A DNA stretch of 48,345 nucleotides. Origin: Granulosicoccus sp. Its GTDB lineage: Bacteria > Pseudomonadota > Gammaproteobacteria > Granulosicoccales > Granulosicoccaceae. The stretch lies in the NCBI GenBank assembly GCA_023300375.1, contig JALZWO010000100.1, positions 1-48,345 of the forward strand. Reading direction: 5' to 3'. The position numbers were made by a program, and so were the translations under genes. Below the pieces are notes generated by a model. The model was not told where the DNA came from. It saw only the letters and a list, made by a program, of their open reading frames with translations, and did no database searches. Every line of letters starts with the position of its first letter. Within the stretch, counting starts at the first letter, position 1. Below are positions 1 to 48,345 of the stretch, piece by piece.

Positions 1-3000
1 TCCCCATAACCGCCAGCTGCAAACTCAAGTCGATCCAGATCGTCGTAGGAGAATAACTGTGAATTGGCCGTATCCAGAACATCAGTTATCGCTGTGATGT
101 TGTTCACCGCGTTATAGGCATAGCCTTTTTCAAACACACTGTCATTGGCTATCGTTAGTACTCGGTAGTCTTGATCGTAGGTTTTGGACTGACTAACCCC
201 GTTGCCCAATGTTAAGCCTGAGGCTGGCCCAAAGGGTAGCCGTGTGATCTTGCTTGCCAGTATCTCCGAGCCCTCATCGCTAACGCTTGTGACTTGATTG
301 ATTCGCGCGCTGATGTCATAGCCATAACTTACCGAGCGACCACTGGGATACGTCATACCTGTGAGTCGGTCGGCAGCGTTATATGTGTAAGACTGCGCGT
401 AGCTCTGACCATCGATGGTATAGATCACCGATGTCGTGTTACCGCGAGCATCGTACCCAAAATCGGTTGAACCACTCTCATCACGGATCTGCGTTAATCG
501 CCCAGTTCCATTTGCTCCTTGATCGTAGCTGTAACTGACATTCTTGGCAGCATCTGGGTAGCTCATTTGTGTGACTCGATTCAGCGCATCATAGCTGTAG
601 CTCACTTGAATACCCCGCGCATCGGTTTGGGTCACCACATTACCGGCACTGTCGTAGTTCATCGTTGTAGTGCCAGTATCGGGGCTCCGCACAATGACTG
701 GCTCATCAAAGCCGTTGTAGGTATAGCTTGTTGTTAACCCTTCTGCATCGGTCACACTAATTAGGTTGTCCCGATCGTCGTAAACATAATCAGTTTCACC
801 TAGAAGTGGATCTATGGTTTTAATTAAGCGATCTAATGCATCAAAATTGGAGCTAGTCACACGATTACTAGGATCGGTACTTGTCGTTAGGTTACTGTTG
901 TTGTCGTACGCGTAGTTTGCCGTTCCACCGTGGGCGTATACCATAGCGCGAACACGGCTCAACTCATCGAAACTTGTGTTTAAGCTCTTCCGAATTTGCC
1001 CACCTGGGTCTTTAGTTATCTCATCGGTACGATTCCCTGCTGCGTCCAACGTCCATTCCACACGATTGCCTTCAGCATCGCTAACCGCAGTCAATCTATC
1101 CGCATCATCCCAGTTGGAATTCAAATAGGCACCGTCGGGCTGTGTCACGCGAGTGATGTTGCCCTTTGCGTCGTAGCTGATGGTAGTAACCGCTCCTGCC
1201 ACTGTCACCTGAGTCATCCACTGGCGAGAGTTATAACTCAGCGTTGTAACTTGGCCATTCGAATCCGTGATCTGTGTTGGCTGACCGTGAACATTGTAGG
1301 CATCAAAGGTTGTGGTGTGCCCTAACGCGTTGACCGCAGTGGATATCTGCCCACACGCTCCGCCAGAGCTACAGTTGTAGTAGGTGTAGCTGGTGATATC
1401 ACTGACATCTGTGCGCGGACCATCTATCGTGAGTGGTCTGCCAACACTGTCATAGGTGTAGCTCCATGTGCGTGTATCCCCAGAGCTTATGTCCGTTACA
1501 TGCATCTGAGTGTAGTTAGGATCGTTATAAGGAGCGTACGTGTATGTGGTTGTCTGCCCTGGCTCGGTAATGATCTCTGGTAGGCGAAATTGGGTGTGCC
1601 ATTGGGTGCTCACAGTACGCTCTATAGTGGTGCCGTCAGCTTGTGTGGCACTACGAACCAGCCCAAGATTATCTCTAACGAAAGACGTGGTGTTGCCCTC
1701 CCAATCAGTTTTGCTGTTCACATACCCGTTATCGTCAAAAGTATATGAACCAGAAGATGCACCACAAAAGGCGCTACCAAGGCGATCAGATCGGGTAATT
1801 TTAGGTGAACCTTGTATATTCTCAAAAGTATGCTCGGTGACCTTACCCAGCGGGCTGGTAACAGCTACATCCATATCACCGTAGACAAAGCTATACCGAT
1901 CAACGCCACCTGTATGTTCTGTTGAGTTGGCCCGCCCATTGTCGTCATAGCCAAACGTTGAATAGCGAACACCACGCTCGTCGGTAACGCCGGTTAAAAA
2001 GGAAGTATTAGTCGTATTTTCATAATGATAGGTAACGGATCGACCATCTTGATACGTCACTGTCTCTAGTACTTCCTTAAAGGTATAAGACCCATCAAAA
2101 TTGTAGGAATAGTTAATGCGATTATTGTCCGGCAACGTCACGGAGATAACCTCATCATTGTTATTCTTATTCACTATCAATTTGTTTCCGTAGTCGTCTG
2201 TAATAGTTACGGAAGCATCGTCATAGCTGTAGAAGTGAGAGAGACCTTGTCGGGTAGTGACTTGAGCAACCTTTCCCGAAGAATCGTAGGTTGCTACGTT
2301 ATCGTCTTCATCGGTGAACTGCCAGCCGTTTCCAAGCCGTACTAATTGAGCTATGACGTCAGTAGTTGCAGTATAAGTATTTCCTTCCCCAGAGGTATAA
2401 ACGAGCACTGCACCATTGGGTGAGGCAGCCCACACGGTGTCGAGTTTGCCGAACGGGGCAATGAGTAGAGTTCTCACTCCAACCGTTGAATAATTGAACC
2501 GCCAATCATCAAGAAGTGGGTGATCTTCGCTACTGTAATATCGACGCACTAGTAAAGGAAACGCACCACCAGCGAGATAATCAGTTTTGGATTCGCGTTT
2601 TATTCCACCACGAAAGTCGATGGGATTTCCGGCGCATACGGTTTGATCGGTTGATGGAGGAAGGACTGGGCAGTCAGTTGCATGATCTACTACATCACCC
2701 GTAGGGCACATATGTATATTTGCAGCATCGGTTTCGAACACTCGGAATATGGTGTTCGTAGCGTGTGCCACGCGACCGGCGTTTCTAAAGGCAGCAATCG
2801 AATGTTCGTAAATACTGCGGCAAAAATGTGTGCGGTCATGTATGACTCGGCCAACTTCTACCAATTCGAACGAAATTAATTCTGCACGATCTCCTCGATA
2901 CGCTTGCCCATTAGCTATGATGCCGCATAAGGCTTGTGGATCCGATGATTGAGGCCGCATACTCTCACCCGGCAGCGTACTTCCATAGTAATACAACACT

Positions 3001-3167
3001 TCATCAGCTTGTAATGAAGAACTGATACCTAAAATTAGACATGCAACGACCACGAGTCGCCGAATAGTTTGATTAAGCTTGCTAAAGCGAGAATAAAAAT
3101 CGCGTCTAGAACCCTTTATTTCGCCCAAGGCGAAAGCTGTCCGTAAGTCCGTAAGTCCGTAAGTCAT
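1..3167 (-). CDS. Secreted RHS/YD-repeat protein, N-terminal part (runs off left edge)
   Basis: An open minus-strand frame runs without a stop from the ATG at 3167 to the window edge, giving 1055 complete codons. A basic N-region of about 38 residues (ending near QTIRR) precedes a hydrophobic stretch at 39-54, read as a signal peptide ending near SSSLQA. A DUF6531-like RHS N-terminal domain lies near residues 185-225 (GNPIDF, TDYLAGGAFPL, RRYYSS, DDWRFNY). From about residue 300 onward there are many YD repeats, such as YDALNRVTQ, YDARGNTT and YNAADRLTG. RHS/YD proteins form large shells that encapsulate a C-terminal toxin or adhesin, but that end is outside the window, so no effector can be named. 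The start is not secure: AAGG lies 12 bases upstream of ATG, and an in-frame TTG occurs at codon 14. Codons 2-9 consist entirely of an octamer repeat. Confidence 0.9.
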   Translation of the reverse strand, partial: MTYGLTDLRTAFALGEIKGSRRDFYSRFSKLNQTIRRLVVVACLILGISSSLQADEVLYYYGSTLPGESMRPQSSDPQALCGIIANGQAYRGDRAELISFELVEVGRVIHDRTHFCRSIYEHSIAAFRNAGRVAHATNTIFRVFETDAANIHMCPTGDVVDHATDCPVLPPSTDQTVCAGNPIDFRGGIKRESKTDYLAGGAFPLLVRRYYSSEDHPLLDDWRFNYSTVGVRTLLIAPFGKLDTVWAASPNGAVLVYTSGEGNTYTATTDVIAQLVRLGNGWQFTDEDDNVATYDSSGKVAQVTTRQGLSHFYSYDDASVTITDDYGNKLIVNKNNNDEVISVTLPDNNRINYSYNFDGSYTFKEVLETVTYQDGRSVTYHYENTTNTSFLTGVTDERGVRYSTFGYDDNGRANSTEHTGGVDRYSFVYGDMDVAVTSPLGKVTEHTFENIQGSPKITRSDRLGSAFCGASSGSYTFDDNGYVNSKTDWEGNTTSFVRDNLGLVRSATQADGTTIERTVSTQWHTQFRLPEIITEPGQTTTYTYAPYNDPNYTQMHVTDISSGDTRTWSYTYDSVGRPLTIDGPRTDVSDITSYTYYNCSSGGACGQISTAVNALGHTTTFDAYNVHGQPTQITDSNGQVTTLSYNSRQWMTQVTVAGAVTTISYDAKGNITRVTQPDGAYLNSNWDDADRLTAVSDAEGNRVEWTLDAAGNRTDEITKDPGGQIRKSLNTSFDELSRVRAMVYAHGGTANYAYDNNSNLTTSTDPSNRVTSSNFDALDRLIKTIDPLLGETDYVYDDRDNLISVTDAEGLTTSYTYNGFDEPVIVRSPDTGTTTMNYDSAGNVVTQTDARGIQVSYSYDALNRVTQMSYPDAAKNVSYSYDQGANGTGRLTQIRDESGSTDFGYDARGNTTSVIYTIDGQSYAQSYTYNAADRLTGMTYPSGRSVSYGYDISARINQVTSVSDEGSEILASKITRLPFGPASGLTLGNGVSQSKTYDQDYRVLTIANDSVFEKGYAYNAVNNITAITDVLDTANSQLFSYDDLDRLEFAAGGYG
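3141..3164 (-). repeat. Three perfect tandem octamers directly after the RHS start codon
   Basis: On the minus strand the octamer ACTTACGG occurs three times in a row, directly after the ATG at 3165-3167. The unit length is not a multiple of three, so gaining or losing a copy would put the ATG out of frame with the RHS coding region. If translation really starts at a later TTG, the array would be in the leader instead. Confidence 0.9.
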
Positions 3168-3406
3168 CTAAATTGTCTACCTTGACTGTTTCAACATAAT
3201 GCCGTACAAAAATGACGGCTTATCCTGTCAAGCTACATCAGCTAGACAATAATCGGCCAATGCTCTCATAAAATTGAAAAAAGTCAAGTCTATATGCCAT
3301 TGCCAAAGTGTCTAATTGGGGGGGGCTGAGGTTGTGATTCACACATGAACGTAGTAAAAAATTCAGAGTGCTGGCATAGAGGCAGTTACGGGATTTAATG
3401 TTAACG

Positions 3407-3427
3407 AAAGAAGCGCTGGGCTTCTTT
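3407..3427 (+). terminator. Hairpin with T-rich tail
   Basis: AAAGAAGC pairs with GCTTCTTT across a 5-base loop and is followed by TTATT on the plus strand. It looks like a weak intrinsic terminator on plus, although no plus-strand gene ends here. On minus it lies downstream of the SDR gene but lacks a clear U tract. Confidence 0.35.
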
Positions 3428-3506
3428 TATTACGCAGTTGTACACAGCGGATCGTTCATCACACGCTATTAAACAGTGTTGCGCAAAATCTGTTTATTAT
3501 GCAATA

Positions 3507-3664
3507 CAACACAGGGTACGTGAGCGTGTATACGACGCACTGCTCACATCGCGATAGCTTTCTGATAATGCTGGGTAATGTGTTGGCATCGTTAAATAGT
3601 TGAGGAATCGAGCTATTAACCTTTGTTAGAACAAGCGATAACACAAACTGCAACACAGGGTACG
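3507..3664. repeat. Two copies of the 14-base word CAACACAGGGTACG
   Basis: Identical 14-base direct repeats lie at 3507-3520 and 3651-3664, 144 bases apart, in non-coding sequence. Their flanks differ. They could be regulatory sites or traces of a small duplicated element. Confidence 0.7.
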
Positions 3665-3723
3665 CGGGAAAAATACGCACCAAACTAGAACGCCGCACTT
3701 TATCCCACATCCACTCAATACAA

Positions 3724-4500
3724 CTAAAACGCCTTATTAACTGCCCCACCATCAATCAGCAAATTCTGCCCTGTTATGTACCCTGCATGTGCACTACACA
3801 AAAAAGCGCAGGCAGCACCAAACTCTTCAGGTTGACCAAAGCGTTGAGCGGGGATTGATTTTGCGCGAGCTTCTGCAAGCTCTTCAGGTGATTTTCCTGT
3901 TCGTTTAGACGCGAACTGAAAGCCCCCACGTAGCCTGTCGGTATCAAATGCACCAGGCATTATCTGGTTGATGGTCACACCAGTGGGGGCAACAGTTCTT
4001 GATACACCCGCAAGAAAGGACGTTAGGCCAGCGCGAGCACCACTAGATAAATCAAGTCCAGCGATAGGAGAGACTACTGATGATGAAGTGATATTGACTA
4101 TACGGCCAAAACCGCGCTCACCCATGCCGTCTACACAGGCTCTTATTAGCTCCATAGGCGTCACCATATTCATGGTCACACCCGCTAGCATGGCTTCTCT
4201 ATCAATTTCACGGAAATCTTTGAACGGTGGGCCGCCGTTATTATTCACAAGGATGTCTGGCTCGGGGCATGCTGCAAACAAGGCTTGCTGACCCTCAGGC
4301 GTTGAGACGTCCGCCATAACCACGGATACGTTAACGCCAAACGCTCGCGCATCACTTTCGGTTTTCGCCAGCTGCGCTTCGTCACGACCATTGATCACAA
4401 TATCAACACCCGCTTCTGCCAAAGCTAGAGCACAGGCTCTGCCAAGACCACGAGATGATGCACAAACAATGGCCTTACGACCCTTAATTCCTAAATCCAC
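3724..4500 (-). CDS. SDR-family oxidoreductase with atypical active site
   Basis: A 258-residue classical-length short-chain dehydrogenase, similar overall to 3-oxoacyl-ACP reductase/BacC-type enzymes. The Rossmann glycine motif is ASSRGLG (14-20), the NNAG motif appears as NNNGG (86-90), and a serine run follows at 139-141. The usual YxxxK pair is absent: the aligned segment reads SSGAR, so Tyr is Ser152 and Lys is Arg156. A sub-branch of SDR proteins carries this SGARAGL-like variant, so it is probably a family trait and not a sequencing error. The C-terminal GQNLLIDGG is typical of cofactor-binding SDRs. GAGG sits 6 bases before the ATG. The substrate is unknown and activity may be altered or lost. 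It stands alone, about 210 bases downstream of the 5'-nucleotidase gene on the same strand. Confidence 0.9.
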   Translation of the reverse strand: MDLGIKGRKAIVCASSRGLGRACALALAEAGVDIVINGRDEAQLAKTESDARAFGVNVSVVMADVSTPEGQQALFAACPEPDILVNNNGGPPFKDFREIDREAMLAGVTMNMVTPMELIRACVDGMGERGFGRIVNITSSSVVSPIAGLDLSSGARAGLTSFLAGVSRTVAPTGVTINQIMPGAFDTDRLRGGFQFASKRTGKSPEELAEARAKSIPAQRFGQPEEFGAACAFLCSAHAGYITGQNLLIDGGAVNKAF

Positions 4501-4592
4501 ACTACACCTCTACTGAGTATTTAAAACACATTAAAAGCGGGTTACGCTTGGGATGAATGGCACCACCTTATACGGAAATACTTGCGTATGGT

Positions 4593-4687
4593 CATTCTCG
4601 CAAGTACCGCCATTCTCGCAAGTACCACCATTCCCGCAAGTACCGTCATTCCCGCAGGCCCATCATTCCCGCCTTCGCGGGAATGAC
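4593..4687. repeat. Palindromic CATTCCCGC element with degenerate 18-base tandem arm copies
   Basis: Three 18-base units (4593-4610, 4611-4628, 4629-4646) and a shorter fourth (4647-4663), each starting CATTCTCGC or CATTCCCGC, lead into a perfect hairpin at 4664-4685 (CATTCCCGC, loop CTTC, GCGGGAATG). This resembles the dispersed palindromic repeats of many Proteobacteria whose core is GTCATTCCCGC. It lies just after the 5'-nucleotidase stop (minus), where the hairpin could act as a transcript end. A related element lies at 39079-39202. Confidence 0.85.
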
Positions 4688-4713
4688 GACAACGATCCTT
4701 CGCGTAATATTAA

Positions 4714-6315
4714 CTATTTAGCACTAATGCGCCCATCAAGCACCGGCTCGTAAGGCTGGTTAGCAGACATAAAATCAACAACCACTGTCTCCATATTCGG
4801 GCCAAAATCGTACACTTTAGTGGCATTGTCTGCGAACACACTGTAGCCGTCACCGCCACTGCGTACAAAGTTATTGCTCACTACACCGTATGTGGCTTCT
4901 GGGTCAATAGCTGTCCACTCGCCTTCTTTCATGACGTTGACATCAACAATACGCCCTTCATTGGCAGGCATAGAGGCGTCCCATGTAAACTGCAAGCCTG
5001 CTACCTGTGGAAAGCGACCCTTTATTTCCTCAACTTGGCTAACGCCATTCTCTAGAGCAGCAATCACATCAGCACCCGTGATTTCAAACGTAGCCAACGT
5101 GTTCTGAAATGGTAGTACCGTTAAAATCTCTCCCATAGTGACTTCACCTGCATCGATAGATGCACGTAAACCGCCGGAGTTCATAATAGCAATGGAGACG
5201 CCCTGATCGCTAACTCGGCTTAGCATGGCATCGGCCACTAAATTACCCATGGCACATTCCTCAACACGACACACGTCGCGGTTACCTTCGATCACAGCCG
5301 AGGTTTGCGCCACAATCTGATCTCTGATTTCGTTCAGAGGTAGTGCAAGCTCTGACACTCGCGCAACCACTTCTTCGTTCTCAACGATGCTTGCATCAAC
5401 CAAAACAGGACTGCCTTGCGCCTGCGTAACTTCACCCGCATCGTTAAACGAAACATTCAATTCACCCACGTATTTTCCATAGGCGTAGGCTTGAACGATG
5501 GCTGTATTACCCACCATGGTGGGGTACGGGCCGCGAGCGCTCTCATCGGTATTAGAGAGAAACGTATTAGAGTGTCCACCCACAATGACATCCACGCCAG
5601 TTGTCCCAGCAGCCACTCTTTGGTCAACATCATAACCAGAATGTGAAAGCACAATAATACGGTCAATGCCCTGCTCTGTTAGTGCATCCACTTCACCCTG
5701 CACAGCCGCCACTGGATCAGAAAAACTAACACCGGGTCCCGGGCTTGCCAAGTCAACCGTGTCTTCTGGTGTTAAACCGATGATGCCGTACTTCTCCCCC
5801 GCTTTTTCAACCACGGTGGATTTCATGATTTTGTTAGCCAGCGCAGGTTCATCTGATACATCAGCGTTTGACATGACTACAGGAAAATCAACCGCGTCGA
5901 TGAATCCTCGCAGCACAGCAGGACCATCATCGAATTCGTGATTGCCCACTGTCATGCCATCGTAACCAAGCTTGTTCATGATTTCTGCAGCCACCGCACC
6001 CTTATAATAGGTGTAAAACAGCGACCCTTGGAATTGATCACCACCATCGAAAAGCAGGGCATCAGGGTTGCGTGAGCGCGCCTCTTCAACGGCTGTAACC
6101 AATCGGGCATAGCCACCAAAACATTCACCCGCTGCATTGTCTTCAGCATTGCAAGGGCTGTCGTATTTGGTGATGGGTTCGACCTTGGAATGAAAGTCGT
6201 TGGTATGCAAGATAGTGACGGAATCTTCCGCCTGCACTGCACCACAACAAAGCGCCACGGCTAGGCCTACGGCCGTGACGACAGGAAAAGGACAGAGACG
6301 ATTAGCAGAGTTCAT
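4714..6315 (-). CDS. Periplasmic 5'-nucleotidase / UshA-type metallophosphatase
   Basis: A 533-residue exported two-domain nucleotidase. A signal peptide ends near residue 29 (GAVQA). The N-terminal calcineurin-like domain has the metal-binding set D40xH42, GGDQ (91-94), GNHE (124-127), a LSHSGYD segment and VGGHSN. The C-terminal substrate domain shows the family blocks NSGGLRASI, LPFQNTLATFEITG and RSGGDGYSVF. The family hydrolyses extracellular 5'-nucleotides or related phospho-esters for nucleoside and phosphate scavenging. Length and motif order match complete UshA/NutA enzymes, with no sign of damage. No strong ribosome site is visible before the ATG. It appears monocistronic, ending at the palindromic repeat element. 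Confidence 0.93.
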   Translation of the reverse strand: MNSANRLCPFPVVTAVGLAVALCCGAVQAEDSVTILHTNDFHSKVEPITKYDSPCNAEDNAAGECFGGYARLVTAVEEARSRNPDALLFDGGDQFQGSLFYTYYKGAVAAEIMNKLGYDGMTVGNHEFDDGPAVLRGFIDAVDFPVVMSNADVSDEPALANKIMKSTVVEKAGEKYGIIGLTPEDTVDLASPGPGVSFSDPVAAVQGEVDALTEQGIDRIIVLSHSGYDVDQRVAAGTTGVDVIVGGHSNTFLSNTDESARGPYPTMVGNTAIVQAYAYGKYVGELNVSFNDAGEVTQAQGSPVLVDASIVENEEVVARVSELALPLNEIRDQIVAQTSAVIEGNRDVCRVEECAMGNLVADAMLSRVSDQGVSIAIMNSGGLRASIDAGEVTMGEILTVLPFQNTLATFEITGADVIAALENGVSQVEEIKGRFPQVAGLQFTWDASMPANEGRIVDVNVMKEGEWTAIDPEATYGVVSNNFVRSGGDGYSVFADNATKVYDFGPNMETVVVDFMSANQPYEPVLDGRISAK

Positions 6316-6433
6316 AGGTATGGATTCAGGTTTGGGTTAACGATGCTGAGATTACCAGATGTATGGACTATCGGAAGGCTGGCCCAAAATAGACATATTG
6401 ATTGCTATTCAGGGACTACCTCCTAAGCGAGGT

Positions 6434-7417
6434 TTACTCGTAAATCGGGAAAAACGTATTGAAGGCGCCTTCAGTAAAAACGCCCGGATCATTAAAGCGC
6501 TTGTTGAGATTCAATGCGCCAATGTGTTGCATATCGTCTTGACTTAACTCGAAGTCGAACACAGCACTGTTCTCGGCAAGACGTTCAGGTTTTATGGTTT
6601 TAGGAATAATGGCATTTCCTCTCTGCACTCCCCAACGCAGCACCACTTGAGCGGCCGTCTTTCCTACACGTTCGGCAATGGTCTTAACTGCCGGCTGCTC
6701 GAGAACCGACTCACCCGCATTGGCCATGTCCAGTTCAAGATAAGACAACGCACCCAGCGGCGAAAAGGAGGTTACTGCTATGTCTTGCTCGCGGCAAAAA
6801 CGCATCAGTGTTTCTTGTGTCAGGTAGGGGTGTGACTCAACTTGTAGCACAGCTGGTGCAATGCGCGCGTAGTTGAGCGTATCGCGCAACAAACTTATAT
6901 TGTAGTTACACACACCGATGTGCCTAGCCAAGCCACTGTCTACCAATGACTCCATTGCACGCCAGGTTTCCTGCAATGGCACAGAGGCAGGCTTCATCAT
7001 GGGTAGATCATCAGCTGGGTCGAATACCCACTCTGGCGGATAGCGGGTTTCAAAGGGGACAAATTCCAATGCAATAGGAAAATGCACCATGTATAAATCG
7101 AGATAATCTAGGCCAAGATCATGCAGTGTCTGATCCATAGCCATGATGACGTGCTCTTCGCGATGGTAGGTGTTCCACAATTTGGATGTTACCCACAGGT
7201 CTTCCCTTTTGCACAGGCCCTCATCAAGCGCGCGCGCAATGCCAACACCCACTTCTTTTTCATTGCCGTAGTCGCAAGCGCTGTCCAGATGCCTGTAACC
7301 GCAGCGAATAGCTTCTACAACAACATCAGCAACCTGAGACTTATCAATTTTCCAAAGGCCAAGACCGATGACAGGCATGTGTCCGGTTGCGCCTACCCGC
7401 AAGGAAGGGATACTCAT
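6434..7417 (-). CDS. Aldo/keto reductase, D-xylose reductase-like
   Basis: A 327-residue AKR-family barrel. The tetrad is visible as D45, Y50 (DSACDYGNE), K79 (VTSKLWN) and H112 (MVHFP). It also shows features familiar from eukaryotic xylose reductases: FVPFETRYPPEW after the catalytic His, VLQVESHPYL, IPKTIKPERL and the late KRFNDP motif. These enzymes reduce pentoses such as xylose to polyols with NAD(P)H. I chose the second ATG (7417): AGGAG lies 10 bases upstream and the protein then starts like family members. An upstream ATG at 7438 would add seven residues. The Asn of the KSN cofactor motif of yeast enzymes is Ile here, so cofactor preference may differ. It lies about 90 bases downstream of the Gfo/Idh/MocA gene on the same strand, plausibly cotranscribed. 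Confidence 0.88.
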   Translation of the reverse strand: MSIPSLRVGATGHMPVIGLGLWKIDKSQVADVVVEAIRCGYRHLDSACDYGNEKEVGVGIARALDEGLCKREDLWVTSKLWNTYHREEHVIMAMDQTLHDLGLDYLDLYMVHFPIALEFVPFETRYPPEWVFDPADDLPMMKPASVPLQETWRAMESLVDSGLARHIGVCNYNISLLRDTLNYARIAPAVLQVESHPYLTQETLMRFCREQDIAVTSFSPLGALSYLELDMANAGESVLEQPAVKTIAERVGKTAAQVVLRWGVQRGNAIIPKTIKPERLAENSAVFDFELSQDDMQHIGALNLNKRFNDPGVFTEGAFNTFFPIYE

Positions 7418-7502
7418 TGTTGACTTAACTCCTGACATTGTGTGGATGTGTTGCGAAAATAATCATACCTTGTAATCATGAAAGTACCGCTAAATCGTGG
7501 CG

Positions 7503-8633
7503 CTACATTGATAACTTTACCGCCTCGCCTGTGCGTATGGATTCTTGCGCGGCAACCCCCATACGAACCGCTTTAATACCATCAATGGCAGACACTTCAA
7601 CCGGCGTATTGCTACGCACTGCATGTGCAAATTTAACGTGTTGGTAATAGGTAGATCCGTGATGATCACCAGCGGCCGCTAACGCCTCATCTACGTGCAC
7701 CTCGTTAACTACTGGACTTGACTGATCACGAGGGCTAAAAACCAGCTTGGCGCAGCGCTTTGTTGCATCAGGCCAGAATCTGTCAGGGCCTGGAATAAAG
7801 GCATCGAGTTTGCCTTTCTCACCGATGGCACACAGCTGCTCTTGAGGTTCTGCACCATCGGCAAACATGCATAGGTCAAGTGATGCTCGAACACCATTTT
7901 CGAAGTTCACAATGACCATGGCGTTATCGATAATGTCGGGTGTTTTACCATTATATGTCTCGTTCAAGTGGTTCACATCAATGGCTCCACTAGCAAAAAT
8001 ACTGACAGCTTCGGAGCCTGTAATCAAACGCATAAGGTCAAAATGGTGGCAACATTTTTCAACCAACGTGCCACCCGTATTCTCAGAAAATCTATTCCAG
8101 TGCTCTACTTTTTCCAGGAACGGATAACGATGTTCTTTGATACTCAACATTCTCAAGGTACCGATCTGCTGCTCCTTTAAACGCTCTAGAAAAAGCGCGG
8201 TGGGCGGCATATAGCGGTATTCCATAGCGACCCAAAAAGGTGCGCTGTAGCCTCGCAGACGACGCTGCAAATCATCACATTGAGCAAGGCTGGTGCACAC
8301 CGGCTTTTCAGCCAGAATAGCTTTACCGTGCGGCAGCAGTTTCACGATGATATCGTGATGCGTAAAATTTGGCGACACGACCACAAACGCATCGATGGAC
8401 TCGATAGGCAGATCGTCGAGTTCACGATAGCCCTTCGCAGTGACGTATCCCAGCTCCCGGGCTAATGCGGTAGCCGACTCCAGCATCTCAACATTGGGGT
8501 CAACTAGAGCTACCACCTCAATGGCTATGCCCTCCAGAGCGCTGACGAGGGCTAGATTTCGAAGATGCTCGTGCCCCATCATGCCAGTGCCAACGATGGC
8601 ATATTTCAGAGCTGTTGAAGAAGTTTTAGTCAT
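7503..8633 (-). CDS. Gfo/Idh/MocA-family NAD(P)-dependent dehydrogenase
   Basis: A 376-residue two-domain oxidoreductase. An N-terminal Rossmann fold carries VGTGMMG (14-20). The AEKPV segment (EKP at 109-111) is the family signature, and EKCCHHFDLMR (192-202) supplies the catalytic His/Asp region. Members oxidise or reduce sugars, inositols or sugar derivatives with a nicotinamide cofactor, and the substrate cannot be read from sequence. The neighbouring xylose-reductase-like gene downstream on the same strand suggests a role in sugar or polyol metabolism (inference). No strong ribosome site precedes the ATG. Its start is 71 bases from the divergently transcribed hspQ. Confidence 0.9.
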   Translation of the reverse strand: MTKTSSTALKYAIVGTGMMGHEHLRNLALVSALEGIAIEVVALVDPNVEMLESATALARELGYVTAKGYRELDDLPIESIDAFVVVSPNFTHHDIIVKLLPHGKAILAEKPVCTSLAQCDDLQRRLRGYSAPFWVAMEYRYMPPTALFLERLKEQQIGTLRMLSIKEHRYPFLEKVEHWNRFSENTGGTLVEKCCHHFDLMRLITGSEAVSIFASGAIDVNHLNETYNGKTPDIIDNAMVIVNFENGVRASLDLCMFADGAEPQEQLCAIGEKGKLDAFIPGPDRFWPDATKRCAKLVFSPRDQSSPVVNEVHVDEALAAAGDHHGSTYYQHVKFAHAVRSNTPVEVSAIDGIKAVRMGVAAQESIRTGEAVKLSM

Positions 8634-8704
8634 CTACGAAGTTTACTGCGTATCGGCATGAAATATCGACGGCAATTGTCTTCGATACAGGTACACTGAG
8701 AATA

Positions 8705-9031
8705 ATGAAAAAGACGGCCAAATTTAGTATCGGGCAAATTGTGAGACACCGCCTCTACCCTTTTCGGGGTGTCATATTCGATGTTGACCCCATTTTTGAC
8801 AATTCCGAGGCTTGGTACAAGGCCATCCCGGAAAATGTCAGGCCGAGCAAAGATCAGCCGTTCTACCATTTGTATGCAGAAAATGAAGAATCTGTCTACG
8901 AGGCATATGTGTCAGAACAAAACCTATTGCTTGATGAGAACCAAGCTCCAGTGCGCCACCCCAGTGTTGCCGTTGAATTCAAGCGCCGATCATCCGGCGA
9001 ATATCAACCCCTAAACGTACAAATTCACTAG
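8705..9031 (+). CDS. hspQ: HspQ-like heat shock protein / adaptor
   Basis: A 108-residue protein with the HspQ (YccV, hemimethylated-DNA-binding superfamily) pattern: KFSIGQIVRHRLYPFRGVIFDVDP at the N-terminus, PFYHLYAENEE in the middle and AYVSEQNLL near residue 80. Both N-terminal and central blocks align with Escherichia coli HspQ, a known modulator of Lon protease and of DnaA stability. The protein is cytosolic and slightly divergent C-terminally. The ATG has a GAG four bases upstream. It is single-copy, transcribed away from the Gfo/Idh/MocA gene, and followed by a hairpin at 9037-9056. Confidence 0.88.
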   Translation: MKKTAKFSIGQIVRHRLYPFRGVIFDVDPIFDNSEAWYKAIPENVRPSKDQPFYHLYAENEESVYEAYVSEQNLLLDENQAPVRHPSVAVEFKRRSSGEYQPLNVQIH

Positions 9032-9036
9032 AAGTG

Positions 9037-9056
9037 CTGTGCCCTCAAGGGCACAG
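9037..9056 (+). terminator. Hairpin after hspQ
   Basis: CTGTGCCC pairs perfectly with GGGCACAG across a TCAA loop, starting 6 bases after the hspQ stop and followed by TTTA. This fits an intrinsic terminator with a short U tract. Confidence 0.65.
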
Positions 9057-9189
9057 TTTACGAATGCTGTTAATTAAACTCACTGCACGCTTGAGATTTG
9101 ACACGCAACAGCCGACAATACACACGCCGGCCAAGACGCAGGATGTGCCAAGAAGGGCGCATCGACTTCGATGAGAAATACTGACGAAC

Positions 9190-10995
9190 ATGATTGACGA
9201 AGACCTCTACCAACAGGCAGCAGATGAACTCAATTCAGATCGACGCCGATCTGCTCTTTGGGCACGCGCTTGCGCGCTCGCCAGCGACGATCATGACGAA
9301 GCGAGATTTCTCTACACCAATCTTCGGGTAGAAGAGCTTCTGGCTGAAAACCGTACCGTGAAATCTACCGCTTCTCCCTTCGAAGAAGATGAAGCCGAAG
9401 CCGAAGCCGATGCCACTCTAGCGTTAGAACCTCTCGACGCAACAGTTGTTGAAAGCAAGCCTGTTGGATTTCTGGATGAATTCGAGCCGTCAGAGACGAC
9501 GGCAGATGCCCCACGATCATTCTCAGCGCCCGCTGGCATGGACAACGGTAATGCCAGCGAAGATATTCTGAGCCTAGACCAGCCCATTAGTGAGGAGCCA
9601 GACCCAGACGCCACGCTGATGGAGGATTATGTCCCGGAAATGCGCAGTGATTTTGACGACACCTTCGAAGGCACCTCTGTTGTCAGTGATGACGATGTAG
9701 CAGTAGCGCTCGAAGAAGTAGCCAGAGAAAATCAAGACCCAATTGGCGACAGCTCTGACAACCATGAATCAACCGCCAACGCTGTCAAAGAATCCTCGAC
9801 TAACGATGGATTCACCACCGCAGGATTAGCGGAAGCCATAGCTAATGCTAAAAGTGAGTCTGACGACTACGCAGCTGTGTACAACCAAGAAGACGACTCT
9901 GCTGATCTGACTCAAGTCAGTGATATGACACACGCTAACGAGCTGACACAATCTAATGATCTGACACAGGCTAACGTTCAGGTCTTCGACGAGCATATCG
10001 ACGAACTCGACGACATGCTCGCGAATGTGCAGCAGTCAACAGAAGACACGGGATCCGTCGAAGACGTAGCCGAAGACATGAGCTGGCTTGATAACGACGA
10101 TGTCACTCAGCGGCCACCTACGCCAAAAACTGCAGCGGTGATGGATCATGAGGAAGATCCCGTGGTGTACGAAGATAGTACGTTCGCTAATGAACTGAAT
10201 CGTCAAGCTGATGAATTAGGGTTTCATGCGCCTGATAGTGAATTGGCCAGCATGAAGCAAGATCTCGAAGATCAAGCACGCGTGTTTGAAGAACCTGATT
10301 CATCGTATATCAACAAGAAACCTGTCCTCGATGAGTTCTTGTCAGAAGAGCCCGAAGCACACGTTCAAGACAGCCTTGAAAGCGAGTCAGACAAATCCAT
10401 CAGTGTTGTGGGTACCGGTGCCACGGCTGCCGTGGCAGCGGTGGCAGCGGTGGCAGCCTCAGGCATTGCCTCAGCACCTGATCTGTCCGAGCCCGTAACT
10501 AAAGAATACGGAAAAACTGACGATTCGAGCCGTCCTGTTTCACACACAGAATTGGAATTACCGCTAGATCTGACCTCAGGACGCAAAGGCCGTGAGTACG
10601 AGATTTATCGGCAAGATGTCAAAGCTCAGGCTGTGAAATCAGGCGTGTCTTGGAGTGCACTGTTTCTTACATTCCCCTACTTGGTCTACAGGCATTTGTT
10701 TGGAACAGCTCTGGTTTATGCCACTCTTTGGATAATCAGCCTAGGTGGCTTAGCCATAGCCGGTTTGGCGTGGATTGACTCGGGAACAGCGGTGACACCC
10801 CTTATTCAAGCTTGCACGATAGGGTTTGCTCTAATCGCTTTTGTGGGTCTCATATACCTGCCATTTCGCTATGGCAACCAGTGGCGTGCAGAAAAACTTG
10901 AAAACCGCGGATATGAATTAGTCGCTATTACGAAGGCCCCCAGCCCTGGTAAAGCCATTGCTCGGGCACGCAGACACTCAGCACTTCTCAATTAA
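9190..10995 (+). CDS. Long acidic protein with C-terminal DUF2628 membrane domain
   Basis: 601 residues. Residues 1-55 form a short helical head with SDRRRSALWARA. Residues about 60-465 are highly acidic and low in complexity, rich in Asp/Glu/Ser, with a local repeat of the type LTQ-x-x-D/N around 245-262 (T-H-A-N-E-L-T-Q-like units) and an Ala/Val-rich tract near 412-428. Residues 467-601 match DUF2628: a basic lead-in, two membrane segments (about 508-529 and 537-557), then YGNQWRAEKLENRGYE. DUF2628 is normally a small stand-alone inner-membrane protein, so the large acidic extension is unusual. The head and linker probably lie in the cytoplasm. Function is unknown. The ATG lacks a strong ribosome site, and no partner gene is obvious. 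Confidence 0.85.
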   Translation: MIDEDLYQQAADELNSDRRRSALWARACALASDDHDEARFLYTNLRVEELLAENRTVKSTASPFEEDEAEAEADATLALEPLDATVVESKPVGFLDEFEPSETTADAPRSFSAPAGMDNGNASEDILSLDQPISEEPDPDATLMEDYVPEMRSDFDDTFEGTSVVSDDDVAVALEEVARENQDPIGDSSDNHESTANAVKESSTNDGFTTAGLAEAIANAKSESDDYAAVYNQEDDSADLTQVSDMTHANELTQSNDLTQANVQVFDEHIDELDDMLANVQQSTEDTGSVEDVAEDMSWLDNDDVTQRPPTPKTAAVMDHEEDPVVYEDSTFANELNRQADELGFHAPDSELASMKQDLEDQARVFEEPDSSYINKKPVLDEFLSEEPEAHVQDSLESESDKSISVVGTGATAAVAAVAAVAASGIASAPDLSEPVTKEYGKTDDSSRPVSHTELELPLDLTSGRKGREYEIYRQDVKAQAVKSGVSWSALFLTFPYLVYRHLFGTALVYATLWIISLGGLAIAGLAWIDSGTAVTPLIQACTIGFALIAFVGLIYLPFRYGNQWRAEKLENRGYELVAITKAPSPGKAIARARRHSALLN

Positions 10996-11018
10996 AGCAC
11001 CGGAAAACATCTGTTTTT

Positions 11019-11348
11019 CTAACGCTTTCGCATTATCGGCAGTCGTAAGTAGTTGAAGGCCTCATAAAGAGCTAGCTCACTTTCAGATCTTGAGTGTGGC
11101 GTCGTTACCCCTTTTAAGCCATCGCTAAGAATGGCAAAATTGCTGAGTAAATCAGCAGTGACATGTCGGTTACTAGGGTTGAACCTTACGTTCAAACCTA
11201 GAGGTACATCAGGCATTTCAGGGGTTGCTGGGAAAGGGATTTCCCAGCTCCAATTCTGAAACTTCCGTAAACACAAACCAACGTGCGAGCCAAAAGCGCC
11301 AGTCACACTGTAAGAAAGAATACAAGCCGCACTAACTCTGCGCAGCAA
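11019..11348 (-). CDS. Small uncharacterised ORF after matA
   Basis: A 109-codon frame beginning at a TTG 13 bases after the matA stop, with AAGGA only three bases upstream. The second half (from MPDVPLGLNV to NYLRLPIMRKR) has protein-like composition, while the first half is less convincing. I recognise no family. It may be a short gene at the end of the malonate operon, a decayed remnant, or chance. Confidence 0.3.
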   Translation of the reverse strand: MLRRVSAACILSYSVTGAFGSHVGLCLRKFQNWSWEIPFPATPEMPDVPLGLNVRFNPSNRHVTADLLSNFAILSDGLKGVTTPHSRSESELALYEAFNYLRLPIMRKR

Positions 11349-11360
11349 ATATCCTTAAAC

Positions 11361-12731
11361 TCAAGCTAGTTTGCTACGTTTGCGCTTGTCTGGTTCCAGC
11401 AAGCTGAGCACCCTATCCGACGCGATAATCGTTCTCTGCTCGGCATACTCTTCATGATTGTCAGCGACTTTATCAAGATCATATAAATAACTGACCATGA
11501 CCCCCGCTGACTGAGCCAGACCCTTGGCAAATAAATCTGCACTGGGCAAAATGTTGTCCAGACTCGCACCATTCCCAAGATGAAACCGTGCCACAGGATC
11601 AATCGATTGCTGTTCTGATCCACAAGCTCGTGTCAAGTACCATGCAACAAGCTGTTGAAGTTGTGAGTTCTCCTCCTCACTAAATTCAAATTCAGTGGCA
11701 GACATCACTCTATCGGCAAGTTTTAGCCACTGGATGGGCACATCATCAACGCTTTCCTCACTGTCCACAATTTGCGAAGTAGCCTGCTCAGGCAAGACAG
11801 ACAGTTGTTGTTGCACCCAAAGTGATAACCCGGGCACAGGCGAAAGTGTTCGAAAAGTTGTCAGGCTAGGTATAGACAGCGAAAGCTCATTAGCTACCTG
11901 TTTGATCAGAAAATTACCAAACGACACGCCTGCCAATCCTTTCTGGCAATTGGAGATCGAGTAGAACACCGCTGTTGTGGCGTCTTGCTCAGCAATATGC
12001 ATCCGATCACTTGTCAGTATGCTGGCGACGGTCTCGGGCGGATCTATTGTTAGAGCCACCTCAACAAAAATCAAAGGCTCATCGGGCATAACCGGATGGA
12101 AAAATGCAAAACAGCGCCGATCTGATGGCTCCAGACGCTTACGTAATGCACGCCAGCTGCTTATTGCATGCACAGCTTCATAGGCAATGATTTTTTCCAG
12201 TATATTGGCAGGCGTGGTCCAGTCTATCTCCCGCATCACAAGAAATCCTTGGTTGAACCAAGAACGAAACAGATTCTGGAAGTCAACATCTATTCTGCGT
12301 AGCTCCTCATTGGCTTTGCAAGCCACGAGCAAGTCGGCTCGCATGTTAACCAAGTCAGTCGTGGCTCCGGGCACCCGATTAAGGCGTCTGAGCAGCTCTT
12401 GTCGGCGAGACTCTACGCTTTCGCTGAGAATGGTCAATGTTTCTGCTGTGCGGCTTTGTGCATAATGCTGAGCCGCTCTTATTGTGTGCTCCGCATTGAT
12501 GTCAAAACGATCAGCAAGCATTTCAAAAAATTCGAGGCGCTCAGAATCGTTGGCGTGCTTATATTTACTCAATAAGCGACTCGCGAGTCGCCCTCCAGAA
12601 CTTTCACCTCTGTGCGAGAGAACGGCATCGCACAGCTCGTCAAATGATCCTTTACTGAGCTGCTCATCGCTAGTCGTCTGACGGGCAAAAACCGACGTAA
12701 GCATGTCTGAAAGGTAGGTAATCTTACTCAC
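11361..12731 (-). CDS. matA: Malonyl-CoA decarboxylase
   Basis: 456 residues, matching the MCD family: an N-terminal helical bundle and a C-terminal GNAT-like catalytic domain. The catalytic Ser is S270 in GVSFGNFLIKQV and the catalytic His is H384 in the DPVARFHLGNGAS block; both are conserved across the family. It converts malonyl-CoA to acetyl-CoA and CO2 in the cytosol. The start is GTG with GGGAG 10 bases upstream. It lies 84 bases downstream of matB in the same direction, giving the order transporter, synthetase, decarboxylase known for malonate operons. Between residues 311 and 331 there is a short acidic insertion (SVLPEQATSQIVDSEES) that I regard as a loop. Confidence 0.93.
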   Translation of the reverse strand: MSKITYLSDMLTSVFARQTTSDEQLSKGSFDELCDAVLSHRGESSGGRLASRLLSKYKHANDSERLEFFEMLADRFDINAEHTIRAAQHYAQSRTAETLTILSESVESRRQELLRRLNRVPGATTDLVNMRADLLVACKANEELRRIDVDFQNLFRSWFNQGFLVMREIDWTTPANILEKIIAYEAVHAISSWRALRKRLEPSDRRCFAFFHPVMPDEPLIFVEVALTIDPPETVASILTSDRMHIAEQDATTAVFYSISNCQKGLAGVSFGNFLIKQVANELSLSIPSLTTFRTLSPVPGLSLWVQQQLSVLPEQATSQIVDSEESVDDVPIQWLKLADRVMSATEFEFSEEENSQLQQLVAWYLTRACGSEQQSIDPVARFHLGNGASLDNILPSADLFAKGLAQSAGVMVSYLYDLDKVADNHEEYAEQRTIIASDRVLSLLEPDKRKRSKLA

Positions 12732-12815
12732 TACGTAATAACTCCCTTGAACATATGGATCAAATACAACGATACCCTTTTATAAACCAACAATACTGTT
12801 CACCGCGTCGCAAAC

Positions 12816-14327
12816 TCATGAGAACAAACCGTTAAAACGCTCACGCAATGCCTTCTTTTGAACCTTACCCATCGTATTTCTTGGTAGCTCAGGCATCAGC
12901 ACCAACTTTTGCGGGTGTTTGAATTTTGCTAACGATTGTCCAATGTTCTGCTTGATGGCATCCAAATCTGGAACCACCTGCTCTTCGGCTACCAGTATGC
13001 CAACCACGGTTTCACCAAAGTCAGGATGTGGAACGCCAATAACTGCACTTTCGAGCACGCCTGCCTCTTTATCCAAAATCAGTTCAATTTCTTTCGGATA
13101 GATGTTGTAGCCGCCAGAAATAATAAGATCTTTGTTACGTCCTACTATTTGCAGATAACCCTGCTTGTCAATCTGCCCTAAATCACCCGTAATAAAAAAC
13201 CCATCCTCACGCAGTTCTTCTGCCGTTTTTTCGGGCATTTGCCAATAGCCCTGAAACACATTAGGACCACGTACTTCGATATCGCCAATCTCGCCCTGAG
13301 CCAGACTGGTTCCGCTTGAACTGTCAGTTATCTTAATTTCAACCCCTGGCAATGCAAACCCGACGGTTCCAGCACGCCGGTCCCCAGAATACGGATTAGA
13401 AGTAATCATGTTGGTTTCAGTCATACCGTAACGCTCAAGGATTCGATGCCCAGTTCGCTCCTCAAACTGTACGTGTGTTTCGGAGAGCAACGGCGCACTT
13501 CCTGACACAAAGAGCCGCATATGCCCTGCTAGCTCACGCGTAAAGCGCTGATCACTCAGCAAGCGAGTATAAAACGTAGGAACACCCATCATTGTCGTAG
13601 CCGTTGGCATCAGATTCAATACGACATCCAGTTCAAATTTGGGCAGGAACAACATGCTGGACCCAGCCAATAGACAAACGTTGGTTGCAACAAATAAGCC
13701 ATGGGTGTGAAAGATTGGCAGAGCATGCAGTAACACATCGTCGCTGGTGAACTGCCATTGATCTACCAGAACCCGGGCATTAGACAGCAAGTTACCTTGC
13801 GTGAGCATTGCCCCTTTAGACCGGCCTGTCGTGCCGGAGGTGTATAAAAATGCCGCTAGATCATCTTCAGATCGTGAAACCGTATCAAACGTTCCAGGCA
13901 AACTCAGGGTTTTCTGTGTAAAGCTACCAGAACCATCTGCATTGAGAGTTTCGATAAGTGCAGACGCTGAGTGTGCAATCGCCTTTATCGACTCGAGTGA
14001 GCGCTCATCACATAAAACAAGTCTGGCACCGCTGTCATTGATGAAGTATGACACCTCTTCAGCTGTGTAAGCAGGGTTTAACGGTAAAAACACGACACCA
14101 CTCTGAACACAAGCTGCATAGACCATAAGCGCCTGTGGTGACTTAGCAATCTGTACTGCTACCCTTTCACCTGGCTGAAGTCCAAGCTGTACGAACAAGT
14201 GAGCGTATCGAGACACTGACTGCAAAAATTGCGAGTGTGTAATAACCTCCCCATCCGGCAACCGTAAAAAGGGTGTTGTCTTGCTTACATGTTGCCCAAA
14301 GGCTATATCGAAGAGAGGATTAGCCAT
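12816..14327 (-). CDS. matB: Malonyl-CoA synthetase
   Basis: 503 residues, the usual length of MatB. The AMP-forming motifs are in order: FLYTSGTTGRSKGAML (P-loop-like), the ERYGMTETNM block, GDLGQ, GYNIYPKEIE, and the C-terminal RNTMGKVQKKAL with the catalytic Lys. It ligates malonate to CoA using ATP. The start at 14327 (MANPLFDIAF) has GAGAAT upstream and avoids a 77-base overlap with dctM that a longer frame (from 14429) would need. It is the fourth gene of a five-gene unit (dctP-dctQ-dctM-matB-matA) on minus. The combination of MatB, MatA and a TRAP transporter makes malonate the predicted substrate. No regulator is linked. Confidence 0.93.
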   Translation of the reverse strand: MANPLFDIAFGQHVSKTTPFLRLPDGEVITHSQFLQSVSRYAHLFVQLGLQPGERVAVQIAKSPQALMVYAACVQSGVVFLPLNPAYTAEEVSYFINDSGARLVLCDERSLESIKAIAHSASALIETLNADGSGSFTQKTLSLPGTFDTVSRSEDDLAAFLYTSGTTGRSKGAMLTQGNLLSNARVLVDQWQFTSDDVLLHALPIFHTHGLFVATNVCLLAGSSMLFLPKFELDVVLNLMPTATTMMGVPTFYTRLLSDQRFTRELAGHMRLFVSGSAPLLSETHVQFEERTGHRILERYGMTETNMITSNPYSGDRRAGTVGFALPGVEIKITDSSSGTSLAQGEIGDIEVRGPNVFQGYWQMPEKTAEELREDGFFITGDLGQIDKQGYLQIVGRNKDLIISGGYNIYPKEIELILDKEAGVLESAVIGVPHPDFGETVVGILVAEEQVVPDLDAIKQNIGQSLAKFKHPQKLVLMPELPRNTMGKVQKKALRERFNGLFS

Positions 14328-14352
14328 TGTTATTCTCAATTGTACACATCGT

Positions 14353-15669
14353 TTATATCGCTTTGCCCATGACAGTATCAGGTAGCCATGTGGCCAACCC
14401 AGGAAAAATACACAATAAGATAATGGCAATAACCATGCACGCTACGAAAGGCAATGACCCCATCAAAATCGTCTTTAAAGATATTTCGGGTGCAATGCCA
14501 TTTATAACATAAAGGTTTAAGCCTACCGGTGGTGATATGAGCCCGATCTCCATATTGATGGTCAACACAACAGCAAACCAAATAGGGTCAAATCCTGCCG
14601 ACGTAATTATGGGCAGCAATATCGGTGCAGCCATTAAAATCACAGCGACAGGGGGTAGAAAAAAGCCTGCGACTAAGAGGAACAACATGACAAAACTCAT
14701 TAACACCCAACGATTAACCTCCAGCGTGCCAATCCATTCGGCAATCGATTGGGTAATGAAAAGGCTGGATAACATATACGAGAAAACCCCAGCAGCGGCA
14801 ATAATGAACAAGATCATTACGCTCTCTTTAGTGCTGTCTCGAAGAACCAACCATAAGTCTTTTGGATGCCAAAGTTTATAAATAATTACCGCAATTAATA
14901 GACATAGCAAAGCACCTACTGCCGCAGTTTCTGATGGCGTCGCAATCCCACCGTACATGGCATACAGCACACCAACAATAATGGCTAGAAACGGCAATAC
15001 ACGCGGTAGTATTTCGAACTTCTCTTTCCAAGTATAAGAGGTTGAATTCAGGACTTGTTTGTTGCCAGACGCCCACGTGGAATACAAAGACCAAATCATA
15101 AACAGCGTTACAAGCAGCACGCCCGGTACCACCCCAGCAAGAAACAAACGACCTATCGATGTTTCTGTGGCAATACCGTAAACAATCATGGTTACCGAAG
15201 GTGGGATAAGAATTCCCAGTGTGCCTCCCGCCGCGATTGACCCAGCAGCAACACCATCTGGATAACCACGTTTACGCATCTCGGGTATGCCCATCTTACC
15301 AATGGCTGCACAGGTAGCAGGACTCGACCCAGACATGGCAGCAAACAAGGCACAGGCCCCCAGATTAGAAATGACTAACCCACCAGGCACGCGAGTAAGC
15401 CAGCGCTCCAGTGCTTCATAGAGATCAGCTCCCGCTCGGGTGGACGCAATTGAAGATCCCATGATAATAAACATGGGAATAGACAGCAGCGCAAAGTTGT
15501 CTAGTTTGCCAAACAGTATCTCGGGGAGTAGCTCAAGTGATCGGAGTCCGTCAAAGACGAGCAAAAAACCGGTTGATACAATCAAAAGACCAATGGCTAC
15601 AGAGACGCCTGAGAAAAGCACCACTATGGTCACAACGGCAACTAATACACCTAGAGTGAGAGGATCCAT
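14353..15669 (-). CDS. dctM: TRAP transporter large permease (DctM), probably for malonate
   Basis: 438 residues of mostly hydrophobic sequence, the standard DctM length with about 12 membrane segments. Diagnostic stretches include MFIIMGSSIA, FAAMSGSSPATCAAIGKMGIPEM, GTLGILIPPS and the late GLISPPVGLNLYV. It is the sodium-coupled translocation subunit of a tripartite periplasmic transporter. Its ATG shares one base with the dctQ stop (TAATG), indicating translational coupling. It is followed 25 bases later by matB, which ties the transporter to malonate by context, as in the matPQMAB arrangement of Sinorhizobium. Confidence 0.93.
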   Translation of the reverse strand: MDPLTLGVLVAVVTIVVLFSGVSVAIGLLIVSTGFLLVFDGLRSLELLPEILFGKLDNFALLSIPMFIIMGSSIASTRAGADLYEALERWLTRVPGGLVISNLGACALFAAMSGSSPATCAAIGKMGIPEMRKRGYPDGVAAGSIAAGGTLGILIPPSVTMIVYGIATETSIGRLFLAGVVPGVLLVTLFMIWSLYSTWASGNKQVLNSTSYTWKEKFEILPRVLPFLAIIVGVLYAMYGGIATPSETAAVGALLCLLIAVIIYKLWHPKDLWLVLRDSTKESVMILFIIAAAGVFSYMLSSLFITQSIAEWIGTLEVNRWVLMSFVMLFLLVAGFFLPPVAVILMAAPILLPIITSAGFDPIWFAVVLTINMEIGLISPPVGLNLYVINGIAPEISLKTILMGSLPFVACMVIAIILLCIFPGLATWLPDTVMGKAI

Positions 15670-16217
15670 TAGTTGTCCTCTATTCCATAGGGCTTTTCTA
15701 TTTTCAGTATTACTGCTAATAGATCAGCAATCAGTTGTAATAAAAACAGACCAAATCCCACGGGTAAGGCAAGGTACGGAATCCATAGCCTAACGCCCCA
15801 AATAGTATCTGACTTCCAGTTACGTTCGAAGGTAAGACTCCAATGCTCATAGCCATAGAACAGCAAAATAGCCACCATTAGAATTGATAGCGATAGCGTT
15901 ATCACACACAACACATATCGCGATCCTGGAGAGAGCCACAAAGGTATTAGGTCAACATTGACATGACCTCGTAGTTTCTGCACATAAGGCAAACCAATCA
16001 GTGTGGCAGCAATGGCAAGATAAATGACCGCTTCGGTCTGCCATATCGTGGATTGATTAAGAACAAAACGGACGAATATCATTTGGCATGTAATTGCCAC
16101 TGCAGAAACTATCATTGCAGCAGAGCACCAACCTGCGACGGTTGATAACACCGCTACAACGCGTAAAAATAAGTTATCGGTTGCACGTGAATCTGTATTT
16201 AGGGCGTGATCAGACAT
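15669..16217 (-). CDS. dctQ: TRAP transporter small permease (DctQ)
   Basis: 182 residues with four predicted membrane helices. RFVLNQSTIWQTEAVIYLAIA resembles the conserved DctQ core, followed by GLPYVQKLRGHVNVDLI. DctQ bridges the binding protein and the large permease. The stop codon overlaps the dctM start. It is separated from dctP by 104 bases that include a hairpin. Confidence 0.9.
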   Translation of the reverse strand: MSDHALNTDSRATDNLFLRVVAVLSTVAGWCSAAMIVSAVAITCQMIFVRFVLNQSTIWQTEAVIYLAIAATLIGLPYVQKLRGHVNVDLIPLWLSPGSRYVLCVITLSLSILMVAILLFYGYEHWSLTFERNWKSDTIWGVRLWIPYLALPVGFGLFLLQLIADLLAVILKIEKPYGIEDN

Positions 16218-16263
16218 CTCAGAGGTTCTTTAACTCAGATTTTTTCTGTGAGCATCTGTCCCA

Positions 16264-16287
16264 GCTATACACCGCTACGAGTATAGC
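16264..16287 (-). other. Intercistronic hairpin between dctP and dctQ
   Basis: GCTATAC and GTATAGC form a 7-base stem with a 10-base loop, 34 bases downstream of the dctP stop region boundary on the minus transcript. There is no U tract, so mRNA 3'-end stabilisation of the binding-protein message is more likely than full termination. Confidence 0.4.
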
Positions 16288-16321
16288 CAAGACAAACAAT
16301 ACATAATGACAGTGACTCTGT

Positions 16322-17305
16322 TTACTCGACGGCTAAAGCCATATCGAGTAACTCCTGCCCCTCGGGCACCTCTTCAACAAATAATTTATAGGAGGTCTCT
16401 TGTGCAAGGGCACGCCATGCATCAAAGTCTTCTGTCGACATCTCTGCAATCTCGACACCCGCTTCTTCAAATACCGCTACTGAGGCAGCATCTTGTTTCT
16501 TGGCTTCCGCAAGATAGAAAGCTTCGGCTTTTGTACCGGCTGCCAGCAAGGCATCCTGTTGCTCTGAAGACAAGCCCTCGAAAGTGGTTTTATTCATCAG
16601 CAACGGCTGATACATGAACCACAAAGCCACATCACCAGCCGGGGTGTAGCACGACACTTGCTCATAAATTCGATAAGACACAAACGATGAGGACGACGTG
16701 TTGGCGGCATTGAGAATGCCTGTTTGCATGGCGTTGTAGATTTCTGCTGACGACATTGATGTAATCGAGGCATCAGCGCCAGCAAGCATCTGTTCAAAGG
16801 CTTTGCCCGCAGCACGTGTTTGCAAGCCAGCAACGTCTTCAGGTTTTGTTATACATTTGTCTTTACCGACAAAGCCGCCAGCCAGATAACCATGCACTAA
16901 CACCATGACATCATCTTCGGCCATGGTCTCTTCTAGTGCCGCCATATAGGGTGATGAGCTAAGTCGGGCAGCGTGATCGTGGTTTTTGACTAGGCCTGGC
17001 ATTAGCGTTAGATTGTAGGAAGGCTGTTGTCCACCTGCGTAGCTTAATGGCAAAACTGACATGTCAAGTTGGCCACGGCTTAATGGGCGATACTGTTCTC
17101 GCGCCTTGAACAATGACCCAGAGCCAAATATTTTTATATCCAGGTCGACATCGGCAGCGGCGACTTCATCTGCCACTATTTGAGCGACCTGATGTCTGAT
17201 ATCTTTATTAGACCACTGGTGAGATAAACGCAGATCCGCAGCATGGGCTGTTGATGCAAAAGTTATGACCGCGGAAATAGCTACAGGCAATAGTGGTGAC
17301 TTCAT
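16322..17305 (-). CDS. dctP: TRAP transporter periplasmic substrate-binding protein (DctP)
   Basis: 327 residues from the ATG at 17305, which has GGAG seven bases upstream; an in-frame codon at 17335 would only add a polar leader. The signal peptide is MKSPLLPVAISAVITFASTAHA. The mature part has the DctP pattern: LSHQWSNKD, FGSGSLFKAREQYRPLSRGQLDM, and the central YLAGGFVGKDKCI with LQTRAAGKAFEQML, which normally includes the carboxylate-binding Arg (here in QTRAAG). It captures the carboxylate substrate in the periplasm. It is the first gene of the malonate unit. The ABC/flavoenzyme unit ends at 17439, leaving about 130 bases for a promoter. Confidence 0.92.
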   Translation of the reverse strand: MKSPLLPVAISAVITFASTAHAADLRLSHQWSNKDIRHQVAQIVADEVAAADVDLDIKIFGSGSLFKAREQYRPLSRGQLDMSVLPLSYAGGQQPSYNLTLMPGLVKNHDHAARLSSSPYMAALEETMAEDDVMVLVHGYLAGGFVGKDKCITKPEDVAGLQTRAAGKAFEQMLAGADASITSMSSAEIYNAMQTGILNAANTSSSSFVSYRIYEQVSCYTPAGDVALWFMYQPLLMNKTTFEGLSSEQQDALLAAGTKAEAFYLAEAKKQDAASVAVFEEAGVEIAEMSTEDFDAWRALAQETSYKLFVEEVPEGQELLDMALAVE

Positions 17306-17348
17306 GTATTTCTCCAGTTGTTTTCCTCGCCTCAAATGGTGAAGGCCG

Positions 17349-17398
17349 TCCCAGTCTCACCCGCAGGCTACTTGTCTGTCAATGCCTATGTACTGGGA
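17349..17398. promoter_or_regulatory. Weak inverted repeat upstream of the malonate operon
   Basis: TCCCAGT (17349-17355) and ACTGGGA (17392-17398) face each other 43-93 bases upstream of the dctP ATG. The spacing is long, so this is only a candidate regulator site or hairpin. Confidence 0.2.
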
Positions 17399-17438
17399 GC
17401 TACGATTATCATTCATCACACCATAGGCTTTAATCTAC

Positions 17439-18872
17439 TTAGACAAGCTTTCCTGGATTCATAATATTGAGTGGGTCGATTGACCGCTTTAGCAACTGCA
17501 TGAGCTGATAGCCCTCACCATGTTCTGCCTGCATGTATTTTCTCTTACCACTGCCCACACCGTGCTCACCGGTCACAGTGCCATCGCAAGCTAAGGCGAG
17601 TTGATTAACCTCACCTGCCAGTTCGGTCGCTTTTTGCATCTCACAAGCATTATCTGGATCAATCAGTATCAGCAAGTGAAAATTGCCATCCCCCACGTGC
17701 CCAACCAAAGGTGCCAGTAGTCCAGAGGCGTCTATCAATTTTTGCGTCTCTCTTATTGCTTCAGCCAATCGTGATATCGGCACACAAACATCAGTGACCA
17801 AACCCTGAGCACTGGGACGAAGTGCCTTGCCCGCATAATACGCATTGTGTCTTGCATGCCATAAGCGTTGGCGATCTTCAGGCTTACTGGCCCATTCAAA
17901 GTGGCTTGCACCCTCTTCCTGTGCGGCTTCTCGAAACAAGGCAATTTGTTCATCTACACCTAATTTTGTGCCGTGAAATTCAAGAAACAAATGCGGTTTT
18001 TCAGGCATCTTTAATTCTGGATTGTAAATATTCATACCTTGCATTTGTAACGCATCGAGCAACTCGATGCGTGCCATGGGTATGCCCGATTGAATCGCCA
18101 TGATGACAGCATTCACGGCTTGATCTATTGAATCAAACGCACAGGTAGCCGCGGCAATAGTGTCGGGTATGGCATAGAGTTTGACAGTCAACTCGGTGAT
18201 AATGCCCAGTGTTCCTTCTGATCCCACAAACAGCTTTGTCAGGTCATATCCGGATGATGATTTGCGCGCCCGGGATCCAGTACGAATAATGCCTCCATCG
18301 GGCAACACGACTTCCAGGCTCATAACGTTTTCACGCATGCTGCCATAGCGCACTGTATTCGTTCCAGAGGCACGCGTTGCAGCCATACCCCCCATGGTTG
18401 CATTGGCTCCTGGGTCAACCGTAAACATGAGACCCGTTGCACGTAGCTCCTCGTTAAGCTGCTGCCTAGTGACGCCTGGCTGCACAACGGCATCCCAGTC
18501 GCTGTCGTGAATGTCGAGTACTTGATTCATGCGGCTAGTATCTATACTGATGCCTCCATGCGCAGGCACAACATGCCCCTCTAATGAGGTACCGATACCG
18601 AAAGGGATGACGGGACATTGCATCGATGAACATATCTGCATTATTTGCGACACCTCAAGGGTGCTCTCCGGGAACGCCACCGCATCGGGCAAAGCAGGCG
18701 GTGTGTAAGCTTCGTCGCGCCCATGAATTTCACACACCGACTGCCCAGTGGAGAGCCTGCTCCCAAGCAGCTCTTTAAGCTTGATTATCGCTTCGGGGAT
18801 ATTGTTGATCATGGCATTGTGGGTCCTAGATTCGGGGACATTGTCGCTCAAGGCATTGTTGGTCATGATCAT
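17439..18872 (-). CDS. FAD-linked D-2-hydroxyacid (D-lactate type) dehydrogenase
   Basis: 477 residues of the FAD_binding_4/GlcD-DLD family. The FAD-binding half shows PFGIGTSLEGH, DPGANATMGGMAATRASGTN and VGSEGTLGIITE. The C-terminal half has VGHVGDGNFH (metal/active-site His pair), GTVTGEHGVG and the terminal NPGKLV. It oxidises D-lactate or another (R)-2-hydroxy acid to the 2-oxo acid, passing electrons to cytochrome or quinone. The ATG at 18872 lies one base after the permease stop, with AAGGAT upstream, so it is translationally tied to the ABC genes. A second ATG two codons later is possible. The context with an amino-acid-type transporter and an aminotransferase suggests a 2-hydroxy acid derived from an amino acid (inference). 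Confidence 0.9.
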   Translation of the reverse strand: MIMTNNALSDNVPESRTHNAMINNIPEAIIKLKELLGSRLSTGQSVCEIHGRDEAYTPPALPDAVAFPESTLEVSQIMQICSSMQCPVIPFGIGTSLEGHVVPAHGGISIDTSRMNQVLDIHDSDWDAVVQPGVTRQQLNEELRATGLMFTVDPGANATMGGMAATRASGTNTVRYGSMRENVMSLEVVLPDGGIIRTGSRARKSSSGYDLTKLFVGSEGTLGIITELTVKLYAIPDTIAAATCAFDSIDQAVNAVIMAIQSGIPMARIELLDALQMQGMNIYNPELKMPEKPHLFLEFHGTKLGVDEQIALFREAAQEEGASHFEWASKPEDRQRLWHARHNAYYAGKALRPSAQGLVTDVCVPISRLAEAIRETQKLIDASGLLAPLVGHVGDGNFHLLILIDPDNACEMQKATELAGEVNQLALACDGTVTGEHGVGSGKRKYMQAEHGEGYQLMQLLKRSIDPLNIMNPGKLV

Positions 18873-18873
18873 A

Positions 18874-19635
18874 TCAACGTAAATCCTTGCGCTCTAGCCG
18901 ACGCTCAAACCAGCGTACACCAGCAGACACCACCAGTATAAGAATGAGGTACTCGAGCACCAGTACCGTATAGATTTCTAATGGACGGTATTGAGACGTC
19001 ACTAACTCATTGGCACGTCGAGTAAGCTCTTCCATGCCAATCACTGACACCAACGAGGACATTTTGAGCATGTACACCAACTGATTGCCTAAAGGCGGCA
19101 ACACGCGACGAATGGCTTGCGGCAGCACAACAAATCGCATGCGATCGATATAGCCCAAACCTAAGGAATCTGAAGCCTCAAGCTGACCTCGATCAATGGA
19201 CTGTATGCCGGCTCTGAATATCTCCGCTTCAAAGGCGCTGTCGGATAGCGCCAAAGCGATAACGCCTGCCCAAAACACCGACACCGCAATACCCATAACA
19301 ATGGGTAGGCCATAATACACCCACAAAATTAAAACGAGGATAGGTACTGCTCGCACGACTTCTACATAGACGCGATTAAACGCACGCCAAAGCGGGTTGG
19401 ACGACAGACCCGGCAGCGCCACCAACAGGCCCACCACAACGGATACCACAATGGCCGTTATGGATAACAACAAAGTGTACTTGAGACCACCCGCGAGAAA
19501 CATCAGGTTGGTGCGCCCTGTCTCGGTCATGGGCGATACTACATACCATTGAAGATTGCTGTTACCACAGCTGACTAAAAAACCACTGCTTAATAAAACA
19601 ATCCAGAGTCGATACTGCCTGATCACACTATTCAT
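18874..19635 (-). CDS. Polar amino acid-type ABC transporter permease
   Basis: 253 residues, HisM/GlnP type. The EAA loop is EASDSLGLGYIDRMRFVVLPQA (about 153-174), and RAVPILVLILWVYYG is a typical core helix. The N-terminus is unusual: after one hydrophobic run it reads LLSSGFLVSCGNSN, a lipobox-like sequence followed by a polar loop before the permease core. It is preceded 26 bases upstream by the ATPase gene and followed one base later by the flavoenzyme. Only one permease is encoded, so a homodimer is likely. Confidence 0.9.
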   Translation of the reverse strand: MNSVIRQYRLWIVLLSSGFLVSCGNSNLQWYVVSPMTETGRTNLMFLAGGLKYTLLLSITAIVVSVVVGLLVALPGLSSNPLWRAFNRVYVEVVRAVPILVLILWVYYGLPIVMGIAVSVFWAGVIALALSDSAFEAEIFRAGIQSIDRGQLEASDSLGLGYIDRMRFVVLPQAIRRVLPPLGNQLVYMLKMSSLVSVIGMEELTRRANELVTSQYRPLEIYTVLVLEYLILILVVSAGVRWFERRLERKDLR

Positions 19636-19661
19636 GTTAAATCTATGTCCGCAGCGCTATT

Positions 19662-20432
19662 TCAGTGTTGGAGAATTTGTTGCAAGAACAATCTTCCACG
19701 CTCAGATTCAGGTGCTGTGAAGAATTTCTCAGGCGGTGATGTCTCAACGATTCGTCCACCATCCATAAAGACCATCGTGTCGGCCACTTTTCGAGCGAAG
19801 CCCATCTCGTGTGTCACCACCATCATGGTCATACCGGTACTCGCTAGCTCAACCATAACGTCTAGTACCTCCGAAATCATTTCAGGATCAAGCGCTGATG
19901 TGGGTTCATCAAACAGCATGACCTTGGGCTCCATACACAGACTACGAGCAATAGCCACGCGCTGCTGCTGGCCACCAGAGAGCTGACTAGGGTATTTGTC
20001 AGCCTGCTCAGGAATACGCACTCTTTCAAGATAACGCATAGCGAGATCAGTAGCGGTTTGTTTACTCAGCTTACGCGAGCGCATGGGGCCGAGGGTGAGG
20101 TTGTCCAGCACAGACAAATGCGGAAACAAATTGAACTGCTGGAAGACCATGCCAACATCTGCACGCACCTCTCGCAGCTTTTTCTTGTTACGACCAAGCT
20201 CAATCCCGTTAACGATGACCTTTCCGGCATCGTGTTTCTCGAGCTGGTTTACGCAACGAATCAATGTGGATTTGCCAGAACCCGAAGGTCCACAGATAAC
20301 CATTCGCTGGCCCGCATTCACACTCAACGATACTTCGTGCAGCGCCTGAAATTTCCCAAAAAAACGCGAGATCCCTACCAATTCGATGATGGGCTGAGAA
20401 TCTTCGTTATTCACTTTTTCACTGTTCATCAT
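19662..20432 (-). CDS. Polar amino acid-type ABC transporter ATPase
   Basis: 256 residues from the double ATG at 20432/20429 (a longer frame to 20516 lacks support). Walker A is GPSGSGKST, the Q-loop is [11 protein letters not shown], the signature is LSGGQQQR, Walker B is VMLFDEP, and the switch His is in VTHEMGFA. These are the features of GlnQ/HisP-type importers. It is the first gene of the minus-strand unit ATPase-permease-flavoenzyme. It diverges from the binding-protein gene at 20534, and the roughly 100-base gap must hold both promoters. Confidence 0.93.
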
Positions 20433-20533
20433 TGATAGCTTAGCTGATGCGATGTAGCGTGGGCTGTTTTCGCTGATCCTCCTAGCCGCTGAGGCGGGTA
20501 TACTTGTCTCTCTCACACATATATCTGAAACAA

Positions 20534-21334
20534 ATGATTAAGCGAACCAGCAGCTCCCTACTCGCCGGTGCAGCCTTGGCAATGGGTGCGTTTTTCAGCC
20601 TCTGCACACCCGCTATCGCCGCCGATTCCGTGCTAATCGATATTATTTCCAGTGGCAAGCTCAAAGTCGGCACTACCGGTGATTGGGATCCAATGACCAT
20701 GAAAGATGTAGCAACCAATTCCTATGTTGGCTACGACATCGATGTGGCTACAGAACTTGCCAAAGATCTAGAAGTTGAAGTGGAATTTGTGCCCACTGAC
20801 TGGAAAACACTCGTTAGTGGCGTAACAGCCGGCAAATACCACATGACGGGCAGCGCATCGATTAGCCCAGCACGAGCTAAGGCCGCAGGCTATACCGATA
20901 GCTACTTTGCGCTGAACACCGTGCCGCTAACATTGAAGAAAAACGCAGATCGTTTTCAAGACTGGGACGATCTGGACAAAGAAGACGTCACTGTTGCTGC
21001 CACTCTTGGCACAACACAGGAGCAACAAGTAAAAGAATTTTTCCCGAATGCTCAAAAGAAAATCATTGAAGCCCCTGCAAGAGACTTTCAAGAAGTTCTG
21101 TCAGGTCGAGCAGATGCACACATCACCTCCAATGTTGAGGCGTTCAAACTGGTCGAAAAATACACAGAACTCATGGTACTACCAGTAAAACAAGGGCGTG
21201 CTCGCACGCCTATCGCTATGCTGGTTCCGCAAGAAGACCAAGTCTGGATTAATTATCTAAATACCTGGATCAAACTCAAGCAAGAGCGTGGTTTTTTTGA
21301 TCAGCTTGCCACCAAGTGGAAATTGAGTAACTAA
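20534..21334 (+). CDS. Periplasmic family-3 solute-binding protein resembling cyclohexadienyl dehydratase (PheC)
   Basis: 266 residues from the ATG at 20534 (an in-frame TTG at 20504 is less likely). The signal peptide ends at PAIAA. The body follows the SBP_bac_3 pattern but resembles periplasmic cyclohexadienyl dehydratase PheC more than generic binders: [44 protein letters not shown] and [10 protein letters not shown]. The Glu in the last motif sits where PheC has its catalytic Glu (recalled alignment, not computed). It may be the binding protein of the divergent ABC genes, an aromatic dehydratase, or a relative of both. A 12-base-stem hairpin separates it from the aminotransferase gene. 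Confidence 0.88.
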
Positions 21335-21348
21335 CTAAGAACCGCCCC

Positions 21349-21376
21349 TGTGGCAGGAACGGCTGTTCCTGCCACA
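21349..21376 (+). other. Strong intercistronic hairpin, 12-bp stem
   Basis: TGTGGCAGGAAC pairs perfectly with GTTCCTGCCACA over a GGCT loop, between the binding-protein stop and the aminotransferase ATG (24 bases downstream). There is no U tract. It probably stabilises the binding-protein mRNA or damps readthrough. Confidence 0.75.
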
Positions 21377-21399
21377 TAGCCCACCTAAGAGCCAACAAC

Positions 21400-22590
21400 A
21401 TGTTTGAAGCATTACCCGAACCCAAAGCAGATGCCATCCTCGCCCTAATGGCAGCCTTTCGTGCCGACACACGTACAGATAAACTTGATTTGGGTGTAGG
21501 CATTTACAAGGATTCAGTGGGCAAAACACCGGTCATGAAGGCCATAAAATCAGCAGAAGAAACCCTGCTCGCCACGCAAGACACCAAGGCCTACGTAAGC
21601 CCTTTGGGCAGCAGTGATTTTTGCGCAGCCATGATCTCTCAAGTGTTTGGTGAAAAAGCCGACAAAACTCGTATTCGTGCAGCTCAATCTGTTGGCGGCA
21701 GTGGCGCTCTTCGTGTACTGGCAGATCTTTTGAAAAAGGGCCGACCAGATGCTGATATGTGGGTATCCGACCCAACTTGGCCCAATCATGTGCCTCTACT
21801 TAGTGCTGCCGGTTACACACTACACACCTACCCTTACTACGATGCAGCGACCGGCTCAGTCAATATCGAAGGCATGCTAAACAGCCTAGAAAAAGCCAAG
21901 GCAGGCGATATCGTTGTGTTGCACGGCTGTTGCCACAACCCAACCGGCGCTGATCTTAGCGATTCGCAATGGGATAAGGTGATCGACTTAGTCGAAAGAA
22001 AAGCGTTGTTTCCGTTAGTGGATCTTGCTTACCAAGGCTTTGGTGATGGTCTTGAAGAGGATGCACAATCGGTTCGCAAGATGGCACAGCGCTTACCTGA
22101 AATGGTGGTAGCTGCCAGTTGCTCTAAAAATCTGGGCTTGTATCGTGAGCGAGTTGGAGCCGCTATGCTTATGGCGAAAGATGAGGCTGAAGCAACACGA
22201 GCCCATGGCTTGCTCGGTGGTGTTATCCGAGCCAACTACTCCATGCCACCCGATCATGGTGCCAACGCAACACAAATTGTGCTGACTGATACCGCGTTAA
22301 ATGCAACCTGGCGTACCGAGCTCGAAGACATGCGGCTACGCATGATAGGCCTCAGACAAGCCTTCAGTGAGGCGATGCGTAAACGATCCAATTCAGACCG
22401 CTTCGACTACATTGCGCAGCAAAAAGGCATGTTCAGCAGACTACCGTTAACCACAGAGCAGCTGCAGACTCTAAGAGATGACTTTGGTATCTACATTGTT
22501 GGTGATGGAAGAATCAACGTAGCAGGCTTGCCTGAAGCCGGTATGGATAAATTGGCTGATGCCATTTGTAGCGTACTGGTAGAGTCTTAG
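21400..22590 (+). CDS. Aromatic/aspartate aminotransferase (class I)
   Basis: 396 residues with the AspC/TyrB pattern. The N-terminal LDLGVGIYKDSVGKTPVM is typical of family Ia. HGCCHNPTGADLS and DLAYQGFGDGLEEDA supply PLP and substrate contacts. The PLP Lys is in SCSKNLGLYRERVGA, and the late GDGRINVAGL precedes the end. It transfers amino groups between aspartate or aromatic amino acids and 2-oxoglutarate. AAGAG precedes the ATG. It is cotranscribed with the PheC-like gene across a hairpin, which favours aromatic substrates (inference). Confidence 0.93.
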   Translation: MFEALPEPKADAILALMAAFRADTRTDKLDLGVGIYKDSVGKTPVMKAIKSAEETLLATQDTKAYVSPLGSSDFCAAMISQVFGEKADKTRIRAAQSVGGSGALRVLADLLKKGRPDADMWVSDPTWPNHVPLLSAAGYTLHTYPYYDAATGSVNIEGMLNSLEKAKAGDIVVLHGCCHNPTGADLSDSQWDKVIDLVERKALFPLVDLAYQGFGDGLEEDAQSVRKMAQRLPEMVVAASCSKNLGLYRERVGAAMLMAKDEAEATRAHGLLGGVIRANYSMPPDHGANATQIVLTDTALNATWRTELEDMRLRMIGLRQAFSEAMRKRSNSDRFDYIAQQKGMFSRLPLTTEQLQTLRDDFGIYIVGDGRINVAGLPEAGMDKLADAICSVLVES

Positions 22591-22601
22591 CCTTTCATTT
22601 T

Positions 22602-22623
22602 TGGGCGCCTGTTAAGGCGCCCA
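22602..22623. terminator. Hairpin between convergent genes
   Basis: TGGGCGCC and GGCGCCCA form a perfect 8-base stem with a 6-base loop. It lies 12 bases after the aminotransferase stop, before the convergent kinase-operon end at 22689. There is no clear U tract on either strand. The position suggests a bidirectional transcript end. Confidence 0.5.
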
Positions 22624-22688
22624 ATCACGCACTTGAACGAGCAAAAGTACGGTCCATTTGCTCGGCAGCACAATGCAAGTGCCAGGCC

Positions 22689-23399
22689 TTAAGGCCGCGG
22701 AAACGTCACAGTCACATCGCAACCGCCCACGCAGTCGTCTGATGAGCCACTGCTACCTCCTCCACCACCACCACTAGCAGCCGCAGCAATAGCGCCTACA
22801 GCCAAAACCCCAAGACCCACGTACAGCCAGTTAACACCCTTTGACTCAACCGGCTCAGCGATCGGTTCGATTACCGGTGTTGTATCAACTATTGTTTTTA
22901 CAGGTTCAAAAAATCGCACTAGGGGCTGAAAAGCAAATCCCTTGAGTACTAAATTGCCTGACAGATCTTCCGCTTGTAGGTAATATTCTATGGAGTCGGT
23001 GCCGAGCGGCACATTCGACGTAGGCACGTTGACCGAATAGAACGAAGACGTGGCTATCTCGCGCATGGATCGCTGAGCAAATTCTTTCTCCCCACTAAAT
23101 CGATAATAGAGTGTGACTGACTCAATGTCATCGTTGTCGACAACGGTTGCGCCAAAGATTTCTAGTGAACCCAGTGGGCCACCTTCACGCTCGATATGTT
23201 CAATGATGGGCGATTCGAAATCAGGCAGGGTCGTCTCATCGAACCCATTGTTTTGCACCTTTAGCAGATGCTGAGCTGACGATTGAGCAAAGGCTTGAGC
23301 AGGCACAATCGCCGCGATCACGCACCACACAGCAAACCAAATTGATACAGGAACAGCTAAAAACCGTGAAATTCTTTTCACCAATGAATTGCTGACCAC
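22689..23399 (-). CDS. Exported protein with Gly-rich C-terminus, partner of Ser/Thr kinase
   Basis: 236 residues. A signal peptide (hydrophobic 15-33, AQAFAQ) precedes a domain at about 45-165 with beta-rich, Ig-like features (SPIIEHIEREGGPLGSLEIF, SVTLYYRF, YYLQAEDLSGN). It then has a Pro/Glu/Thr linker, a membrane-like stretch NWLYVGLGVLAVGAIAAAAS (about 190-209), a Gly/Ser tract and a short tail with two Cys. The GTG at 23399 lies inside the kinase 3' end (22-base overlap) with AAGGAG five bases upstream, which fixes the start. I recognise no named family. Translational coupling to the kinase implies a shared task, possibly as a sensor, target or cell-envelope output (inference). Confidence 0.85.
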   Translation of the reverse strand: MVSNSLVKRISRFLAVPVSIWFAVWCVIAAIVPAQAFAQSSAQHLLKVQNNGFDETTLPDFESPIIEHIEREGGPLGSLEIFGATVVDNDDIESVTLYYRFSGEKEFAQRSMREIATSSFYSVNVPTSNVPLGTDSIEYYLQAEDLSGNLVLKGFAFQPLVRFFEPVKTIVDTTPVIEPIAEPVESKGVNWLYVGLGVLAVGAIAAAASGGGGGGSSGSSDDCVGGCDVTVTFPRP

Positions 23400-25438
23400 T
23401 GCGTCTCCTTACTCGAATAAATGGGTATCGATCTGTACTCTTCGGGCGGAATAGCAATATCTCCATTAGCCCTAATCAATCTATTTACGCGTAGCGTAGC
23501 GCGAATAGTCTGGTCTTGTCTGCTGGCGCTGATATTCGTTATGCGTGTTTCCACTGTGTCGAAGGTGCGAAATACATAATCGAAATAGGCATTCTTGCGA
23601 CTTGATTCCACAGTTAAACGTCTGATCGCGTCCCCGTCTCGTTCACGAAGGGCGTTAGACAGACTATTGAAACGCGTCAGCACGTCAGACATATCTGACC
23701 CTGCAATAACCGGTTTGATGGTGGTATCCGGCATTTGGACAAACTGATTTCGTTCTTGCGCAGCCAGTCGCTCAGCGTCAGCTTCAACAGCCGCTCGTGC
23801 TAATCGCTCCTGACGCGCCGCTGCACGCTGCGCAGACGCAACCTCTCGGGCCACATCGGCAGCTTCGCGTTCCTCGCGATTGCGCTGAATCTCCGCCTGC
23901 CGGCTAGCCTCTTCACGCTGTACACGGCGATCTGACTCCAACCGCAACGCATTTTGTGATTCTGCGCGCTGCCGCAATGCAAGTAACCGAGCAACTTCAG
24001 CCTCAGCAGCCCTTTTATCGTTAGACGAGTTGGCACGCGTATCATCAATCGCTTTGGGTTTCTCGGCAGTTTTTCCACTGTCGATTGTCGTCTCTAGATC
24101 CTCTGCAATACGAGTATCTGTCGAAGAAGAGGTCCTCGATACGCTAGTTCCAGAACTAACGACTGTGGGCGCTGCAGTTACATCGGCAGGCTGCTTACCA
24201 ACAACAAGGGCTAATACTGAGGCACCAACCAAAGAGAACACCACGAGTAGGGCTTTGCGCAAAAATACGTGTTCGAACAGCCAAGCTTTGAGGCCACTGC
24301 GAGCCTTTCTGCGATGTTTTTTTCTATGAGAACTGACATCTGAGATATCCCAATTCGAATCAGTCTCTACCAAATTTACCGTTTGATGTTCATAGGTATC
24401 CTGTTTGGCCGAGTTTGCTTGGGCCGAGACCACCTGAGAAGCGCCTTGTTGGGCTAAATCGAGTGCAGTTTTCGCGAAGTTTACTCGTAGAGTCGGTTGA
24501 TCTGAAATACCCTGATTATTGGTAAGGGCAGCCTCGCCGAACTCTTCGTAAAAGAGACGACTACGCCATTGCTGCAACGATTGTGGGCGAGACGACACCT
24601 TAAATTGCAGCGCCCAATCAACAGCACGACAAAAAGCGACACTGTATCCCTCGGGTTTCAAGCTTGACAAGCCGTGGAATGGATCAACGTTGTCGTTTAG
24701 TACCGCGGCACCGCGCAAGGTCGAGTCCACGGGCGCTACTCCCATAACTGCATAGTATAGAACGGCGCCTAAGGCGTAAATATCAGTCCAAGGCCCTTGC
24801 TGTTCGTCCAAACCGCTGTACTGTTCGAGGGGCGCAAAGCCAGCTGTTACCATGGCGGTCAACAATTCAGTTTGGTGCCCCGAGGCAAGACGCGCTGAAC
24901 CAAAGTCGAGTAAAACAGGCGATCCATCTTCTCTAACCAAAATATTGGCAGGTTTAATGTCTCTATGGATAAATCCGTGTCGATGGACCTCTTCTAGGCC
25001 ATCGAGTATGGGAACAAACAGTGCCTTCAAAGCGACTTCATTGGTACTCTTTCGCTGATCTAACAACAACTTCAACTCATGGCCACGCTCGTATTCCATG
25101 ACCATATAGGCCGTGTTATTAAGTTCGAAAATACTCATGACCCGAACAATGTTCGGGTGCTTGAATTTCGCTAGTGTGCGGGCCTCCTTAAGGAAGCTGA
25201 TTAGCCCTTTGCGGACAAGCTCAGTGTGTTCTTCGCTGCGCGGCTGGATGGTTTTATCCGCTGCACGCCGTACGATTCGTTCAGGTAAATATTCTTTGAT
25301 AGCAACCTGAATATCCAGCATCGTGTCGCGAGCAACATAAGTGACTCCAAAACCACCTTGGCCCAAAAAGCTGTCAATCCTGTAACTGCCGAGCATATCG
25401 CCCGGCGACAGAATGGTCTGGTGATCATCGGCTTGCAT
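23378..25438 (-). CDS. Membrane-anchored Hanks-type Ser/Thr kinase with coiled coil
   Basis: 686 residues from the ATG at 25438; a frame extending to a TTG at 25477 lacks support. The kinase domain covers about 17-295, with G-loop GQGGFG (26-31), catalytic K48, HRDIKPANIL (158-167), DFG (178-180) and GFAPLEQYS in place of a classic APE. A basic stretch leads to one membrane helix (395-414). Beyond it lie a Ser/Thr-rich linker, a long Ala/Arg/Glu coiled coil (about 474-565) and a C-terminal domain of about 100 residues (RFNSLSNALRERDGDAIRRL onward). The kinase is cytoplasmic with the coiled coil and end domain in the periplasm. It is the first gene of a two-gene unit. Activity seems intact. 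Confidence 0.9.
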   Translation of the reverse strand: MQADDHQTILSPGDMLGSYRIDSFLGQGGFGVTYVARDTMLDIQVAIKEYLPERIVRRAADKTIQPRSEEHTELVRKGLISFLKEARTLAKFKHPNIVRVMSIFELNNTAYMVMEYERGHELKLLLDQRKSTNEVALKALFVPILDGLEEVHRHGFIHRDIKPANILVREDGSPVLLDFGSARLASGHQTELLTAMVTAGFAPLEQYSGLDEQQGPWTDIYALGAVLYYAVMGVAPVDSTLRGAAVLNDNVDPFHGLSSLKPEGYSVAFCRAVDWALQFKVSSRPQSLQQWRSRLFYEEFGEAALTNNQGISDQPTLRVNFAKTALDLAQQGASQVVSAQANSAKQDTYEHQTVNLVETDSNWDISDVSSHRKKHRRKARSGLKAWLFEHVFLRKALLVVFSLVGASVLALVVGKQPADVTAAPTVVSSGTSVSRTSSSTDTRIAEDLETTIDSGKTAEKPKAIDDTRANSSNDKRAAEAEVARLLALRQRAESQNALRLESDRRVQREEASRQAEIQRNREEREAADVAREVASAQRAAARQERLARAAVEADAERLAAQERNQFVQMPDTTIKPVIAGSDMSDVLTRFNSLSNALRERDGDAIRRLTVESSRKNAYFDYVFRTFDTVETRITNISASRQDQTIRATLRVNRLIRANGDIAIPPEEYRSIPIYSSKETQWSAIHW

Positions 25439-25807
25439 GCGACGAAAACAGGACCCTATCTCCAAACCAGATAACAACGTGCATTAGTGGATAGTCAGAC
25501 CTGACGGCAGTAGGCTGATATTTTACATTTTCACATTTTGTAAATAGGCTGTTAAGACTGCAAGACATGTTTTTTAACATTGTTTTCACAAGGTAGGAAC
25601 CAAGTGAGTGTTCAATTCACGGATAATGCGGTATACATTATGGCGCTCTGACGCTATTGTACCCACTAATTGACCAAACCTTAACTAATTGTCACTTGAT
25701 TAATCAATATTTTCGTGATTACTGAATAGCACACCTGCTCGTTAGCGTGATCAGGGCACATTCATCATACTGAACAGAGCCATTTTTCAACCAACCCAGC
25801 CAGCACA
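25439..25807. other. Divergent promoter region, kinase unit / CBM9 lipoprotein
   Basis: About 370 AT-rich bases with no gene. It must hold promoters for the minus-strand kinase unit and the plus-strand lipoprotein. Several TTGA- and TATT-like words occur, but none forms a convincing -35/-10 pair. Confidence 0.5.
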
Positions 25808-27106
25808 ATGCCAATTCCAAGCCGTCTATCTTACTTCCGTGTTGGCAACAATTTTTGTCTTTTGCCATTGCTCGCCTGCACTGTGATCATCAGTGCTTGC
25901 TCCGGCACCGATAACAACAACGCAAACTTGCTGGCAGAAAATGCGAATCCTGCGTTGAACAACTCTATTCCACTAAACATGGCTTTGCCTAGAAGTCTGG
26001 CTAACGTCATGGGAAGAGCGGCAACAGATGGTATCTCTGGCTTGTATGCTTTAGCGACTTTCAACAACGGGACACCCTTGTGCTTTGAACCCGACCCCAA
26101 TAACCCGTCGAGTTTTGATGCTCGGCAGCAGACCACCGTCCAGGTCAATCAAGGCGAGACGCTAGCCATTGAAATCAATTGGTTTGAAACCCTCGACAAC
26201 ACAGAGGCGTGCGATGGCAATGGGTTGCTGCTGGCCATCTATTCACAGACCACAGCACCCATCGAGAGCAACAGCACGATCAATCTCGATGTTGACGAAT
26301 ACCAAATCGATGGCATTGCTCTTCTGGACGCTGATTCCGACGGCACAGCAAATCTGGCCGAAAGACAAGCGGGCACCGACCCTTTTGTCAGTGACGTGCC
26401 CACCACTCCCAGCGGTGCAATTGATGTGCGTATTGGCTTTGTGGATCCCGACGATGCGCCAATTATCGATGGACTGTACGACGACATTTATAACGATCGT
26501 GCTCAATTCAACGATGACAGAGGTGAGCCACTGGCCATTGACAACCTGATGGTTGACCAAGGTGTATCGGCAATTCGTAGCGATGGAGCCACCGATCTTC
26601 GTTGGCTCGCTACGTACGATGATACGTGGCTATACGTTTTCGTTCTGGGAGAGATTTTCGAAACCGCCACTCCAGTGCGTGATTCAACGGCCGTTTTCCA
26701 AGATGACTCACTCGATATATTCATAGACGGTAACAACAGCAAGGGCACCTCCTACGATGGAATAGATGATCGGCATTTTCTGATTCCCCTGATTACCAAT
26801 CCCACTGATCTCAGCTCAAACTCCACCGTCTTTGAAGCTGGGCCCAATTCTGCCCCTCTGCCCAGCTTCGAATTTTTCACCTGCCTGTGTACCAGCGATC
26901 GGCACACATGGGAAGTACGCATTCCATTGGCAGAATTCGGTATCGCACCCGGCTCTCCATTCGGCTTAGAAGTGCAGCTTAATCTTGACAACGACGGCGG
27001 TGCAAGAGATGAGAAATGGGGCTGGATACACCCATCGAGGGTCAATGTAGACAATGACCAAACCTTCAGAAACCCCTCGTTTATGGGCACTGCGGTTCTT
27101 AATTAA
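25808..27106 (+). CDS. CBM9-domain surface lipoprotein
   Basis: 432 residues. A lipoprotein signal has the lipobox IISAC with Cys31. After a Ser/Asn-rich N-terminal part there is a Ca-binding-like motif DADSDGTANLAE (about 173-185), of the thrombospondin-3/dockerin type. Residues about 200-432 match CBM9-like carbohydrate-binding domains: DDAPIIDGLYDD, LRWLATYDDTWLYVFV, DDSLDIFIDGNNS, WEVRIPLAEFG and the final GWIHPS and NPSFMGTAVL. CBM9 modules bind reducing ends of plant or algal polysaccharides, and many occur in xylanases. No catalytic domain is present, so it is probably a surface glycan receptor. It is monocistronic. The link to the xylose genes downstream is contextual only. Confidence 0.85.
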   Translation: MPIPSRLSYFRVGNNFCLLPLLACTVIISACSGTDNNNANLLAENANPALNNSIPLNMALPRSLANVMGRAATDGISGLYALATFNNGTPLCFEPDPNNPSSFDARQQTTVQVNQGETLAIEINWFETLDNTEACDGNGLLLAIYSQTTAPIESNSTINLDVDEYQIDGIALLDADSDGTANLAERQAGTDPFVSDVPTTPSGAIDVRIGFVDPDDAPIIDGLYDDIYNDRAQFNDDRGEPLAIDNLMVDQGVSAIRSDGATDLRWLATYDDTWLYVFVLGEIFETATPVRDSTAVFQDDSLDIFIDGNNSKGTSYDGIDDRHFLIPLITNPTDLSSNSTVFEAGPNSAPLPSFEFFTCLCTSDRHTWEVRIPLAEFGIAPGSPFGLEVQLNLDNDGGARDEKWGWIHPSRVNVDNDQTFRNPSFMGTAVLN

Positions 27107-27549
27107 TCAGGGTGGCCTGCCCGCGCCTCTCGCACTTGAAGATTTATCATTGACTGCCTTTCAGTACACGGGCATCACAGAGACAGATATACGCACTAAG
27201 CACTGTGCGCTCGCGGGTGGTGGGCAGTGCTCGTGGCGGATCTAGAACTAAAAAAAGGCTAGTTCACTGTTCACTGTTCACTGTTCACTGTTCACTGTTC
27301 ACTGTTCACTGTTCACTGTTCACTGTTCACTGTTCACTGTGATCATTTCATCAACAGAACTCTGAACCACTAGAGTTTTTTTAAAACCGTGAAATTTGTT
27401 AGCAGCTTCACAGACCACGGACTAAGCGCACCCGTTAAAACGCCCTAGACTGCTCAAATTTTAGCTAAAGCTCTGAGCTCAGCGCTGACAATGCCAGAAT
27501 TGTGACGCATAACGCATGCAGGACGCCTTGATCGCGCCGATGACCGAGT
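27107..27549. other. Intergenic region holding a heptanucleotide array
   Basis: About 440 bases without a convincing gene, dominated by the GTTCACT array at 27262-27340. The remainder is upstream sequence of the gene at 27550 with no recognisable promoter. Confidence 0.7.
27262..27340. repeat. Heptanucleotide tandem repeat GTTCACT, 11 copies
   Basis: 79 bases made of 11.3 perfect head-to-tail copies of GTTCACT. It lies between the CBM9 gene and the DUF4124-like gene. Perfect identity between copies suggests recent slippage and likely strain-to-strain variation in copy number. Confidence 0.97.
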
Positions 27550-28230
27550 ATGCATGTACTTACTATTCCACAGCTACAATACGCAATGTCAGCGACAGCG
27601 GCTGCGTTCGTTTTTCTGCTGATTCTTGGCTACAGTGAGCCCACTCATGGCTCTATTTATGCTTGCCAGGTAGGACAGGACATGGTGTATCAAGATTCGC
27701 CATGTCCATTCAAAAAATCGCTCAAACCTGCTAGCAAAGCGAGTAATGGTTACCCACTCGCCATTCATGAAAGTTGGTTTGAAATACCAGAACAGGCTCA
27801 GGAGCGAGCATTCTGTGATCGACGCGGTTGCGAATGCGATCATCAAGTGAAAAAACATCAGCATTCCTTAATAAAGGCGATAGCCGATGCCTTGTACATA
27901 GACGGTAGCTGGCATCGCTATGAGGCTAGCTATAAGGTTTGGCTACAAACACCCACTTCTTCGCCCGAAAGTTTTGAGGCTCACGACCTCATGCAAGAGG
28001 CATCTTGCGATGTCATGATGTCGCAAACACTGCTGCGGAAATTTGGCAATGACGCCATGGTGATACTAAGGAAACACATGCGCACGGCAGAGGAACGTGG
28101 CTACGACGTAGAGCAACCTTGCCTCGATGGCATTCCAGAAGCCTGTGAGCTCTTCGACTACGTTCAATACTACAAACAAATTCAAAAAGACTCGGCGTCA
28201 TTACGCCGAAGTCGCTTTGAAAGCTTGTAA
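27550..28230 (+). CDS. Exported DUF4124-like protein
   Basis: 226 residues. An N-terminal hydrophobic segment (about 13-28) is followed by IYACQVGQDMVYQDSPC, the DUF4124 core pattern found in many gammaproteobacterial periplasmic proteins. The rest is helical and Cys-containing (CDRRGCEC near 88-95, CDVMM, QPCLDGIPEACE), with several possible disulfides. The function is unknown. The ATG at 27550 has no clear ribosome site, and an internal ATG (codon 13) would give a shorter signal peptide. No operon partner. Confidence 0.75.
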   Translation: MHVLTIPQLQYAMSATAAAFVFLLILGYSEPTHGSIYACQVGQDMVYQDSPCPFKKSLKPASKASNGYPLAIHESWFEIPEQAQERAFCDRRGCECDHQVKKHQHSLIKAIADALYIDGSWHRYEASYKVWLQTPTSSPESFEAHDLMQEASCDVMMSQTLLRKFGNDAMVILRKHMRTAEERGYDVEQPCLDGIPEACELFDYVQYYKQIQKDSASLRRSRFESL

Positions 28231-28431
28231 TCCATGATAGCGATGACGATACTAAGGCTAAGAGGTTACTTGTGGCAGAGCAAAATGATGGGCACAAGCC
28301 CAACATACACTGGATTCGCCGTGTCTTGCTAAATGTAACGATTTTTGCCCTACGCTTAGGCAAAGCGTTTGCATTGAATAAAAAACCTTAGTATTCAATA
28401 AATTTCACCAGACACAGGCAGGAACCTTCTA

Positions 28432-29877
28432 GTGACAGAATCAACTACCCACCTTCAAGCCTACATTCAGGAACAGGGGCTTGCCGAAGCCATGATTCCT
28501 GTCGTAGGGTCGCTTTATCGAACCCGTGGCGTCATTGTGACCGTGTTCGGCCGAAAGCTGATGAACGCCTCTACTATTGATATTATCAAGGCGCACCAGC
28601 AATCCGAACAAGTGGTTGGCGAGAAGACAAGTGTTGTCGATACCAGCGCGGTGCTCGATGTTGTTTCCAGCCTGCAACCCGGTAGCTCACGTATCGATAT
28701 AGGTAAGCTCTGCCATCAGGCTCGTCAGCTCAATGCACTGAGTAACCCGGCAGCTTTACGTGACTATATTGCCTCCGTCATCAGCGATATACCGGATAGC
28801 CCATCGGTTCTTGATGAGCCACGTGATGTGGTGCTCTATGGCTTTGGTCGCATCGGACGTATATTGGCTCGTTTGATGATCGAACGCACAACCTCCAGCA
28901 ATCCATTGCGCCTACGGGCTATTGTTGTCAGGGGCGGACGTGACGGCGATCTGCGTAAGCGAGCCAGCTTACTCAGGCGAGATTCCATTCATGGCCCGTT
29001 CAATGGTCATATCACCATTGATGAGGAAAACAGCGCCATCATCGCGAATGGAAACTTTATCAAGGTCATCTACGCAAACCAGCCCGAAGATATTGATTAC
29101 ACCGACTACGGAATAGACAACGCCCTGATCGTAGACAACACCGGTGTGTTTAAAGACGAAGAAAGTCTGTCTCGTCATCTCGTGCCTAAAGGTGCCGCCA
29201 AGGTACTCCTCACGGCTCCCGCTGGTGGCAACATCAAGAACATTGTGTATGGCGTTAATGAACACATGATTGAAGAACACGACAAGATCGTGTGTGCTGC
29301 CAGTTGTACAACCAACGCTATTACCCCTGTGCTCAAAGTAATTAACGATCGGTTTGGTGTTCTCAACGGTCATGTAGAAACTGTTCACTCCTACACCAAT
29401 GATCAAAACCTCATAGACAACTATCACCCTGCCGAAAGACGTGGTCGCAGTGCGCCACTGAATATGGTGCTGACATCGACAGGTGCTGCTAAAGCTGTTG
29501 CCAAGGCCCTACCCGAACTAGCAGGAAAATTAACCGGCAACGCTATTCGTGTGCCAACACCGAACGTATCTATGGCGGTGTGTAATCTGAATCTGGGTAA
29601 ACACACAACGCGTGATGAACTCAATGAGTATGTGCGTGAGGTGGCATTTAATTCAGAACTTCGACAACAAATCAGCTACTCCTACAGCACAGAAGTGGTG
29701 TCAACTGATTTTGTCGGTACGCCAGAACCTGCCATATTTGATTCGGTGGCAACTATCGTTGAAGGTGACCGTTGCGTGCTTTACGTCTGGTATGACAACG
29801 AATTTGGTTATAGCACTCAGGTGCTTCGTTGCATGCAACACATGCTAGGACTACATATCGTTAACGTTCCCGCGTAA
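28432..29877 (+). CDS. gap: Glyceraldehyde-3-phosphate dehydrogenase, long form with N-terminal extension
   Basis: 481 residues, about 145 longer than ordinary GAPDH. The extension (1-130) is helical and soluble. The Rossmann start GFGRIGR is at 137-143, the catalytic Cys292 is in ASCTTNA, and His319 is in HSYTNDQN. The terminal WYDNEFGYS is intact. This long form is known in Pseudomonas and other gammaproteobacteria. It interconverts glyceraldehyde-3-phosphate and 1,3-bisphosphoglycerate. The start is GTG with AGGA eight bases upstream. The gene is monocistronic, with a hairpin after its stop. Confidence 0.93.
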   Translation: MTESTTHLQAYIQEQGLAEAMIPVVGSLYRTRGVIVTVFGRKLMNASTIDIIKAHQQSEQVVGEKTSVVDTSAVLDVVSSLQPGSSRIDIGKLCHQARQLNALSNPAALRDYIASVISDIPDSPSVLDEPRDVVLYGFGRIGRILARLMIERTTSSNPLRLRAIVVRGGRDGDLRKRASLLRRDSIHGPFNGHITIDEENSAIIANGNFIKVIYANQPEDIDYTDYGIDNALIVDNTGVFKDEESLSRHLVPKGAAKVLLTAPAGGNIKNIVYGVNEHMIEEHDKIVCAASCTTNAITPVLKVINDRFGVLNGHVETVHSYTNDQNLIDNYHPAERRGRSAPLNMVLTSTGAAKAVAKALPELAGKLTGNAIRVPTPNVSMAVCNLNLGKHTTRDELNEYVREVAFNSELRQQISYSYSTEVVSTDFVGTPEPAIFDSVATIVEGDRCVLYVWYDNEFGYSTQVLRCMQHMLGLHIVNVPA

Positions 29878-29888
29878 GTACACAGCCT

Positions 29889-29908
29889 CGGCGCCTTTGT
29901 AGGCGCCG
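29889..29908. terminator. Hairpin between gap and convergent DUF4159 gene
   Basis: CGGCGCCT pairs with AGGCGCCG over a TTGT loop, 12 bases after the gap stop. A second G/C-rich inverted sequence follows (GCCCC/GGGGC). No U tract. It probably marks the end of both convergent transcripts. Confidence 0.5.
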
Positions 29909-29962
29909 GCGAGAGCCCCTTCTACCACGGGGGGGCCCGACGCCGTACCGCGCTTTAAATCA

Positions 29963-30910
29963 TCAGTGCGTCATGCCATAAATGACATAGTTAACGCCTA
30001 AACGGTAGGCCGTTGCAGTGTAAAGCGCGTTGTACTCTTCCATGTCAGCGTGTTCCCAGGCATCGCCCAGATCCATGTTCCAATTGATGATGGCCATCAC
30101 GCGGCCATCGTCATCTAAAACGCCACGCCAGTGTGGTTCTTGTCGAGACGCATTGCTCTCATTTACTGCAGCCGTTTTCATAATCGGCAATTCCCATGTT
30201 TCTCCAGGGTTCAAACACAGGGCTCGTAAGCCTGGGATCTGGATAAACTCGTCGATGGCGAAATGCACGTTAAAAATTTCATGGGATTGCGGAATATCCA
30301 CGATGTCCCTATCAGGGAAAACTTGCGACATCCAACCTTCAAATTCTGACCATTGATACGCGCCGTGAAAGTCATCCACTAATAAGAAACCGCCGCGCAA
30401 CAAATACTCTCGCAGGTTATCCGCTTCACTTTGTGTAAATGAGGCAAACCCCGCCTCCACCACATACATCATGGGGAAGTCGTAGATACGCGGATCGCTT
30501 AAAGACAATGACTGACTCTGAGTATTAGTATCAACACGCGTTAATCGCTTCATGGCAGCAATGAAATGGGGCTCTGACTCAGAACAATCAGCCTGCCAGT
30601 GCGGGTAGCCGATACGGTCACCAAGATTTTCTATGGCGACCTGGTTGTCGTTGAACATGAGACGTGAAAACGTGAACTCCTGATCGGCCTGCGAGGTGAG
30701 CGCCATAGGGCAATCAGGGCGCTGAGGTGACGTGCATATCGCCAGCTCAGCCTGAGCAGCCCCCGCTGCAAACAGACAGATGACACCAGCACTCGTACTC
30801 TTAAGCGTCGACTTAAACCTGACACCGAGACTTTTTTGCGCCCGTTGAGACACTCTTGCTGACAACATTTTCACGTTTCTCATGAACTCCTGATAGAGGC
30901 CTTTAGACAC
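29963..30910 (-). CDS. Exported DUF4159-domain protein
   Basis: 315 residues from a GTG at 30910; an ATG at 30883 with AGGAG three bases upstream would give 306 residues. A signal peptide follows a long basic leader (hydrophobic core about 40-54, AAGAAQA). The mature part matches DUF4159: FTFSRLMFNDNQ, RIYDFPMMYVVEAGFASF, LREYLLRGGFLLVDDFHG, VFPDRDIVDIP, DDDGRVMAIINWNMDLGDAWEHAD and LGVNYVIYGMTH. The family lies in or near MoxR/von Willebrand operons in many bacteria, and its biochemical role is unknown. Here it stands alone, without a MoxR ATPase nearby. Confidence 0.9.
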   Translation of the reverse strand: MSKGLYQEFMRNVKMLSARVSQRAQKSLGVRFKSTLKSTSAGVICLFAAGAAQAELAICTSPQRPDCPMALTSQADQEFTFSRLMFNDNQVAIENLGDRIGYPHWQADCSESEPHFIAAMKRLTRVDTNTQSQSLSLSDPRIYDFPMMYVVEAGFASFTQSEADNLREYLLRGGFLLVDDFHGAYQWSEFEGWMSQVFPDRDIVDIPQSHEIFNVHFAIDEFIQIPGLRALCLNPGETWELPIMKTAAVNESNASRQEPHWRGVLDDDGRVMAIINWNMDLGDAWEHADMEEYNALYTATAYRLGVNYVIYGMTH

Positions 30911-31067
30911 AAGCCTCAGGATAGTAAATTTTACAAGACACCGTTGTGTAAGAACATGTATCGCCTCAGCAAGTTCAACGACGTTTAATCGTAGTCACAC
31001 TAGAGCAATTTCATACTGTGATCTGGGTTGGAGCATCACGGCATCTGCTCACGACTAATCTACCAAA

Positions 31068-31916
31068 CTAAGCAAGTTCCGTGTCGATTGCACCTGGTCC
31101 CCGCACAGCTCCCGGTGGGCATTTGCCCAGAATAATCATGCCCAGCACATCGTCACGCGTCACATCGCTAACGGGCGCGGTACCCACCATCTGGCCGTTC
31201 TTCATAACGGCAACACTATCTGCTAGCTCAAAGACATCCTCGATATCGTGACTGATCAAGAAAATGCTAATGCCGTCTTTTTTCAATTGCTTGATGAGCT
31301 CTCCAACCTGAGCAGTCTCCTGTGGACCTAACGCCGCTGTTGGCTCATCCATAATCAATATTTGCGCATCAAACAAGATTGCCCGGGCAATAGCTACCGA
31401 CTGGCGCTGACCGCCGGAGAGCGCCTTGACCGGCTCCTTGAATCGTTGAAATCGCGGGTTCAATCGCCCCATGACTTCGCGTGCCTTGGCCTCCATCGCC
31501 ACATCGTCCAACGTGCCCCAGACGGTTCGCAACTCACGCCCAAGATACAGATTGGCGGCTGTATCCACATTGTCTGCCAATGCAAGCGTCTGGTAAATCG
31601 TTTCAATACCATAGCTTTTAGCGTCACGAGGATTGTTGATGGTGGCCTCTTCGCCACGAACCTTGATAACCCCTGTATCACGCTTGTAAGCGCCAGAAAG
31701 CAACTTGATGAATGTGGACTTACCAGCACCATTGTGTCCTAGCAAAGCAACCACTTCACCCTTTTTGAGACTGAGTGATGCATTTTGAACTGCATGAATT
31801 CCACCAAAGGAGATGGAACAATCATGCATTTCAATAACGGTGGTTGCAGCTTCATCTGTCTGCTTGGTGATGCTGTTTGAATCAGACACGTTCGTTGTCT
31901 CGTGTTTACTATTCAT
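31068..31916 (-). CDS. Sugar ABC transporter ATPase, single-domain (FrcA/XylG type)
   Basis: 282 residues. Walker A is GHNGAGKST, the signature is LSGGQRQS, Walker B is [11 protein letters not shown] and the switch His is in LISHDIEDV. Sugar importers of the ribose/xylose class often have a fused double ATPase of about 500 residues; this one has one domain, as in FrcA, so a homodimer is expected. AGGAG nine bases upstream overlaps the permease stop at 31929. It is the last gene of the xylF-permease-ATPase unit. Confidence 0.92.
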
Positions 31917-31928
31917 TATGATGATCTC

Positions 31929-33245
31929 CTAAACGCTGCGACTGCGATACAAACCATCTAGCCACACCGCTAGCACTAACACGACACCCACCACAACCGC
32001 CTGGAAAGGTGCATCCACGCCCAGCAACACCATGCCCGATTGCAGTGACTGCATAACTAAGGCGCCAATGATGGCACCCACTATTGTTCCAATACCCCCA
32101 CTGAGCGATGTTCCCCCAATAACAGCGGCCGCAATAACCAGAAGCTCATCCAACGTACCTTGCGCATTAGTTGATGCGTTGAGTCGGGCTGTGGAGATAG
32201 CGCCAGCGATAGCGCATAGTACGCCCATCAAAATGAATATTTTCATGGTTACCCAGCGGGTGTTGATACCGGCCAGTTCGGCAGCTTCGGGGTTCCCACC
32301 CATGGCAAAAACATAGCGACCAAAACGTGTGCGCGTGGCGATAAACGTCATGACAATTCCGACACCAACAGCAATGAGCACCGGGATAGCAATACCGTGC
32401 GCTATGAACAATCCACCTTCAGGCACAGTAATGCTGTTCTGTTCTGCATACCGTTTGACTATGCCACGTGGCCAAGGGTAGCTATTGGCAGTAGCCACAG
32501 CGCCCAGTACGGAGGCACAACCGATTGCGGCCATAGTAAGTTCAGCCCACATGGGGCGTAGTGGAAAGTTAAAGCGCTTACGGTTAATACGACCAATGGC
32601 TATAGAAAACACAATACCTACGCAGGCAGCGATGGCAACCATCCAGCTCCAGAAGGCACCAATAGAGCCGTACGGCCCACCACCAATCAGCCTGAACGTG
32701 GGGTCCATGGGGGATACTGTTTGACCCGTAGTGACCCACCAAGCAAGGCCTCGCCAAACAAGCAACCCGCCCAAGGTCACGATAAAGGCAGGGACGCCTG
32801 CGTACGCAATAATAAACCCGTGCACACCACCGATAAACGCACCCAGACAGATACCAACGAGTAATGTCACCACCCAGATCCAGTCACTTCCCACACCCAT
32901 TACATCGGGTAAGAATGCTGTTTGTGTCACCCCCATAATCATGGCGACAAACCCTAACAAAGAGCCCACTGATAGATCGATGTGCCGCGTCACGATAATG
33001 AGCACCATACCCGTGGCCATTACCGCAACTGATGACGTTTGTACAGACAGGTTCCACAAGTTACGTGGTGTAAGAAAGCGGCCATCAGACAGGAAATGAA
33101 AGCAGACCCAAATCATGACCAATGCGCCAATCAAACCCAACATTCGGGTATCGACCTCGGTAGCACGCAACAGGCGCTTGGGCAACGATTCAGTCGCCTG
33201 TGCGGCGTGATCTTGAGTGCCCGAATTGGGTGGTGAATCGCTCAT
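31929..33245 (-). CDS. xylH: Xylose-type sugar ABC transporter permease
   Basis: 438 residues with about 10-12 membrane helices, XylH length. Features include VQTSSVAVMATGMVLIIVTRHIDLSVGS, VPAFIVTLGGLLVWRG, GRYVFAMGGNPEAAELAGI and IAAAVIGGTSLSGGIGT, all standard for the BPD_transp_2 family. It moves the sugar delivered by XylF. The ATG at 33245 has a weak AGAG upstream. It is about 180 bases from xylF, across a terminator-like hairpin. Confidence 0.92.
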   Translation of the reverse strand: MSDSPPNSGTQDHAAQATESLPKRLLRATEVDTRMLGLIGALVMIWVCFHFLSDGRFLTPRNLWNLSVQTSSVAVMATGMVLIIVTRHIDLSVGSLLGFVAMIMGVTQTAFLPDVMGVGSDWIWVVTLLVGICLGAFIGGVHGFIIAYAGVPAFIVTLGGLLVWRGLAWWVTTGQTVSPMDPTFRLIGGGPYGSIGAFWSWMVAIAACVGIVFSIAIGRINRKRFNFPLRPMWAELTMAAIGCASVLGAVATANSYPWPRGIVKRYAEQNSITVPEGGLFIAHGIAIPVLIAVGVGIVMTFIATRTRFGRYVFAMGGNPEAAELAGINTRWVTMKIFILMGVLCAIAGAISTARLNASTNAQGTLDELLVIAAAVIGGTSLSGGIGTIVGAIIGALVMQSLQSGMVLLGVDAPFQAVVVGVVLVLAVWLDGLYRSRSV

Positions 33246-33290
33246 GAGTGGTTCTCTTTAGATGGGCAAACAGTAGACTTGAATACAAAA

Positions 33291-33327
33291 AAAAGGAGCA
33301 CTTGGCTGCATCGAATCAGCAGCCAAG
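33291..33327 (-). terminator. Intrinsic terminator/attenuator between xylF and xylH
   Basis: On the minus transcript CTTGGCTGC pairs perfectly with GCAGCCAAG (33301-33327), then TGCTCC and a run of T. It follows the xylF stop and precedes xylH, so it should lower permease and ATPase expression relative to the binding protein. Confidence 0.75.
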
Positions 33328-33427
33328 CCCCCCTAGTGAGAAACAGCCTTATACTGCTAGGGCTGCTAAATTTTTTAGTGCAGTACCACCGAGCGGATTG
33401 CACGGCGACTGCGCCTACATAAAGCGC

Positions 33428-34465
33428 CTACTGACAAGCGGCAACAGAATCTGCAGCACCTTCACAGACCTTGTCTTTTTCAATCCAGCCAGCGTCAATA
33501 ACGACATTCAGGTTATCAGCGGTGACAGGTACAGGCTCGAGGAAAACAGCTGACATAGCGACGCCATTTGCTCCACCAGACCACTCAACACTACCTTCGA
33601 CATCTGCCATAGCAACACCGTCAGCCAGTTGAGTGGCGATAGTTGCAGCACCAGCACCTAACACGCGAGCATCTTTCCAGACCGACACAGTTTGAGATCC
33701 TCGAGCCACTCGGTTGAGTGCAGCATGATCACCGTCCTGACCAGAAACAGGCACAGTACCGTCAAGACCCTGCGAAGCCAAGGCTGCAACAACACCGCCA
33801 GCAGTTCCGTCATTGGACGCCACTACCGCATCGATATTGTTGTCGTTAGCAGTAAGAATTTGCTCCATGTTGCGTTGAGCATTCTCAGGCTTCCATCCGT
33901 CGGTATAGGCTTCGCCTACGTTATTGATTTTGCCGGAGTCCATAGCTTCTTGAAGCACTTCCATCTGACCACCGAACAGGAAGTCAGCATTAGGATCTGC
34001 AGATGAGCCCTTGATAAATGCGTAGTTACCTTCAGGCATGGCCTCAAGAACAGCGCGCGCCTGCATGCGACCTACTTCAGCGTTGTCAAACGTAATGTAG
34101 AACGCGTCGGAGTTTTCAATTAATCGATCATAGCCAACGACAGGGATACCTTCGTTAACAGCGTTCTCTACCGCGGGCCCGATGGCTCCAGAATCTTGAG
34201 CCAGAATGATCAGGGCATCAGCGCCTTGAGCAATCAGTGCTTCAACATCGGTGAGTTGCTTGGCAGCAGACGATTGAGCGTCCGCAGAAATGTAGGTATC
34301 GCCAGCAGCTTCGATGGCTGAAACCATAGCGGCTTCGTCAGTCTTCCAACGCTCCTCTTGAAAGTTAGACCAAGAGACACCGATAACTTTGCCTTCGGCC
34401 ATAACAGGGCCTGATAGTACAGCGGTTACCGATGCCGCGAGAATAAGGGCTCCAGTTTTTTTCAT
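33428..34465 (-). CDS. xylF: D-xylose-binding periplasmic protein
   Basis: 345 residues from the ATG at 34465, with GGAG five bases upstream; a GTG two codons earlier is less likely. A signal peptide ends at PVMA. The mature part resembles XylF: VIGVSWSNFQEERWKTDEAAM, DALIILAQDSGAIGPAVENA, GIPVVGYDRLI, AFIKGSSADPNADFLFGGQMEVL and VSGQDGDHAAL. These match the xylose pocket and hinge regions of the family. It is the first gene of the transporter unit, under a candidate promoter at 34546-34574. Confidence 0.93.
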   Translation of the reverse strand: MKKTGALILAASVTAVLSGPVMAEGKVIGVSWSNFQEERWKTDEAAMVSAIEAAGDTYISADAQSSAAKQLTDVEALIAQGADALIILAQDSGAIGPAVENAVNEGIPVVGYDRLIENSDAFYITFDNAEVGRMQARAVLEAMPEGNYAFIKGSSADPNADFLFGGQMEVLQEAMDSGKINNVGEAYTDGWKPENAQRNMEQILTANDNNIDAVVASNDGTAGGVVAALASQGLDGTVPVSGQDGDHAALNRVARGSQTVSVWKDARVLGAGAATIATQLADGVAMADVEGSVEWSGGANGVAMSAVFLEPVPVTADNLNVVIDAGWIEKDKVCEGAADSVAACQ

Positions 34466-34492
34466 GCTCACTCCAAGTGTTTTTATTGGGCA

Positions 34493-34507
34493 GAGTCAGG
34501 TTGACTC
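34493..34507. promoter_or_regulatory. Palindrome upstream of xylF, candidate operator
   Basis: GAGTCA-GGT-TGACTC is a perfect inverted repeat, 28 bases upstream of the xylF ATG and downstream of the candidate -10. A ROK regulator gene starts in the opposite direction at 34620, so this is a plausible repressor site (inference). Confidence 0.4.
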
Positions 34508-34545
34508 TTCACCTATCGAGTCGATTTAATTCACGACCGGAATAA

Positions 34546-34574
34546 ATAGTGACTTCATCTTCAAAATGTGTCAA
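34546..34574 (-). promoter_or_regulatory. Candidate xylF promoter
   Basis: On minus, a perfect TTGACA (34574-34569) is followed after 17 bases by CACTAT, which matches three of six -10 bases. It lies about 80 bases from the xylF start. The -35 is good and the -10 is weak, as expected for an activated or regulated promoter. Confidence 0.4.
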
Positions 34575-34619
34575 GTTGTTTTTCCACAAAGCCATAGGTT
34601 TCATTACCAAAAGTCGCAG

Positions 34620-35861
34620 ATGAACAAAAACGTCATTGTCCGAAGTGATGATTTGCGCAATAGCAATCGTCACCGAGTGCTGGCTTGTTTGCGCAAGACA
34701 GGTCGCTCTCACGCCACCGAACTTGCCAAAAACACAGGCTTGAGCGCAGCATCAATATCATCACTTACCGCCCAGCTAGTGGAACAGAACGTTGTTGCCA
34801 GTGGTCGTAGCAAACACAAATCTGTCGTCAACGCTCGTGGCCGACCGCAGTCACTTGTTGAGCTCAATGCCGATGCAGGAGACATTGTCACCGTCAGCTT
34901 GTCTATCGATTTTTTAAAAGCTCAACGTCTTGATTACACGGGTGCCACTTTGTACGAACACCATGTGACACTCGATACACGTTCGTTATCCGAAATCGAA
35001 CTCATTAGTGCCATCTGCAATGCTATCGATGCTTGTTTGTGCCAACAAAACCTCAAGCGTGATGTCACAGCTCGACACATAGGCATCGCGTATTCCGGAG
35101 CAACGGATCACGCTAATGGAACACTCTTGTGGTCGCCCATTGTTGCTCACAAGAACATCGAGCTTGGCAGCGAACTAAAACGCCGTTTCAACATGCCAGT
35201 CAGTATTACCAACAATTGTTGTCTGATTGCAGAGGCTTTAAATAACACCCATCAAAGCACGCTGGGTGGGACTTTCGCCACGCTGGTATTTTCGCATGGC
35301 ATTGGCCTTGGTATGTTTGTCGATGGTAAGCCTTTATTAGGCAAGAACTCTTCAGCCATGGAGCTTGGTCACTTGACATTTGAACGCAACGGGGCACTTT
35401 GCCGTTGTGGCAGAAACGGTTGTATTGAAGCGTATGCTGCGGACTACGGTATCGAACGTCTGGTAGCTGGTGATTCAATAGATACACCACCCTCTGGACG
35501 TGTCGATCCCAGCGTATTTCAAAACCTTCGCAAAGCAGCCAAGGATAAAGATATGCCCGCAATGCAAGCATTCGCCATCGCCGGTGCTGCCATTGGTGAA
35601 GGCCTATCTACTTTGTTTACTCTATTTGGGCCTATGCCTGTAGCGTTAGTAGGACGAGACAGGGATTGCTTAAAATTGATGGAAGCTGGTATAAATTCAG
35701 CTTTTCGTGATCATGCTCTAGACCAGAATATTAACGAGCTACTGCACCGATTTGATGCCACTGAACCTTTACTCGAGGCAGGTCTTGCCATGAACACCTT
35801 ATCCAGGCTTGATCATACGCATGCGTATTCCACCCAAGTTACAGCCACAATTTCTGCTTAA
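34620..35861 (+). CDS. ROK-family transcriptional regulator (XylR-like)
   Basis: 413 residues from the ATG at 34620; a longer frame to 34566 would enter the xylF promoter. An N-terminal winged helix covers about 12-55 (NRHRVLACLRKTGRSHATELA, then NTGLSAASISSLTAQL). The C-terminal ROK domain has GIAYSG, GIGLGMFVDGKPLLG and the zinc motif ELGHLTFERN followed by CRCGRNGCIEAYA. It should repress the divergent xylose transporter and release on binding a sugar. The gene is immediately followed by the di-heme protein gene (13 bases), so autoregulated cotranscription is likely. The canonical ATP-phosphate motif DxGxT is weak, fitting a regulator and not a kinase. Confidence 0.9.
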   Translation: MNKNVIVRSDDLRNSNRHRVLACLRKTGRSHATELAKNTGLSAASISSLTAQLVEQNVVASGRSKHKSVVNARGRPQSLVELNADAGDIVTVSLSIDFLKAQRLDYTGATLYEHHVTLDTRSLSEIELISAICNAIDACLCQQNLKRDVTARHIGIAYSGATDHANGTLLWSPIVAHKNIELGSELKRRFNMPVSITNNCCLIAEALNNTHQSTLGGTFATLVFSHGIGLGMFVDGKPLLGKNSSAMELGHLTFERNGALCRCGRNGCIEAYAADYGIERLVAGDSIDTPPSGRVDPSVFQNLRKAAKDKDMPAMQAFAIAGAAIGEGLSTLFTLFGPMPVALVGRDRDCLKLMEAGINSAFRDHALDQNINELLHRFDATEPLLEAGLAMNTLSRLDHTHAYSTQVTATISA

Positions 35862-35874
35862 TAATCTGACAAAC

Positions 35875-37317
35875 ATGTTTTCAGCTACGCCTTTCCAATT
35901 GTCATGCCTGATGCTCCTGCTCAGCCTGAGCATCAGCGCGCATAGCGATCAAAACACGTTATGGAGCGAGCACGCCATACCCGCAATTCCTGACACGTTA
36001 AACAAGCAAGGCAAACTGGATTCAGCGACCTTGCAACAGCTTATTGAACATGGTGAGCTATTGTTCGATGCCCGCTTCACCACACTAGACGGCGCTGGTC
36101 GCCCTATGGCGACACAGGCAATTATTCCTACCAAACGCAAACGTGCACCACGAACCGAATTTTCACGAACCGCAGGACTGGACGCTAATGCGTGCAGCAG
36201 TTGCCACAATGTGCCTGTAATAGGCGGTGCGGGAGATTTCTCAGCCAACGTCTTTGTTTCGGAAGGCTTTGTACAAAGTGATTTCGATACCACAGACCCA
36301 CAATTCTCGAACGAACGCAACACCAACCACTTGTTTGGTGCAGGACTCATCGAACTCCTAGCCCGAGAAATGAGCCGCGATTTACAAACATCGCGAATAC
36401 AAGCCTTGCAACAAGCAAAAACCTCTGGTGAAGCCATCAAACAAACACTGCAAAGCAAAGGCGTCAGCTTTGGCAGTTTGCAAGCCTTTCCCGACGGCAC
36501 CATTGATACTGCGAATGTGGAAGGGGTTGATATAGATTTAGTGGTGCGTCCTTTCAGTCACAAAGGAGTGATGACATCACTTCGTCAGTTTACTGTTAAC
36601 GCACTCAATCATCATCACGGTATTCAGGCGATAGAACGCTTTGGAGCGCGTTGGACCGATAACGCCGATTTTGACGCTGATGGTTACGAAAATGAAATGA
36701 GCGAGGTTCAAGTGTCGGCATTGGTTGCTTGGCAAGCAAGCCTTCCACCGCCAAGTACCCTAAAAACAGATAATAAACCGTGGCAAGCGGCCGCCCGTGC
36801 CGGCGAGCAAACCTTCAACGACATAGGCTGTGCAGCTTGCCACAAACCCTATTTGCTGCTCGAAAACTTAGACTTCCACGACCCGGGTCCACTCGACGCC
36901 GCGGGTACCCTGCGCAACTCAGAAGTTAACGGCCGAGTGTACCCACTCAACCTACTGACATGGGCCAGCACACTAGAACGTGACGCCAATGGTCACTATA
37001 AAATTCCGTTGTTTGGCGACCTCAAACGCCATGTCATCTCTGACCAGCAAGTAGCCGCCCTAGGCAACGAGTTGTTAAGTCAGCGATTCGTTGAACGCAA
37101 TGTCTTTATGACAACAGAGCTCTGGGGTGCGGCTTCTACAGCTCCCTATGGTCATCGAGGGGATATGACCACACTGAGTGAAGTTATCGACGCGCATGGA
37201 GGTCAGGCACGGCCCTCACGAGATAGTTGGCAATCGTTATCAAAGGAACAACGTTCAAACGTCATCGCTTTTCTAAAAACACTCATAATCGACCCGGTAA
37301 AGGCAAGCGCAGAATGA
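35875..37317 (+). CDS. Exported di-heme oxidoreductase (DHOR, DUF1111 type)
   Basis: 480 residues from the ATG at 35875, just after the ROK stop; an upstream in-frame ATG would overlap the ROK gene. A signal peptide ends near SISAHS. Two heme c motifs are present: CSSCH (107-111) and CAACH (about 319-323). Blocks GAGLIELLAREMS, FSHKGVMTSLRQF, GYENEMSEVQVSALV and LWGAASTAPYGHRGDMTTLSEVI match the putative thiol oxidoreductase/di-heme family. It is a periplasmic cytochrome that probably oxidises a substrate and passes electrons on. The last four bases overlap the next gene as ATGA, so the two proteins are coupled. Confidence 0.9.
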   Translation: MFSATPFQLSCLMLLLSLSISAHSDQNTLWSEHAIPAIPDTLNKQGKLDSATLQQLIEHGELLFDARFTTLDGAGRPMATQAIIPTKRKRAPRTEFSRTAGLDANACSSCHNVPVIGGAGDFSANVFVSEGFVQSDFDTTDPQFSNERNTNHLFGAGLIELLAREMSRDLQTSRIQALQQAKTSGEAIKQTLQSKGVSFGSLQAFPDGTIDTANVEGVDIDLVVRPFSHKGVMTSLRQFTVNALNHHHGIQAIERFGARWTDNADFDADGYENEMSEVQVSALVAWQASLPPPSTLKTDNKPWQAAARAGEQTFNDIGCAACHKPYLLLENLDFHDPGPLDAAGTLRNSEVNGRVYPLNLLTWASTLERDANGHYKIPLFGDLKRHVISDQQVAALGNELLSQRFVERNVFMTTELWGAASTAPYGHRGDMTTLSEVIDAHGGQARPSRDSWQSLSKEQRSNVIAFLKTLIIDPVKASAE

Positions 37318-39053
37318 GACCTTTTTGCTACTCGCACCAGCGACGCTATGGCTTGTTGATAGGGCTATTATTATCGTGTACGACAATGCTATCCACTCAC
37401 ATCCATGCACAAGATTCAGACATAGACTATGCTGGAGATATTCCCCATTACGTGGAACAAGCGCTAGAAGCTGGTATAGAGCATCAATACTCCGGAGCTT
37501 GGGAGTTTTTTGTGGGTGGGGGTGTCAGTAGCTTTGACTGCAATGCTGATCGTTTCCCAGATCTCTTCATTGCAGGAGGCGAAGCAACAGCGGGCCTATA
37601 TATCAACCGTAGTAAGCCTGGCCAATCACTGCAGTTTGAACAAGACAAGACATCCAGTCTTGCACTGAAAGATGTGCTGGGCAGCTACCCTATAGACATT
37701 GATAACGATGGTCATCTCGACCTAGTAGTGCTTAGACTCGGTGCTAATCAGTTATTCAAAGGGGGTAAAAATTGCACCTTCACTCCTGCCAACAGTCTGT
37801 GGAACTTTGATGGTGGCAATGCATGGACAACCGCTTTCAGCGCAAATTTTGAGAAAGATCTCGACTTCCCCTCACTGGCCATCGGTAACTATGTGGATAG
37901 AACCGCACCCGGCTCTCCCTGGGGCACCTGTGATGCAAACGAACTGCACCGACCAGCTGCGCGTTCAACATCTCAAGCTGAGGACAATGCAGAAAGCCAA
38001 AGTAAAAACAGTATGGGCATCCCTCAGTACGATAACCATCAAGCTTTAACCCCAGGCTATTGTGCGTTGTCAATGCTGTTCACTGACTGGAACAAAAGTG
38101 GCACCGACTCCTTACGAGTCACTAACGATCGGCACTATTATCGTGGAGGTCAGGAACAACTATGGCGGTTCGACAGTGGAGAATATCCCAGGCTTTTTTC
38201 ACGGGCAGAAGGTTGGGAGCCTTTGGTGATTTGGGGAATGGGAATAGCAGAAACCGACCTCAACGGCGATGGCTACCCCGAGTATGCATTAACGTCCATG
38301 GGCGATACCAAACTACAAGTTCTGGATCTGCAACAAGCTATTGAAGAGAACCGACCCGTCTATGAAGATATGGCTTGGGCAAGACAAGCCACGGCTCATC
38401 GCCCATACACCGGCGACGACTTGAAGCCGAGCACTGGCTGGCATTCGCAATTTGCCGACGTTAACAATGATGCACGTACCGATCTTTTTATTGCTAAAGG
38501 CAATGTCGAGAACATGCAAGACTTCGCCAACTTTGACCCTGACAACTTACTGTTGGGCACTCAAGCCAATACGTTCAGCGAACAAGGTGAGAAAGCGGGT
38601 CTGGCCAAAGACACGCGAGGGCGAGGAGCGAATGTTGTCGACTTAAACGCGGATGGCCTTCTGGATATCGTTGTCGTCAATCGCGAAGATAATGTCAGCT
38701 TGTTTCGGCACGCTGGCATGCAGCATGATGATGGCCCTAGAGCCGGTGGAAATTGGTTAAAGATAGAATTGCAGCAAAGCGGCGCTAACAGACACGCCGT
38801 TGGGGCGACGGTATCGATAAAAACGGGTAATCTTGTGCAAACACGCCGTGTGCAAGTGGGTGGCGGACATGCTTCAGGCAGCGCAGGGTTTGTCCATGTT
38901 GGTTTAGGCGTGGCTGAACGCGCTACGCTGCGTGTACAGTGGCCAGACGAACAATGGAGCGCTCCGTACAAGTTGTTTGCGAACCATCACGTTATTGTAA
39001 AACGCGACCAGGACACTGCCCTGCAGTGGTTTCCTGTTGAAAAATTAGACTAA
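37314..39053 (+). CDS. Exported FG-GAP/ASPIC-UnbV (CRTAC1-family) protein
   Basis: 579 residues from the ATG at 37314 in the ATGA overlap with the di-heme gene. A hydrophobic signal (GLLIGLLLSCTTML) is followed by a beta-propeller with Ca-binding loops: FDCNADRFPDLFIAG, DIDNDGHLDLVV, DLNGDGYPEYAL, DVNNDARTDLFIA and DLNADGLLDIVV. The C-terminal ASPIC/UnbV domain reads WLKIELQQSGANRHAVGA, GGGHASGSAGFVHVGLG and VQWPDEQW. CRTAC1-like bacterial proteins are usually secreted or surface-held and of unknown role. Pairing with di-heme proteins is seen in other bacteria (general recollection). The xylulokinase gene follows about 180 bases later across a palindromic repeat. Confidence 0.9.
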   Translation: MRPFCYSHQRRYGLLIGLLLSCTTMLSTHIHAQDSDIDYAGDIPHYVEQALEAGIEHQYSGAWEFFVGGGVSSFDCNADRFPDLFIAGGEATAGLYINRSKPGQSLQFEQDKTSSLALKDVLGSYPIDIDNDGHLDLVVLRLGANQLFKGGKNCTFTPANSLWNFDGGNAWTTAFSANFEKDLDFPSLAIGNYVDRTAPGSPWGTCDANELHRPAARSTSQAEDNAESQSKNSMGIPQYDNHQALTPGYCALSMLFTDWNKSGTDSLRVTNDRHYYRGGQEQLWRFDSGEYPRLFSRAEGWEPLVIWGMGIAETDLNGDGYPEYALTSMGDTKLQVLDLQQAIEENRPVYEDMAWARQATAHRPYTGDDLKPSTGWHSQFADVNNDARTDLFIAKGNVENMQDFANFDPDNLLLGTQANTFSEQGEKAGLAKDTRGRGANVVDLNADGLLDIVVVNREDNVSLFRHAGMQHDDGPRAGGNWLKIELQQSGANRHAVGATVSIKTGNLVQTRRVQVGGGHASGSAGFVHVGLGVAERATLRVQWPDEQWSAPYKLFANHHVIVKRDQDTALQWFPVEKLD

Positions 39054-39078
39054 CTAGAATGGTACTAGCTTAATTCCT

Positions 39079-39202
39079 GTCATACCCGCGCAGGCGGGAA
39101 TCTGCCGTTTAGCATAGGCGGATTCCCGCCTGTGCGGGTATGACGAGACTTTGCGGGTATGACGAAACTTTGCTGGCGTGACGGGGCTTTGCGGGCGTGA
39201 TG
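39079..39202. repeat. Long inverted repeat (24-base arms) with three tandem 19-base arm copies
   Basis: Arms 39079-39102 and 39121-39144 are complementary with one mismatch, over an 18-base loop. The right arm then degenerates into 19-base direct repeats (39135-39153, 39154-39172, 39173-39191) and a partial fourth. The core GTCATACCCGC relates it to the element at 4593-4687. It could fold in mRNA and lower readthrough into xylB. Confidence 0.9.
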
Positions 39203-39233
39203 TACAGCAACAAAACAATTGAATAGAGCCACT

Positions 39234-40682
39234 ATGTACCTTGGAATTGATCTAGGCACCTCCAGCGCCAAAAGCGTTCTGATGAACGACGAACAAACTA
39301 TCGTGGGTAGCCACACTGTGCCATTGACAGTTGAACGACCCCACGACGGCTGGTCTGAGCAAGACCCAAACGACTGGATTAAAGCCGTCGAACAAACTCT
39401 GGATGCATTAGCCGTTTCACACTCAGACGCCCTATCCGCTGTTCGTGGCATTGGCCTGTCCGGCCACATGCACGGTGCAACCCTGCTAGACAACTCTGAC
39501 CAGATCATAAGGCCGTGTATGTTGTGGAACGACACCCGCAGTCACAAACAGGCGCAAACGCTTGATACTGAGCGATCCCGGCAGTTGGCGGGCAACATTC
39601 TGTTTCCCGGTTTCACCGCTCCCAAAGTTGCCTGGGTGGCAGACAACGAACCCGCTGTTTTTGCTCGTATTGCCAAGGTGCTATTGCCTAAAGATTACCT
39701 ACGCCTCTGGTTGACCGGAGAATATGTTGGCGAGATGTCAGACGCTGCTGGTACGGGATGGCTGGATGTAGAGCAACGTGGCTGGTCAGATGAGCTTCTA
39801 CAGGCATCAGGAATGCGCTTAGAGCAGGTGCCATCATTGGTTGAAGGCACCGACGTATCGGGTGCCCTGCGTAAAGAACTCTGCGCCCGCTACAACATGT
39901 CTTCTAACGTGGTGGTTGCCGGTGGAGCTGGTGACAATGCCGCAAGCGCTTGCGGCATGGGAACCGTCGAACCTAGTAGTGCGTTCTTATCTCTTGGTAC
40001 ATCAGGCGTGCTGTTTGCTGCTAACGCAAGCTACCAACCCAATGCTGCCAGCGCAGTACATACTTTCTGTCACGCTCTACCTAACACTTGGCACCAGATG
40101 GGTGTCATTCTGGCAGCAACAGACGCGTTGAACTGGCTATCAACCATCACCGGTCAGACCCCTGAAGCGTTGACCTCAGCGGTAGCAAACATCACAGTTG
40201 AGCCCACTGATATTATTTTTCTACCGTATCTAGGCGGCGAACGCACACCCGTTAATGATGCTAATGCGCGGGGCGTTTTTATCGGTCTGAAACACACTAG
40301 CGATGTGCTCGAAATGACTAGAGCCGTATTACAAGGGGTAGCATTTGCGTTTCGCGACAATCAGCTGGCCTTAAGCGAAGCTGGCACCATTATAAAAACA
40401 GCAACGGCTATTGGTGGCGGAGCCAAATCGGTGTACTGGTTAAGACTACTTGCCAGTGTTTTGCAGATACCACTGGATGTAGCTCAAGATGGAGATTACG
40501 GAGCAAGTTTGGGAGCAGCTCGTTTAGGGATGATCGCAGCTAACAACAGCGACCCTTTGAAGGTTTGCACACCTCCCCCGCTATCACACGCTATCGAGCC
40601 AGAGTGCCAAGCCTCAGCCTTTGATCAGCAACATGATTTATACCGCGCCACTTATAGCGCTATCAAGCCGCTCATGTCTTGA
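39234..40682 (+). CDS. xylB: Xylulokinase
   Basis: 482 residues from the ATG at 39234 (YLGIDLGTSSAKSVLM, the ATP-phosphate loop); a TTG at 39219 is less likely. FGGY features follow: GLSGHMHGATLLD with catalytic-site residues, WNDTRSHKQA, AGGAGDNAASACGMGTV, LSLGTSGVLFAAN, FLPYLGGERTP and TAIGGGAKSVYWLRLLA. It phosphorylates D-xylulose to D-xylulose-5-phosphate. MHGA and the GGERTP block fit XylB over glycerol kinase. It ends the ROK-DHOR-CRTAC1 unit on the plus strand and is nine bases from the convergent thioredoxin-like gene. Confidence 0.93.
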   Translation: MYLGIDLGTSSAKSVLMNDEQTIVGSHTVPLTVERPHDGWSEQDPNDWIKAVEQTLDALAVSHSDALSAVRGIGLSGHMHGATLLDNSDQIIRPCMLWNDTRSHKQAQTLDTERSRQLAGNILFPGFTAPKVAWVADNEPAVFARIAKVLLPKDYLRLWLTGEYVGEMSDAAGTGWLDVEQRGWSDELLQASGMRLEQVPSLVEGTDVSGALRKELCARYNMSSNVVVAGGAGDNAASACGMGTVEPSSAFLSLGTSGVLFAANASYQPNAASAVHTFCHALPNTWHQMGVILAATDALNWLSTITGQTPEALTSAVANITVEPTDIIFLPYLGGERTPVNDANARGVFIGLKHTSDVLEMTRAVLQGVAFAFRDNQLALSEAGTIIKTATAIGGGAKSVYWLRLLASVLQIPLDVAQDGDYGASLGAARLGMIAANNSDPLKVCTPPPLSHAIEPECQASAFDQQHDLYRATYSAIKPLMS

Positions 40683-40691
40683 AGATACCGC

Positions 40692-41204
40692 TTAACTTCC
40701 ACCACTGGCAGCAGCCATGCTGCGAGCGATACCTTCAAAATCCATGTAGCCAAAATTTGTACCCTGCAAATTGCCTGCAGGATCGAAAAACATAAACGTT
40801 GGCGCTGTTCTGAAACTCTTACCTGTCAGCTCTTGGTACTGTCTGCGATAGACGTCTGAGAAAGCGATCAAGTTGTCGTAACTGTGCGCGTGCTGCTCAA
40901 TACGCTCAATTATTTCCGCCTCTTTTTCAACGCCATCTATGGCTACCGTTACCACACGAGCCAAGTTACCTTTGTACTTCTCGTGAAACGCATTTAAGGC
41001 CGGTTTCTGCTCTTCACAAATCAAGCAGTCGAGTTGCCAGATCATGACAACTGTCCAGGTACCGTCACCAACGAAATTCAGCAGATTAGTACGCTCGCCA
41101 CTTTCAGCCTGAAGTACAAAAGCCTGCGCTGAAGCTGAGCATAGCAATGAGGCTAACAGTATTCCTGTGTTGACAACAAAACTACGCAATCTTTTGGCTG
41201 ACAA
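40692..41204 (-). CDS. Exported TlpA-like thioredoxin-fold protein
   Basis: 170 residues. The start is TTG with GGAG eight bases upstream. A signal peptide ends at ASAQA. The fold shows a CxxC redox site in QLDCLICEEQKPAL and a cis-Pro segment RTAPTFMFFDPAGN. The CLIC pair is atypical of the usual CPPC/CGPC. It probably acts in the periplasm on disulfides. It lies 80 bases downstream of a lipoprotein gene with conserved Cys residues, transcribed in the same direction. Confidence 0.88.
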   Translation of the reverse strand: MSAKRLRSFVVNTGILLASLLCSASAQAFVLQAESGERTNLLNFVGDGTWTVVMIWQLDCLICEEQKPALNAFHEKYKGNLARVVTVAIDGVEKEAEIIERIEQHAHSYDNLIAFSDVYRRQYQELTGKSFRTAPTFMFFDPAGNLQGTNFGYMDFEGIARSMAAASGGS

Positions 41205-41283
41205 AATGACATCTCCGAGCTTGTTAGTTTCTCTATGACTGTCGAACTAACAGTCAAGTTCCGTGAAGTATATAACGGTTACC

Positions 41284-42438
41284 TCACACTTGGCGGTTTA
41301 GTGTAAGCACCACACCACGTTTGGGCAAGTTATCCAATGACCCGTCGCCTGCCCAGCAGCCTTCGTCAAGAATATGACCATCGTCAACACCAGCAAATCG
41401 CAATGCTTCAACCACTCGGCCAGCTCGCCCCAACGCCAGAGCCGCATTACCGCCATTCACAGTGGTATGTCCCAGCGAGCAACCGATCACCGAAAACACA
41501 TCAGTTCTGGGGTCATACCGGCTCACTAGCCGCTCTACCAGATTTTTGTTTGATTCTCCAAGCCGCATTGAGTCGTTTGCAAAGGTCAATACAGTTTCTG
41601 AAACCACTCTGTGTCCTGACAACGCATCCTCAAAATTTGAAGCGCCCAGCACAAACACGTTTTCTTCACGGGGAAGCACGGCTAATTGCTGGGACAAAGT
41701 CCCTGCGGTATTGGCAGTAACCCGCCCAATCAAAGGGTTCAATGGGTTTGCATCCGCTGGCAATTGCAAACTGGATGAATTCTGTAGAGCCAAGGCCGGT
41801 GAAGTGTTCCGTTGGATCTGAGCCTTAGCCTGAAGGGGCACCGGGTTGACACGCGCAGCCTGCAACTCTTCAACAGGGCGGTAAGACTCACGCAAATTAT
41901 TCTGTTTACGTCGATTTGCAATACCTTCTGTTTGCCGAACAAACAAATCATCATTCAAGACAACTCCCGTTGCATCAGTTCCACGCACGTAAAGTGGCGT
42001 CAATGGCTGCACTTGCGGGCCCGCTGTGGTGTAAGTTCGGCGCATTTCTATGGCACCGATGGCGAGTTCATAGGTATCGCTCCCCTGATCTTGCTTTGTG
42101 ACTTCAACGGAATGTCGATACTGGAAAAGCAGATTAGTGCCTTGATCTTCGACCCAACGAATGGCGTAGCCGGCCTTTTGCAAAGCCGATAACATGGATC
42201 GCGTGAATTGATCGTTGCGTAGTGAGCCTTGTAAGGCAACCGTGGTTGAAAAAGCAGGCACGGCATCGAGCTGTCTCAATGCATTAACAAAATCTGTGGC
42301 TATGAGGTCTAGCTGAGGCATGACTTCGCTAAAGCTGGCTTCCAACTTCTCTGGCGATTCAACCTTTTTATCCACAATGCCGCAGCCACCAAGATGTACG
42401 GCAGCACCTATAATAACGAGCGTGGGTATTTTCATCAT
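41284..42438 (-). CDS. Lipoprotein with OmpA-like C-terminal domain, paralogue A
   Basis: 384 residues from the double ATG at 42438/42435. The lipobox is LGGC. An N-terminal alpha/beta module contains KAGYAIRWVEDQG, shared with both paralogues. A Gln/Asn-rich linker follows. The C-terminal domain has LTFANDSMRLGESNKNLVERLVS, VIGCSLGHTTVNGGNAALALGRAGRVVEAL and ILDEGCW, an OmpA-like fold with the peptidoglycan-binding Arg but without the usual Asp in GHTD. Two Cys (GCS and EGCW) are conserved with paralogue B and may form a disulfide. Longer upstream frames lack support. It probably attaches the outer membrane to the cell wall (inference). Confidence 0.85.
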   Translation of the reverse strand: MMKIPTLVIIGAAVHLGGCGIVDKKVESPEKLEASFSEVMPQLDLIATDFVNALRQLDAVPAFSTTVALQGSLRNDQFTRSMLSALQKAGYAIRWVEDQGTNLLFQYRHSVEVTKQDQGSDTYELAIGAIEMRRTYTTAGPQVQPLTPLYVRGTDATGVVLNDDLFVRQTEGIANRRKQNNLRESYRPVEELQAARVNPVPLQAKAQIQRNTSPALALQNSSSLQLPADANPLNPLIGRVTANTAGTLSQQLAVLPREENVFVLGASNFEDALSGHRVVSETVLTFANDSMRLGESNKNLVERLVSRYDPRTDVFSVIGCSLGHTTVNGGNAALALGRAGRVVEALRFAGVDDGHILDEGCWAGDGSLDNLPKRGVVLTLNRQV

Positions 42439-42696
42439 AAAGCGGCTGATTCCGTTGTTTTTTCCTGCACGTCCCGGTGATCGCAGTCCACAAGACCTGC
42501 AGAAGCCTTCGTTGCCACCGTGACGCAACTATACAATCGAGAAATGATGTGATTCAGTAAACTCAGTCACGATTGGACACGTTCATTAGTTAACCGGCGC
42601 ACGTTGTGGCCAAGCACCTGCAAACCTAAGCAATTGCCGAGTACACTAGGGCCAACTTCGCGATACCGATCCAGACTTTTTTCTCGGAATTTTCTT

Positions 42697-43797
42697 ATGC
42701 TAGCAACATCATCAGACACATCTCGGACGTGGGTAGCCCTGCCCCTCGTCATTGGCACCTTACTTTTAAGCGCTTGCGGCAGTACCAATTTTGCCTCCGA
42801 AGCAGGCGAAATAAGTGAGCCTGTGAGTCAAAAACCTGAACCCAGTATCTCTGCTGTCAATGAGGCTATCGCCTCAGATATTGTGCAGATCACTGAACAA
42901 ATTTTTCCAGCCTTCAGTACGACCCTGCAATTCACGTCGAATCAAAATGATCTTTTTTTGCAGCATTTTGCCCTCACATTTGCCAGTTTAGGGTATGGCA
43001 TACAGCAGGTAAATGCCGACCAAGGATCGCACCATTTCACCTACACGCTAGACGAAAAAACGAACGAAAACGATGTTCCTATTCTGCAACTCAACGCCTC
43101 AATTGGCGGAGCTGTAGTAAGCAGAGATTACAGAGTTGCGAGCAACGGTACAATTTCACCTGCCAGTGCAGTCAGACTCTCGGGAACGCGTATGCCAGTT
43201 GAGGTAGCCGACACAACAACAGAGCAATTCAAGGCAAGCGACAATAACTTTTCAAAAGTCGTTTACGTCGCTTCACTTAATCTTGATGAGCAAGCACCAC
43301 CGTTAATATCGTTGATCACCAACGATATCGTCAATCAAGTGTCCTCAAGCAGTGCTGGCGTGCGCTCAGACTCACCCAGTTTTAGTGGACTCAATTCAAG
43401 TCGTGTTGAAACTGGCAATATATTTCATACAGGGGAGTCAAATTTTGCCTCCATACTCCAGAATCGCCAGCTCGTGTCTCAGCAATTTATCGTTTTTGGC
43501 AACGACTCCCTAGTACTCGGGAGACCCAATAAATTACTTCTCGAACAAGTTGTGCTTCAAAAATTACAAACTTCTGATCTGATCAATATCATTGGATGCA
43601 GCACCGGGCCGACGTCGCTAACCATCGGCAATGAAGGCTTGGCGCTTGGCCGGGCCGAACGTGTTACCGAGGCGCTGTTAGCCGAAGGTGTTGCACGCGA
43701 ACGAATACTTGATGAGGGTTGTTGGGCACCTGAAGCCGGTGCAACCGATCTTCCCAATCGCGGTGTGATGCTTGAAATCTGGAGGCAAAACACATGA
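42697..43797 (+). CDS. Lipoprotein with OmpA-like C-terminal domain, paralogue B
   Basis: 366 residues from the ATG at 42697, with GGAA eight bases upstream. The lipobox is LLLSAC. The N-module has LGYGIQQVNADQG. The C-terminal domain has VFGNDSLVLGRPNKLLLEQVV, IIGCSTGPTSLTIGNEGLALGRAERVTEAL and RILDEGCW, then LPNRGVMLEIW. The match to paralogue A is strongest in the last hundred residues. The stop overlaps the next gene (ATGA, 43794-43797). It starts 258 bases from divergent paralogue A. Confidence 0.87.
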   Translation: MLATSSDTSRTWVALPLVIGTLLLSACGSTNFASEAGEISEPVSQKPEPSISAVNEAIASDIVQITEQIFPAFSTTLQFTSNQNDLFLQHFALTFASLGYGIQQVNADQGSHHFTYTLDEKTNENDVPILQLNASIGGAVVSRDYRVASNGTISPASAVRLSGTRMPVEVADTTTEQFKASDNNFSKVVYVASLNLDEQAPPLISLITNDIVNQVSSSSAGVRSDSPSFSGLNSSRVETGNIFHTGESNFASILQNRQLVSQQFIVFGNDSLVLGRPNKLLLEQVVLQKLQTSDLINIIGCSTGPTSLTIGNEGLALGRAERVTEALLAEGVARERILDEGCWAPEAGATDLPNRGVMLEIWRQNT

Positions 43798-44945
43798 TTA
43801 TTCCAACCGTGCAATCAGCAAGCCGGCACCTAATGTTTAGGTTTTCTCTTGTAGCTCTCGTGGGACTGCTTGGTGCCTGTGCAAGCATACAATCACAATC
43901 ACAACCAGAACCAGAACCAGAACCAGAAACAGAACCATTAACGACTCCCACTCCTGACCCTGGGATAAGTGTTGAATCAGTTACACCAAGGTTAGGCGGC
44001 AACATCGAAGCGCTCAGCAAGATTAGCGCTGCAGAGCGTGCCCAGTTACAACTTATCGCCACCAATATGGTGTCCACCCTTGTACAGATACCAAGCATGC
44101 GTTCTGGCGAAATCACGTTACAAATAAACGACCCCAAAACTGCGTACGGTAACGCGATTGTGCGTGCGCTCGAAGATGCTGGTTTTGGTTTGCAACGTGT
44201 CTCAGCTGACCAAGGACGAAATTATGTGTCTTACAGCAAGCGACTATCAGAAACTGAAGCTGGGTTTGTAACCGACTATGAACTCTCAGCTGGCAAGGTC
44301 ACTTTACAACGCGAATACAGCGTACAGGGGAGCCGAATATACCCGTCATCGCTGATGAATATCGACGGCGAAGTATTGATCGCTGACATTGAATTAACTG
44401 ATGCCATATTTGCTGAGCAAGGCGGAGTCAACGATTCATTTATCAGCGGAGTGCAATTGATGGGTGAACCAGATCCTAACCTCGCAGTGCGAACCGTAGA
44501 CGTCAGATCGTACGATGAAATACCCATGGATAGACGCACGCCTCAAAACGAAATATTTGATAATGCGCGCCTGCGTTTTTTTGAGATCCAGGCTAACAAA
44601 ACAGCACCAAGATTAGATCGATACAACAAGCATCGACGCACTGTACTGATCTTCGAAGACAGCACTTCACAGATCATGGGGAGTGCAAACAAACTGGCAG
44701 TTCGCCTGCTAGTGAGAGAGTTCAGTGACAACGACCTACTGCTGATAAAAGCCTGTCTGGATGCCGATGGGAAGAATACAGCCGCCTTGAACCGTGCGAT
44801 TCGGGTTGAACAAGAGCTACTTGGCTATGGAATACCACAAGAATCCACGTTTATTGCTCCTTGTGCTCGCGCAAGCTACCGGCACTCCTCTGACGATTCA
44901 CCAGAACCTGTAGAATTGGTTCACTACAGACCATCAGCCTCGTAA
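43794..44945 (+). CDS. Lipoprotein, paralogue C (divergent C-terminus)
   Basis: 383 residues from the ATG at 43794, supported by GGAGG eight bases upstream and the ATGA overlap. The lipobox is LLGAC. A Pro/Glu repeat (QPEPEPEPETEP) is encoded by tandem CCAGAA hexamers near 43908-43932. The N-module has DAGFGLQRVSADQG and REYSVQGS. The C-terminal domain keeps NKLAVRLLVREF and a KAC...APC cysteine pair but lacks the GRAxRV block. A degraded or specialised paralogue. Only five bases separate it from aapJ. Confidence 0.85.
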   Translation: MIIPTVQSASRHLMFRFSLVALVGLLGACASIQSQSQPEPEPEPETEPLTTPTPDPGISVESVTPRLGGNIEALSKISAAERAQLQLIATNMVSTLVQIPSMRSGEITLQINDPKTAYGNAIVRALEDAGFGLQRVSADQGRNYVSYSKRLSETEAGFVTDYELSAGKVTLQREYSVQGSRIYPSSLMNIDGEVLIADIELTDAIFAEQGGVNDSFISGVQLMGEPDPNLAVRTVDVRSYDEIPMDRRTPQNEIFDNARLRFFEIQANKTAPRLDRYNKHRRTVLIFEDSTSQIMGSANKLAVRLLVREFSDNDLLLIKACLDADGKNTAALNRAIRVEQELLGYGIPQESTFIAPCARASYRHSSDDSPEPVELVHYRPSAS

Positions 44946-44950
44946 AGCCA

Positions 44951-45982
44951 ATGAAGAAACTACCCAGCAGAGCACTGCAGATAATAGGTGCGGCTGTTCT
45001 TACCAGCGTCGCCCTCATCACTGGCGCAGCTCAAGCTGCAACGCTCGACGATGTGCGTGAGCGAGGTGCCGTGCGTTGCGGGGTTAACACAGGCCTGGCA
45101 GGCTTTGCCAAAGCTAATAGCTTGGGGGAATACTCAGGGTTTGATATTGAAGTTTGTAGGGCAGTTGCTAGCGCATTGTTCAATGACAGCGAAGCGGTCG
45201 ACATGTTTCCATTGTCCAGTGTGGAGCGTTTTCCTGCCCTGCAAGAAGGACTCATCGATGTACTGTCTCGCAACACCACATGGACTCTCGAGAGGAACGC
45301 CCTGTTTGGAGAATATGCTGGCACCAGTTTTTACGATGGCCAAGGATTTATGGTTAACAAGCGTTCTGGCATTCGCAGCGCACTGGAACTCGACAACCGG
45401 CCAATATGCGTGGGTCGTGGGACCACATCAGAACTCAACGTTGCAGATTTTTTCACCGTCAGTGATCTTCGCTACGTCCCTATATTTTTTGAAAACGAAG
45501 CTGAATCACTGTCTGGTTATATCAATGGTGATTGCCAAGCCATTACCACAGACCGCTCTGGGCTGGCAGCACAGCGCAGTGCAATGAGCGAGCCTGAATC
45601 ACACGTCATTTTGCCTGAGGTAATATCGAAGGAGCCACTAGGGCCTATGGTCCCGCCGAATGACAGCGAATGGGAGAACGTGGTTCGTTGGTCGCTAAAC
45701 TGCATGATCAACGCTGAAGAGTTGGGCGTTGCTAGTACCAATGTAGACAACCCTAACGTTGGCAGCACGCCCTCAATAAGACGCTTGCTGGGCCAAGAAG
45801 GAGAAGCTGGAGCACAACTCGGTATGAATCCACAATGGTGTGCACGCATAATTCGCCAAGTGGGTAATTATGGAGAGGTATACGAAAAGCACGTTGGACT
45901 CAATACACCTATTGGCTTATCGCGTGGCATCAATGCCCTGTGGACTGAAGGTGGGTTAATTTACGCACCGCCTGTTCGGTAA
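44951..45982 (+). CDS. aapJ: Orphan AapJ-type general amino-acid-binding protein
   Basis: 343 residues. A signal peptide ends at GAAQA. The mature protein follows AapJ: VRERGAVRCGVNTGLAGFAKAN, YSGFDIEVCRAVASALF, LSRNTTWTLERN and the PICVGRGTTSELNVADFF region, with long C-terminal FGEVYE-like NYGEVYEKHVG and GLSRGINALWTEGGLIYAPPV. It normally works with AapQ, AapM and AapP, none of which is in the window. Placement five bases after the lipoprotein paralogue implies cotranscription and another role, such as sensing or capture. Confidence 0.9.
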   Translation: MKKLPSRALQIIGAAVLTSVALITGAAQAATLDDVRERGAVRCGVNTGLAGFAKANSLGEYSGFDIEVCRAVASALFNDSEAVDMFPLSSVERFPALQEGLIDVLSRNTTWTLERNALFGEYAGTSFYDGQGFMVNKRSGIRSALELDNRPICVGRGTTSELNVADFFTVSDLRYVPIFFENEAESLSGYINGDCQAITTDRSGLAAQRSAMSEPESHVILPEVISKEPLGPMVPPNDSEWENVVRWSLNCMINAEELGVASTNVDNPNVGSTPSIRRLLGQEGEAGAQLGMNPQWCARIIRQVGNYGEVYEKHVGLNTPIGLSRGINALWTEGGLIYAPPVR

Positions 45983-46264
45983 GGGCGTGCACTGGCTGAA
46001 GTTGATACCCAAGTGCGCAGCCGCAGCCTACATTCTTCATGATTAAAAATTATGAATACACCAGGCCAGTTACTTCAATCTAAGGTGCCCAGCGTGGTGA
46101 ATTAATTTAGATAATTCATTCAGAATTTCAGAAGCATCAATTTTCAGCGTCATCAATAGTATGCGGGAATTCAAGATCCACACCTTCAGCCAACTGCTTC
46201 ATAGTTGCTCGTAGCCCCTTAGTGTTTTTTGACAAATAAGAAACAATGATTGTGAAAAATACCA
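45983..46264. other. Intergenic region with possible minus-strand coding remnant
   Basis: About 280 bases. On minus, about 46140-46240, a frame reads SKNTKGLRATMKQLAEGVDL then a short tail to a stop. It is too short and unmatched to call a gene. Nothing else is recognisable. Confidence 0.4.
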
Positions 46265-47026
46265 ATGAACATTAAAGATAAAGTCATCGTCGTAACCGGT
46301 GCCAGTAGTGGACTTGGCCTCAGCCTGTCCAAGGCATTTGCAGCACGAGGTGCAAAGTTGGCACTGGTGGATATTGATGAAACGCGTCTTCATGAAGCGG
46401 CAAAACTATGCCGTGAAATTGGCGGCAGCGCACAAATTTATTGCGCCAACGTAGCAGATGAGTCGGCTGTAGAGCAAGTGTATAGCGATGTGGCTGCAGA
46501 ATTTGGCAGGCTGGATGGAACCATCAATAATGCAGGCATCACGCGTGACGGATTACTGGTCAAAGCGAAAGATGGAAAGGTCATCAAAAAGATGGCACTT
46601 AGTGACTGGCAATCTGTGATTGATGTTGATTTAACAGGCGTCTTTCTTTGCGGTCGAGAAGCTGCGGCAACGATGATTGAACTCGGTTGCCCTGGAGTCA
46701 TCATCAATATCAGCAGTATTTCGCGAGCTGGAAATATCGGGCAAACCAACTATAGCGCGGCTAAAGCAGGTGTTGCCGCCATGACCGTGACCTGGGGCAA
46801 AGAGCTTGCACGCTACGGCATTCGTGTTGGCGCGATAGCGCCAGGATTTGCCAACACGCCAATGGTCGCTGATATGAGCTCAAACATACTGGAAAAGGCA
46901 AAGGCCGGTATTCCGCTCAAGCGTCTGGCTGAACCTGATGAAATTGCGCACACCGCTATCTATATGTTTGAAAATGATTATTTCACTGCGCGTGTTGTAG
47001 AGGTAGATGGTGGTCTTCGTTTATGA
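46265..47026 (+). CDS. SDR oxidoreductase, FabG type
   Basis: 253 residues with an intact SDR set: TGASSGLG (12-19), NNAG (about 87-90), the Ser in NISSISRAG and YSAAK with catalytic Tyr/Lys. The GLLVKAKDGKVIKKM segment matches 3-oxoacyl-ACP-reductase-like proteins. It reduces a keto group with NAD(P)H; the substrate is not readable. No ribosome site is visible before the ATG. Unlike the SDR at 3724-4500, its active site is complete. Confidence 0.92.
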   Translation: MNIKDKVIVVTGASSGLGLSLSKAFAARGAKLALVDIDETRLHEAAKLCREIGGSAQIYCANVADESAVEQVYSDVAAEFGRLDGTINNAGITRDGLLVKAKDGKVIKKMALSDWQSVIDVDLTGVFLCGREAAATMIELGCPGVIINISSISRAGNIGQTNYSAAKAGVAAMTVTWGKELARYGIRVGAIAPGFANTPMVADMSSNILEKAKAGIPLKRLAEPDEIAHTAIYMFENDYFTARVVEVDGGLRL

Positions 47027-47187
47027 GTTGAATGGCACGTACCTAAGCGAAAATACTAGGAAACGTCATTCCTGAGAATGCTAAGAAAACAGGGCTTATA
47101 GCCTTAAGGATTCCCAGTTTACGAGAGGATAACAAGCTCTAGGGTAGGAGCATCAGTAGTCCCCGCGCTTCACATGGAAAACAGAAC

Positions 47188-47607
47188 ATGCATGATTTTA
47201 TAATGGCCCTGCTGGGCGGCGCCATGATTGGACTGGCAGCAGTTCTCTTAATGGCAACCAACGGGAGCATTCTAGGCATAAGTGGTATTGCAAGTAGGTT
47301 AATGCCTCCCTTATCAACTGACTGGCAATGGCGATTAGCTTTCATAACCGGCATTTTCGCAGCCCCGCCTCTGTTTAGCCTAGTTATGGATTCGAAGCCA
47401 ACCATTGAAATAACAAGCAATACAAGTCTATTAGTGATTGGCGGCTTCTTGGTTGGTCTGGGCACAGTCATAGGGAACGGGTGTACCTCGGGTCATGGAG
47501 TGTGCGGCCTCTCCAGATTGTCTATTCGATCGCTCATTGCCACAGGCGTGTTTATGTTGTTCGCATTCGCTACCGTCTTCATCACTCGACACATGTTAGG
47601 AGCCTGA
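47188..47607 (+). CDS. YeeE/YedE-family sulfur transporter, first half
   Basis: 139 residues, about four membrane helices. Features are GGAMIGLAAVLLMATNGSILGISGI and GNGCTSGHGVCGLSRLS, the Cys motif of YeeE/YedE (DUF395) proteins, which carry thiosulfate or related sulfur compounds. The family occurs fused or as two halves; this is the N-terminal half, and the second half starts two bases after its stop. Confidence 0.92.
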   Translation: MHDFIMALLGGAMIGLAAVLLMATNGSILGISGIASRLMPPLSTDWQWRLAFITGIFAAPPLFSLVMDSKPTIEITSNTSLLVIGGFLVGLGTVIGNGCTSGHGVCGLSRLSIRSLIATGVFMLFAFATVFITRHMLGA

Positions 47608-47609
47608 CT

Positions 47610-48035
47610 ATGCGACTAGTAAGCACATTTTGTATTGGGCTTCTTTTTAGTTCTGGGTTAATCGTCTCGGGCATGATAAACCCTGAAAAAGTATTGGGTT
47701 TTCTGGATGTCTTTGGAGTATGGGACGCCTCTCTAGTGTTTGTTATGGGTGGAGCAGTGGCAGTCACATCTCTGGGTTATCGACTACTCAACCATCAAGA
47801 AAAACCCCTTTTCGCACAGGAATTCACAAAGCCAACGCGCACTGACATAGATTTCAAATTATTTGCAGGCCCCGCTCTTTTTGGTATTGGCTGGGGTCTT
47901 GTGGGTTTGTGCCCCGGACCTGCGTTCGCCGCTGTGTCTAGCTCATCAAAAACTGTATTGCTATTCTTCACTGCGATGCTTGTTGGAATGTGTGTAGCAC
48001 GCACACGATGGCTGAATTCAAAGCTCGAATTTTAA
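47610..48035 (+). CDS. YeeE/YedE-family sulfur transporter, second half
   Basis: 141 residues from the ATG at 47610, with AGGAG seven bases upstream; a longer frame from 47481 would overlap the first half. Features are GLIVSGMINPEKVLGFLDVFG and GPALFGIGWGLVGLCPGPAF, the second Cys motif of the family. Four membrane helices are predicted. It pairs with the upstream gene in the membrane. Confidence 0.92.
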   Translation: MRLVSTFCIGLLFSSGLIVSGMINPEKVLGFLDVFGVWDASLVFVMGGAVAVTSLGYRLLNHQEKPLFAQEFTKPTRTDIDFKLFAGPALFGIGWGLVGLCPGPAFAAVSSSSKTVLLFFTAMLVGMCVARTRWLNSKLEF

Positions 48036-48345
48036 TTAGCTTTGACGCTTGGTTAAGCACGCTAATGACTTGGGTTGCGTCCCAATTCCTCACGAAAGCA
48101 GCTGAATACAATCTGCGAGGTAAGAAATGCGTTGCCAGTCGTGTTGTCTGGTCAGTTCACAACAGAGCTATTGCTAGAACAACGCTATCGAACAGTCGAA
48201 CATTGCAGCTCGCGCTAATGGGCTTAGTTTGGTCTCTAGCAGAGGCACCAGAACAGCTAAGAAGTTGAAAGTGCCTGGGCAATCCAAGGGTGTGCACCGC
48301 TACGATGTGGGCGCGCCTGCGCAGCAGGATGAATGCCCGAGCGCC
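48036..48345. other. Right-edge region without convincing gene
   Basis: 310 bases. A 92-codon plus frame (47990-48268) overlaps the transporter 3' end and is unsupported. The last 75 bases (about 48270-48345) are GC-rich (ACCGCTACGATGTGGGCGCG-like) and may belong to a repeat or to the next gene. Confidence 0.5.

Follow-up and report, generated by a model that had tools for sequence, protein, structure and literature searches.

What might three paralogous OmpA-like lipoproteins do beside an exported thioredoxin and a solute-binding protein of the AapJ type that has no adjoining transporter genes? This question is raised by a five-gene cluster in the window, by which we mean the whole 48,345-nucleotide stretch of Granulosicoccus DNA that was analysed (contig JALZWO010000100.1). 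The genes and their coordinates match those of the original prediction, as does their arrangement: the thioredoxin-like gene and lipoprotein A form one minus-strand unit, and lipoproteins B and C together with AapJ form the opposite, plus-strand unit, in which B and C are coupled by an ATGA overlap and C is separated from AapJ by five bases. The features are listed below, with open reading frames called by a simple longest-ORF script and start positions that are uncertain.

40692..41204, minus strand: exported thioredoxin-fold protein (TlpA/ResA-like) with a signal peptide and a CLIC active site (AhpC-TSA and ResA matches, invariant CxxC)
41284..42528, minus strand: lipoprotein A (AB-type; TrbH match and paralogy), likely translation start near 42438
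42382-42384, minus strand: lipid Cys codon of A
about 41986-42423, minus strand: TrbH module of A, the OmpA-like part being the C-terminus
41479..41481, minus strand: first conserved Cys codon of A (GCS)
41356..41358, minus strand: second conserved Cys codon of A (EGCW)
42604..43797, plus strand: lipoprotein B (AB-type, on the AB side of the tree), likely start 42697
42775-42777, plus strand: lipid Cys codon of B
42853..43170, plus strand: TrbH-like domain of B (NCBIfam PRK13883, 7.1e-8, mature residues 27-132)
43465..43788, plus strand: OmpA-fold domain of B (AlphaFold2 model)
43597..43599, plus strand: Cys 275 codon of B (mature numbering)
43720..43722, plus strand: Cys 316 codon of B (mature numbering)
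43794..44945, plus strand: lipoprotein C (C-type; TrbH model matches, Cys pair)
43878-43880, plus strand: lipid Cys codon of C
about 44049-44360, plus strand: TrbH module of C
44754-44756 and 44862-44864, plus strand: Cys 321 and Cys 357 codons of C
44951..45982, plus strand: AapJ-type solute-binding protein (PF00497, 4z9n), a member of the C-linked clade without adjoining transporter genes

BLAST comparisons (A-B, 5e-35; A-C, 2e-8), a profile-profile comparison of A/B with C (9.5e-31) and lipobox cysteines in all three proteins bear out that the three lipoproteins with an OmpA-like C-terminus are paralogues. The module around G-Y/F...DQG that they had been predicted to share is likewise real, with the correction that it corresponds to the TrbH domain. 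TrbH is the lipoprotein at the VirB7 position of P-type conjugation machines. In hhalign, the A/B profile matched three lipoproteins occupying the place of TrbH with an E value of 9.6e-10 and the C profile matched the same three at 8.7e-6, as compared with 0.43 for an unrelated control. At E 0.5 or better, NCBIfam TrbH models matched all 18 C members (PRK13883, 18/18, best 1.9e-7; PRK13835, 15/18, best 3.3e-9) and 7 of 12 A/B members; the value for A alone was 0.0034, and the best score, 32.8 bits for B, lies below the model cut-offs of 160-162 bits. These profile comparisons assign an N-terminal TrbH domain to each of A, B and C, and the link names Granulosicoccus proteins that fall below the cut-offs of the Pfam and NCBIfam models used.

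The AlphaFold2 model of B revealed an OmpA fold in the C-terminal domain (best structure match with Z 13.7 and rmsd 2.4 over 103 residues). The model of C is of low confidence (mean pLDDT 55.9), and its best structure matches are still OmpA-like. When the window genes were scanned, B reached 16.2 bits against a Pfam OmpA gathering score of 27.2, and A and C gave no Pfam OmpA match. Both cysteines of the C-terminal domain are present in 77 of 79 homologues, and 65 of the 70 lipoproteins with a called lipobox contain two cysteines, and no more, apart from the lipidated one. The original prediction considered the pair weaker in C, which does not hold because both cysteines are present in all 27 C-type homologues (18/18 in a smaller set). 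Equating the pair with the disulfides of known OmpA domains such as those of E. coli OmpA and Rv0899 was dropped. No Asp was seen at lipobox position +2 in 71 called lipoboxes (83 rows, of which 12 escaped the pattern, although a variant lipobox can be seen in most of them), as is expected for outer-membrane sorting of lipoproteins.

An OmpA fold raises the possibility that the lipoproteins are peptidoglycan anchors of the YiaD/Pal/YfiB kind with a structural role only, AapJ and the thioredoxin being bystanders kept by operon inertia. Weak family matches of A/B members (YfiB, 6/12, best 9.1e-5; YiaD, 4/12, best 0.0013) point the same way, as does the commonness of solitary A-type copies, three further ones lying in the window's genome; paralogues occurring widely alone had been named as evidence against the predicted system, and for the A type this is in part what is found. 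The peptidoglycan ligand triad of OmpA-like domains is Asp/Asn/Arg, as stated in the available part of PMC7192894. At the triad columns of 51 A/B proteins (79 rows were counted, one AB row being gapped there), Asn is kept in 45 and Arg in 50, in line with anchoring, but the ligand Asp is replaced by Gly in 48. In C, a possible Asp is present in 22/27 and Arg in 26/27, and the Asn column holds Asn in 2/27; neither A/B nor C as a set keeps the full triad. The N-terminal half, being a TrbH domain, also argues against anchors, which we consider an unlikely explanation.

The gene order that we had been led to expect is conserved. B-C pairs were found at 23 loci in 21 genomes, many of the genomes compared being draft MAGs, and AapJ lies 3' of C at 21 of these loci, directly in 15 and after the thioredoxin in 6. 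The 21 genomes that share the B-C-AapJ order have it in at least four different gene neighbourhoods, which is more than chance. The linkage persists at identities as low as 39% for AapJ and 28% for C and through relocation, a persistence that speaks against AapJ as a bystander of structural anchors. Since a single origin would account for the AapJ linkage, the 21 loci cannot be counted as independent cases, and the idea of many separate origins was dropped in view of the tree. Both B-C pairs without AapJ (L062 and L064) have instead a divergent solute-binding protein of another family: the L062 binder matches PBP_like_2 (2e-41), and the L064 binder is tungstate-binder-like (5e-62), giving weaker support. 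Next to L062 and L064, the binder of the tungstate type could be no more than an ordinary neighbour.

The pairing joins unlike types. All 30 close same-strand pairs consist of one C-side and one AB-side protein, with AB/C labels taken from profile scores, with the first genes of L071, L076 and L077 (scored AB, on the C side of the tree) counted as C, with L077 on a flagged long branch, and with a lipoprotein tree from a quick search without bootstrap. One tandem AB-AB pair was observed (L164, 683 bases apart).

In the samples searched, two-domain TrbH-OmpA forms are confined to one bacterial family. A contig scan found at least 8 loci among the matches listed, all in Granulosicoccus or Granulosicoccaceae MAGs. 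In searches that sampled plasmids, the class and the phylum rather than covering whole groups, B had no match at 0.01 in 72,556 plasmid records; C matched in 3 of 274 class genomes, including the window's own and one weak case (8e-4); and the A/B profile matched in 5 of 398 phylum genomes, full-length in the window's own genome only, the other four contributing three TrbH-part stretches and one OmpA-part stretch. Searches of the open-licence PMC literature for TrbH-OmpA proteins, an orphan AapJ, or an orphan binder with a thioredoxin and OmpA listed no paper on such a system.

The AapJ of the cluster matches PF00497 (7.2e-11; 42.4 bits, above the cut-off of 26.4) and PDB 4z9n (1.8e-104, residues 29-343). 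The original prediction that it lacks transporter partners is right for the surrounding genes, none of which encodes one, but needs qualifying for the genome, where a separate aapJQMP locus includes an AapJ of its own. Across the 21 linked loci (2 without a visible downstream gene), no AapQ- or AapM-like gene lies within five genes of AapJ, and one AapP-like ATPase does (L040; 35%, third gene downstream). At transport loci, in contrast, AapJ stands beside AapQMP-type genes in 14/14 examined, the names being assigned by BLAST to L060, whose permease and ATPase were confirmed by PDB matches. The linked AapJs form a clade of 21 apart from other AapJs (1 change, support 86/75, 88% of bootstraps) and are less conserved: same-genome comparisons gave 86.5% identity for the transport and 67.7% for the linked AapJ, the linked one being lower in 15/15 pairs from six genomes. 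Pocket residues are kept in 19-20 of the 21 linked AapJs; the pocket Arg is lost in L043 and L070, and L070 also lacks the Asp. The best reading of these sequences is that the linked AapJ would be a duplicated AapJ, present beside the transport copy and dedicated to the lipoprotein pair.

Alternatively, the cluster might be an accessory uptake unit in which the linked AapJ feeds the distant AapQMP. B and C would then hold this AapJ at the outer membrane or peptidoglycan, providing a reserve of ligand, with the thioredoxin serving folding only. Such a role would suit the kept pocket, the extent of the 4z9n match and the retrieval of both a linked AapJ and an aapJQMP locus in 7 genomes. It sits poorly with the presence of a more conserved transport AapJ, with the separate grouping of the linked AapJs and with the near absence of transporter genes around them; we judge it improbable.

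The thioredoxin-like protein matches Pfam AhpC-TSA (2.3e-10) and the PDB profile of ResA (2e-10). C60, C63 and P135, the last presumed to be at the cis-proline position, are invariant in 14/14 homologues. Scores stay below the curated cut-offs for TlpA (28.5 vs 230 bits), ResA (26.7 vs 170) and StoA (25.4 vs 210). The gene is found in 17 of the 21 AapJ-linked clusters, being absent from 4, and in 5 of 7 C-A pairs without AapJ. In three genomes it is set apart, near a pseudouridine-synthase-like gene (scanned in L083). The contig breaks off at locus L069, where a thioredoxin might be located; the same genome has one at another contig terminus (L124), and it clusters with the thioredoxins of the C-A operons. 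A claim of independent thioredoxin linkage was dropped: two thioredoxin lineages occur near lipoprotein pairs in an unrooted tree.

Relatives of the lipoproteins are found among secretion genes. In G003, of the same genus, genes for TraG, TrbB, TrbE, TrbJ, TrbL, TrbG and TrbI are followed by a two-domain C-side lipoprotein, one small gene and an AB-type lipoprotein, so placed that the two lipoproteins would occupy the position of TrbH. The G003 protein and L077 owe their C-side placement to long branches, which the tree program flagged, and the A5 and A6 profile scores are nearly equal for G003. No TrbG/TrbI transfer genes were found among the flanking window genes scanned, nor was a TrbI relative detected in the window's genome at 1e-10.

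TrbH-family lipoproteins also lie directly after SctT or at most 1.6 kb away at 5 of 15 SctT loci above cut-off, some of the remaining loci being cut by contig ends. Two of these SctT-lipoprotein loci belong to the window's genome, one with an SctC secretin above its cut-off, and A, B or C might accordingly be pilotins or outer-ring lipoproteins for its type III secretion systems. We hold this to be very unlikely, given that no type III genes were recognised among the listed neighbours of B-C-AapJ loci, part of which were scanned, and that 14 of the 21 B-C-AapJ genomes, as drafts, have no SctT above cut-off.

We favour, with about as much confidence as doubt, the reading that B and C form an outer-membrane lipoprotein pair of the TrbH/VirB7 kind without a machine, coupled to a dedicated AapJ and a thioredoxin. 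The predicted envelope complex is the simplest reading of a linkage held to low identity and through relocation, and complex formation itself we infer. B and C would be the halves of an outer-membrane lipoprotein complex, one AB-type and one C-type subunit, assembling via their TrbH domains on the inner face of the outer membrane, with each OmpA-like domain presumably closed by one disulfide. Liganded AapJ could dock on the B-C assembly, and the thioredoxin might keep or switch the OmpA-domain disulfides, so that docking would depend on both the ligand and the redox state of the envelope. More speculatively, and with belief clearly outweighed by doubt, a secretion-type outer-membrane core without its machine may have become a redox-switched amino-acid sensor, in which a dedicated thioredoxin sets the OmpA-domain disulfides of the C-type/AB-type TrbH-OmpA pair and the transporter-free AapJ provides the ligand input.

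The combination suggests that a borrowed part of a secretion machine is reused as a sensing or docking complex. If so, an outer-membrane-core lipoprotein of type IV secretion can exist apart from secretion, in partnership with a protein that binds nutrients and with a redox enzyme. With four to five genes, the cluster offers a small system both for the function of a VirB7-type lipoprotein alone and for how a disulfide could control an OmpA-fold domain. According to PMC9238374, kelp-associated Granulosicoccus occurs abundantly on kelp and is motile and probably chemotactic, and many carbohydrate and amino-acid transport genes are present in G. antarcticus; an envelope complex responsive to amino acids could therefore matter ecologically.

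The cluster can be set against several known systems. Its AapJ shares family, length and pocket residues with the AapJ of AapJQMP and differs in having no adjoining transporter genes, in its separate group and in its lower conservation. Similarly, the thioredoxin has the CxxC, the presumed cis-Pro and the fold family of TlpA/ResA proteins; unlike these, it falls below the equivalog cut-offs and is linked to lipoproteins. YfiB, YiaD and Pal resemble A, B and C in having an OmpA fold at the C-terminus and no Asp at lipobox position +2, whereas the cysteine pair, the changed peptidoglycan triad and the N-terminal TrbH domain set the latter apart. In YfiBNR, the outer-membrane OmpA lipoprotein YfiB sequesters disulfide-bonded YfiR, and the homologous HmsCDE system is redox-sensitive, as described in PMC5550408 and PMC4655355. 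The likeness is limited to the logic of an OmpA lipoprotein in the outer membrane, a partner in the periplasm and a disulfide state; here the partner is AapJ, it is the lipoproteins that carry the conserved cysteine pair, and neither YfiR nor the diguanylate cyclase YfiN was recognised among the five cluster genes. Compared with TrbH, A, B and C carry an additional OmpA-like domain containing two conserved cysteines, come as two unlike subunits and belong to a genome with no TrbI relative at 1e-10; they share with it the lipobox and a homologous N-terminal domain, and their relatives in G003 sit after TrbI.

The cluster consists of five genes in two divergent units within window positions 40692-45982:

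within 40692-45982, minus strand: lipoprotein A, then a thioredoxin-fold protein
within 40692-45982, plus strand: lipoproteins B and C, then an AapJ-type binding protein, in tandem

The close coupling of B, C and AapJ in the original prediction was borne out, with an ATGA overlap between B and C and five bases between C and AapJ. About 260 bases separate the two units if A starts near 42438 and B at 42697, as is likely. In Pfam, the thioredoxin matched AhpC-TSA (2.3e-10) and the binder SBP_bac_3 (7.2e-11); B yielded sub-threshold matches only (best OmpA, 0.013), A no match and C no relevant match. Two further gene groups of the window were recorded. A polar amino-acid ABC transporter is encoded at 18874-21334 by permease and GlnQ-like ATPase genes, and a gene divergent from them looks like their own binding protein. 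At 35809-39053, a di-haem oxidoreductase-like gene adjoins an FG-GAP/UnbV_ASPIC gene, a pair kept in related genomes with a xylose-type sugar binder on one side and xylulokinase-like genes on the other.

The N-terminal half of B matched TrbH, a conjugal transfer protein, in NCBIfam (6e-8). A TrbH model was matched by 18/18 C members and by 7/12 A/B members at an E-value of 0.5 or better, the scores of the window proteins looked at being all far under the curated cut-off. When the A/B profile was searched across the phylum, three other genomes matched over the TrbH half only. Each of these matches is a lipoprotein of 149-185 residues downstream of a TrbG-like gene, followed at two loci (L089, L090) by a TrbI-like gene. 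The names rest on gene position; for L089 they agree with BLAST, which pairs its genes with the curated TrbG and TrbI of G003. G003 belongs to the genus and lacks a strong C match. Profile-profile comparison with the three lipoproteins gave 9.6e-10 for A/B and 8.7e-6 for C, versus 0.43 for an unrelated control. The module around G-Y/F...DQG, described in the original prediction as common to the lipoproteins, is the TrbH domain. The predicted model of B shows an OmpA fold in the C-terminal half, and that of C, though weaker, points to the same OmpA-like family. None of the curated cut-offs for TrbH, OmpA or named thioredoxins was reached, so we class the proteins as homologous to these families, not as members of them.

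Homologues of B were present in 30 of 57 related genomes (26/27 of the genus, 4/9 other family members, 0/21 outside the family), and the A/B profile matched in 32 of the 48 genomes of the order, all of which in our collection come from the one family. Strong C matches (better than 1e-60) occurred at 23 loci in 21 genomes, every one with an AB-type gene directly upstream. AapJ lay downstream on the same strand at 21 of the 23, directly (15) or after the thioredoxin (6). The thioredoxin belonged to the cluster at 17 of the 21 AapJ-linked loci, either on the divergent side (11; 10 with A, as in the window, and 1 without) or between C and AapJ (6), and the genomes of the remaining 4 have a relative elsewhere. 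The neighbourhoods of B-C-AapJ vary: the unit is found next to xylulokinase, close to a pseudouridine-synthase gene, and in at least two further settings. At L112, L113 and L126 the thioredoxin gene lies away from the lipoprotein genes and close to a pseudouridine-synthase-like gene; a gene of this kind flanks B-C-Trx-AapJ in other genomes, and the arrangement looks like that of a split operon. Seven more operons pair a C-side with an AB-side gene and lack AapJ (thioredoxin in five; one ends at a contig end). The AB and C types form the two sides of a quick unrooted tree (SH-aLRT 99), and all 30 close same-strand pairs join one C-side to one AB-side gene, with L077 assigned by a long branch; among tandems only L164 departs from this, with two AB genes separated by 683 bases (AB-AB). 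Solitary A-type genes exist as well, three further ones in the window's genome.

The AapJ linked to B-C is distinct from the transport AapJ. The window's genome also encodes an AapJ (51% identical to the linked one) within an aapJQMP operon, whose permease and ATPase have amino-acid ABC transporters as PDB matches. AapQ-, AapM- and AapP-like genes stood beside the transport AapJ in 14/14 loci examined; within five genes of the linked AapJ, no AapQ- or AapM-like gene was found at 21 loci, two of which show no downstream gene, and one AapP-like ATPase (35%) was found, at L040. The 21 linked AapJs form one group (support 86/75, 88% of bootstraps). Across the same six genomes, mean identity was 86.5% for the transport and 67.7% for the linked AapJ, the latter being lower in 15/15 pairs. 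The pocket Arg and Asp, which bind ligand in this family, are kept in 19/21 and 20/21 linked AapJs; the loss of pocket residues in two linked AapJs counts against a sensor role. Of 17 other AapJs, 14 have Gly at one position of the N-terminal part that varies among linked AapJs, which hints at altered specificity.

AapJ-like proteins with a lipobox-like start were also seen at L096:74-5178 (G030) and L097:4039-9142 (G018). Each lies next to a HAMP nucleotide cyclase, which at one of the two loci has a weak dCache match as well, and to an MscS channel with a cyclic-nucleotide binding domain; a circuit from ligand through cyclic nucleotide to channel is possible there.

Two B-C pairs, in genomes G005 and G017, lack AapJ:

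L062:7059-10282: second B-C pair without AapJ, divergent solute-binding protein (PBP_like_2, 2e-41)
L064:3323-6522: second B-C pair without AapJ, divergent solute-binding protein (tungstate-binding protein match, 5e-62)

Another kind of binder beside the same B-C pair would be expected from a docking role. Coming from two related loci, this is thin evidence, and the binder may be served by its own transporter elsewhere in the genome.

Both cysteines of the OmpA-like domain were present in 77 of 79 homologues compared (A/B 50/52, C 27/27); one A/B exception has Ser at the first place, and the other is a shorter form without that part. In 65/70 proteins with a called lipobox, the mature chain has just these two cysteines besides the lipidated one. 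Since the pair is conserved and usually supplies the sole mature thiols, a disulfide within the OmpA domain is likely. By alignment, the Asp that binds peptidoglycan, part of the Asp/Asn/Arg ligand triad named in PMC7192894, has its column three residues after the first cysteine of B. This column is Gly in 48/51 A/B proteins, which keep Asn in 45/51 and Arg in 50/51; C-type proteins have a possible Asp in 22/27 and Arg in 26/27, and Asn in only 2/27. With the triad thus changed in both types, peptidoglycan binding is doubtful.

TrbH-family lipoproteins recur at secretion loci. G003 has a run of TraG, a TraB-like gene, TrbB, TrbE, two TrbJ-like genes, TrbL, TrbG and TrbI, with TrbL and TrbG passing curated cut-offs and the others below. 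TrbI is followed by a C-side two-domain lipoprotein, a 183-residue ORF and an AB-type lipoprotein:

L135:4021-9376 and L172 (G003:C11): P-type conjugation operon, two TrbH-OmpA lipoproteins after TrbI

The first lipoprotein carries the C label provisionally, since by profile it is nearly equidistant (71 vs 75 bits) and its long branch was flagged by the tree program. The TrbH place in one conjugation operon of the genus is nonetheless held by two-domain lipoproteins of this kind. A distant TrbI match was found in one other of the 48 order genomes (G012, 3.7e-12). At 5 of the 15 SctT loci above cut-off, a TrbH-family lipoprotein lay directly after SctT or within 1.6 kb (TrbH-only at L141 and L142, two-domain at L150, A-type at L149 and L151). 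It is the gene right after SctT in three type III operons:

L141:4212-5042: TrbH-family lipoprotein right after SctT
L142:3359-3910: TrbH-family lipoprotein right after SctT
L150:5246-6358: TrbH-family lipoprotein right after SctT

The window's genome has two SctT loci above the type III cut-off, L154 (G000:C208) and L155 (G000:C2), one with an SctC secretin. Both runs contain a histidine-kinase-like gene, and L155 a LuxR-type regulator. Solitary A-type operons of three genomes encode a protein with a weak resemblance to the end of SctD:

L028:8746-12089: solitary A-type lipoprotein operon (SctD-like, 9.5e-7)
L033:6165-9824: solitary A-type lipoprotein operon (SctD-like, 0.024)
L166:4088-6476: solitary A-type lipoprotein operon (SctD-like, by BLAST)

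The same operons encode a protein without a confident family, and two carry fasciclin-domain proteins. Members of this lipoprotein family therefore tend to lie with genes of secretion machines, and B-C-AapJ is the branch of the family that stands free of them.

We propose that B and C would assemble through their TrbH domains as a mixed outer-membrane complex on which AapJ would dock, and that the thioredoxin would act on the OmpA-domain disulfides of the lipoproteins. We consider this mechanism as a whole evenly poised between right and wrong, and place higher confidence in the cluster being a functional unit. Its likeness to YfiBNR, in which an OmpA lipoprotein and a periplasmic partner signal in a disulfide-dependent manner (PMC5550408), is one of logic only: the five genes include no recognisable YfiR or cyclase, and the cluster lies outside that system. 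Searches of the open-licence PMC literature showed no description of the TrbH-OmpA fusion or its AapJ link. The component families are already known; on these searches, the TrbH-OmpA architecture and its coupling to AapJ appear to be new.
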